DNA of 34,307 nt. Origin: a virus. Below the pieces are notes generated by a model. It searched no databases and was not told the DNA's origin. It worked only from the letters and a program-made list of their open reading frames with translations. A program made the position numbers and the translations under genes. Positions 1 through 34,307 of the stretch are shown here, piece after piece; the stretch's first letter is position 1; each line of letters begins with the position of its first letter. The stretch lies in the IMG/VR virus record IMGVR_UViG_3300027743_000063, positions 1 to 34,307 of that record; one strand, 5' to 3'.

Positions 1-4
1 CAGG

Positions 5-36
5 CCCCCAGCCCAGCCCCCCCAGAGCCCCAGCCC
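5..36 (-). other. G-quadruplex-prone G-rich tract
   Basis: On the minus strand this reads as five runs of 3 to 7 guanines separated by CT or CTCT. That fits the standard pattern for a four-layer-stack G-quadruplex with very short loops. It lies directly after the stop codon of the methyltransferase-like gene (38-646), in the gap of about 130 bp that would separate that gene from the large terminase if the window ends join. It could act as a transcription-slowing element or mark a packaging or terminus site; both are inference. Confidence 0.5.
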
Positions 37-37
37 G

Positions 38-646
38 TTACCGGCGGCGCTCCAGCACGACCGCGATGTACTGCACCCGGGCCGGCGTCAGGCCGCGCGC
101 CCGCCACCGCCGGATCACCGTGCCGCCCATCCGCTCCACCACGCCGTTCAGCGCCCGGGCGATCAGCTCGTCGTAGCCCTCGGCGCTCAGGATGGGCGTC
201 TTGAACTTCAGGCCCGCCGCCCGACGCAGCGCGTGGGGAATGAGCCCGGTGCGCGTCTTGAGCCAGGTCCCTTCGGTGAACACGATCCCGACGACCTCGC
301 CCGGCTGCATCGGCCGGCGCGCGCCGAGGATCGCCATCTGGTCCCACGGGGCCCCGTAGGCGTCGAAGTCGAAGCAGTTGAACGCGGTCAGGTCGATGGC
401 GCGCATGACGCGCTGGTTGTCGGCGACGTAGCACGTCCGCGCGTCCTGGTGCCACCGCGCGTCGCACCCGACGTAGCGGCTGGCCTCGTGCCAGATGGCG
501 TCGTAGAGCAGCCCGGTCCCGGCGAAGGCATCGAACACGCGCGTCTGGTCGGGCCCGAGGGCGTCGAGCACGTGGCGGCGCAGTTGCACCTTGGCTTTCT
601 TCGCCCCCTTGGCGTTGTCGATCTTCGGGATTGGGAGCGGGCTCAT
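38..646 (-). CDS. Class I SAM-dependent methyltransferase-fold protein (202 aa)
   Basis: The N-terminal third carries a glycine-rich SAM-binding motif (DAFAGTG, about residues 39-45), followed by an acidic end of strand 2 (YVGCD, about 58-62), typical of a Rossmann-fold methyltransferase. A later motif, CFDFDAYGAPW (about residues 91-101), sits where DNA methyltransferases have their catalytic NPPY/DPPY loop. It resembles the D-x-D-x-[YF]-G-x-P type seen in some RNA methyltransferases, so the substrate is uncertain. The ATG overlaps the stop of the upstream gene (ATGA at 643-646), so the two are translationally coupled. It lies in the packaging block with the terminase genes, the HNH nuclease and a ParB-like protein. 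Modification of phage or host nucleic acid is a reasonable inference. Confidence 0.65.
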   Translation of the reverse strand: MSPLPIPKIDNAKGAKKAKVQLRRHVLDALGPDQTRVFDAFAGTGLLYDAIWHEASRYVGCDARWHQDARTCYVADNQRVMRAIDLTAFNCFDFDAYGAPWDQMAILGARRPMQPGEVVGIVFTEGTWLKTRTGLIPHALRRAAGLKFKTPILSAEGYDELIARALNGVVERMGGTVIRRWRARGLTPARVQYIAVVLERRR

Positions 647-984
647 CGGATGTCCCCATTGGAATCGACCCAGGCTCGCTGGACGCGCTTAGCCACCAGC
701 CACTGACGCACCAGCGCGGACGGCTCCGGCCAGGGCACGGTGCCAGACCGATCGTTCAGGAACGCACGCTCGGGCTCGGTCAGCGGCGGCCCGTCGCGGG
801 TGATCCGGGCGATCAGCACGACCCGCCGGCGCTCGGCCAGCGTCGGCTCCCAACTCAGGAAGTCGAGCACCTGGCGCATGAGGGCCGGGTCGCCCTTCGC
901 CTGGGTGTGCGCGAGCATCCGCTTCGTGAACCCCGGCACCAGGCGTTCCGTCTCCACCGCAATCGACGCCCGCTTGCGTGTCAC
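643..984 (-). CDS. Conserved phage hypothetical protein (113 aa)
   Basis: I do not recognise a named family. The start is a GTG that overlaps the stop of the ParB-like gene (GTGA at 981-984), and its own stop overlaps the next start (ATGA at 643-646), so it is the middle gene of a coupled trio. The protein is soluble and helical, rich in charged residues, with no membrane segment, signal peptide or cysteine motif. Longer open frames extend further upstream but run inside the ParB-like gene and are shadows; the overlapping GTG decides the start. Its place between a ParB-like nuclease-fold protein and a methyltransferase-fold protein suggests an accessory role in the packaging or modification cluster. 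Confidence 0.7.
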   Translation of the reverse strand: MTRKRASIAVETERLVPGFTKRMLAHTQAKGDPALMRQVLDFLSWEPTLAERRRVVLIARITRDGPPLTEPERAFLNDRSGTVPWPEPSALVRQWLVAKRVQRAWVDSNGDIR

Positions 985-1658
985 CAGTCGTCCTCCTTCG
1001 CCGCCGGTTGATCCTGCACGAGCCCGAGCTCGACCTCGACGCCCTCGACTTCGGCCATGACGGTCTTGAGCTTGTCGAGCGCGAGGGCCTGCGACTGGAG
1101 CGGCCCGCGAATCGCAATCCAGAACTTGTCGTGGACCCCGCTGGTATCGAGTTCCTTGACGACCGCCTCTTTGGCGCTCTGCTCGCGCATGTGCTTCTTG
1201 AGTTCGGCCTCGTCGAAGAACGGGCGCAGCGGCAGCTTGTGCAGCCGGTCGTCCATCAGCTGATCGGCGTCCCACTTGGACAGCTCGCCGGTGCGGTTGT
1301 CGTAGAGCGCGAGGGCGCGTTTCTCCTCGGCGCTCAGGCCCTTCCGGCGCACGGCGACCAGCGTCTTGCCGTCGGTGTCGATGATATGCAGCTTCGTGAC
1401 GCCCGCTTCGGCGGCGGCCTCGACGACGCCGTTGCCGGCGAGGATCACGTTGTCCTCGTCGATGACGATGGAGCGCGCCGCCCCGACTTGCTCGATGGAC
1501 TCTTGCAGCATCTTGGCGCCGCGTGGCGTGTGCAGCCGCCGGTTCACGAGGTCCGGTTTCAGGTCGGCGAGCGTTAGGTCATTGTCGGGCCCCGTGCGTA
1601 GGCGGACCGGTCGGCCCGGTGATCGCTTCGGCGGTGCGTCGTCCTTCACTCCGTCCAT
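981..1658 (-). CDS. ParB/sulfiredoxin-fold protein of the phage packaging region (225 aa)
   Basis: After a basic, proline-containing N terminus the protein shows the ParB N-terminal pattern: DLTLADLKPDLVNRR, then a helix (RGAKMLQESIEQVG), then VILAGNGVVEAAAEAG (about residues 71-86), where ParB proteins have the GxxRxxA motif. Here the usual arginine is replaced (GNGVVEAA). LSAEEKRALALYDNRTGELS follows. Proteins of this type often lie next to terminase genes in phages and near methyltransferases; a nicking or NTP-binding role is known for the fold, but is not shown here. A strong ribosome site (AAAGGAGG) sits 5 bases before the ATG, inside the end of the small terminase gene. The stop overlaps the next gene. 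Confidence 0.75.
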   Translation of the reverse strand: MDGVKDDAPPKRSPGRPVRLRTGPDNDLTLADLKPDLVNRRLHTPRGAKMLQESIEQVGAARSIVIDEDNVILAGNGVVEAAAEAGVTKLHIIDTDGKTLVAVRRKGLSAEEKRALALYDNRTGELSKWDADQLMDDRLHKLPLRPFFDEAELKKHMREQSAKEAVVKELDTSGVHDKFWIAIRGPLQSQALALDKLKTVMAEVEGVEVELGLVQDQPAAKEDDW

Positions 1659-1669
1659 TGCTGCCTCCT

Positions 1670-2155
1670 TTAGTTGATCGCCGCCGGCGGCTCATCGAAC
1701 TCGCTGAACTGATCCTCGGCGCCCTCGTTCACCATCGACACGCGCGACCGGCTCGAGGGCGTCAGCCCCAGCTCCGGCCACAGCTTGATGCACGACTGGA
1801 GCGCCCGGGTCGCAATCGACAGATACGGGTTGGGGATCGGGTAGCCGCTGGGGGCCTGGACGATCATGCCGCGCCGTTCGATGCCCTCGATCGCGGCGAG
1901 ATACCGCGACCACTCGATGCACAGCGCGAGCAGGGCACTGCGGTCGGCCGCGCTGATCTGCCGCGCCTTGCGCAGCTTCGGCGCTTGATACAACCACTCG
2001 GCTTGCGCGACGGGGTTGTTCTGGAGCTCCGGCGGCGGCGTGTCGAACACGGAGTCGGGCAGCGGCAGTTGGGGCTCGTTGGCGTTGAACGCCCGCTTGC
2101 CGGCGTTGCCGTCGAGCCGTCGCTGCGCCGTGGGTTTCGGTTTACGTCCGCGCAT
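1670..2155 (-). CDS. terS: Terminase small subunit, P27-like
   Basis: The DNA-recognition subunit of the packaging motor. The N terminus MRGRKPKPTAQRRLDGNAGKR is the hallmark start of the P27 family of small terminases: a basic arm with a KP-x-x-x-R-x-LxGNPGKR-like stretch. A helical core with ADRSALLALCIEWSRY and a C-terminal stretch on substrate-length helices follow. The length (161 aa) is normal for the family. It overlaps the upstream HNH gene by 14 bases, the common HNH-TerS order of HK97-type phages. The large subunit is at 34213-32555, on the same strand at the other end of the window, so on a circular map only three genes separate them. Confidence 0.9.
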   Translation of the reverse strand: MRGRKPKPTAQRRLDGNAGKRAFNANEPQLPLPDSVFDTPPPELQNNPVAQAEWLYQAPKLRKARQISAADRSALLALCIEWSRYLAAIEGIERRGMIVQAPSGYPIPNPYLSIATRALQSCIKLWPELGLTPSSRSRVSMVNEGAEDQFSEFDEPPAAIN

Positions 2156-2501
2156 AGGGATGTTGCTTCGCGGTGTTACAGCCGGTGCAGAGCGACTGGC
2201 TGTTGGCCGGCGAGCGATGCGCGCCGCCCTGGCGCAGCGCGACGATGTGGTCGGTCACGGTGGCGCGCACCTTCCGCCCTTCCCGGGCGCACCGACTGTG
2301 CTCGGCGTGCAGCTTGCCGTCGGCGCGTTGGCCGCACCACGGGAACTGCCGGAGCCAGTTGAGCGAGAACACGTCCCAGGCGGCGTCATAGCCTCGCTCG
2401 CGCGCCGTCCCTCGGGCGACCTCGCGCAGCAGGATGCAATGGGGACACGGCCCGCGAAAGATGCCGTGGCCGCGAGGACAAGGACGCCTGCCGGTGCGCA
2501 T
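2142..2501 (-). CDS. HNH endonuclease next to small terminase
   Basis: A 119-residue protein with the HNH/zinc-ribbon layout: CPRGHG and CPHC (about residues 8-21), then CGQRADGKLHAEH, then the nuclease core TVTDHIVALRQGG (about residues 82-94) with the catalytic DH, then SLCTGCNTAK completing the second metal pair. In HK97-like and many cos phages a small HNH nuclease lies just upstream of the small terminase and is needed for terminase cutting of concatemers. The order here is the same, with a 14-bp overlap with terS. This favours cohesive-end packaging. The ATG is 3 bases after the previous stop. Confidence 0.9.
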   Translation of the reverse strand: MRTGRRPCPRGHGIFRGPCPHCILLREVARGTARERGYDAAWDVFSLNWLRQFPWCGQRADGKLHAEHSRCAREGRKVRATVTDHIVALRQGGAHRSPANSQSLCTGCNTAKQHPYART

Positions 2502-2504
2502 GAC

Positions 2505-2894
2505 TCACACGATGACGCCGTGCGCGTGAAGCTGTTGCTTGAACCAGACCGCGAGCGCGGGGCCGTGAAGCCAGGACGCGGCCAGCATCGCGACGACGCA
2601 GCCGTAGTGAAACTCGTCGAGGACGATGGGCCGCACGACGCCGGCGAGCTCGAGGAACGTCGGCGCGGCCACGTCGGCGACGGTGAGCCGGTCGTCGGCG
2701 TCGAGCGCGAGTTCCATCTGGTCGGCCCAGTACTCGGCCAGGCGCGGCACCGCCGCGGCCGCCAGCGCCAGCCGCCCGGCGTCGTTGGCGCGGACCCACC
2801 AGGTGGCCCAGTCGCCCGGCGCGGCGGGGCAGCCCTCCGGCAGCGGGTTCTCGTCCAGCATCGTGGCCCAGATGATCGGGTCGCCAATCTTCAT
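2505..2894 (-). CDS. Phage hypothetical protein (129 aa)
   Basis: Not recognised with confidence. The protein is soluble, tryptophan-rich in its first half (APGDWATWWVRANDAGRLAL) and contains an acidic helical centre (LALDADDRLTVADVAAPTFLELAGVVRP). The ATG overlaps the stop of the upstream gene (ATGA at 2891-2894), so it is coupled to the small zinc-binding protein before it and sits directly before the HNH nuclease. No membrane segments or catalytic motifs can be seen. A longer open frame extends upstream to 3146, but that part overlaps the preceding gene and lacks a ribosome site. Confidence 0.65.
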   Translation of the reverse strand: MKIGDPIIWATMLDENPLPEGCPAAPGDWATWWVRANDAGRLALAAAAVPRLAEYWADQMELALDADDRLTVADVAAPTFLELAGVVRPIVLDEFHYGCVVAMLAASWLHGPALAVWFKQQLHAHGVIV

Positions 2895-3124
2895 AGCTTC
2901 ACGCGCTTGACGGCCTCGAGGACGACCTCGCCGCACGTGTCGCAGCGGACCGCGATGGCCTCGACGCCCTCGGTCATGGACACGGTGCGCGTCTGCCGAT
3001 TGACCGCCGCGATCTTCTCGCTCACCACGCGCACCTGGTGGCCGACGTGTTTGCGCAGCGTCGTGGCGAGATCCGCCTCGGGCTTCTGGGCGGGGGCGGG
3101 GGGGTGTGCGTTGACCTTCGTCAT
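2891..3124 (-). CDS. Small CxxC-containing phage protein (77 aa)
   Basis: A 77-residue protein with an extended, proline-rich N terminus, a basic middle (TLRKHVGHQVRVVSEKIAAV) and a single C-terminal CxxC (RCDTCGEVVLEAV). One CxxC could make half a zinc site, completed by dimerisation or by the histidines. The ATG at 3124 is chosen over the TTG one codon upstream. It is the first gene after a repeat-containing gap of 130 bp (3125-3254), and its stop overlaps the next start, so it probably heads a translational unit running to the terminase genes. Function unknown. Confidence 0.6.
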   Translation of the reverse strand: MTKVNAHPPAPAQKPEADLATTLRKHVGHQVRVVSEKIAAVNRQTRTVSMTEGVEAIAVRCDTCGEVVLEAVKRVKL

Positions 3125-3181
3125 CAAGCCGTCCGATCAGTTTCACGCCTGACGTTCAGGGCATCAGGTGATACCGTCCCC

Positions 3182-3253
3182 GCGCAGTCGGGCGGTGCCG
3201 TGCCAGCGCAGCGGCGCCGTGCCGTGCTGGCGCAGCGGCGCCGTGCCGTCTGC
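3182..3253. repeat. Three tandem 24-bp repeats in an intergenic gap
   Basis: Three head-to-tail copies of a 24-base unit (3182-3205, 3206-3229, 3230-3253). The second and third are nearly identical (GCGCAGCGGCGCCGTGCCGT plus four bases) and the first is more diverged. They fill most of the only gap between the genes ending at 3255 and starting at 3124. The unit is self-complementary in part (GGCGCC core), so each copy can fold. Protein-binding sites or recombination-prone spacer DNA are both possible. Confidence 0.75.
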
Positions 3254-3254
3254 C

Positions 3255-3482
3255 TCATTTGCGGGCCTGTGCTTCCAGGTATTTGTCGAGGGTTTCCCGA
3301 TACTCCTCCAGGTGCTCGAGGCGCGTGCGCAGCCGCCCGATCTCTTTTTCGAGATCGGCCTGGTGATCGATGGCCGTCGCCAGCTCCTCCAGCTCCACGC
3401 GCACATCGCTGTCGACGCGCGTGCCGGCGGCCTTCAAGGCGAGCCCGAGGTAGTGGCGCAGCAGATCGCCGGGGGTCGTCAT
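3255..3482 (-). CDS. Small coiled-coil protein (75 aa)
   Basis: A 75-residue protein. From about residue 30 to the end it is a continuous heptad-like charged helix (VELEELATAIDHQADLEKEI, then RLRTRLEHLEEYRETLDKYL), so a dimeric or trimeric coiled coil is very likely. The start overlaps the previous stop (ATGA at 3479-3482). It is the last gene of the fibre-side operon before the 24-bp repeats. It could be a structural linker or a chaperone for the fibre proteins encoded upstream; this is inference from position only. Confidence 0.65.
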   Translation of the reverse strand: MTTPGDLLRHYLGLALKAAGTRVDSDVRVELEELATAIDHQADLEKEIGRLRTRLEHLEEYRETLDKYLEAQARK

Positions 3483-3862
3483 ACTTCACCGTCGTGGCGG
3501 AAGTCCGGCACCACGTCGCCATCGAGGCAGTACCAGAGATGGAGGCAGTAGGGGTGCCGGTTCACGTACTCCGACAGGGGCGGGAGCACCTGCAGCGCCG
3601 TGCGGTCGTCGCCGACGAAGATGCTTTTCGCGCGCTTCAACTCGTCCCACGTCGGCAACCTATCCGGCGTGCTGAGCGAGACGTGGACCCAGCGCCGCCC
3701 GTCGCGCTCGCGTTGCACGGTGAGGATGACGCGGAGGCGGTCGTGAATGTGGCGGAACACGTTGCCGCCCACGACCAGCGGCGTCCAGCCCTTCGCCAGC
3801 GTCACGTTCCCCAGATACTCCAGCGTCAGCGCGGTGCCCTCGGGGTTGAGCGTCGCAATCAT
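3479..3862 (-). CDS. DUF7694-like phage protein (127 aa)
   Basis: The sequence follows the pattern of a small conserved phage family (I believe DUF7694): LRVILTVQRERDGRRWVHVS, then LPTWDELKRAKSIFVGDDRT, then LPPLSEYVNRHPYCLHLWYC, ending in a conserved PDF. The family is widespread in actinophage and other siphovirus genomes, and its function is not known. The ATG overlaps the stop of the upstream fibre-like gene (ATGA at 3859-3862) and the stop overlaps the next start, so it is coupled on both sides. The length is normal for the family. No signal peptide or membrane segment. Confidence 0.7.
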   Translation of the reverse strand: MIATLNPEGTALTLEYLGNVTLAKGWTPLVVGGNVFRHIHDRLRVILTVQRERDGRRWVHVSLSTPDRLPTWDELKRAKSIFVGDDRTALQVLPPLSEYVNRHPYCLHLWYCLDGDVVPDFRHDGEV

Positions 3863-4527
3863 AGGATCGTCACCATCGGTTGACTGGCGTCCGCGCCCGC
3901 CTTGAACACGGCGATGCTGGCGGTCTTGGGCGAGCCGCCGGTCACGGTCCACACGGGATTGACGGTCGCGGCGACGGCCTGGATCAGATACGCGGCGTGC
4001 GACCCCATGCTCGTGCCGGGCACGTAGGGCTTCGAGCCGGCAATCGTGAACCCCGAATCAATCGTGACGGTCGCGCCGCCGTTGTTGTCGTGGACGATGC
4101 CGGTGACGATCAAGCAGCCCGGGGTGGGCGGGGTCACGGGGCCCGCCGCGAGCGTGGCCGGCGTGCCGTCGGCGCCGTTCTCGCCGCTCACCGGCGCGGC
4201 CGTGTCCACCCCGCTCCACGCTTGCGCGACCAGGGCGCCATACGAAGTCGTCGCCGCATACGAGAACGTATGGCCGGGCCCGAGCTTGCCCGCCGGCGGC
4301 GCGACGCAGTAGTAGATTTTGTGAAAGTTCCCGCCCGACGTGCCGTGGAGCGTCAGGCCGATCCACGTGTTGCCCTTGGAATCGGACACCGTGACCGGCC
4401 CGCTGCCGGGCCCGTACAGCCCCACGCTCATCAGCAGCAGGTTCGCGCCCGTCGTGTCCATCGCGGCGGTCGTGCCGCCGTTGACGCCGTTGCCCGTGAC
4501 GGGCGTGACCAACAGGGACCACGGCAT
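3859..4527 (-). CDS. Predicted virion surface/fibre-like beta protein (222 aa)
   Basis: Rich in Gly, Thr, Ser, Val and Ala throughout, with short beta-strand-like stretches (ATVTIDSGFTIAGS, NPVWTVTGGSPKTASIAVF) and almost no charge clusters. This composition is typical of phage fibre heads and capsid decoration proteins. The pattern around DSKGNTWIGLTLHG and WSGVDTAAPV is common in phage and secreted beta-sandwich proteins. It is encoded 2 bp after the collagen-like gene and coupled to the next gene. No signal peptide is present, which suits a virion part better than a secreted protein. The exact role is unknown. Confidence 0.6.
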   Translation of the reverse strand: MPWSLLVTPVTGNGVNGGTTAAMDTTGANLLLMSVGLYGPGSGPVTVSDSKGNTWIGLTLHGTSGGNFHKIYYCVAPPAGKLGPGHTFSYAATTSYGALVAQAWSGVDTAAPVSGENGADGTPATLAAGPVTPPTPGCLIVTGIVHDNNGGATVTIDSGFTIAGSKPYVPGTSMGSHAAYLIQAVAATVNPVWTVTGGSPKTASIAVFKAGADASQPMVTIL

Positions 4528-4529
4528 GG

Positions 4530-5369
4530 CTACGGTCCAGGCGTGTGCTGCACGAACAGCGTCACGCCGAGATTGGTGGGCGCGCCCACGGGCGCAGACA
4601 GGACGATGGTCAGCTCGTCGTCCGCGGCGAGCGCCTGGCTGAGTGCGGTCGTCGCGGCGGTCGTCGTGACGGTGATGACGCCGCCGACGTTGCTGCCGTT
4701 GCGCTTCACCTGGACGCCGACACTCGTGCCGCTCCCCAGCTTCGCGCGCACACCGACCAGCGTGGCCGTCTGCGTGGCGAGCGGCACGAACAGCGCGGGC
4801 AGGGTGGTCAACGTGCTCACGTTGCCGACCAGGCCCCAGGTGTGGCCGAGGCGGAACGGCAGCGTCACGCCGGTCGGGCCGGTCGGGCCGGTGGGGCCGA
4901 CGTTGCCTTGCGGCCCGGTGGCCCCGGTGTCGCCCTTCGGCCCCTGACTGCCCGTGGGGCCGATGGGGCCTTGCGGCCCGATGTCGCCTTGCGGCCCGGT
5001 GAGTCCGATCTCGCCCTGCGCCCCGGTGGGGCCCGTGGCGCCAGTGGGGCCCTGCGGCCCGGCGTCGCCCTCGGGGCCTTCGATGCCCTGCGGCCCGGCG
5101 GGGCCCGGCTCGCCTTGGGGCCCGATGGGGCCCGGGTCGCCTTGCGGTCCCGTGGCACCAGGCGGGCCGGCGGGCCCCCCGGCCGGTCCCGGGTCGCCTT
5201 GGGGGCCGGCGGGACCAGGCGGCCCGTCCGCCCCAGCCGGCCCGTCCGCCCCTGGGGGCCCGACTGCGCCCGGCGGGCCCGCCACGCCCGGGGGGCCCTG
5301 CATGCCCGTGGTGAACAGCGAAATCGCGGCGGGCGGCGGCGGGACCACTACGTCCATCGGCTCAGTCAT
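4530..5369 (-). CDS. Collagen-like fibre protein (279 aa)
   Basis: After a short N terminus (about 20 residues, with a run of prolines) there are nearly 50 Gly-X-Y triplets, about residues 22-167, rich in GPP, GPQ, GPT, GPI and GDP. One extra glycine breaks the register ([11 protein letters not shown]). A C-terminal beta-rich domain of about 110 residues ([15 protein letters not shown] to FVQHTPGP) is likely to trimerise and act as the head of the fibre. Collagen-like triple helices are well known in phage tail and head fibres. The start overlaps the stop of the upstream gene (ATGA at 5366-5369). The repeat DNA is GC-rich with long open frames on the other strand, which are shadows. Confidence 0.85.
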
Positions 5370-5701
5370 GGCGTCACCGTGATGTCCCCGCGCACGTCGA
5401 CGGTGCCGGCGACCATCGTCCGCACGTCGCCCGACAGGTAGCGGAACTCGAGATCCCATTGCGCGGAGGCAGGCAGCGCGCGGGCGGCCTCCGCCGAGAG
5501 CGTGAGCGTGACCGCATTGCCCGAGACCGTGCAGGGCAGCGTGACGGGCGGCGCACCGGACGCGCGCCGGATCTCGGCGGCGACCACCACGTCGGTGAGG
5601 TCGTGCGGCTGGGTGCGGCCGGCATCGTCCCAGAACTGGTAGCCCCAGCGTTGCGTGTCGCCGCGATAGAGCACGAGGGGATGGTCGAACGGCAGCGTCA
5701 T
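5366..5701 (-). CDS. Small structural protein with fibre-anchor-like pattern (111 aa)
   Basis: The N-terminal stretch ([20 protein letters not shown], then [12 protein letters not shown]) matches the motif commonly found at the start of phage baseplate and fibre-associated proteins: a small beta-sandwich beginning with a RGDT-W pattern and a DLT segment. The rest alternates hydrophobic residues like beta strands ([39 protein letters not shown]). It lies directly upstream of and is coupled to the collagen-like gene, so it may connect that fibre to the particle. An assignment to virion structure is inference. Confidence 0.6.
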
Positions 5702-5708
5702 CGGGCCC

Positions 5709-6395
5709 TCACAGCGTGGTCGTGTCCAGCCACCACGCCAGGAAGAACGTGGCGCAGCGCCCGTTGCCGCGGGGGTCGAGGAGTTGCCCCACGTAGATCG
5801 GGTCGCCGCTGGTGCGGTTCTGGACGCGCCCGATCTGGTCGAACACCTTGAGCGCCATCGCACGCGCGACCGCATCGAGGACTTGCGGTTTGGTCAGCGC
5901 GATCGGGAAGTCCACGTCGTCGTCGTGTGCGGTCGTGTAGAACTCGGTCTTGGTGACTGGCTTGCCGTCGCGCACCTCCTCCACCGAGTGCGAGGCCTCC
6001 AGCGGTTGATCGTCCACGTAGCGCCCGACGCCGGCCGGCAGCAGCTCCGGCCGCGACTGGAACGTGTGCCACGGGCTCGTCGACGTTTGCGGGCGCGGCG
6101 CCGCGCGTTGCACGCGCACGGCCAGCACTTCGACCGGCATGTTCGGCACGAGCAGATACCCGGCCTGCAAGGCCTCGCGCATCTTCGTGTAGTAGGTGAC
6201 GCGGCGCGCGGTGCGATTGAGCGCGGCCGTGACGACCGAGGTGTTCCAGCCGTTGGTGACGGCGAGTTGCTGGTGCAGCGCGAGCTCGTCGGCTTCGTCC
6301 GCGAGCGCCTGGAGCTTGCGGCCGCACCACGCCACGAGGGCGTCCTGCGCGGGCGCGATCTCGGCGGGCGTGAGAGCCACGAGGTTGAGGTCCAT
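5709..6395 (-). CDS. Phage hypothetical protein (228 aa)
   Basis: Not recognised. It is a soluble mixed alpha/beta protein: an acidic, alanine-rich helical first part (DALVAWCGRKLQALADEADE, about residues 18-37), then TNGWNTSVVTAALNRTARRV, then a more polar C-terminal half (TKPQVLDAVARAMALKVFDQ). The ATG at 6395 has a purine-rich GGAAAGG tract upstream. Longer open frames continue to 6467, but there is no ribosome site there. It is the first gene after the 6396-6518 gap and likely heads the run into the fibre genes. I see no peptidoglycan hydrolase motif, although the position would also allow a lysis or virion role. Confidence 0.6.
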   Translation of the reverse strand: MDLNLVALTPAEIAPAQDALVAWCGRKLQALADEADELALHQQLAVTNGWNTSVVTAALNRTARRVTYYTKMREALQAGYLLVPNMPVEVLAVRVQRAAPRPQTSTSPWHTFQSRPELLPAGVGRYVDDQPLEASHSVEEVRDGKPVTKTEFYTTAHDDDVDFPIALTKPQVLDAVARAMALKVFDQIGRVQNRTSGDPIYVGQLLDPRGNGRCATFFLAWWLDTTTL

Positions 6396-6447
6396 GGTGG
6401 GGGGCCTTTCCTGACACGTCGACGGCCACCGGGCGTGGGCCCTTCGA

Positions 6448-6474
6448 TCACGAGGGGTTGGCAGCAACCCGTGA
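6448..6474. terminator. Intergenic hairpin, possible weak terminator
   Basis: An inner stem GGGTTG/CAACCC (6455-6460 with 6465-6470, loop GCAG) is extended by TCAC/GTGA (6448-6451 with 6471-6474) across a small bulge. It lies in the gap of 123 bp between the proline-rich gene, which ends at 6519, and the next minus-strand start at 6395. There is no T-run, so it may be a pause or RNA-processing hairpin rather than an intrinsic terminator. Confidence 0.4.
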
Positions 6475-6518
6475 CCGAACCCCAGCCTGCACGCCCGATG
6501 GCCGACCGACCTCCTAGC

Positions 6519-7073
6519 TCAGTACGTCTTCGGCGGCTTCGTCTCCGCCGTGGGCGGCAACGTGTTGTCCGGGCGCGCGCCGCCCTCGACGGGCACGAGC
6601 ACCCAGCCATAGATCGGACTGAACTTCAGCTCGAACTTCCCGTCCCGCTGCGGCGGGTCGGGCAGCACGATGGGCAACGAGACGCTGGGCGGCTCACTGT
6701 CCGGCGGCAGCGTGTTGTCCGGCCCGATGGGCGGCAGGACGATGGGATGCGACGGACGCACCGGGGGCGACGGCCAGACGCCTGGGGGCGGACCACCCGG
6801 CGCGATGGGATGCGTGGGGAACCCGGGGCCCGTCGAGGGGTAGGGCGGCTGGCCGCCGCCGCCCGGCGCAATCGGATGCGTCGGGAACCCCGGGCCGGTC
6901 GAGGGGTAGGGCGGCTGGCCGCCCGGCGCAATCGGATGCGTCGGGAAGCCCGGGCCCGTCGAGGGGTACGGGGGCTGCCCGGGCAGACCCTGCCCCGGCC
7001 AGCCGGGGACGCCGTAGCCAGGATCGACGGGGGCGCCGTCGAGGAACGTGATGAGTGCGACCTTGGAGTTCAT
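6519..7073 (-). CDS. Proline-rich tandem-repeat protein (184 aa)
   Basis: About 60% of the protein is Pro, Gly, Ser and Thr. Three near-identical units of about 20 residues, each containing GQPPYPSTGPGFPTHPIAPG, lie at about residues 32-92. The third spacer is slightly longer. A Pro-rich linker follows, then a short folded C-terminal part (FELKFSPIYGWVLVPVEGGA) found at the end of similar phage proteins. The ATG at 7073 follows a GGAGAG ribosome site. There is no signal peptide, so it is probably a virion-associated or flexible spacer protein, not a secreted one. It sits between the lipoprotein/membrane pair and the fibre genes. Confidence 0.7.
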   Translation of the reverse strand: MNSKVALITFLDGAPVDPGYGVPGWPGQGLPGQPPYPSTGPGFPTHPIAPGGQPPYPSTGPGFPTHPIAPGGGGQPPYPSTGPGFPTHPIAPGGPPPGVWPSPPVRPSHPIVLPPIGPDNTLPPDSEPPSVSLPIVLPDPPQRDGKFELKFSPIYGWVLVPVEGGARPDNTLPPTAETKPPKTY

Positions 7074-7107
7074 GGTTGGTGTTCTCTCCTGTTGGTGGTG
7101 ACGACGA

Positions 7108-7575
7108 CTAGAACCGAACGCGCACCCGGAGCATGGGAGCGTGATGCGCCGAGTTGTGGGGATCCGTGACCATGCTGAAACTGACGAGGCCCCCGCCGGC
7201 GGCGGCCAGGCCGGTGCCGATCCAGAGCAGCGGCGTGTTGGTCTTGCACTCCGCAATCGGCATCGTGGCGTTCTCCGGGTCGGTCCCGCACGGCAGGATG
7301 TCGCGACCCAGGTGGACGGACTTGAACTCCTCGCTGAGATCCGATTCCTGCGCCCACGTGACGGCGCCGATGGCGGCCAGCGTCCCGAGCGCGATCATCG
7401 AAATGCCCGTCCAGAAAATCACCTGGTCGCGCGTGTGGTGATGCCCGGCGTGGTCGTACTCGTTCTCGCGGTCGGGCGCCAGGTCGGTGGAGACGATCAC
7501 CGTCTCCTTGATGGGCGTTTGCGCGAGCGCCGGCGTGGCGATCGCCAGGACGAGCAGCGTCACGAGTGCCTTCAT
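7108..7575 (-). CDS. Signal-peptide-bearing membrane protein, cargo gene candidate (155 aa)
   Basis: A clear N-terminal signal sequence (MKALVTLLVLAIATPALA, likely cleaved before QT) is followed by a histidine-rich segment (EYDHAGHHHTRD). There are two later hydrophobic stretches, about residues 53-76 and 114-136. Two cysteines between them (PCGTDP and AECKTN) could pair outside the cytoplasm. The start overlaps the stop of the lipoprotein gene (ATGA at 7572-7575), so the two are made together. Envelope proteins of this kind in a repressor-side operon suggest a prophage-expressed cargo function such as superinfection exclusion or host surface change. A spanin-like role is possible but the order and topology fit poorly. 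Confidence 0.65.
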   Translation of the reverse strand: MKALVTLLVLAIATPALAQTPIKETVIVSTDLAPDRENEYDHAGHHHTRDQVIFWTGISMIALGTLAAIGAVTWAQESDLSEEFKSVHLGRDILPCGTDPENATMPIAECKTNTPLLWIGTGLAAAGGGLVSFSMVTDPHNSAHHAPMLRVRVRF

Positions 7576-7982
7576 CGGATGACCTCCCCGCTGGCCGTCA
7601 CGGTGGGCGTGAAGCCCCGGGACCGCGACTCGCGGAACACCTCGCCGTTCACGAAAATCTGCGCGACGAGCGTGCCGTCGACGATGTTGTCGGGCAGCGC
7701 CTCGGCCGACAGGTAGACGAACGTCTGCGGGCGCGTCGTCTCGAACGAGGCGAACCACGGCACCTCGGTCGTGATCTCCGTCGTGCCTTGCACGCCGTTG
7801 ATGTAGACCACATGCGCGTTCTTGATCGAGCCCGTCACGCGGTACTCGACGCGCACCACTTCGGGCAGCGGCGAGGGGCCCGGGCCCGGCACGCCGGGAT
7901 CGTCGGGCCGGGTGTTCTCGTCGCTGCACCCCGTGACCAGCAGCACCGCCGCGAGCAGACACGCACGTCGGAGGACGCTCAT
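7572..7982 (-). CDS. Lipoprotein with MmpS-like domain (136 aa)
   Basis: A typical lipoprotein signal peptide: basic start, hydrophobic core and lipobox LVTGC (cysteine about residue 19), followed by a proline-rich spacer. The mature domain (VEYRVTGSIKNAHVVYINGV, then VPWFASFETTRP, then LVAQIFVNGEVFRESRSRG) follows the pattern of the small beta-sandwich MmpS/transport-accessory family found as exported lipoproteins in many bacteria. The ATG at 7982 is preceded by GAAAGG. It is coupled to the membrane protein gene downstream. Neither product is an obvious virion part, so this looks like a lysogenic-conversion pair. The family assignment is from pattern only. Confidence 0.65.
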   Translation of the reverse strand: MSVLRRACLLAAVLLVTGCSDENTRPDDPGVPGPGPSPLPEVVRVEYRVTGSIKNAHVVYINGVQGTTEITTEVPWFASFETTRPQTFVYLSAEALPDNIVDGTLVAQIFVNGEVFRESRSRGFTPTVTASGEVIR

Positions 7983-7998
7983 GGTGTGACCTTTCCTG

Positions 7999-8376
7999 TC
8001 AGCGTTCATAAATCCGCAACCCGTAGAGGGCCTCGAACAGCTTCTTGCGCAACTGGTAGGCCTCGGTGCGCGTGGCGCGCGACTTGGCCTCGACCACCTG
8101 GAGCCGGCCCTCGCGCCGACACACGAAGTCGGCGGTGAAGCGCCCGACCAGCACCGGCAAGCCGTCTTTCGCTTTCACGATCAGCGGGAACGCGCGTTGC
8201 CGCTGCAGCTCGGAGATGGCGCCGCTTTGCAACTCGAGGTGGAGCTCCTGCCACAGCCGCGCCTCGTGCGCCGAATCGAACGTCTGCCCGTCGAGCGTCG
8301 TCTTGCGCGCGTTGAACTTGTTGGCGGGCCGCGCGACCGTCAGCGTCGCCTCCCGCCAGCCCGGATACCGACTCAT
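7999..8376 (-). CDS. DUF1064-like PD-(D/E)XK nuclease (125 aa)
   Basis: The sequence follows DUF1064 closely: NKFNARKTTLDGQTFDSAHE (about residues 19-38) gives the conserved TFDSxxEA entry with its glutamate, then ISELQRQRAFPLIV, GRFTADFVCRREGRLQVVEA with the D...ExK core (AD, then VVEAKS, about residues 80-98), and a closing YQLRKKLFEALYGL. In phages this family replaces RusA-type Holliday junction resolvases or acts in recombination. Its place at the end of the early replication operon, downstream of the DUF1376 protein, suits a recombination or replication-fork role. Length is normal for the family. Confidence 0.85.
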   Translation of the reverse strand: MSRYPGWREATLTVARPANKFNARKTTLDGQTFDSAHEARLWQELHLELQSGAISELQRQRAFPLIVKAKDGLPVLVGRFTADFVCRREGRLQVVEAKSRATRTEAYQLRKKLFEALYGLRIYER

Positions 8377-8385
8377 GCCCCGTCC

Positions 8386-8595
8386 TCATCGGAAGTCGTG
8401 GTCTTGGAGAAACTCGGCCAGCTTCCGACGGCCTGGCGCGTTGCGCATCGCCTGGTCGAGCGCGGCACAGGCGGTGCAGAGGGTCGCGGCGCGGTTGGCC
8501 CAGCCGCAGGGCGGCTCGCAGGGTTCCCCCTCCGTGCAGCGGCACCAGCGGCACCGGCCCGGCGTCTGCGTCAGGCGAATCGCGTGCGAGTTCAT
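8386..8595 (-). CDS. Small zinc-ribbon-like protein (69 aa)
   Basis: A 69-residue protein with eight cysteines in metal-binding spacing: CRWCRCTEGEPCEPPCGW (residues 15-32) and LCTACAALDQ (about 39-48). This CxxCxC...CxxxC...CxxC arrangement is a familiar small early-phage protein type, generally of unknown function, that probably binds one or two zinc ions. The start overlaps the previous stop (ATGA at 8592-8595). It lies between a 66-residue ORF and the DUF1064 nuclease in the repressor-led operon. Confidence 0.75.
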   Translation of the reverse strand: MNSHAIRLTQTPGRCRWCRCTEGEPCEPPCGWANRAATLCTACAALDQAMRNAPGRRKLAEFLQDHDFR

Positions 8596-8792
8596 CGCGG
8601 CTCCTGGCCGAGTCGCTGTAACGCGCGCCCCAGCTTGATCAGGTTCTCGTCCGTGACCATGACCTCGTAGTGGAGGATGAACGCCTGATCGGCCCCCATC
8701 TCCAGATGCACGGTCCGGCAGTGGTCCGGCAACGGGAACTGCTCGGCCTTCAGCACGTCGAGCAACCGGAACGTGCCGACGACGCTGCTCAT
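8592..8792 (-). CDS. Small early-operon hypothetical protein (66 aa)
   Basis: Not recognised. The protein is 66 residues, soluble and mixed alpha/beta (FRLLDVLKAEQFPLPDHCRT, VHLEMGADQAFILHYEVMVT). It is coupled on both sides by 4-base overlaps (ATGA at 8789-8792 and at 8592-8595), the strongest argument that it is real. Longer upstream frames run inside the neighbouring gene. Part of the early operon between the DUF1376 replication protein and the DUF1064 nuclease. Confidence 0.6.
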   Translation of the reverse strand: MSSVVGTFRLLDVLKAEQFPLPDHCRTVHLEMGADQAFILHYEVMVTDENLIKLGRALQRLGQEPR

Positions 8793-9010
8793 GTGTCCAG
8801 CCTCGTCCACGCCCGGGTGGTCACTTCGATGGCGTCGCGCGACACGCCGTCGAGCAGCTCGATCAGCGCGGCCACGGCGGCCTGGCACGTCGCGCAGGGC
8901 AGGCCGTCGTGCATGCACTTGCAGCCCCGGCCATACCGCCGGTGATACGTGAGCGCCCGCGAGGCCAGCGGTTCAAAGTCGCGGTCGAGCGAGCGGGCCA
9001 GGTCGGTCAT
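8789..9010 (-). CDS. Small cysteine-containing early protein (73 aa)
   Basis: A 73-residue protein with a central metal-binding-like cluster GCKCMHDGLPCATCQ (about residues 29-43) in a helical frame (CQAAVAALIELLDGVSRDAI). The start overlaps the stop of the DUF1376 gene (ATGA at 9007-9010). The CxC...CxxC pattern suggests a single zinc site. Function unknown; with the other small zinc proteins it forms a run of accessory early genes. Confidence 0.6.
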   Translation of the reverse strand: MTDLARSLDRDFEPLASRALTYHRRYGRGCKCMHDGLPCATCQAAVAALIELLDGVSRDAIEVTTRAWTRLDT

Positions 9011-9771
9011 CGCGCACGCTCCCGTCGCCCGCGGCGCATGTCGTAGTCGGCCCCGCCGATCATCAGCGGGCGGCGGCTGTGCTGCACCAACTGGACGACG
9101 CGGCGGATGGTCGGCCCGTCATAGGCCAGGTGATGCTGGGCGGCCGCCCACTTGAGCCGGTCCTCGAGGGCCGTCTCGCTCTCAAAGTGTTCCTCGTGGA
9201 ACGTGTGCGCCAGCTTGAGCAGGACGCGGATGCTGGGCGGCCCCTCGATGCCACGGTTGTGATGGACAAACCCCCCGTCGTCGTCTGGGTTTTCCACAGG
9301 ATGAGGTGAAGGCGGCGCAGCCGCTGTTCTCTGCTCTTGTTCTTGATCAGCAGATGCAAGTGCAAGTGCAGAGTTATCGACAGTTATAAGTAAATCGTTA
9401 CTACCCTTATCGTCGGATTTGGGGTGCTTCGCCCACCGGTGCGCCATCCCTAACTTGCCGCCGGCCGAGCACTTCGCCGCCCACGCCTCTTGCTTCGCCC
9501 GCTCGGCATCGAGGCGCTTGTGTTTCAGACCCTTATCGCGGCGCGTGAAGCACGGCGCAATTTCTCGCCAGAGTTGATCCCACTTTTTGCGCGGCACGTT
9601 GAGCACCCGGGCGAGGGTGGCCGGGTCGTCCGGCAACGCGCGTTCCAGCCAGTAGAGGCAGCACAGGTGCCAGTAGACGCCGCGCGCTTCCCACGACATC
9701 GCCTGGACCTTGAGGTCGGCGAGGTAATCGCGCGGATAGAACTGGAAGGCGGGCGGGCGCGGCCGAGCCAT
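9007..9771 (-). CDS. DUF1376-like phage replication protein (254 aa)
   Basis: The N terminus PAFQFYPRDYLADLKVQAMS, then ARGVYWHLCCLYWLERALPD, then TLARVLNVPRKKWDQLW (about residues 6-75) is the DUF1376 pattern, a winged-helix-like DNA-binding domain found in phage replication initiator proteins. A hydrophilic, low-complexity linker follows (about residues 115-165), encoded by unusually AT-rich DNA. A C-terminal helical part (LKLAHTFHEEHFESETALED) completes the protein. The ATG at 9771 shares a base with the previous stop (TAATG). No helicase is encoded nearby, so this protein probably recruits host replication factors. A possible origin lies inside the linker-coding DNA (see 9290-9420). Confidence 0.75.
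   Translation of the reverse strand: MARPRPPAFQFYPRDYLADLKVQAMSWEARGVYWHLCCLYWLERALPDDPATLARVLNVPRKKWDQLWREIAPCFTRRDKGLKHKRLDAERAKQEAWAAKCSAGGKLGMAHRWAKHPKSDDKGSNDLLITVDNSALALASADQEQEQRTAAAPPSPHPVENPDDDGGFVHHNRGIEGPPSIRVLLKLAHTFHEEHFESETALEDRLKWAAAQHHLAYDGPTIRRVVQLVQHSRRPLMIGGADYDMRRGRRERAR
9290..9420. other. Candidate replication origin inside the DUF1376 gene
   Basis: Within the linker-coding part of the replication gene the base composition drops to about 32% GC over 40 bases (9371-9410) in a genome near two thirds GC. Two sites one mismatch from the TTATNCACA DnaA box flank it: TTTTCCACA at 9290-9298 and TTATCGACA at 9374-9382. Short direct repeats (GCAAGT twice, 9356-9367) and a second TTATCG (9407-9412) are also present. 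Lambdoid phages carry their origin in the same place, inside the initiator gene. No experiment or computed skew supports it here. Confidence 0.4.
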
Positions 9772-10025
9772 TACCGCACCCGGCGCAGGCGTGACAGCTC
9801 CGGGGGCTCGTTGGGCCAGTCGCCTTCGAGCCACGTGTCCACCCAGGACCGCCGCAGCCGATAGGGACCGTGCCCACCGTTCACCTTGATCGCACGCAGT
9901 TGGCCCCGCCCGATCGCGAGCCGCAGGGTTTCCGCGTTGAGCTTGGCTTCGGTCGCCGCCTCACGCAGCGTCAACCAGGGGTCTTGCACTGGCGCCAACG
10001 GCCGCACGGCCGCACCGGTCGTCAT
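9771..10025 (-). CDS. Excisionase/MerR-like helix-turn-helix protein (84 aa)
   Basis: The segment PWLTLREAATEAKLNAETLR, then LAIGRGQLRAIKV, then GPYRLRRSWVDTWLEG (about residues 16-68) matches the excisionase-type winged helix: a helix-turn-helix (TLREAA...LNAETLRLAI), a short wing (GQLRAIKV) and a closing helix. Proteins of this kind act as recombination directionality factors or as regulators. It is coupled to the repressor gene (ATGA at 10022-10025) rather than next to the integrase at 11213-12712, so regulation of the early operon is as likely as excision. Length is normal. Confidence 0.75.
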   Translation of the reverse strand: MTTGAAVRPLAPVQDPWLTLREAATEAKLNAETLRLAIGRGQLRAIKVNGGHGPYRLRRSWVDTWLEGDWPNEPPELSRLRRVR

Positions 10026-10270
10026 GGTTTGGCCTCCGCCGTCGCAATCGGGAACAGCCCATCGACGGTGCTCTTGAGCGCGACAGCGAGCCGCTGCGCC
10101 GTTTCGAGCGTCGGCGATTGGCCGTTGCGTTCGAGTTTGTGAATCGTCATCCGCGACACGCCGGAGAGCGTCGCGAGTTCGGTGAGACTCAGCCCGGCGA
10201 GACGACGCGCCTGCCCCAACGGAGTCAGTGGTTCCGCGTCGTGCGCGCGAGCCACAGTCGTGCGCCGCAT
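10022..10270 (-). CDS. XRE-family helix-turn-helix repressor (82 aa)
   Basis: A single helix-turn-helix domain: LGQARRLAGLSLTELATLSG (about residues 18-37), then VSRMTIHKLERNGQSPTLET, AQRLAVALKSTVDGLF. This is the Cro/CI-type DNA-binding fold without a C-terminal oligomerisation or peptidase domain, so it resembles Cro or a short repressor rather than full-length lambda CI. The ATG at 10270 is preceded by GGAGGG at 6-base spacing; a longer frame to 10357 has no such site. It is the first gene of the leftward operon and diverges from the 10511 gene, the standard layout of a lysogeny switch. It likely binds operators within 10271-10510. Confidence 0.85.
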   Translation of the reverse strand: MRRTTVARAHDAEPLTPLGQARRLAGLSLTELATLSGVSRMTIHKLERNGQSPTLETAQRLAVALKSTVDGLFPIATAEAKP

Positions 10271-10370
10271 GTGTTGCCCTCCACGCACCAGATGGGACTC
10301 TGGAAAACCGCGTGACGCCGAGTGACCAGAACGGTGGGGAACCGCTCCGCACGTCACCCAGACCTCGACG

Positions 10371-10399
10371 TTTGTAGCACTGGATGGCTATGGAGTAAA
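10371..10399 (-). promoter_or_regulatory. Possible leftward promoter for the repressor operon
   Basis: On the minus strand TTTACT (10399-10394) and TACAAA (10376-10371) are spaced by 17 bases, each matching four of six bases of the sigma-70 consensus. It lies about 100 bases upstream of the repressor ATG at 10270. The sequence match is moderate only. Confidence 0.3.
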
Positions 10400-10428
10400 G
10401 ATAGATTTACGCCTATTTTTCCAGCAGT

Positions 10429-10483
10429 AGAGATGGAATATAATCAAACGCATACAGACGCATCGTAGGCAGCTATTCCGCGG
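10429..10483 (+). repeat. Duplicated early-region element, copy A
   Basis: A 55-bp element with a second copy exactly 370 bp downstream (10799-10853). From 10431 to 10483, 45 of 53 positions are the same, starting with an identical AGAGATGGAATAT and including CATCGT and GGCAGCTAT. A TATAAT (10439-10444) sits inside copy A. It lies in the control region between the divergent repressor and the 10511 gene, about 30 bp before that gene. Likely roles are a duplicated promoter/operator or a binding site for a phage regulator. Confidence 0.75.
10439..10444 (+). promoter_or_regulatory. Possible rightward -10 box (TATAAT)
   Basis: A perfect TATAAT in the divergent control region, oriented toward the 10511 gene. 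No good -35 box is seen at the usual spacing (the matching stretch is a T-run with TTTCC), so activation by a regulator would be needed. The same position in copy B of the repeat reads TATCAT (10809-10814). Confidence 0.35.
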
Positions 10484-10510
10484 CCACGATCCGCCGGTGA
10501 GGAGCCCCCC

Positions 10511-10759
10511 ATGCTGCTCGACCAACTGCGCCGGAAACGTGACGCTGCGCTGGCTCGCTATCAGCTGTGGAAACAGGTCGTTGCCACGGTCGAAGCCGAC
10601 CCCGAGTTTACGGGGCGGGTCGTGCCCAGCCACGTCAACGGCGCCGGAAAGACGGGGCGGCGCAAGGGGATGTCGAAGGCGGAGCGCGCGAAGGTCAGCG
10701 CCCGCATGAAGGCGTACTGGAAGCGGCGGCGCGCGGAGAAGGCGGCCCCGAAAAAGTAA
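10511..10759 (+). CDS. Small basic DNA-binding-like protein (82 aa)
   Basis: First gene of the rightward block, with GAGGAG 6 bases before the ATG. The N-terminal half is a charged helix (LLDQLRRKRDAALARYQLWK, residues 2-21). The C-terminal half is strongly basic (GKTGRRKGMSKAERAKVSAR, then MKAYWKRRRAEKAAPKK), like the RRxMSxxxRxxIxxxxxxRW tail found in many small bacterial and phage regulatory or nucleoid-type proteins. The likely role is DNA binding in the lysogeny or integration block. It lies between the two copies of the duplicated element. I do not recognise a specific family. Confidence 0.65.
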   Translation: MLLDQLRRKRDAALARYQLWKQVVATVEADPEFTGRVVPSHVNGAGKTGRRKGMSKAERAKVSARMKAYWKRRRAEKAAPKK

Positions 10760-10798
10760 CTCGGACGAGATTGATTTCCGCCTGTTATCCGAGCCGTC

Positions 10799-10853
10799 AG
10801 AGATGGAATATCATCAAAAGGATACAGGTGCATCGTGGGCAGCTATGCTGCGG
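10799..10853 (+). repeat. Duplicated early-region element, copy B
   Basis: Second copy of the element at 10429-10483. Here the GTG start of the next gene (10835) lies within the element, at a position that is GTA in copy A. Upstream flanks are also loosely alike (GATTT-CGCCT in both), which suggests that the duplicated segment was originally longer, perhaps 80 bp. Confidence 0.75.
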
Positions 10854-11209
10854 AAGTGCGACGACTTCCACCCACACGACTACAAGAGCTTCGCGGCCAG
10901 GCCCTCCGGTACTTCCGCGAAGAACGCGATCTCACGCAAGCCCACGTCGCGCGATTGGCGAACGTGGGCGTTGCAACTATCGGCCGACTGGAGACGCGCG
11001 GCCCCCGCGACCCACGCCTGTACGCCCGGGTGTGCCGCGTGATGATGGTGACGCCCCAGGAGATCGATCAATGGCTCGCGGCGCGCGTGATTGACCCGCG
11101 CCTCTGGCCGTTGATCTGGTGGTTTGAGAGTCAGGCGCCGCTGGTGCAAGAGGTCATCGGCGACTTGTTGCGGCAGTTGCCGCATGACGGATACGGCAAA
11201 GGGAGGTGA
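10835..11209 (+). CDS. XRE-like helix-turn-helix regulator before the integrase (124 aa)
   Basis: The segment LRGQALRYFREERDLTQAHV, then ARLANVGVATIGRLETRG (about residues 19-57) is a typical XRE helix-turn-helix. The rest is helical and lacks recognisable domains (VTPQEIDQWLAARVIDPRLW). The start is a GTG within copy B of the repeat; another GTG at 10856 is possible, since neither has a strong ribosome site. It ends 3 bp before the integrase start and so is probably its co-transcribed regulator, or a recombination directionality factor. The protein's own promoter would overlap its start, which suggests autoregulation. Confidence 0.7.
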   Translation: MGSYAAEVRRLPPTRLQELRGQALRYFREERDLTQAHVARLANVGVATIGRLETRGPRDPRLYARVCRVMMVTPQEIDQWLAARVIDPRLWPLIWWFESQAPLVQEVIGDLLRQLPHDGYGKGR

Positions 11210-11212
11210 CGA

Positions 11213-12712
11213 TTGCGTGATTTGTTGAAGCGCTGTGATTGTCCACCAGCGAAATGGTCGAAGTGTCGGCACGGCTTTCACGTGCGCAAGCAGGTGGGCG
11301 GGCACCGGCCGAAAATCTCCATCGACGAACTCGTGGGTCACGAGCGCATCCGGCTGGTGAGCCAGGCCGAAGCGGTGCGCGATGCGGTGGTCGCGGCGCT
11401 GCGCGAGCGGCCCACCGGCGCGGCGCTGATGCCCTACCTGCGGGCGCATCCGGCCATCGTCGCGTTCCGCACGGCGGATGACCCCACGCGCGTGGTCCCG
11501 GCGGTCGCCCTGTCGGCCGCCGGCACAACGCCGCTGGCCGACGTGGGCAAGGCCTACGTGAGCGCACTGGAGGCCGACCCGAACCGCCGGCCCAAGTACC
11601 GCGCGAACGTGCGCTCGATGGTGGCGGTGCTGAGCGCGTGGCCGATCGTCACGACACACGCCGGCTTGCCGGTCGCCACGCCGCTGGGCACGGTGCCGGT
11701 CGGGTGCGTCACTGACGATCTGCTGGAGGGGTTTCTCCTGAGCCGCGCCACCCTGTCGGTGAGCCAGCGCAACAAGGATCTCGACTTCCTGCGACGGCTC
11801 GGGCGCTGGGCCAAGCGCAAGCTCTATCGCCCCGAGGCCTGGCTGGTGCCGGGCGACGACGGGCCGACGCGCAAGAAGGAAACCAAACGCCGCCGGCGGC
11901 TGCATCCCGGCGAGGGGGACGCCTTGCTGGCCGTGGCGGGGCCGCTGCTGCGCGCGTGCATCATCGCGGGCGTGGAACTCGGCGCGCGGCTCGGGGAGCT
12001 GCTGCGCATCATCTGGGCGGATGTCGATCTGCCGCACGCGAAAGTGTGGGTGACGGATCTGAAAGACCCGACGCGGCGGCGGTCCCTCCCGCTGTCGACG
12101 CGCATGCTGGCGGTCCTCGAGATGCGCCGCACCGCGCCCGACGGCGAGGCCCACCCCCTCGACGCGGCCGTCTTCGGCAACGAGATCGGCGAGCGCGTGG
12201 AGTCGGTCTACACGGCGTGGGTCAACGCGGTGCTCAAGGCGCACGGCTTCCCGGTCCTGCGCGACAAGAAAACGCACGCGCTGCTGCCCGAGTCCCAAGC
12301 GGCCTACGCGGCCATCGATCTGGTGTTCTCGGATCTGCGCCACGAGGCGACCAGCGGGTGGCTCGATACCGCGGTGCCCATGCACACCGTCCGCGACTGG
12401 CTGGGGCACCAGTCCTTTGCGATGCTGGCGACCTACGGCCACACGACGCCCCAGGAATCCGAGCGCGCGATGCGGGACTTCGAGAAGGCGCAGAAGGCGG
12501 CGGCCCGGAAGGCGAAGCGCAGTGGCCCCAAAGTGGCCCCAGCGGCCCGGGCCGGTGGCCCCAGAGTGGCCCCAGCCCCGGAGGGCGCGGGAGCCCCAGC
12601 CGGCCCGGCCCACCGGGGGTCAGCGGGAAAAGTGGCCCAAAGTGGCCCCAAAGCGGCCCACAAGGCCGGTAGGAGAGGAACCCAGAAAGCAGCTAAGTCA
12701 TTGGTGCATTAG
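11213..12712 (+). CDS. int: Tyrosine recombinase (integrase), 499 aa
   Basis: Integrates and excises the phage at attP/attB. A TTG start is preceded by GGGAGG at 6-base spacing. Residues 1-35 have a Cys/His-rich start (RCDCPPAKWSKCRHGFHVRK), 105-205 form a core-binding domain and 225-425 the catalytic domain: R259 (GARLGELLRI), K284 (TDLKDPTRR), R376 in SDLRHEATSG, H399 (WLGHQ) and the nucleophile Y408 (ATYGHTT). The first His of the usual HxxR box is a Ser (S373). The last 70 residues are a Lys/Ala/Pro/Gly tail encoded by repeat DNA that looks like integrase arm sites, so the end of the gene doubles as part of attP. The half tRNA gene begins 6 bases after the stop. Confidence 0.92.
   Translation: MRDLLKRCDCPPAKWSKCRHGFHVRKQVGGHRPKISIDELVGHERIRLVSQAEAVRDAVVAALRERPTGAALMPYLRAHPAIVAFRTADDPTRVVPAVALSAAGTTPLADVGKAYVSALEADPNRRPKYRANVRSMVAVLSAWPIVTTHAGLPVATPLGTVPVGCVTDDLLEGFLLSRATLSVSQRNKDLDFLRRLGRWAKRKLYRPEAWLVPGDDGPTRKKETKRRRRLHPGEGDALLAVAGPLLRACIIAGVELGARLGELLRIIWADVDLPHAKVWVTDLKDPTRRRSLPLSTRMLAVLEMRRTAPDGEAHPLDAAVFGNEIGERVESVYTAWVNAVLKAHGFPVLRDKKTHALLPESQAAYAAIDLVFSDLRHEATSGWLDTAVPMHTVRDWLGHQSFAMLATYGHTTPQESERAMRDFEKAQKAAARKAKRSGPKVAPAARAGGPRVAPAPEGAGAPAGPAHRGSAGKVAQSGPKAAHKAGRRGTQKAAKSLVH
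12521..12573 (+). repeat. Arm-type-like AGTGGCCCC repeats, outer left cluster
   Basis: AGTGGCCCC occurs at 12521-12529, 12532-12540 (as AAAGTGGCCCC from 12530) and 12565-12573, all in the same orientation and inside the integrase reading frame. The first two are one DNA turn apart (11 bp). With the inner cluster at 12623-12659 and the right-arm clusters they fit the layout of arm-type binding sites for a tyrosine integrase. Confidence 0.6.
12623..12659 (+). repeat. Left inner arm repeat (28-bp identical copy plus one half-site)
   Basis: Bases 12623-12650 are identical to 12844-12871. The unit begins GCGGGAAA and contains two AGTGGCCC sites 10 bp apart. A further related site (AAGCGGCCC) follows at 12651-12659. 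It lies within the last codons of the integrase, about 60 bp left of the half tRNA gene. Confidence 0.7.
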
Positions 12713-12718
12713 GGACTT

Positions 12719-12763
12719 GCGCGTGTAGCTCAGTTGGATAGAGCGTCCGCCTCCTAAGCGGAA
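12719..12763 (+). other. attP: attP core: 5' half of tRNA-Arg(CCT)
   Basis: The DNA matches a tRNA-Arg from its first base: acceptor strand GCGCGTG (12719-12725), TA, D-arm GCTC/GAGC (12728-12731 with 12741-12744) around AGTTGGATA, anticodon stem TCCGC/GCGGA (12746-12750 with 12758-12762) and loop CTCCTAA with anticodon CCT. It then stops matching: no T-arm (GGTTCGAAT-like) or 3' acceptor strand follows. So this is half a tRNA gene, the expected match to a host tRNA-Arg(CCT) attB, with crossover likely in or near the anticodon stem-loop. It begins 6 bases after the integrase stop. Phages more often carry the 3' part of the tRNA. Confidence 0.85.
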
Positions 12764-12843
12764 CAACTGGCCCCAGCGTTCCCCCGAATCACCACTATTC
12801 CTAACATTTTCTCAATATGCCGCCAGCAGCATACAGGGCTCTG

Positions 12844-12871
12844 GCGGGAAAAGTGGCCCAAAGTGGCCCCA
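12844..12871 (+). repeat. Right inner arm repeat (28-bp identical copy)
   Basis: Identical over 28 bases to 12623-12650 and in the same orientation, about 80 bp right of the half tRNA gene. The two copies place matching pairs of AGTGGCCC sites on both arms of attP. Confidence 0.7.
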
Positions 12872-12893
12872 GAGGTTTTCGAGGGAGCCGTCC

Positions 12894-12918
12894 AAACTGC
12901 ACTTCCAAAATGCAGTTT
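12894..12918. promoter_or_regulatory. Inverted repeat in the right attP arm
   Basis: AAACTGCA (12894-12901) and TGCAGTTT (12911-12918) form a perfect 8-bp inverted repeat with a 9-base spacer. CACTTCC (12900-12906) and GGAAGTG (12920-12926) form an alternative one. This could be an accessory-protein (IHF- or Xis-like) site or an operator for the 12959 gene. No T-run follows. Confidence 0.4.
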
Positions 12919-12920
12919 CG

Positions 12921-12942
12921 GAAGTGGCCCCAAAGTGGCCCC
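12921..12942 (+). repeat. Arm-type-like repeats, outer right cluster
   Basis: GAAGTGGCCCC (12921-12931) and AAAGTGGCCCC (12932-12942) are exactly 11 bp apart and in the same orientation as the left-arm sites. They end 4 bases before the ribosome site of the 12959 gene. Confidence 0.65.
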
Positions 12943-12958
12943 AGCAAGGAGGACGACG

Positions 12959-13243
12959 ATGCCTGAATCCCCCACCCCGAAACCCGGCGACCCCGCGCTC
13001 GGCTTCAGCGTCATCACCTACGACGTGCCCAACCACGTGGTCGAAGTGGGCTTCGGCTACTACAAGACCACCCCGGTCTACGTCGCCTCCGTCGATGGCC
13101 GGCAGGCCTTCGGCGGCCCGCACGACATGGCGAAGTTCCTCCGCAAGTGGGCGCGCGTGTCGGACCACGCCGCGCAGTACATGATCGCGGACGCGCGGGC
13201 CCGGCTGGACCAGACGCCCGACGCTATCCCGGTCGAGGAGTAG
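12959..13243 (+). CDS. Small phage protein right of attP (94 aa)
   Basis: Preceded by a perfect AAGGAGG (12946-12952) at 6-base spacing, which fixes the ATG at 12959. The protein is soluble, with a proline-rich start (MPESPTPKPGDPALGFSVIT) and a mixed alpha/beta body (VEVGFGYYKTTPVYVASVDG, then HDMAKFLRKWARVSDHAAQY). No named family is recognised. It is the first gene on the far side of the attachment site, so in the prophage it would lie at the opposite end from the integrase. It is 2 bp upstream of the membrane protein gene at 13246 and probably co-transcribed. Confidence 0.65.
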   Translation: MPESPTPKPGDPALGFSVITYDVPNHVVEVGFGYYKTTPVYVASVDGRQAFGGPHDMAKFLRKWARVSDHAAQYMIADARARLDQTPDAIPVEE

Positions 13244-13245
13244 GG

Positions 13246-13500
13246 ATGACGCCGTGGCGTAGGCTTCCAGCCTTCCTCCGATTCGCGATCACTCTCGACG
13301 GGGCCATCTGGCTGGTGGCCTTCGTCGCCGCAGACGGCCCTCCGCTGGGCCGTGCGGTCGCAGGCAACATCGCGGTGGCACTAACGAACGTCGTGATGAC
13401 GTTACTCCTCTGGCTCAGGCCAGCGGCCACCACCCCGGCACCTTCCCCGTCGAAAGCCCGATCAGCCAGATCACGACCAGCAGCGCGAACACGACAATGA
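13246..13500 (+). CDS. Small membrane protein (84 aa)
   Basis: The ATG at 13246 has GGAG 5 bases upstream, at the end of the previous gene. Two hydrophobic helices are visible, about residues 13-29 (FAITLDGAIWLVAFVAA) and 38-57 (AGNIAVALTNVVMTLLLWLR), followed by a basic, proline-rich tail (SPSKARSARSRPAARTRQ). This is a holin-like or antiholin-like size and topology. Its 3' end overlaps the 3' end of the minus-strand gene 13609-13415 by 86 bp, so the last 28 codons are shared in antisense. The tail may therefore be less conserved than the helices. Confidence 0.55.
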   Translation: MTPWRRLPAFLRFAITLDGAIWLVAFVAADGPPLGRAVAGNIAVALTNVVMTLLLWLRPAATTPAPSPSKARSARSRPAARTRQ

Positions 13501-13609
13501 TCGTCGTGGCGATCGGGTCGGGAATCTTGTAGGCCTGAATCAGCCGTTGCACGCACCAATAGAGGATGCCGATTGCGAGGACGCCGATGACGAATCCAAG
13601 CAGGGTCAT
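13415..13609 (-). CDS. Two-helix membrane protein, holin candidate (64 aa)
   Basis: The ATG at 13609 has a strong GGAGG 5 bases upstream. Nearly the whole protein is hydrophobic: helix 1 about residues 2-22 (TLLGFVIGVLAIGILYWCVQ), a short polar turn (RLIQAYKIPDP), helix 2 about 34-54 (ATTIIVVFALLVVIWLIGLS) and a short C-terminal tail. Holins of this size with two membrane helices are common. It is the last minus-strand gene after the tail genes, where lysis genes often sit. No endolysin is adjacent, so the role is not proven. Confidence 0.6.
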   Translation of the reverse strand: MTLLGFVIGVLAIGILYWCVQRLIQAYKIPDPIATTIIVVFALLVVIWLIGLSTGKVPGWWPLA

Positions 13610-13886
13610 AAGTTCCTCCGACACGTTAGGGTTCGACAAGACGTACGAGCAAGAGACGCACTGTCCCTACTGCGAGCGCCGCCATGACCTGCACAGCGGC
13701 CCCTCCAAGCTGACGCCGGGGGCGCTCGCAGTCTGCATCGACTGTGGCGAAGTCGCCGTCTTCACCGACGCGCTCACCCTGCGCCGGATGACCAACGCCG
13801 AATGGTTGGCCCTGGAGCCGAGGCTGCGCGGCTGGCTCTCGCGCGTGCGGACCCACATCCGCGAGCGCGACCCGACCACACGCTAG
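13587..13886 (+). CDS. Zinc-ribbon protein convergent with the tail operon (99 aa)
   Basis: Carries two metal-binding pairs: HCPYCERRHD (CPYC about residues 26-29) and LAVCIDCGEVAVFTDALTLR (CIDC about 50-53). The rest follows a small phage and bacterial family ending in RMTNAEWLALEPRLRGWL. ATG 13587 with GAGG upstream is chosen; ATG 13566 is also in frame. The first part of the gene overlaps the start of the minus-strand membrane protein (13609) in antisense. Its TAG stop and the TAG of the giant tail gene share the tetranucleotide CTAG (13883-13886), leaving no room for a terminator. It may be a regulator or a single-strand-binding accessory; function unknown. Confidence 0.7.
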   Translation: MTNPSRVISSSDTLGFDKTYEQETHCPYCERRHDLHSGPSKLTPGALAVCIDCGEVAVFTDALTLRRMTNAEWLALEPRLRGWLSRVRTHIRERDPTTR

Positions 13887-16800
13887 GGCAGGGCCGTCAG
13901 AATCGACCCCTGGAAGTAGGCGTTGTCGACGCCGACGACGAAGTTCCCCCCGCCGAGTGGCTGCAACCCGACAAAGGGTGACCCGGCCAGCGTGTAGAGC
14001 AGCAACGGCTGGAACACGCCGGTCCCGCCCACGGAGTAGCGCCCGATGGCCTGGATAGTCACATTGGGCGTGAACGGCAACGCGCAATAGAGGTTGGCCG
14101 TGGCGGTGCCCCCCAGCGTCGAGGCCACGACGCCAATGCCGATGACGGCCGTCTTGCCGATCAGCGTGTAGGAGAAGTTGAGCACGTCGGCGGCGTCCAC
14201 ACCCCACGTCATCGGCGCGTCGGCCGTGAAGTTGGCGGCGTTGAACGGGATGCTCTGCCACACCCCGAGCGGCACGGTGCGCCCGTAGTCGCAGAGCCCC
14301 ACCGGCCCCCGCAACAGGCCCGTGTCGTCCACGAGCACCCCAGAGTTCGAGAGCAGCTTGCCGGTCGTGTCTCCGTAGCGGGCCAGGGCGTTGAGGACGG
14401 AGGTCGCCGGGCCGGTGACGTTGCCCGTCGCCGCGCCGCCGATCGCGGCCGGGTCGATCTCGGTGACGGTGATGCTCGAGGCCAGCGAGCCGCCGAAGTA
14501 GCCCGCCGTCGACGTGCCGTTCATCGCCACGACGCCGGCCGCCGAGGCGTCCTTGCCCGCACGCACCCGGAACGTGATGGGGCTGACGGTGCCGGCGGTC
14601 ACCATCGTGTGCGAGAACGTCGAGTTGCGCGCGCTCGCCGCGATGTTCTCGTAGTTGGAAAACGACGCCAGCGCATCGGGCACCGCATCGCGGAACAGCC
14701 CCACCGTGACCCAGTTCGCCAGGCTGCACGTGCAGAAGAACACCACGTCGATCTTCAGGGCGTTGCTCGCGGAGCGCGGCGTGAACACGAGCGACATGAA
14801 CTCGGTGCCCTCGGTGATCTGCGGGATCGTGTTGTCGAGGGGAATCGTCGCGCTCGAGAGCGCCACCTGGAGCGCGCCCGTCTGGTAGGTTTTCACTTGC
14901 ACGACGGCGCCGCCCACCGTGCCGCCACTGCCGCCGCCGGTGCCCTTTCGCATGCCGTAAATGCGAATGGTCCCTTCGGCGAGGTTCCCGGCCGTGTAGT
15001 AGAAGCGCAGCCCGTTGACCGCGGCGACGTTGGCCCACCAGCACGACCCGTTGATCGTGTAGTGGTAGCCGTTCTGCGACATATACGCGCCGTCGACCCG
15101 GAGCGTCTTGGTCCGCGTGGCGCTGCCGGGGTTCACCAGGTGCAGCGTGGCCGACGAGCTCGCGACGCTCGGGGTGTTCTCGTTCCCGCCCAGGATGAAC
15201 ATTTCGGCCTGGGCGACCCCATTCACGCGGTCGTTCTCGGCGTTGGTCCCGGTGTAGCGCAGCGCGTAGGCGTAGTCGGTGGTGCGCCAGGTGGTGCCGC
15301 CATCGGTCGAGACACGCGCCTTGAGGCCCGCCCCGTCGGTGTCCGGCAACAGGCCGACCACCTCGATCACGTAGTCGTCGTAGGCCGCGTTGAGCCAGTT
15401 CGTGAAGTCCAGCGTCGCGCCGCCGGCGGCCGTCTTCTCCTCGAGGAGCACCAGGTCGCTCTTGCCCGACCCGCCCCCTCCGGCGGCCACGTCCCCCCAC
15501 TTCAGGCCGGTCGCCGTCGTGGGGTCCGCGAGCAAGGCTTGGCCCGGCGTCGAGGCCACCGGCTGCCGCACATGCACCGTGCCGTCGTGCACCACCAGGT
15601 CGCCCTTGGTCGTCGCGGGACTCAGCGCAGCCAACGCCGCCGGGGCCGTGGCCTGGCCGGTGCCGCCCGCCGCCAGCGGCAGCGGCGCGGCGAAGTCGGA
15701 CCCCGTGACGGGCCCGAACACCGGGTCGCCACTCGCCACCCCATGCAGCACGCCTGGCCCCAGCGGCGGCCCGAGCGCCCGCGCAATCGCGCCGCCCTGG
15801 CCGACCAGCAGCGCGTGGACCGTCAGGGCGCCGGCGGGGACCACCCCGCCACTGGTGCCGCCCCCACCGCCGCCCTCGGCCGGCGGGGTCACCGCCCCGC
15901 TGGCAATCCCGACCCCGGCCCCCGCGCCCACGATGTCGCGCCAGAAGTCCAGCCACGAGGCCTGCGTCTGGAGGCCTTCGAGCAGCGTCAGCGTGGTCGT
16001 GAGTTGTTGGTCGGCCTCGGCCACCATCTCGACCTCGGTCACGAGCCATTCCGAATTGGGCAGCGTGCGCGAGGGGACGTCGAGCGTGATCGTGTCGCCG
16101 GGGAGGAAGTCGGTCGCCACGCGCGTGCGCAGCGTCACCGTGCGCGGCAAGGCGTTGGCCTTGGCGACGAGGCTTTCGGCCAGGGCGAGCGCTTCCTCGG
16201 TGTCGAAGATGTCGGCCCGCTCGACGATGCCTTCCCACGGCACGACCTGGGCAGGGAGCCCGGTGATGACGACGCCGGACGTGGCGAAGTCGTCCTCGAA
16301 GTAGACCCACCCCGCTTCGACCTGTTCGGGCGGGACGCTGATCATGCGCGTGAAGCCGCCCATCGTGCCGCGCCGACAGACCTGGTAGCCGATGGCCCCG
16401 GCGACCGGATTGAACCAGCCGCGACTCGGCCGCGCCGGGCCCGACGTGGTGGTCGACAGCTCGCGCGAGACTTGGCTGAGGATGCCTTCCGGCAACTGCG
16501 CCATCACGACGTACCACCAGAGCCCGCCGAAGGTGGCGTCCGTCGAGGCGGCCACGCTGATGAAGTCGACCGTGGTCCCCGTCGTCTCGAGATAGGCGTG
16601 CCACCGGGCCCGGTAGTACCAGTCGCCGATGTAGCAGCGATATTTCACCGCGCCGGTCGCGCCGCCCCAGCTCACGCGCACCTTGTTGGTGCCCGGCACG
16701 ATCGTCACCTTCGGCACCGCCTGGGTGCCGTAGAGCGTGCTCACGCTGGACGGGAACGCGCCGCGGCCGCCGCCGGTCGGGGGGTGCAGATGGAACGGGT

Positions 16801-18232
16801 AGGGATCGCTCTCGCGGCCGCTCGCGTCGATGCTCGTGACGAGGAACGCATACTCGTTGTTGAACGTCGCCTCGAGCGACCCGCCGGACAGCACCGTCGC
16901 CGTCACGCTGGTCGGCGGCGTGGCGTCACTGACGTTGTTGCCGTAGCCGGTCGTGTCGCCGCCCCCATCGGGCGCCATGCGGCCGCCGCGTGGCGGGTAG
17001 GCCTGCCACTGGGGCGCGGCTTCGCCCACCGGCTCGGGCGCGTCGGCGCAGACCACCAGCGGGTATTGCACGTTGTAGGTGATCGCAATCGCCACGCCCA
17101 GGGTCGGCGCCGAGGTCCGCACGATCTCGTTCTCGACGGCGTCGTAGGACCACGGATGCGCGGTCAGGTCGGTGACGCCGAGTCCCTCTTGCGTGCCGCC
17201 CACCGTGACCCAGCCGATCCACCCAGTGCTGTCGGGCGTGGGGAACAGCGGGGGATTCGTCAACGGGTAGCGCGTCGTCCCGCCGTCACCAGTCCAGGCC
17301 TCGCTTTGCGCGGCCACGCCGGTCCCGTAGCGGACGCACACGCGATTGGCGAACTGGGCGCGCGACTTCGTCCAGGTGATCGCCCCGAGGATGTTCTTGT
17401 TGGCGGCCGACAGCGTGAAGGGCCGGAGCTTGGTGCCGATCTCGAACCACTCGACGATGCCGGTCGGGCGCAACCGATAGACCCAGCCGCCGCTGAGATC
17501 CACGAGCTGGTTGAACGCATCCTCGACCGTGACGCCATCAAACGTCACCGCCGGCAGCGGCGGCCCCTCGGGCATCGTCGGGTCGAGCCGGATCTGGTAG
17601 AGCCCCAGGTGGACCGTAATCAGGTCCGACACCACCGTGCGCAGGGACGTGCCGGCCGCGTAGCTCTGCGTGACGCGCCGCGTGGTCGCCCGGGCCCAGT
17701 CGTCCACCGCGCCCACGCGCGTGAGAGTGCCCACGCCGGGGGCCCCCATCGGGCCATCGTTGACGCTGAAGATCGTCCCGCGAAAGAGCAGCTCGTCGAG
17801 GATCATCTCGATGCGCTGATCGAGCGCCGGCCGATACGCCGTCTCGAACGAGTCGAAGTCGCGGATGTCGACGGCGGCGCGGCCGCGCGCCCCGAGCTGA
17901 TACTCGATGCGCAAGCTGTAGGGCTTGGCGTCGGTGACGTGCTCGACGTTGTTGACGAGGATGCTCAGGGGGCTGGGCAGCCGGTGGACGGTGAGGCGCG
18001 GGATCTGCGTGAGGCGCGGCTCGCCGCCCACCTCGATGGCGGTCAGGCGCGCGGCCTGCGTCATCCACACGTCCGAGCCGACCTCGAGGACCGCCAGGCG
18101 GGCCGCCTGCGTGAGCACCAGGCCGTCGGCCGCCGTCGCCACCGTCAGCCGCGGCGCTTGCGTCACCACGGGCTGGGGCACCGTCGCGGCGACCACCAGC
18201 CGCACGATCTGCGTCGCCTGGATCGTCGGCAC
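13883..18232 (-). CDS. Tail tip hub / receptor-binding fibre fusion protein (1449 aa)
   Basis: Start GTG at 18232, 4 bases after the previous stop, with no good ribosome site, so probably coupled. Residues 7-91 are five 17-residue TQxxRL repeats. About 95-330 resemble a baseplate-hub (late control D-like) domain: ILVNNVEHVTDAKPYSLRIE, then EMILDELLFRGTIFSV. About 420-650 contain fibronectin-type segments (PPTSVTATVLSGGSLEATF). A Gly-rich linker (about 787) leads to a fibre part with LAAGGTGQATAPAALAAL and TTKGDLVVHDGT motifs. Another Gly-rich linker (about 920) follows, and the C-terminal head starts near 1315 and ends in a beta-rich region. So hub and host-recognising fibre are fused in one chain. 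It is the last and largest tail gene. Confidence 0.85.
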   Translation of the reverse strand: MPTIQATQIVRLVVAATVPQPVVTQAPRLTVATAADGLVLTQAARLAVLEVGSDVWMTQAARLTAIEVGGEPRLTQIPRLTVHRLPSPLSILVNNVEHVTDAKPYSLRIEYQLGARGRAAVDIRDFDSFETAYRPALDQRIEMILDELLFRGTIFSVNDGPMGAPGVGTLTRVGAVDDWARATTRRVTQSYAAGTSLRTVVSDLITVHLGLYQIRLDPTMPEGPPLPAVTFDGVTVEDAFNQLVDLSGGWVYRLRPTGIVEWFEIGTKLRPFTLSAANKNILGAITWTKSRAQFANRVCVRYGTGVAAQSEAWTGDGGTTRYPLTNPPLFPTPDSTGWIGWVTVGGTQEGLGVTDLTAHPWSYDAVENEIVRTSAPTLGVAIAITYNVQYPLVVCADAPEPVGEAAPQWQAYPPRGGRMAPDGGGDTTGYGNNVSDATPPTSVTATVLSGGSLEATFNNEYAFLVTSIDASGRESDPYPFHLHPPTGGGRGAFPSSVSTLYGTQAVPKVTIVPGTNKVRVSWGGATGAVKYRCYIGDWYYRARWHAYLETTGTTVDFISVAASTDATFGGLWWYVVMAQLPEGILSQVSRELSTTTSGPARPSRGWFNPVAGAIGYQVCRRGTMGGFTRMISVPPEQVEAGWVYFEDDFATSGVVITGLPAQVVPWEGIVERADIFDTEEALALAESLVAKANALPRTVTLRTRVATDFLPGDTITLDVPSRTLPNSEWLVTEVEMVAEADQQLTTTLTLLEGLQTQASWLDFWRDIVGAGAGVGIASGAVTPPAEGGGGGGTSGGVVPAGALTVHALLVGQGGAIARALGPPLGPGVLHGVASGDPVFGPVTGSDFAAPLPLAAGGTGQATAPAALAALSPATTKGDLVVHDGTVHVRQPVASTPGQALLADPTTATGLKWGDVAAGGGGSGKSDLVLLEEKTAAGGATLDFTNWLNAAYDDYVIEVVGLLPDTDGAGLKARVSTDGGTTWRTTDYAYALRYTGTNAENDRVNGVAQAEMFILGGNENTPSVASSSATLHLVNPGSATRTKTLRVDGAYMSQNGYHYTINGSCWWANVAAVNGLRFYYTAGNLAEGTIRIYGMRKGTGGGSGGTVGGAVVQVKTYQTGALQVALSSATIPLDNTIPQITEGTEFMSLVFTPRSASNALKIDVVFFCTCSLANWVTVGLFRDAVPDALASFSNYENIAASARNSTFSHTMVTAGTVSPITFRVRAGKDASAAGVVAMNGTSTAGYFGGSLASSITVTEIDPAAIGGAATGNVTGPATSVLNALARYGDTTGKLLSNSGVLVDDTGLLRGPVGLCDYGRTVPLGVWQSIPFNAANFTADAPMTWGVDAADVLNFSYTLIGKTAVIGIGVVASTLGGTATANLYCALPFTPNVTIQAIGRYSVGGTGVFQPLLLYTLAGSPFVGLQPLGGGNFVVGVDNAYFQGSILTALP
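17960..18214 (-). repeat. Five 51-bp (17-residue) repeats in the tail hub N terminus
   Basis: Five consecutive units of exactly 17 residues begin TQIVRLVV, TQAPRLTV, TQAARLAV, TQAARLTA and TQIPRLTV (residues 7-91). The first eight residues are kept and the second half varies. Each unit looks like a beta hairpin or a strand-turn. Similar TQ repeats are found in tail proteins of other phages. Confidence 0.8.
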
Positions 18233-18236
18233 GCCG

Positions 18237-19349
18237 TTAGGGGACTTTCAGCCCGAGCTCTGATCCGTTGATCCCGCCAATCGTCCAGGGCACGGCCGTC
18301 ACCGGGTCACGCTGCCGGATGAAGTCGTAATAGGCGTAGCTGCCGGAGGTCGGCGACTGCGGCGTCGCGCCGTCGTAGTTCACCCCGCCCTGGCGCACGA
18401 CATCGAGGACGTTTTGCGCGCCCGCCGTCGCCAGCTTCAGGCACGGGCGCAGGATGACGAACTTCGGCGTGCCCAGCACGACGGGCAGGGCCGGGTAGAT
18501 CAACGTCTCGCGCTGGCCGGTGCTCACGCCCTGCAAGTAATCGGTGTCGTCATTCGCCACGGCCTCATCGACCAGGGTGCCGTGGTCCGTGCCGGCCGAG
18601 GGCGTCCAGTCCGCCGCGCCGCCGTTGCCGGTGAGCGGGAGCTGCGCGAACACGGAGCAGTCGCCCGGGTGGTCGTTGTTGTCCGGGCCCACGTCATCGC
18701 AGACCACCTGGTCGCAGACGACGAACTCGGGATTCTGAATCGGGTCGGCCCCGTTGGGTTTGCCCGAGGCGAAGCAGAAGCGCGACCAGGCGGCCGTGCC
18801 CGCGTTGCGCGTGTCCAGGCCCGTGAGCCCGAGGCCGCTATTGAGTTGTTCGTTGCGGTTCAACCGGAACGACAGCGCCCCCGCCGAATCGTGAATCGTG
18901 AGCTTGATGGAGAAGTGGTAGAACACGCCGGTCGTCACCGGGTTCGTGGTCGCGCCCAGCACCGCGCCCGCCCCGTAGCCGGGCGTGGGGGCCAGCTTGA
19001 ACACCAGCGTGTGATCGGCGCGCATCGCCAGCCCGACGTGCCACACCGACGGATCGCCCACGCACCAGAAGGGCACCTCGCCGCCGACGTTGGCGAAGTT
19101 CGTGAACTTGATGGCGAAGGCGTGGATGATCGTCGCGCTGCCCGGCGTGAGCGTCTTTTGCAGGATGCCCGAGTAGACGCCCGCCGGCACCCCGCCCGTG
19201 TTGATGGCCTTGAGCACGTTGGTCCCGGCGCGGCGGCCGCCGGCGACAATCGTAAAGACCTCCGGGTGCGTGCCCGTCAGCGAAGTCCAGACGCGATTGA
19301 GTTGCGCCAGGTTGTAGTAATCGGGCGTGTCGGCCCAGAGTCCCGCCAT
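18237..19349 (-). CDS. Minor tail protein (370 aa)
   Basis: A beta-rich protein with repeated short hydrophobic strands (IHAFAIKFTNFANVGGEVPF, HFSIKLTIHDSAGALSFRLN), a pattern like concanavalin/LamG-type beta sandwiches. Six cysteines, several in a short segment (FVVCDQVVCDDVGPDNNDHP, then DCSVF), suggest a disulfide or metal knot. It lies between the tape measure and the hub/fibre gene, where siphophages encode the distal tail protein and tail tip parts. The ATG is at 19349, 12 bases after the tape measure stop. A minor tail or distal tail role is inferred from position. Confidence 0.75.
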   Translation of the reverse strand: MAGLWADTPDYYNLAQLNRVWTSLTGTHPEVFTIVAGGRRAGTNVLKAINTGGVPAGVYSGILQKTLTPGSATIIHAFAIKFTNFANVGGEVPFWCVGDPSVWHVGLAMRADHTLVFKLAPTPGYGAGAVLGATTNPVTTGVFYHFSIKLTIHDSAGALSFRLNRNEQLNSGLGLTGLDTRNAGTAAWSRFCFASGKPNGADPIQNPEFVVCDQVVCDDVGPDNNDHPGDCSVFAQLPLTGNGGAADWTPSAGTDHGTLVDEAVANDDTDYLQGVSTGQRETLIYPALPVVLGTPKFVILRPCLKLATAGAQNVLDVVRQGGVNYDGATPQSPTSGSYAYYDFIRQRDPVTAVPWTIGGINGSELGLKVP

Positions 19350-19361
19350 GTTCGTCCCCCT

Positions 19362-22300
19362 TCAGTGCCCGACGCCCAGGCCGCGCATGATTTTCGGAAT
19401 CCGCTTCGCGGCCGACCGCGCCAGCACTTCACCATCTAAGTAGATGGTCGTTTCGTAGCTCGCCGGCGAGACGCCCAGGTTGGCGCCCGACAGCGGGATC
19501 ACCGCTTCGGGGCCGCTCTCGCCCACCACCGCCAGCGTGCGCCGCGTCACGATGCCGCCTGTCGCCAGGTGCGGCACGCCCACGCCCTCGGGCAGCTCGT
19601 TGGTGGCGTCGTAGGTGTAGGGAATCCGGATCGGGTCGATCTGGATGTCGCTGAACGAATCCTCGATCGAGGAGGCCGCGTCCTCGGCGGGCCCCTTCAG
19701 CTTGTCGAAGTATTCGGGCAACGTCGCGCCGAGGACTTCGCCGATGGCGAGCAGCACGTCGAGGATCTTCTGGTTCACGTCCTTCATGTGCTCGCCGACG
19801 AGGCCTTGCTGCTTGGCCTGCTCGAGGATCGCTTGGGTCGTCTCGTCCGTGACCAGGCCGTACTGCTGCTGCGCTTCCCAGAGGGTTTGCAGGACGGGTT
19901 GACTCAGGGCCAGCGTCTTGGCCGCGTCGCCGCCCTTGTCGATGATCCCCTGGATGCTCGCGCCGATGTCGGCCGCGATGGCCTGGAAGCCGGCGGGCGA
20001 GAGCGCCTTGGCGTCGAACAGGCCTTGCAGCACCGCGCCCGAGGCCGCGATCTGCTCGAACAACGGCTTGAACGCTTCGTTGTTCACCAGGTTGAAGTTC
20101 TCGCGCAGCTCGTCGATCACGGCGGTGCTGGTCAGGCCCCACTTGGTCACGCCGTCCTCGAGCATCTGGAACGCCGGGGCCATCTGCTGCAGAGCCGTGA
20201 TACCGCTGCCGGTTTCCTTCACCAGCCCGGCAAACGTGTCGCGGATCATCAGCCCGAGGCGCGCGAACTCGCCCTCGGAGGCCTGCGCCTGGGCCTGGAG
20301 CTTCTGCGTCGCGTCGGCCCGCGCCGCCGCTTCCTCCTTCGTGAACTTGTCGCCAGCGGCCGGCTTGTTGGCGGCCTCGTAGAGCTTGCTGAACTTGTCG
20401 GCGAAAATCGCGGCCCGGTCGTTCACGCCCTTGAGCGCGGTGTTGAGGCCTTCGATGCGCTTCTTCTGCTCGGCCAGCGCGGTGTTGAGTTGGTCGATGA
20501 CGGCCTTGAACTGCTCGGGCGTTTTCGCGTTGAACGCCTTCGTGATGTCGACGCCGAGGGATTGGGCGAGCTTCTGGAGCTTCGCCATGCCGCCGTATTG
20601 GTCGAGCAGCGCCTTCTTGTTCTTCTCGAGCTCGGCGCGTTCCTCCTTCGCCTTCTTGCTCCCGCCGAACAACCCGCCGAAGAACCCGGCCGCCCCGCCG
20701 ATGACGCCGCCGACCAGCGTCCCGATGCCGGGGATGACGCTGCCCATCATCGCGCCGCTCATCGCCCCGGTTGCCGCGCCGCCGAGGGCGCCCTTCGCCT
20801 TCCCCTGGGACTGGCCGATGTCGAAGCCGCCGAAGAAGGCCTCGATGCCCATGCCGGCCAGGCCGAGGGCCTTCTCGCCGCCGGTGAGCGACCGATTGGC
20901 TTTCAGCGCGAGCGCCACGTGCTCCGCGAACGACTTCGAGAAGCTCGCGCCGGCGGAGCGACCCAGCGCCTCGAAGATGCTGTCGCCCCGCGCCATCGCG
21001 TCCCGAATCACGTTGGGGAGGTCTTGGAACCACCCGAACAGGTCGGGCTTGATCGACGCTTGCATCTTGTCGATCTCGTCGGTGATCTCCGCGACCATGA
21101 TTTTCGCGTTCTGCGTCACCTGGTCCCAATCGAACAGGTCGGTGATGTCCCCGACCTTCATGTCGGCCATGAAGTCGGGCGCGATCAGCTTGTCGAGGTC
21201 GTGGCTGATGGCCTCCAGGTTGCCGTGCAGCTCCTCCATGATTTTCGGGAGCCGTTCGCTTTCGTTGTAGATGTCGGTGAGTTCCTTGTCGGCCGTGATG
21301 CCCAGCGCGCGGAAGGCGTCCATCGCCTTGCCGACGGCCTCGTGGAGTTCCTTCTGTTGGTCGGCCGTGAGGTCCGAGACGTGCGCGAGGCCGCCAATCG
21401 CGGCCACCATCTCGTAGGCGTCCTTGATCTCCTTGAAGCCGAACATCGCGTCGCGCGTGCCCTCCATGCCTTTCTTGAAGGCCGGCAGCTTCGCGCTGAT
21501 CGCGGCGATGGCCTTGGCGAACCCGGCCGTATCGCCCACGTCGGTGATCGCGGCGGCGAGCTCGCGGAAGGTGTCGAGCTTCTCCTTGGCCTTCTTGCCC
21601 GCCCGATCGATCCCGCCGGCGGCCGCGTCCATCCCGTCCCCGGCCTGGCGGCCGGCCTGGCCGATGTCCACCAGCAGCCCGCGATTCGCTTTGGCAGCGC
21701 CAATCCACGAGTCGACGCGCTCGGTGGCCGTCTTGAACACGCCCGAGAGGGTGGCCGACCCCTCCTTGAGCGTCTTGATGGATTGCGCGAGGTCGTCCTG
21801 CGTCCCGCGCCACGCCTCCAGCTTGTCGTGGAACTGATCGGTGCTGACGCCGATGGCCTCCAGGGCCTTCGCCCCGCCGGGCAGCGAGGACAGCGCCACG
21901 ATGAGGAACTTGATGGCCTGAACGCTCTTGACCGCGAAATCGACGATGGATTTCGCGCCTTCCAGCGCCTTGATGGCGAGCCACGAGAGGCCCTGCTGCG
22001 TTAGGTCGAGCACGACAATCGTCACGCGCAGGTAGCCCAGCAGGAACACCAGCGCATCGGACACGGCGTAGGAGCCCTTGCTCGTGGTCGTCAGCCACTT
22101 CGTCACATCGCGCAGCGACTCGGCGACCATCGTCAGGACCACCTGCACCGACTTGTTGGTCGTGATCGCATTGCCCACTTCGGCCTGCAACGAGATCCAC
22201 GCCGTATCGACCGCCGTCACGGCGCCGGTGTAGGTGCCCAGCGAGCGCGCGGCGTCGCCGGCCATCGCGGCGGCCTCGCGCATCAGGCCGTTCATGAGCA

Positions 22301-22928
22301 CCTGGCGCGCGGCGTGGCCCTTGGTCTTGTCGGAGATGTCCTGCAGCTGGTAGCCGTACTCCTTCATGATCACGGAGAGGTTCTTCGTGATGCCGACGTT
22401 GTCCACCAGGCGCGACTGGCTGTTCTTCAACCCCTCGGTCGCGGTGCGGATCGCATCGCCGTAGGAGAGGAACCCCTGCCGCGCGTAGACGGCGGAGTCC
22501 TTGAACACGTTCATGATCTTGATGGAGTCCTGCAGGCCGAACCCCGTCATCAAGAGGTTTTTGAGGCCCGCCGCCGAGTCGCGCAGCGGCAAGAGCCCAT
22601 CGTTGGACAAGGCCTTCGCGGCGGCGGTCGCGGCCCCCGCGTCCACGCCGAACGCATTGGACACGCTGGAGAGGCCGACCAGCGCGTTATTGAACTGCTG
22701 CGAATACTTAATCGCGTTGGTGACGAACGTGCTGAAGTTCTGCTGCGCGGCACTGAAGATGCCCGAGATCGCCCGGGACCACAGATTGCCCATCGTGATC
22801 GACGACGTGAGCGAACTGTTGAAGGCGCTGCCGAACGACTGGACCTGGACCGTCAGCGCGCGGAGCTGCGCCGTCGAGTTCCCCGCGTTGATGGTGACGG
22901 CGATCGACAGGTTGGCAATCGTCGCCAT
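19362..22928 (-). CDS. Tape measure protein (1188 aa)
   Basis: The longest gene of the tail core and the ruler for tail length: 1188 residues is compatible with a tail of about 180 nm if the usual 0.15 nm per residue applies. The N terminus (ANLSIAVTINAGNSTAQLRA) is typical, followed by long helical stretches. A glycine/alanine-rich hydrophobic segment lies at about residues 700-755 (SGAMMGSVIPGIGTLVGG, then GAAGFFGGLFGG), the membrane-inserting part of such proteins. A long charged helical part rich in Lys and Glu follows (KKAKEERAELEKNKKALLDQ), with a C-terminal beta part. It starts just after the stop of the gp10-like gene and follows the tail chaperones, the conserved order. Confidence 0.92.
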   Translation of the reverse strand: MATIANLSIAVTINAGNSTAQLRALTVQVQSFGSAFNSSLTSSITMGNLWSRAISGIFSAAQQNFSTFVTNAIKYSQQFNNALVGLSSVSNAFGVDAGAATAAAKALSNDGLLPLRDSAAGLKNLLMTGFGLQDSIKIMNVFKDSAVYARQGFLSYGDAIRTATEGLKNSQSRLVDNVGITKNLSVIMKEYGYQLQDISDKTKGHAARQVLMNGLMREAAAMAGDAARSLGTYTGAVTAVDTAWISLQAEVGNAITTNKSVQVVLTMVAESLRDVTKWLTTTSKGSYAVSDALVFLLGYLRVTIVVLDLTQQGLSWLAIKALEGAKSIVDFAVKSVQAIKFLIVALSSLPGGAKALEAIGVSTDQFHDKLEAWRGTQDDLAQSIKTLKEGSATLSGVFKTATERVDSWIGAAKANRGLLVDIGQAGRQAGDGMDAAAGGIDRAGKKAKEKLDTFRELAAAITDVGDTAGFAKAIAAISAKLPAFKKGMEGTRDAMFGFKEIKDAYEMVAAIGGLAHVSDLTADQQKELHEAVGKAMDAFRALGITADKELTDIYNESERLPKIMEELHGNLEAISHDLDKLIAPDFMADMKVGDITDLFDWDQVTQNAKIMVAEITDEIDKMQASIKPDLFGWFQDLPNVIRDAMARGDSIFEALGRSAGASFSKSFAEHVALALKANRSLTGGEKALGLAGMGIEAFFGGFDIGQSQGKAKGALGGAATGAMSGAMMGSVIPGIGTLVGGVIGGAAGFFGGLFGGSKKAKEERAELEKNKKALLDQYGGMAKLQKLAQSLGVDITKAFNAKTPEQFKAVIDQLNTALAEQKKRIEGLNTALKGVNDRAAIFADKFSKLYEAANKPAAGDKFTKEEAAARADATQKLQAQAQASEGEFARLGLMIRDTFAGLVKETGSGITALQQMAPAFQMLEDGVTKWGLTSTAVIDELRENFNLVNNEAFKPLFEQIAASGAVLQGLFDAKALSPAGFQAIAADIGASIQGIIDKGGDAAKTLALSQPVLQTLWEAQQQYGLVTDETTQAILEQAKQQGLVGEHMKDVNQKILDVLLAIGEVLGATLPEYFDKLKGPAEDAASSIEDSFSDIQIDPIRIPYTYDATNELPEGVGVPHLATGGIVTRRTLAVVGESGPEAVIPLSGANLGVSPASYETTIYLDGEVLARSAAKRIPKIMRGLGVGH

Positions 22929-23321
22929 TTACAGCCCTTCGAGCCGTCGCCCCATGCCGAGCATGCGACTCGTGAACCCGGACTTGGCGGCCTGCGCCGC
23001 CGGGCCGAACATCGGATGCGCGGAGTAGTACATCGTGCCGAACTCGATGAAGCGCCAGTAGACGGCGGCGGGGCTCGACGCCCGAATCCCGATGAAGCCC
23101 ACGTGCCGCATCTCGCCGGCGTCGCCCTTCTTGAACTGCGTGCGATAGATGATGGCCCGGCGCAGCTCGCCGGTGAGGACGGGCGCGAAGCCGCGCGCCA
23201 CGTCGCGGATCGCCTCACACGTCTCGCGCACGGCCTCGGCCTCGACGTTGTAGATCACCGGCACGATGCGGCGGAGCTGCCGCACCGTCTCCGGCACGCC
23301 GTTGAGCGTCATCGCCAGCAC
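22929..23321 (-). CDS. HK97 gp10-like tail protein (130 aa)
   Basis: Matches the gp10-like family of tail completion proteins: a short N-terminal strand and helix (VPETVRQLRRIVPVIYNVEA, residues 9-28), FAPVLTGELRRAIIYRTQF, then the conserved AVYWRFIEFGTMYY and a final helix with HPMFGPAAQAAKSG. GTG 23321 is preferred to ATG 23312 because GGAG lies 7 bases before it. In most siphophages this gene comes before the major tail protein; here it lies between the tail chaperones and the tape measure. This displaced order is unusual but the family pattern is clear. Confidence 0.8.
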   Translation of the reverse strand: MLAMTLNGVPETVRQLRRIVPVIYNVEAEAVRETCEAIRDVARGFAPVLTGELRRAIIYRTQFKKGDAGEMRHVGFIGIRASSPAAVYWRFIEFGTMYYSAHPMFGPAAQAAKSGFTSRMLGMGRRLEGL

Positions 23322-23325
23322 GTCG

Positions 23326-24014
23326 TTACTCCTTCGCCCACTTCAACGCCTCGTGCAGCACGCGCGCCCGCTCGAGCTCGAGCGCCGCCTCCTCGCCTTC
23401 AGCCGACTCCACCGCTGGACTTGTCTCCAGCCGGGCGCGGCCGAGGATTTGCGCGACGGTGAGTTGCTTCTTGGTGTAGGGGGCGATCACCCAGAGCCCG
23501 AGCGTGCCGATCTTTTCCCACGCCCGGTCCTCGCGTCGTTTGTAGCCCGCGTAGAGCAGCTCGAACTCGCGCGGCAGTAGCCGCCAGAACTCGTCGGGTC
23601 GAAGCTGCAACTCGCCGAGCCCGATCTGTTCGGCCCACGTCAGCCAGGTGCGGAACGCCCACGCTACTGGCTCGTGGGCGTCTGAGGGTTTGCCGCGGTG
23701 GCCTGTTCATCCTTCGCGGTCTTGAACAGGCCGGACTCCTCGAGCGCGTCGTTGATGCCATCGGCCAGCGCGCGCAGCGGCTTGCCCGACTTGAGATAGG
23801 TTTCCAACCGCACCGTGACCAGGTGGGGCGTCACGGCGCGGTCCTCGTGCTTGAACCCCGCCCAGAGCGCCAGGATCAGCGCGTTCACGCCGAGGTTTGC
23901 CAGGTGCCCGACGATGATGCCGAGGGGCTGGCCGTCCATGGCGCGTTCCAGGTCGCGGATCGCCGCCAGGTCGTATTGCAACTGGCGGGGCTTGTCGAAC
24001 TCAATCGTTACCAT
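23326..24014 (-). CDS. Tail assembly chaperone long form made by -1 frameshift (229 aa)
   Basis: Predicted fusion of the short chaperone (first 110 residues, 24014-23685) with the -1 frame that re-reads 23685 and runs to the stop at 23326 (119 residues more). The -1 frame has no ATG and no ribosome site at its open start. It reads SDAHEPVAWAFRTWLTWAEQ, then LRPDEFWRLLPREFELLYAG, YKRREDRAWEKIG, which is the known pattern of the second tail chaperone in siphophages (like the T part of lambda gpGT). A TTG at 23610 could give the isolated C-terminal part, but the slippery site explains it better. The long form binds the tape measure during tail assembly. Confidence 0.8.
23664..24014 (-). CDS. Tail assembly chaperone short form (116 aa)
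   Basis: The zero-frame product, like lambda gpG, encoded between the major tail protein and the tape measure. The sequence IEFDKPRQLQYDLAAIRDLE, then IIVGHLANLGVNALILALWA and YLKSGKPLRALADGINDALE is the usual mix of a short beta N terminus and helices with a basic-acidic tail. GGAAGGGA lies upstream of the ATG. Ends at TAG at 23664 soon after the slippery heptamer at 23691-23685. Confidence 0.85.
   Translation of the reverse strand: MVTIEFDKPRQLQYDLAAIRDLERAMDGQPLGIIVGHLANLGVNALILALWAGFKHEDRAVTPHLVTVRLETYLKSGKPLRALADGINDALEESGLFKTAKDEQATAANPQTPTSQ
23685..23691 (-). other. -1 ribosomal slippery site AAACCCT
   Basis: On the coding strand the heptamer AAACCCT is in the exact X_XXY_YYZ register: zero-frame GCA AAC CCT becomes AAA CCC TCA after slipping back one base. 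It lies 7 codons before the zero-frame stop. The -1 frame is open from 23706 to 23326. Confidence 0.8.
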
Positions 24015-24035
24015 TGCTCTGTCCCTTCCAAGTGC

Positions 24036-24058
24036 GGCCCGGACGGCAGCGCCGGGCC
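24036..24058. terminator. Hairpin upstream of the tail chaperone gene
   Basis: GGCCCGG (24036-24042) and CCGGGCC (24052-24058) form a perfect 7-bp stem with a 9-base loop, in the gap of 93 bp between the major tail protein and the chaperone. Strong GC stem but no T-run: a pause, processing or partial termination signal is possible. Confidence 0.45.
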
Positions 24059-24070
24059 GGAGTTGGTGTG

Positions 24071-24088
24071 AGCCGTATCGATACGGCT
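24071..24088. promoter_or_regulatory. Perfect 18-bp palindrome between major tail protein and chaperone
   Basis: AGCCGTATCGATACGGCT is its own reverse complement. It is followed on the plus strand by a second CGATACG (24089-24095). It lies just after the major tail protein stop on the minus strand and could be a protein-binding site or fold as an RNA hairpin next to the 24036-24058 stem. Confidence 0.6.
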
Positions 24089-24107
24089 CGATACGTCTCC
24101 CCGTGGT

Positions 24108-24734
24108 TTATGGGGCGTTACCCACGATCCACGTCGTGCCGTTCCAATGGGCGTGCGTGGCGTCGCCGAGAATCACGTGCTGGCCCGTCGTCCACAAGGT
24201 CGTGGGCGACGCCACCACGCTGCTGAGCGCCGCGAAGTTCCCCGGCGCCATCGCGCCGGACGGCGTAAAAGAACCGGGAGTCCCCGCCGTCGCGCCCGTC
24301 GCGGTTTCCACGGGGGTCACGTCGCCGGTCGCATCGAACGCCCCGACCTCGCGCGTCGAGCAGCGCACTTCGGCGGTGCCGGTGATGATGCCGTCGACGG
24401 TGGACACCGGCCCCGTCCAGCTCAGGACGGTGCAGAGGCCTTTGATCCCCGTCATGCCCTCGTCGCTGCCCAGCGGGCCATAGAGGTAGGGCAGATCCTG
24501 TTGCCCCTCGACGCCGGAGAAGAACAACTCGGCGGCCGGCGTCCATTTGCTCGACAGCGACAGCGCCCGCGTGCGGAAGCCGGCGATGATGTCCTTGATC
24601 GGCGCGGCGACGCCTGGTTGGAACGTCGTCCCGTCGAGTTCGTCCGTCTGGCTCGAGGGCGTGATGCCATCGAGGTAACGGCTGATGTCCACGGAGTTCA
24701 GCTTGAAGAACGCCCGAATACCGGCATGGGCCAT
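24108..24734 (-). CDS. Major tail protein (tail tube) with C-terminal domain (208 aa)
   Basis: Residues 1-145 follow the tail tube pattern of siphophages: IRAFFKLNSVDISRYLDGIT, then TDELDGTTFQPGVAAPIKDI, IAGFRTRALSLSSKWTPAAE, and GGVEGQQDLPYLYGP-like spacing. The last 60 residues form a separate small domain (TPGSFTPSGAMAPGNFAALS, then HVILGDATHAHWNGTTWIVG), a decoration-type domain found at the ends of phage tube and capsid proteins and repeated in many actinophages. The ATG is at 24734. It is followed by a gap with two inverted repeats, consistent with its expression at a higher level than the genes after it. Confidence 0.88.
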   Translation of the reverse strand: MAHAGIRAFFKLNSVDISRYLDGITPSSQTDELDGTTFQPGVAAPIKDIIAGFRTRALSLSSKWTPAAELFFSGVEGQQDLPYLYGPLGSDEGMTGIKGLCTVLSWTGPVSTVDGIITGTAEVRCSTREVGAFDATGDVTPVETATGATAGTPGSFTPSGAMAPGNFAALSSVVASPTTLWTTGQHVILGDATHAHWNGTTWIVGNAP

Positions 24735-24745
24735 TGGTGTGACTC

Positions 24746-25003
24746 CTACGCACGACTTCGGGCGGCCGTGGGGCGGGCCGAATCATCGGTGGTTGTCTCG
24801 CCAGCGCCGGCGCGGTCGCCCGGGGCGGTGCTGAGCGTCGTTTGCACGTCGGCGAGGAACCCGCGCACGAGGAAGATCACCTCGCCGCACTCCTCGCCCA
24901 GCCGCTCGGGCGGCGTCTGCGCCACCCACTTCTCAATCGTCGTCACGCACCCCCGCGTATGGCGGAGCAGCTGCGCGAGCGCGTGCAGGGTCGCGGGCCG
25001 CAT
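24746..25003 (-). CDS. Small hypothetical protein in the head-tail region (85 aa)
   Basis: Not recognised. It is helical and amphipathic (TLHALAQLLRHTRGCVTTIE, then RLGEECGEVIFLVRGFLADV) with a low-complexity Thr/Arg/Ala tail. The ATG shares its last base with the previous stop (TGATG at 25001-25005), so it is coupled to the 82-residue protein before it. Neighbours are the tail terminator and the major tail protein; the position suggests an accessory to the tail operon. Confidence 0.6.
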   Translation of the reverse strand: MRPATLHALAQLLRHTRGCVTTIEKWVAQTPPERLGEECGEVIFLVRGFLADVQTTLSTAPGDRAGAGETTTDDSARPTAARSRA

Positions 25004-25251
25004 CACGCCTTCCCGGGGGCCGTCCCGAGCCGCTGCGCCCCGCACGCCAGGCACAGCACCATCGGCGGCCCGCCCATGACGGAGGCATCCACCTGCTGGG
25101 CCTCCGGGTGCGCGCAGACCCCGTCCGGCACCGCGCCCGGCTCGTCTGGCGGGTCGGGCGGCGCCTGCGCTTCCAGCTCCCCGATCAGCCCTTCGACCAG
25201 CAGCCGAATCGCGTAGAGCTGCCGGAGGAGGCCCACGATGTCGCGCGTCAC
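25003..25251 (-). CDS. Small zinc-ribbon-like protein in the tail operon (82 aa)
   Basis: A GTG start overlaps the stop of the tail terminator gene (GTGA at 25248-25251), and the stop shares a base with the next start. A hydrophobic helix (IVGLLRQLYAIRLLVEGLIG, residues 5-24), a proline-rich acidic spacer (APPDPPDEPGAV) and a C-terminal metal site CAHPE...CLACGAQRL (C46, H48, C67, C70) are visible. Zinc-ribbon proteins are uncommon in this position. Function unknown. Confidence 0.6.
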   Translation of the reverse strand: MTRDIVGLLRQLYAIRLLVEGLIGELEAQAPPDPPDEPGAVPDGVCAHPEAQQVDASVMGGPPMVLCLACGAQRLGTAPGKA

Positions 25252-25721
25252 GGCACTTGCCCCACACGCACGGTCCAGATCGTCGGGTAGTGCAGCGTCA
25301 CGAGGCCCGCGTATTTCTCGCTGTAGGCGTCGACGACGACCTCGAGGACGCTGCTCGCGTGGTCGTAGTCGGCGACCGTGAGCCGGGTGCCGTGCAGCAG
25401 CACGACCAGGCGGTCCAGCGTCGCGAGGTTCGTCCCCACGTTCTGGTTCTGCGTGACCAGCTTCACCGGCATCGCCAGATCGCTGGCCCACTTGCGCCCG
25501 CCGCCCATCGTGGATTCGCTCCGCTCACTGAACGGGCCGATGGTCAGGTAGGGCGGCCGGGCCGCTTCCGGCACCGCGCCTTCGCTGTAGATGGCCGGGC
25601 CCCCGCCGTTCGCCGCCGGCGCGGTGGCGAGCTGCGCCACGAGCGCCGCATCGTTGAGCAGCAGCAGCCGCACGGCCGCCAGCACGCGCGGGATCGCGAG
25701 GAGGGCCGGCTCAGACGGCAT
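25248..25721 (-). CDS. Tail terminator / tail completion protein, DUF3168-like (157 aa)
   Basis: Follows the DUF3168 pattern: an N-terminal helix (LLAIPRVLAAVRLLLLNDAA, about 6-25) with ALVAQLATAP, then GPAIYSEGAVPEAARPPYLT, IGPFSERSE and later DRLVVLLHGTRLTVADYDHA. Proteins of this family cap the tail and join it to the head. Length and order (after the adaptor and before the tube gene) are standard. ATG 25721 shares a base with the previous stop (TGATG), so the TTG one codon upstream is rejected. Confidence 0.82.
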   Translation of the reverse strand: MPSEPALLAIPRVLAAVRLLLLNDAALVAQLATAPAANGGGPAIYSEGAVPEAARPPYLTIGPFSERSESTMGGGRKWASDLAMPVKLVTQNQNVGTNLATLDRLVVLLHGTRLTVADYDHASSVLEVVVDAYSEKYAGLVTLHYPTIWTVRVGQVP

Positions 25722-26116
25722 CAACGGCCCCGGTAGTTCGGAATCCCAAACCCGCGCTCGAACACGCCGTAGCCGGGCAGCGCCGGGCCCAGCAGCGGCG
25801 GCGCATAGCGCGTCAGCGTGAACGGCGTCCCCGGCACCTGCGATGCGATGTTGTTCTGCACGAGCCAGGCGGTGTAATTGCCCGACGGCGTGAAGGTGTC
25901 AAACATCACGCTCTTGGTGAACGCCGTCGCGGTCGCGGTCCCGAGCGCACTCGTGCCGACCGTATCGCCGCTGGCATCCTTCATCACGATTTTCGAGCCG
26001 TTCGGCGTCGTCAGCAGCCCGGTGCCGGCGACGGTGATCACGTGCGGCCCGAGCCCAACGCCCGACGTAGGGGAGATGCCGCTGGCGGCTTGCGGGTCGA
26101 CTGCCGGTTCGGTCAT
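25721..26116 (-). CDS. IPT/Ig-like small virion protein (131 aa)
   Basis: A beta-rich protein: SGISPTSGVGLGPHVITVAG, TGLLTTPNGSKIVMKDASGD, TFTPSGNYTAWLVQNNIASQ. This spacing resembles an IPT/TIG (Ig-like) domain, with its typical start ISPTSG and mid-domain TGT/N. Such small Ig-like domains decorate phage heads and tails. A C-terminal tail rich in Pro and Gly follows (LLGPALPGYGVFERGFGIPN). The ATG overlaps the previous stop (TGATG at 26114-26118). Likely a head or tail surface decoration; the assignment is by pattern only. Confidence 0.65.
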   Translation of the reverse strand: MTEPAVDPQAASGISPTSGVGLGPHVITVAGTGLLTTPNGSKIVMKDASGDTVGTSALGTATATAFTKSVMFDTFTPSGNYTAWLVQNNIASQVPGTPFTLTRYAPPLLGPALPGYGVFERGFGIPNYRGR

Positions 26117-26487
26117 CACACACGCTCCTGACAATAGAGTTCGAGATAGCGATGCCCGAGGCCGCGGTCGCGGATGTCGAGAATCTCCAGGTGCCGCACC
26201 TGGGCCACGTCGTCGAACTCGATGAACATCGCGGTCGTGATGTCCTGGCGATACCAGCACGTCACCACGTGGTCGATCCGATTCGTCACCTGGCCCGAGG
26301 CGAGCTGCTCGAGCAGCGGCCGCCCGATCGTCGGCTCGATCCCCGCGAAGATTTCGCACACCAGCGTCGGATCTCCGTCAGGGATGCCGCCATAGATGGG
26401 GTCGATCACCTGCGACGGGCGATACACGCGCACCCGCCACGAGAGCAGCGCGATCCGCACGCTGCCGGTCGGGTTGATGCGTTCCAT
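26116..26487 (-). CDS. Head-tail adaptor protein (123 aa)
   Basis: Resembles the head-tail joining family (SPP1 gp16-like/HK97 gp7-like): SVRIALLSWRVRVYRPSQVI, then IFAGIEPTIGRPLLEQLASG, VTNRIDHVVTCWYRQDITTA, and a closing HLEILDIRDRGLGHRYLELY, with the typical late beta strands for ring formation. The ATG directly follows the stop of the connector gene (TAA ATG). Length is normal. The product forms a ring between connector and tail terminator. Confidence 0.8.
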   Translation of the reverse strand: MERINPTGSVRIALLSWRVRVYRPSQVIDPIYGGIPDGDPTLVCEIFAGIEPTIGRPLLEQLASGQVTNRIDHVVTCWYRQDITTAMFIEFDDVAQVRHLEILDIRDRGLGHRYLELYCQERV

Positions 26488-27117
26488 TTACGCCACCCAC
26501 ACCAGCCGATGCGGCGCGATGCAATCCTCGAAGCCTTGCGGCGTCTCCGAAATCGCGGCCACCGCGCCGGTGATCGCCAGGTCGCGCCCGAGCGTGAGCA
26601 TGTGCGCCACGAGCAGCGCGACGGCATGCACCAGCGTCGGGGCCTCCGCCTGGAGGGCCTCCACCGAGGGCCAGCCGGACACGATCCGCATCCGCGCGCC
26701 CGGACCGGGGGCCCACTCCGTGGCCTGTGGCAGCACGGCGGCCTGGAGCGGGCGCACGGCGCGGCCCAGCGTCGGCATCGGGGCGACGGGGTCCCACGCG
26801 ACGATGTCTTCGATGCTTTGCAGCGGCGTCGATTGCGACGGCAGCGGCAACGGCATCGTCGGGTCGTAGGGACAGAAGTAGATGTCGCGGGTCTGCGTCA
26901 GCAGCGCCAGGCCCGTCTCCAGTTCGACCAGGTGGCGGGCCGCCGCGATCATGTCGGGCACCAGGGCCTCGCGCGGGTCCGTCGCGGGCCAGTCGAGCCC
27001 GGCGCGCAGCTTCGCTTGCGCCACGGTGATCGGTTCCTCGACCGGCGGCGTGACCAGCACCGAGTAGCAGCTCAAGGGCTGCCGCCACGGCGCGACGAGA
27101 ACGGCGGCGGGGCTCAT
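26488..27117 (-). CDS. Head-tail connector protein, gp6-like (209 aa)
   Basis: The N-terminal part is typical for gp6-like connectors: VTPPVEEPITVAQAKLRAGL, then EALVPDMIAAARHLVELETG, LALLTQTRDIYFCPYDPTMP. A beta-rich centre (LQSIEDIVAWDP, then MRIVSGWPSVEALQAEAPTL) and a final helix pair (HAVALLVAHMLTLGRDLAIT) follow. The ring stacks on the portal. The start overlaps the stop of the upstream small gene (ATGA at 27114-27117). The protein is longer than the shortest gp6 family members but keeps the order with the adaptor and terminator genes. Confidence 0.8.
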   Translation of the reverse strand: MSPAAVLVAPWRQPLSCYSVLVTPPVEEPITVAQAKLRAGLDWPATDPREALVPDMIAAARHLVELETGLALLTQTRDIYFCPYDPTMPLPLPSQSTPLQSIEDIVAWDPVAPMPTLGRAVRPLQAAVLPQATEWAPGPGARMRIVSGWPSVEALQAEAPTLVHAVALLVAHMLTLGRDLAITGAVAAISETPQGFEDCIAPHRLVWVA

Positions 27118-27383
27118 GGCGTTTTCTTTCGCCGATAGGTCTTGGTCGTGAACGGTTTATCCGGCAACGCGGGTGGGCCGAGCCGCCCCTGTGGCATTGG
27201 GGGCGGCGTCGGCGACACCAGCGGCATGCGGGGCGCGCGCACCGGGACGACGACCGAGGGGTGCGCGTGCGACGTGAGGACCGGCTCGCTGAGCGGCACG
27301 TAGTCCGGGCTCGTGCACGTGGTATGCGGGGCATCGTCCACGGGGCACGGACCCGGATCGCCTTCCGCCCAGCGAGTGATCAT
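27114..27383 (-). CDS. Small Pro-rich protein after the capsid gene (89 aa)
   Basis: An 89-residue protein starting MITRWAEGDPGPCPVDDAPH and TTCTSPDY, a cysteine-bearing start that I recall as frequent in siphophage genomes at this place. It continues with a proline-rich low-complexity part (MPLVSPTPPPMPQGRLGPPA) and a basic end (TKTYRRKKTP). It starts 10 bases after the capsid stop and is coupled to the connector gene. It may be a minor head protein or a spacer; function unknown. Confidence 0.65.
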   Translation of the reverse strand: MITRWAEGDPGPCPVDDAPHTTCTSPDYVPLSEPVLTSHAHPSVVVPVRAPRMPLVSPTPPPMPQGRLGPPALPDKPFTTKTYRRKKTP

Positions 27384-27393
27384 CGTCAGCGCC

Positions 27394-28662
27394 TCACGGG
27401 TAGACGGGGAAGCCCAGCCCGGTGACGAGGCCGAACGCGCCGGGGCGATAGACCGCCAGGGCGAGCCGTTCCTCCGCGCGAATCGCGACGAGGTTCTTGA
27501 TGAAGTAGTCCTGATGCGAGTTGGACGCCTCCACCCGAATCCCGCCCTTGCGGAACACCTGCGCGGCCTGCTTGAACGCGCCGACCAGCGACGTGGCCGC
27601 CACGATGGCGGGCGTCAGGACGACGGGCAAGCCCCACAGCGTCGGCGACTGGATCGGCGAGAACGGCCCGGCCGTCAGATACTCGCCGTTCTTCGTCTTG
27701 GTGCTCACCGTCGTGACCCAATCCGCCGGGTTCTGCACCACGCCGTCGGGCATGATGTAGGACGCCCCGTAGAGCGTCATGATCTGGCGGAAGATCGCAT
27801 CGGCGTTGGACTCGGCGGCCGCCCGCGCGATGGCCGTCCCGAGGCCCGAGCGGTCGAGGATGCCGCTGATGTTCGGCGCGGTCCCGTCCCCGTTGAGGAG
27901 CTGATCCTCCTCCTCGATTTCCACGCCCAGGCGCAGCCGCGCGTCGATGTAGCTGCGAATCGCGGGCACGTCTTCGAGCATCTCCTCCGTCACCGGCAGC
28001 CAGTGGGCGATCTTGCGCACCGGCTCGCTGGCCGGCGCGAAGGTGAGCGCCGACTCCGGCTTGGCCGCACCTTCCGCGACGGCGGCCGCGTTGTTGGTGA
28101 ACGCCGTTTCCACCATGTAGGTGATCAGGTTGCTGTCGGTCGTGCCGCTGGCGAGCAAGTCGGCGATCACCAGGCGCGGCGTCGGCCGCTGCATGATCCC
28201 CGGCAGGTATTGCGGCACGATCAGCGCGCCGCCGCTGGCCGGGTCGGTCGTGAGCGTCGTCGCACTGAAGCGGTTGCCCCAGTCCACGGCGAGTTCCATC
28301 GATGGCGAGCGCCACGCCGACGACGTGCGATGGCCCTGCTTCTTGAAGAAGAAGTCCGCGATCTCGGGGTTGGCGGCCCACTGCGAGCCGAGGCTCCGGC
28401 GAATCGGGACGACGGGCGGCTCGGCGGCGACGGGCCCGGTGAGCGCACTGAGCGCGTCGCGCATGGCATCGCCGCCCTTGGCGCGGGCGATCTTGCCTTG
28501 CAGCTCCTGGCCGGCCTTCGTGATCACGTCGATGTCCGCGAGCTCCTGCTCGCTCATCACGCGGTGTTCGCTTTCCGCCAGCAGACACGTCTTTTCGAGC
28601 AGGGCGAGGCCTTCGCGCTTCTTGGCCTCGAGGTCGCGTTCGAGTTGGGCGACATTCAACAT
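27394..28662 (-). CDS. Major capsid protein, HK97 fold (422 aa)
   Basis: An N-terminal charged coiled-coil segment (about residues 1-85: VAQLERDLEAKKREGLALLE) acts as scaffold (delta domain) and is probably cut off by the protease encoded next door. The capsid fold follows: LIVPQYLPGIMQRPTPRLVI, then VIADLLASGTTDSNLITYMV, EGAAKPESALTFAPASEPVR, KIAHWLPVTEEMLEDVPAIR (the conserved helical spine), and a C-terminal part VFRKGGIRVEASNSHQDYFI. GGGAG lies 7 bases before the ATG. It is directly after the protease and portal genes, the standard order. Confidence 0.93.
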   Translation of the reverse strand: MLNVAQLERDLEAKKREGLALLEKTCLLAESEHRVMSEQELADIDVITKAGQELQGKIARAKGGDAMRDALSALTGPVAAEPPVVPIRRSLGSQWAANPEIADFFFKKQGHRTSSAWRSPSMELAVDWGNRFSATTLTTDPASGGALIVPQYLPGIMQRPTPRLVIADLLASGTTDSNLITYMVETAFTNNAAAVAEGAAKPESALTFAPASEPVRKIAHWLPVTEEMLEDVPAIRSYIDARLRLGVEIEEEDQLLNGDGTAPNISGILDRSGLGTAIARAAAESNADAIFRQIMTLYGASYIMPDGVVQNPADWVTTVSTKTKNGEYLTAGPFSPIQSPTLWGLPVVLTPAIVAATSLVGAFKQAAQVFRKGGIRVEASNSHQDYFIKNLVAIRAEERLALAVYRPGAFGLVTGLGFPVYP

Positions 28663-28676
28663 GACAAATCTCCCGA

Positions 28677-29669
28677 TTACAGACCGAGCGTGAGCAGAGC
28701 GCGCTGCGCTGCACGCGCCTGTTGCACGCGATCCTGGCCGGTGGCCGGACGAGGCTCCTGCGGCGTGTCGCGGTGCGACGGTGCGAGCGCGACCGGCGCC
28801 ATGCTGCTCGGAAGCACGCGCGCCAGGGTGGCGTCGAAGGTGTCAATGCGATCAACTAGGCCGGCCGACGCGGCTTCGTCCGAGGTGAGCGTCGCGCCCT
28901 GGCCGAAGCCGGCTCGCACGTCGCTCTCGGACACGCCGCGGCCCTTCGCCACGTCGCCGACAAAGCGCGTGTAGTGCGCGTCGACGAGGCCTTGCAGCCG
29001 GGCGCGGGCCGAATCGCTGAGCGGTTCGCTGTCGTTGCCGTCCACCTTGAACTTGCCGGCGGAAATGTAGGTGAGCTTCACGCCCAACTGCTCCAGCGCG
29101 TGCGACAAGTCCTCGTGGATGCTGTACACGCCGATGGAGCCGACCATCGACGAGGACGAGGCCACGATTTCGGTCGCGCAACTGGCGATCCAGTAGGCCG
29201 CCGAGCACATCTCGAAGTTCGCGTGCGCCACGATCCGCTTCTTCGTGCGGGCCGCCAGGACTTCGCGCGCAAACTCCGACGCGCCCAGCACCGAGCCGCC
29301 CGGGGAGTCGATGTCGAGCACGATGGTCCCGATCTCCGGGTTCGCCATGCACTGCGCGAGCGCCTGGCTGGCCTGTTCGTAGGTCGCGCCGCCGCTAATC
29401 TCGCTCAGCGCGTTCATGCGCGGCGCCAGGCACCCGTGAATCGGCAGAATCGCCGCGCCGCCGCCCGTTCCGCCGGCGGAGGCGGCCGGCACGAGCGTCA
29501 AGCCCACCGGCGGCCGCTTCTCGAGCGTCGTCGTCTCCAGCGCGTCGCCGGCGAGACGGTGGCCGAGGATGTTGGCGACCACACTGAGCATCGGGCCCGT
29601 GATCGCCCACGGATACAACGCCATGCTGAGCACGCGGTCGCACGCATGGGCACGCGGTTGGGATGGCAT
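28677..29669 (-). CDS. S49/ClpP-fold prohead protease (330 aa)
   Basis: A signal-peptide-peptidase-A-like (S49) serine protease domain: IGTIVLDIDSPGGSVLGASE (about residues 116-135), then FEMCSAAYWIAS with the likely catalytic serine (about residue 158), SSMVGSIGVYSIHEDLSHAL, and ISAGKFKVDGNDSEPLSD with the likely catalytic lysine. It cleaves the scaffold domain of the major capsid protein in maturing heads. It begins immediately after the portal stop and ends 14 bp before the capsid start. No N-terminal membrane anchor of cellular SppA is present. An alternative start at Met16 is possible. Confidence 0.88.
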   Translation of the reverse strand: MPSQPRAHACDRVLSMALYPWAITGPMLSVVANILGHRLAGDALETTTLEKRPPVGLTLVPAASAGGTGGGAAILPIHGCLAPRMNALSEISGGATYEQASQALAQCMANPEIGTIVLDIDSPGGSVLGASEFAREVLAARTKKRIVAHANFEMCSAAYWIASCATEIVASSSSMVGSIGVYSIHEDLSHALEQLGVKLTYISAGKFKVDGNDSEPLSDSARARLQGLVDAHYTRFVGDVAKGRGVSESDVRAGFGQGATLTSDEAASAGLVDRIDTFDATLARVLPSSMAPVALAPSHRDTPQEPRPATGQDRVQQARAAQRALLTLGL

Positions 29670-31220
29670 TCAGACCTCCAACGCTCGATCACGGAAGGCG
29701 TCTTCGCCCATCACGAGCAGACGTAGGGTTTCGGTGTTGATGCTGCTGGCGAGCGCGGTGGCCGCCAGCGAGGCCTGGTCGGCGGGGCAGCCCGCCGCGC
29801 GATAGACCGGCTCGAGGTCCGTGGCGAGCTCGCGGTCCCACCGCGCCAGGTCAAACGCCGCCGGGCGCCGATCCTTGGGCACCTTGTCGAGTTTTGCGCG
29901 CTGGCGGGTCCACGCCGCGAGCACGACGGGCGCGAGATCGCCGGCGGCCGGCGTCAGGCGCTTCTCGATCGGCGGCGCATCGGCGGGATCGTTGTCGGCA
30001 TCGCCGCCGCCGCCCACGTCGCCGGGCTGGGAGGGCGAGGACGTGTTCATGGCGAGCACGACTTCGTTCATCGACTCGTCGTCTTTGATCGCCGGCAGGT
30101 TCAGGCGCGCACGGCCCTCGTTGCCCGTCATGATCGGCCGGCCACAGAGCCGATTGAGCGACGCGCCCTGTTCCTCGAACGAGCCCTTCAGCTTCTCGGC
30201 GATATTGAACTCCGCGTAGACATCCTCTTGGTCGTCGCACTCGGTGAGGAGCTGCAGTTCTATCTCCTCTTGTAAGAACTCGCACCACGGCCCGAGGCAG
30301 TCTTGATAGAGGTTCTTATGCTGTTCGCGGATGTTGCTGAAGGTCGCATGCTCGAGGATGCCGACCATGGGCAGCGGCACGTGGTAGGCCGCCGCAACTT
30401 CCTCGCGCGTGAGCTTGCGCTGGGGGATGTATTCGGAGTCGGAGGCCGACCAGGCGGTCGGTTTGAACGTCATGCCGTCCTCGAGGACGGCGATTTGCCC
30501 GGGCGAGCGACTGAAGCGCGCGTTCCACTGTTCGCGCCACGTTTGCTTCTGGTCGGCCGTCCACTTCGGCGCCTGGAGCGGCCGTTCGATGACCCCCTCG
30601 AACCGCGCCGCGTTATTCCAGTAGGCCGCGCGATAGTCGAGCGCCACGGCCGATTCCAGCAGCGTCTTGCGCAGCGTTTCGAGCGGCGAGAGGCTTTCGA
30701 GCGGGTTGAACGGGCCGTGCCCGCGAAAGGCCACCAGGTCGCGCGGCTTCAACGGCAGTTGCGCGCCGTCAGGGCGCGTCCAGATGTAGCGATCCGGCAG
30801 CAGCCAGCCCTTGACCTCGATCTCGTCCGGCGGCACGCGCACCAGGCCGATGCGGTCGCGCATGCGGACCTTGAGCCAGTACGCGCAGTAGTAGATCCCC
30901 ATGTCGATCATCAGGCTCTCGATGAGCCGATAGCGCGACGTGCCGGGGTTCGGGTGCGCGATCCAGTCGGCGAGCTCGTGGGTGCTCAGCCGTTCGCGGT
31001 CGGTGTCGGAGACGCGGCGGAACACGTGCAGCCCGAGTTGGGCGATGTTGCGCGCGAGAAAGTCGATGACGGTGCGGACGGCGGGCTGGTTCGCGTAGAT
31101 GTTGGCGTAGGTGGCGTAGCTGCCGGTCCCGGCGGTCGGGTAGTACGTGGGCGAGGACCCGCTGGCCTGCGCCGCGGGCGAGAACGCCTGTAACGCGCCG
31201 AAGCTCTGAACAATGGGCAT
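29670..31220 (-). CDS. Portal protein, HK97 family (516 aa)
   Basis: Typical of HK97-type portals: an extended start, then SYATYANIYANQPAVRTVID (about residues 33-52) and FLARNIAQLGLHVFRR, HPNPGTSRYRLIESLMIDMG, LRKTLLESAVALDYRAAYWN. KLTREEVAAAYHVPLPMVGI (about 275-295) and LGPWCEFLQEEIELQLLTEC follow. The wing, stem and crown order and the length of about 500 residues are normal. The C-terminal 100 residues are acidic and Pro/Asp-rich. The ATG shares a base with the stop of the previous 75-residue gene (TGATG). Confidence 0.93.
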   Translation of the reverse strand: MPIVQSFGALQAFSPAAQASGSSPTYYPTAGTGSYATYANIYANQPAVRTVIDFLARNIAQLGLHVFRRVSDTDRERLSTHELADWIAHPNPGTSRYRLIESLMIDMGIYYCAYWLKVRMRDRIGLVRVPPDEIEVKGWLLPDRYIWTRPDGAQLPLKPRDLVAFRGHGPFNPLESLSPLETLRKTLLESAVALDYRAAYWNNAARFEGVIERPLQAPKWTADQKQTWREQWNARFSRSPGQIAVLEDGMTFKPTAWSASDSEYIPQRKLTREEVAAAYHVPLPMVGILEHATFSNIREQHKNLYQDCLGPWCEFLQEEIELQLLTECDDQEDVYAEFNIAEKLKGSFEEQGASLNRLCGRPIMTGNEGRARLNLPAIKDDESMNEVVLAMNTSSPSQPGDVGGGGDADNDPADAPPIEKRLTPAAGDLAPVVLAAWTRQRAKLDKVPKDRRPAAFDLARWDRELATDLEPVYRAAGCPADQASLAATALASSINTETLRLLVMGEDAFRDRALEV

Positions 31221-31447
31221 CAGTCGAGGACTTGCAGGAACGCCACGTTGCTGCGGTGTACGACCACTTCGCCGTCGACGGGGGTCGGACCCTCACCGGG
31301 CCGAAGCAAGGCGGCCTGGCGCACCGTGAGCCATGCCCCCCGGCTGGTCCACAGCACACCCTTGATCGCCGTCTGCGGGTCGTCCTTGAGGTTGACGATG
31401 ACCACGCGGAGCAGGCAAGGCGGTCGCCACCACAACAACCAACGCAC
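31220..31447 (-). CDS. Small conserved protein upstream of the portal (75 aa)
   Basis: The segment VVIVNLKDDPQTAIKGVLWT, then SRGAWLTVRQAALL, then PTPVDGEVVVHRSNVAFLQV (residues 15-72) follows a small beta-rich protein that I recall as commonly encoded just before phage portal genes. A GTG start at 31447 is the upstream choice; a later GTG (residue 15) could also serve, because the first 14 residues are unlike the family and arginine/tryptophan-rich. It is coupled to the portal start. Function unknown; a head-assembly accessory is likely. Confidence 0.6.
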   Translation of the reverse strand: MRWLLWWRPPCLLRVVIVNLKDDPQTAIKGVLWTSRGAWLTVRQAALLRPGEGPTPVDGEVVVHRSNVAFLQVLD

Positions 31448-31483
31448 TGGCGTCGGATCCTGCGGCAGCGGGCGGCTCGTCTG

Positions 31484-31663
31484 CTACTTTGGATTTCTTT
31501 TCGCTGACCTGGTGAGGTCGCGGCGGACCACTTCAGGGACCGACACGCGCGCATCGCGGGCCCGCTGGTAGAGGCGGTCGTACTGGCGCGCGGGGACTTT
31601 CACGCAGATGGGGACCGAGGGGCCGGTCCGATCGAGCGGGGGGCGCCCGGAGCGTGGGGGCAT
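31484..31663 (-). CDS. Small ribbon-helix-helix-like protein (59 aa)
   Basis: A basic, proline-containing N terminus (MPPRSGRPPLDRTGP) is followed by SVPICVKVPARQYDRLYQRA and RDARVSVPEVVRRDLTRS. That gives one beta strand and two helices in Arc/MetJ (ribbon-helix-helix) order, so a dimeric DNA-binding regulator is likely. ATG at 31663. It faces away from the plus-strand cargo gene at 31826; between them lies a perfect inverted repeat (31733-31747) that could be its operator. The 36 bp after its stop hold nothing recognisable. Confidence 0.65.
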   Translation of the reverse strand: MPPRSGRPPLDRTGPSVPICVKVPARQYDRLYQRARDARVSVPEVVRRDLTRSAKRNPK

Positions 31664-31732
31664 CTTGCCCGCCCATTCTACGCCCCTTGGTATCATCCTC
31701 GGCTTGCGGAGGCCCGAGCCGGACGGGGCGGG

Positions 31733-31747
31733 CTACGAGAGTCGTAG
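31733..31747. promoter_or_regulatory. Inverted repeat CTACGA-GAG-TCGTAG, possible operator
   Basis: A perfect 6-bp inverted repeat with a 3-base centre, halfway between the divergent ribbon-helix-helix-like gene (start 31663) and the plus-strand cargo gene (start 31826). The half-site size suits a dimeric ribbon-helix-helix protein. Confidence 0.4.
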
Positions 31748-31825
31748 TCGAGGCACGATCCCGGGGTGTGCCCGGACCATCGCGTCCCGGCGGCGCGGGG
31801 CCTCCGCACCTTGGGAGTCCCCGCG

Positions 31826-32164
31826 ATGAGCGGTCTTTCTGCGACATCGGTCGCCGTGATTCTTCGTGGTCATAGCCTTCCAGATCGCTACACGCCTCTT
31901 GGATACGATCTAGGGCTATGCCCTTTCGGTGTGAAACATTACAGGCTAGAGCGAGGCGGCGGCATTGCTGGACGTCTGGGCTGTTGGTCGCTGGTGGAGA
32001 TTGGAACCGGACGGGTATTATTTGCAGCCTCAAATAAGCGCGCGCTAGATCGGGGGTTGCGCGAATGGTTAGCTGGAGACAAGCCTCAGCAGCCAGGGAA
32101 ATGGATTGCCCGACGTAGAACGAATCGATTCGGTCTGCATTACGTGTGGGAGTCTGTGCGATGA
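31826..32164 (+). CDS. Lone low-GC plus-strand cargo gene (112 aa)
   Basis: A single gene opposite to its neighbours, between large terminase and portal. GGGAG lies 8 bases upstream of the ATG. Base composition is near 52% GC over 31860-32164, well below the rest, and codon use is different (many AT-ending codons), so it was probably acquired recently. The protein is basic and compact: LGYDLGLCPFGVKHYRLERG, GCWSLVEIGTGRVLFAASNK, RALDRGLREWLAGDKPQQPG, KWIARRRTNRFGLHYVWESV. No named family is recognised. Lone cargo genes at this position often change host or phage competition traits, but no function can be assigned. Confidence 0.6.
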   Translation: MSGLSATSVAVILRGHSLPDRYTPLGYDLGLCPFGVKHYRLERGGGIAGRLGCWSLVEIGTGRVLFAASNKRALDRGLREWLAGDKPQQPGKWIARRRTNRFGLHYVWESVR

Positions 32165-32197
32165 GGTCCCCGACACCGGCGTCGGGCGAAGAACGCA

Positions 32198-32302
32198 CGA
32201 AAGACCGGTTCCGAGTGGTTCCGACCGGTTCTGGAACCGGTTCCGAGTGGTTCCGACCGGTTCTGGAACCGGCCGAGTGGTTCCGACCGGTTCTGGAACC
32301 AC
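32198..32302. repeat. Three tandem palindromic repeats of about 30 bp
   Basis: Copies begin with GAGTGGTTCCGACC at 32213, 32245 and 32275 (32, 30 and 28 bp). Each contains CCGGTTC-TG-GAACC(GG), an inverted repeat of 5 to 7 bp, and GGTTCC/GGAACC. They begin 34 bp after the stop of the cargo gene. They could form stacked RNA hairpins protecting or ending its transcript, or bind a protein. Confidence 0.75.
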
Positions 32303-32353
32303 TGTTCGCGTGTGGACACCTAGTCGGAAACGGTGTCCCTGGCGACACCCTTT

Positions 32354-32403
32354 AGGCCGCACAAGGCCGCAACCGAAGGCCGCAAAGGCCGCATAAGGCC
32401 GCA
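32354..32403. repeat. Five iteron-like AGGCCGCA repeats
   Basis: AGGCCGCA starts at 32354, 32364, 32377, 32386 and 32396, so four of five spacings are 9 or 10 bp, about one DNA turn. All copies have the same orientation. Phased short repeats of this type serve as binding arrays for initiator, terminase or regulator proteins. Confidence 0.7.
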
Positions 32404-32554
32404 ACCTTGAGTCGTGCCGTGTGCGGGTTTCTCGAGGAAGATGGACCGCCCCTCGTCACCGGCTGCGCGTCAAGGTGGCTCATACGGCGCGCGCTAGTTG
32501 TGCCGCGAGTCCCGCTCAGCGGGCGAACCACCGCGGCGACGGTCCGGCCCCATT

Positions 32555-34213
32555 CTAGGCCGTCACGAGGTCGGGGTCGTCGGCCGGCAACCCAATCTGC
32601 AGGTCGAACACCTTGCGCGCCAGCAGCGTGGCGATCACCGGGTCGATGCGGCCCCGGCTCCGGCGTTTGGTCGGGTAGAAGTTCCCTTTATTGTCCCAGT
32701 TTGGGACGGCGTTGCGCACCGACCACTGCACCAGCTCGTTGTGGTTCGCGTCCACCAGGCCGTCGAGCACGTCGGCCTCGAACTCCTTGCACGCCGAACT
32801 CATCTGCGGGATGGTCTGCGGGATTTCGATGACGCCCAGCCCCTCGTCCTCCAGGTGCTTGCGCAGGTTGCCCGAGTTCCAGGGGTCGATCCCGATCTGC
32901 TGCACCTGATAGCGCCGCGCGAAGTCGAGCACGATCTCCTTCACCCGGTCCTGGTCAATCTGGTTGTCGGGGTTCGTCTCCAGCCAGCCGCGTTGCACCC
33001 AAATGGGGTAGGGCGCGCGGTCGCGCTGCGCGCGCTGCTCGAGCGTGGCGGCGGGGGAGAGGCAGCGCGCGATCAGTCGCCACTTGCGGCGCGTGTCGGT
33101 CGGCGGAAACAGCGCCACGATGGCGGTGAGGTCGATTTTCGAGGACAGGTCGACGCCGATCCAGCACGGCTCGCCCAGGAGCTCGTCAGGATCCCAGTGA
33201 CTTTGCCCTTGGCGCCACCCTTCCAATGACAACCACGGCGCGTCGGCGTTCACCCAGAGGTTCAATCGCTTCTGTTTGAAGGTCGCCTCGGCCGCTTGCA
33301 TCGCTTTCGCTTTGCGCGCGAGCGCCACCAGGTCGTCCTTTTTCACTGAGACGAGATAGTTCGGGTTCGCTTTCCGCCACGTGGACTCGGCGAAGGGGTC
33401 GTCTTTCTCGTCCGCGTGGGCAATGAAGGCGAGGATCTGCTCGTCGTGCAGCACCCGCTCGAGGATCTGGCAGGCGTAGTGGTGTTGGTCGCCGCACGGC
33501 GTCACCGGATCGTTGCCGGCGGTCGTGATCCAAAACACGATCGGTTGGCGCCGTGCACCGGTCGCGGTTTCCATCACGTCGATCATCCCGCGCCCTTTCA
33601 TGGCGTGCGCCTCGTCGATGATCACCAGCTGCGGGTTGAGGCCGTCGGTGGAATCCTTATCCGCGCCGAGCGGTTCGATCTTCGAGGCCGTCGATTCCCG
33701 ATGGAGATTCGCCTGGAGGACGCGAATGCGCGTTTTCAACCCGCTCGATTGCACCAGGCGCTTGCAGTCGTTGAACACAATCCGGGCCTGATCGCGTTTG
33801 GTCGCGACCATGTAGCCCTCCGCGCCGGGCTCCCCATCGAAGAAGGTTCCGTACAGGGCGACCAGCGCGGCCTCGAGAGACTTCCCGTTCTTGCGCGGGA
33901 TCTCGAAATAGCACGCCCGAAAGCGGCGTAATCCGGTCCCGCGATGCAGCCACGCGAACAAAGATCCGAGGCGGAACTTCTGGTGGGCCTGGAGCTGGAT
34001 GCGTTGGCCGGCCCATTCGCCCTTGTAGTGGCGCAGCTTCTCGGCAAAGCGGAAGAACCGCTCCGCGCGATCGAGCACAAAGATGTAAGGGAACCCGCGA
34101 CGGCCTTCGCGTGTGCGGTCGCGCAGATGACGCTCACAGGCCAGCTTGTGATACTTCCCAGCCGGCACTTTCTCGGCGACCACGGCCTCTGCGTAGGCGT
34201 CGATGGCGTTCAC
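32555..34213 (-). CDS. terL: Terminase large subunit (552 aa)
   Basis: The packaging motor and nuclease. ATPase: adenine-binding/Walker A region FEIPRKNGKSLEAAL (RKNGKS at about residues 107-112), Walker B LVIIDEAH (about 196-203) and the coupling motif TTAGN (230-234). Nuclease: GVDLSSKIDLTAIVALFP, QQIGIDPWNSGNL and a C-terminal NKGNFYPTKRRSRGRIDPVI with acidic residues in RNase H-like spacing. The GTG start at 34213 begins AIDAYAEAVVAEKVPAGKYH, the usual start of the family, although no clear ribosome site precedes it. The length is normal. It is separated from terS only by the window ends and three small genes. Confidence 0.93.
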   Translation of the reverse strand: MNAIDAYAEAVVAEKVPAGKYHKLACERHLRDRTREGRRGFPYIFVLDRAERFFRFAEKLRHYKGEWAGQRIQLQAHQKFRLGSLFAWLHRGTGLRRFRACYFEIPRKNGKSLEAALVALYGTFFDGEPGAEGYMVATKRDQARIVFNDCKRLVQSSGLKTRIRVLQANLHRESTASKIEPLGADKDSTDGLNPQLVIIDEAHAMKGRGMIDVMETATGARRQPIVFWITTAGNDPVTPCGDQHHYACQILERVLHDEQILAFIAHADEKDDPFAESTWRKANPNYLVSVKKDDLVALARKAKAMQAAEATFKQKRLNLWVNADAPWLSLEGWRQGQSHWDPDELLGEPCWIGVDLSSKIDLTAIVALFPPTDTRRKWRLIARCLSPAATLEQRAQRDRAPYPIWVQRGWLETNPDNQIDQDRVKEIVLDFARRYQVQQIGIDPWNSGNLRKHLEDEGLGVIEIPQTIPQMSSACKEFEADVLDGLVDANHNELVQWSVRNAVPNWDNKGNFYPTKRRSRGRIDPVIATLLARKVFDLQIGLPADDPDLVTA

Positions 34214-34307
34214 CGTCGTAGGGTAAGACCGATTTCGCGTGCCACGACGTTTCGACCCCCGACGATTCCGACCCCTCGTCGTAATTTCGCGGATATGTGA
34301 GCCAGGC
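34214..34307. other. Upstream of large terminase: repeats near the window end
   Basis: No gene. Contains an inverted repeat CGACGA/TCGTCG (34260-34265 and 34276-34281), two ATTTCGCG copies (34232-34239, 34284-34291) and a pair of TTCGACCCC / TTCCGACCCC. If the window ends join, this and bases 1-37 make one gap of about 131 bp, which is where a cos site or the terL promoter would be expected. Confidence 0.4.

Follow-up and report, generated by a model that had tools for sequence, protein, structure and literature searches.

Why should an integrase gene in a phage genome be followed by the first half of a tRNA gene, and what becomes of that half when the phage enters a bacterial chromosome? The question is raised by positions 12713 to 12763 of the window, by which we mean the whole stretch of DNA analysed, an IMG/VR record of 34,307 bases from a soil phage, with genes for terminase, portal and capsid. 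The window showed no terminal repeat, but the packaging genes span both ends of the record, which suggests a permuted genome. The window is probably from a temperate siphophage-like virus of Acidobacteriota, a host class derived only from the acceptor of the tRNA and the distribution of the integrase. The half tRNA very probably belongs to the attP of this phage, whose integration would rebuild tRNA-Arg(CCT) behind the integrase gene (int), where it would be transcribed from phage DNA.

The half tRNA lies within a tyrosine-integrase attachment site

The tyrosine integrase, of 499 aa, is encoded at 11213..12712 on the plus strand (PF00589, E 1.6e-9; PHROG integrase, E 3e-26). The match to the PF00589 catalytic domain scores 38.2 bits against a cut-off of 27.1, and R259, R376, H399 and Y408, which we take to be the catalytic Arg, Arg, His and Tyr, are invariant in the integrase-family alignment. 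Among known phages only distant matches to the integrase were found, with about 30% identity over one third of the protein, including D3-like Pseudomonas phages. A small HTH gene (10835..11209, plus strand; Pfam HTH_31) precedes int with a gap of 3 nt, and the two likely form one operon; the same small gene is found before int in L098, a viral contig described below. A Cro/CI-type HTH regulator gene on the minus strand (10025..10357; Pfam HTH_3, E 5e-13; PHROGs transcriptional regulator) is a candidate immunity repressor, judging from these domain matches.

A spacer of 6 nt (12713..12718, plus strand) separates the stop codon of int (12710-12712) from base 1 of a tRNA-Arg(CCT) 5' half on the same strand (12719..12763), which consists of the acceptor 5' strand, the D-arm and the whole anticodon arm, with no T-arm. 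Positions 12719-12762 read GCGCGTG TA GCTC AGTTGGATA GAGC G TCCGC CTCCTAA GCGGA, with the CCT anticodon at 12753-12755. The tRNA can be followed from base 1 until the anticodon stem is complete at 12762, after which the sequence diverges. ARAGORN detected no tRNA gene in the window, so that a complete tRNA is absent, and the Rfam tRNA model matched 12719-12780 just under its gathering score (27.2 bits, E 9e-4), with the T-arm missing. The original prediction had described a half tRNA-Arg(CCT) without T-arm 6 nt past the int stop and had named an intact tRNA-Arg in a covariance-model scan as evidence against it; the half is confirmed by the sequence, ARAGORN and the Rfam model, and the scan gave the sub-threshold match alone. 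When the 44 nt of the window are completed with the 3' halves of tRNAs taken from two genomes of Acidobacteriota, ARAGORN recognises a clean tRNA-Arg(CCT).

The anticodon stem-loop TCCGC-CTCCTAA-GCGGA (12746..12762, plus strand), a 7-nt loop within an inverted repeat, is the probable recombination core, as it is in this loop and stem that tRNA identity stops in relatives. Direct repeat pairs of GTGGCCC are found on both sides of it on the plus strand. The P-arm (12522..12660) lies in the 3' end of int, with pairs starting at 12522/12533, 12555/12566 and 12632/12642, and the P'-arm (12853..12942) has pairs starting at 12853/12863 and 12924/12935. Measured from the anticodon, copies lie approximately 111 and 121 nt to the left, with further pairs at 187-231 nt, and 100, 110, 171 and 182 nt to the right; 10 of the 14 forward copies in the window fall in the two arms around the half tRNA. 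From their sequence and placement, the paired repeats are likely to be arm-type integrase sites. Core and arm-type sites at 12522-12942 together have the anatomy of a tyrosine-integrase attP, and the position of int to the left, together with the lack of a T-arm after the half tRNA, identifies the site as attP and not attL or attR. Translation of the arm-type repeats at 12522-12660 yields the C-terminal integrase tail (GPKVAP..GPRVAP..GKVAQSGPKAA), and thus the P-arm also serves as coding sequence.

In the proposed mechanism, recombination by the window integrase would take place within the host tRNA-Arg(CCT) gene, at its anticodon stem-loop. As attP holds the 5' half beside int, joining of this half to the host 3' half would give a complete tRNA directly behind int, and the host leader would be stranded on the opposite flank of the prophage, attached to a 5' fragment without function. 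Transcription of the restored tRNA would then have to come from phage sequence: either transcripts would run through from the HTH gene and int and be trimmed by normal tRNA processing, or a phage promoter located at the int end would be used.

The layout is shared by related phages

Relatives were gathered by capsid-protein and integrase-alignment searches of viral contigs. A single-sequence integrase scan of these contigs gave no confirmed relatives, whereas the alignment-based scans did recover them. In nine other integrases of the family, from independent IMG/VR contigs, a tRNA-Arg 5' half follows int on the same strand at a distance of 5-32 nt. Six of the halves are of the CCT type (L098, with an integrase 78% identical to that of the window, L101, L104, L208, L211 and L212) and three are of the TCT type (L099, L102 and L210). 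In all nine, tRNA identity stops at the anticodon loop or the 3' anticodon stem. With nine independent viral contigs sharing the layout, the half tRNA of the window is not a chance resemblance.

The viral contigs L085-L087 have related capsids and different integrases, with ordinary 3' tRNA pieces that include the T-arm. The family members L103/L214, L105 and L213 have no recognisable tRNA half downstream of int; ACGCTTC(T/C)CACGA(A/G)GGCAAC is common to L103 and L105, and is perhaps another target. A complete tRNA-Arg is also present on the 168-kb contig L002, which was rejected as unrelated.

The GCGCGTG acceptor of the window is found on tRNA-Arg(CCT) of Acidobacteriota, and among the 193 genomes of the Acidobacteriota class to which genome G111 belongs, perhaps Vicinamibacteria, 65 have a member of the integrase family (E up to 1e-12). 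Gammaproteobacteria were rejected as hosts, with the family found in none of 369 genomes at 1e-30.

A lysogen carries its complete tRNA-Arg(CCT) behind int

The integrated form was found in five genomes of the G111 class, with int followed after 15-18 nt by a complete tRNA on the same strand. A search for tRNA-Arg(CCT) genes interrupted or flanked by the integrase, which had been put forward as a check, succeeded for related integrases in four of them (G539, G490, G574 and G481), where int lies directly before the complete tRNA; the tRNA in G111 is tRNA-Gly(CCC). Beside the restored tRNA, int is uninterrupted in L121 and L122. The exact 44-mer of the window had no match in the bacterial genome contigs, where no lysogen or exact attB of the window phage was found, and no 5'-half remnant was found upstream of the G481 element (C1:1-18500).

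Both junctions were recovered in G539, a draft genome in which they lie on separate contigs and the prophage interior is unassembled. On contig C61 (attR), int is followed by 18 nt, a complete tRNA-Arg(CCT) and a TPR-like gene. On contig C70 (attL), the order is apt, leader, an identical 40-nt tRNA 5' half and phage DNA. A GTGGCAA repeat pair lies at -110/-99 relative to the core on C61 and another at +103/+113 relative to that on C70, and these pairs connect the two ends as parts of one element. The only two tRNA-Arg(CCT) pattern matches in G539 are the complete copy on C61 and the half on C70. In the relatives G285 and G075 the site is empty, and apt, tRNA-Arg(CCT) and the TPR gene follow in series. 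Thus, in the G539 lysogen the sole complete tRNA-Arg(CCT) found adjoins the int gene of the phage, and the host leader keeps a fragment. A complete tRNA at one junction and a fragment at the other, the pattern by which integration into a tRNA is recognised, is therefore present in a relative of the window phage.

The original prediction, that an attP with the 5' half sets the restored tRNA behind int upon integration, is in this way borne out via relatives, by both G539 junctions and by four genomes. Its corollary, that phage DNA would lie upstream of the restored tRNA, holds in G539, where the leader remains with the 5' fragment on the apt side. Junctions at which the host promoter is retained together with the complete tRNA, which would have spoken against it, were not seen in the 5'-type relatives, and those of G539 have the opposite arrangement. 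We infer the same junction outcome for the window phage.

Transcription of the restored tRNA

A -10-like hexamer (TANNNT) occurs within approximately 32 nt before the tRNA in 8 of 15 5'-type elements, compared with 1.9 expected from shuffles, and in 3 of 8 same-strand 3'-type elements. In L121, L122, L208 and L172, TAAACT or TACACT overlaps the final int codons and stands roughly as far from the tRNA as the native TACACT does in G285, G075 and G111. No such box precedes the tRNA half in the window or L098, and a scan of the window gave no convincing promoter. With boxes in many 5'-type elements, none in the window and some in 3'-type elements, read-through and a promoter at the end of int are both possible.

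That the tRNA is transcribed from a private phage promoter, with a -10 box over the last codons or stop of int, and so independently of int expression, has close to an even chance of being correct. The excess of TANNNT over the shuffles and the native-like distance of the boxes at the int end point to such a promoter; the boxes are consensus matches only, however, they are missing from the window and L098, and the three same-strand 3'-type elements that carry one have no need of it. Transcription solely by read-through of the HTH-int operon, with a tRNA level that follows integrase transcription as the original prediction had it, is in our view a serious possibility at somewhat less than an even chance. 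It is favored by the codirectional int and tRNA only 5-32 nt apart, by the start of int 3 nt after the HTH gene and by the lack of a promoter-like site before the half tRNA of the window. However, integrase genes are usually quiet in lysogens, which would lead to tRNA starvation, and many relatives have a candidate private promoter.

The original prediction also linked host AGG decoding to integrase transcription. This link is weakened, since tRNA-Arg(UCU), where present, usually reads AGG too. It is possible, though rather unlikely, that the HTH-int operon or a promoter at the int end is the only source in the lysogen of tRNA-Arg(CCT), or of the AGA-decoding tRNA in TCT-targeting members. If it were so, a cell in which that prophage end was lost or silenced would be deprived of a tRNA, and the state of the prophage would tune rare-codon decoding; the stakes would be higher for the TCT-targeting L099, L102 and L210.

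Comparison with known systems

In standard accounts a tRNA stays under its own promoter after integration, and the reverse is a rare exception. The principle of the reverse case is already known from archaeal pTN3-type integrases and, according to one review, from rare bacterial cases. In archaea, pTN3-like integrases use the tRNA 5' half, and the integrase promoter drives the restored tRNA (PMC8371274); in pTN3, the restored tRNA-Leu is separated from its original promoter and int is disrupted (PMC5495485). The review, citing Williams 2002, describes a similar situation as seldom met in bacteria (PMC8371274).

The Thermococcales elements pTN3 and TKV4 (PMC8371274, PMC5495485) resemble the window family in having the 5' half in attP and the restored tRNA on the integrase side, away from its own promoter. 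They differ in that their attP lies inside int, which is split by integration (a suicidal integrase), whereas int of the window family is whole and in the window ends 6 nt before the half tRNA; moreover, they are an archaeal plasmid and virus, and the window is from a bacterial tailed phage. The bacterial exceptions of Williams 2002, as that review (PMC8371274) presents them, likewise have the restored tRNA off its original promoter. Integration of the dusA type also involves the 5' end of a host gene, but according to PMC4482086 that gene is a protein gene and not a tRNA. Ordinary 3'-half integration at the anticodon loop, as in mycobacteriophage Boilgate (PMC10865867), shares the kind of enzyme, the core site, the arm-type repeats and the restoration of a complete tRNA at one junction. 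It keeps the host leader on the restored tRNA, whereas the window family carries the opposite half and the leader is lost.

In mycobacteriophages such as Fionnbharth, lysogeny is tRNA-dependent: the host tRNA is broken by integration and a complete phage tRNA elsewhere compensates (PMC10865867). This is very unlikely for the window, where the 44-nt identity suffices to restore the tRNA and the junctions of relatives carry a complete chimeric tRNA, and it was rejected as there is no compensating complete tRNA gene in the window. Although tRNA genes are common in phages and prone to decay, it is hardly credible that the half is the remnant of a complete phage-borne tRNA gene and not an attachment site. 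Although the integrases have diverged, each of the ten copies stops at the anticodon loop or stem and lies beside int and repeats of the arm type, and the two junctions of the integrated form in G539 rule this reading out.

What is new is a family of bacterial phage integrases with the 5'-half layout as the rule in some lineages, an intact codirectional int directly before the tRNA, the recovery of junctions together with the empty site that matches them, and the presence of the 3' type at the same gene. The family offers a natural experiment on the reasons for targeting tRNA genes, on phage takeover of host gene expression and on whether or not this stabilises lysogeny. Annotation of prophages and islands should seek 5' tRNA fragments besides 3' ones.

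Both tRNA halves are used within one integrase family

In G277, the same chromosomal tRNA-Arg(CCT) gene holds two tandem 3'-half elements of the same integrase family; the complete tRNA retains its own leader, and a 3' fragment follows each int. The tandem elements (L155/L156/L157, G277 C22:26479-48632) have related integrases and are both located behind that tRNA. The int gene is on the same side of the core in the 5' and 3' types, and only the tRNA half carried by attP differs. A tree built from 37 integrases places the same-strand 3'-type sequences in a single clade (99/92); thirteen 5'-type sequences cluster with two convergent 3'-type sequences (L127 and L199), and the window and L098 form a separate pair. 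Polarity, that is, whether the 5' or the 3' half is carried, tracks integrase lineage. For a single origin of the 5' type, the AU test gives p 0.078 with the 5'-type sequences alone and 0.48 with L127 and L199 included, values that neither establish such an origin nor discard it with confidence.

Two further arrangements involve other tRNA genes. Related integrases target tRNA-Gly(CCC) in either polarity: the tRNA is codirectional behind int in G111 (L140) and convergent in G075/G285 (L127/L199). At six loci (L130, L131, L135, L161, L162 and L170), int shares its 3' end with a convergent tRNA-Gln(CTG), so that the C-terminus of the integrase (..SNPDNVVQSHVSYR) is read from the opposite strand of the tRNA.
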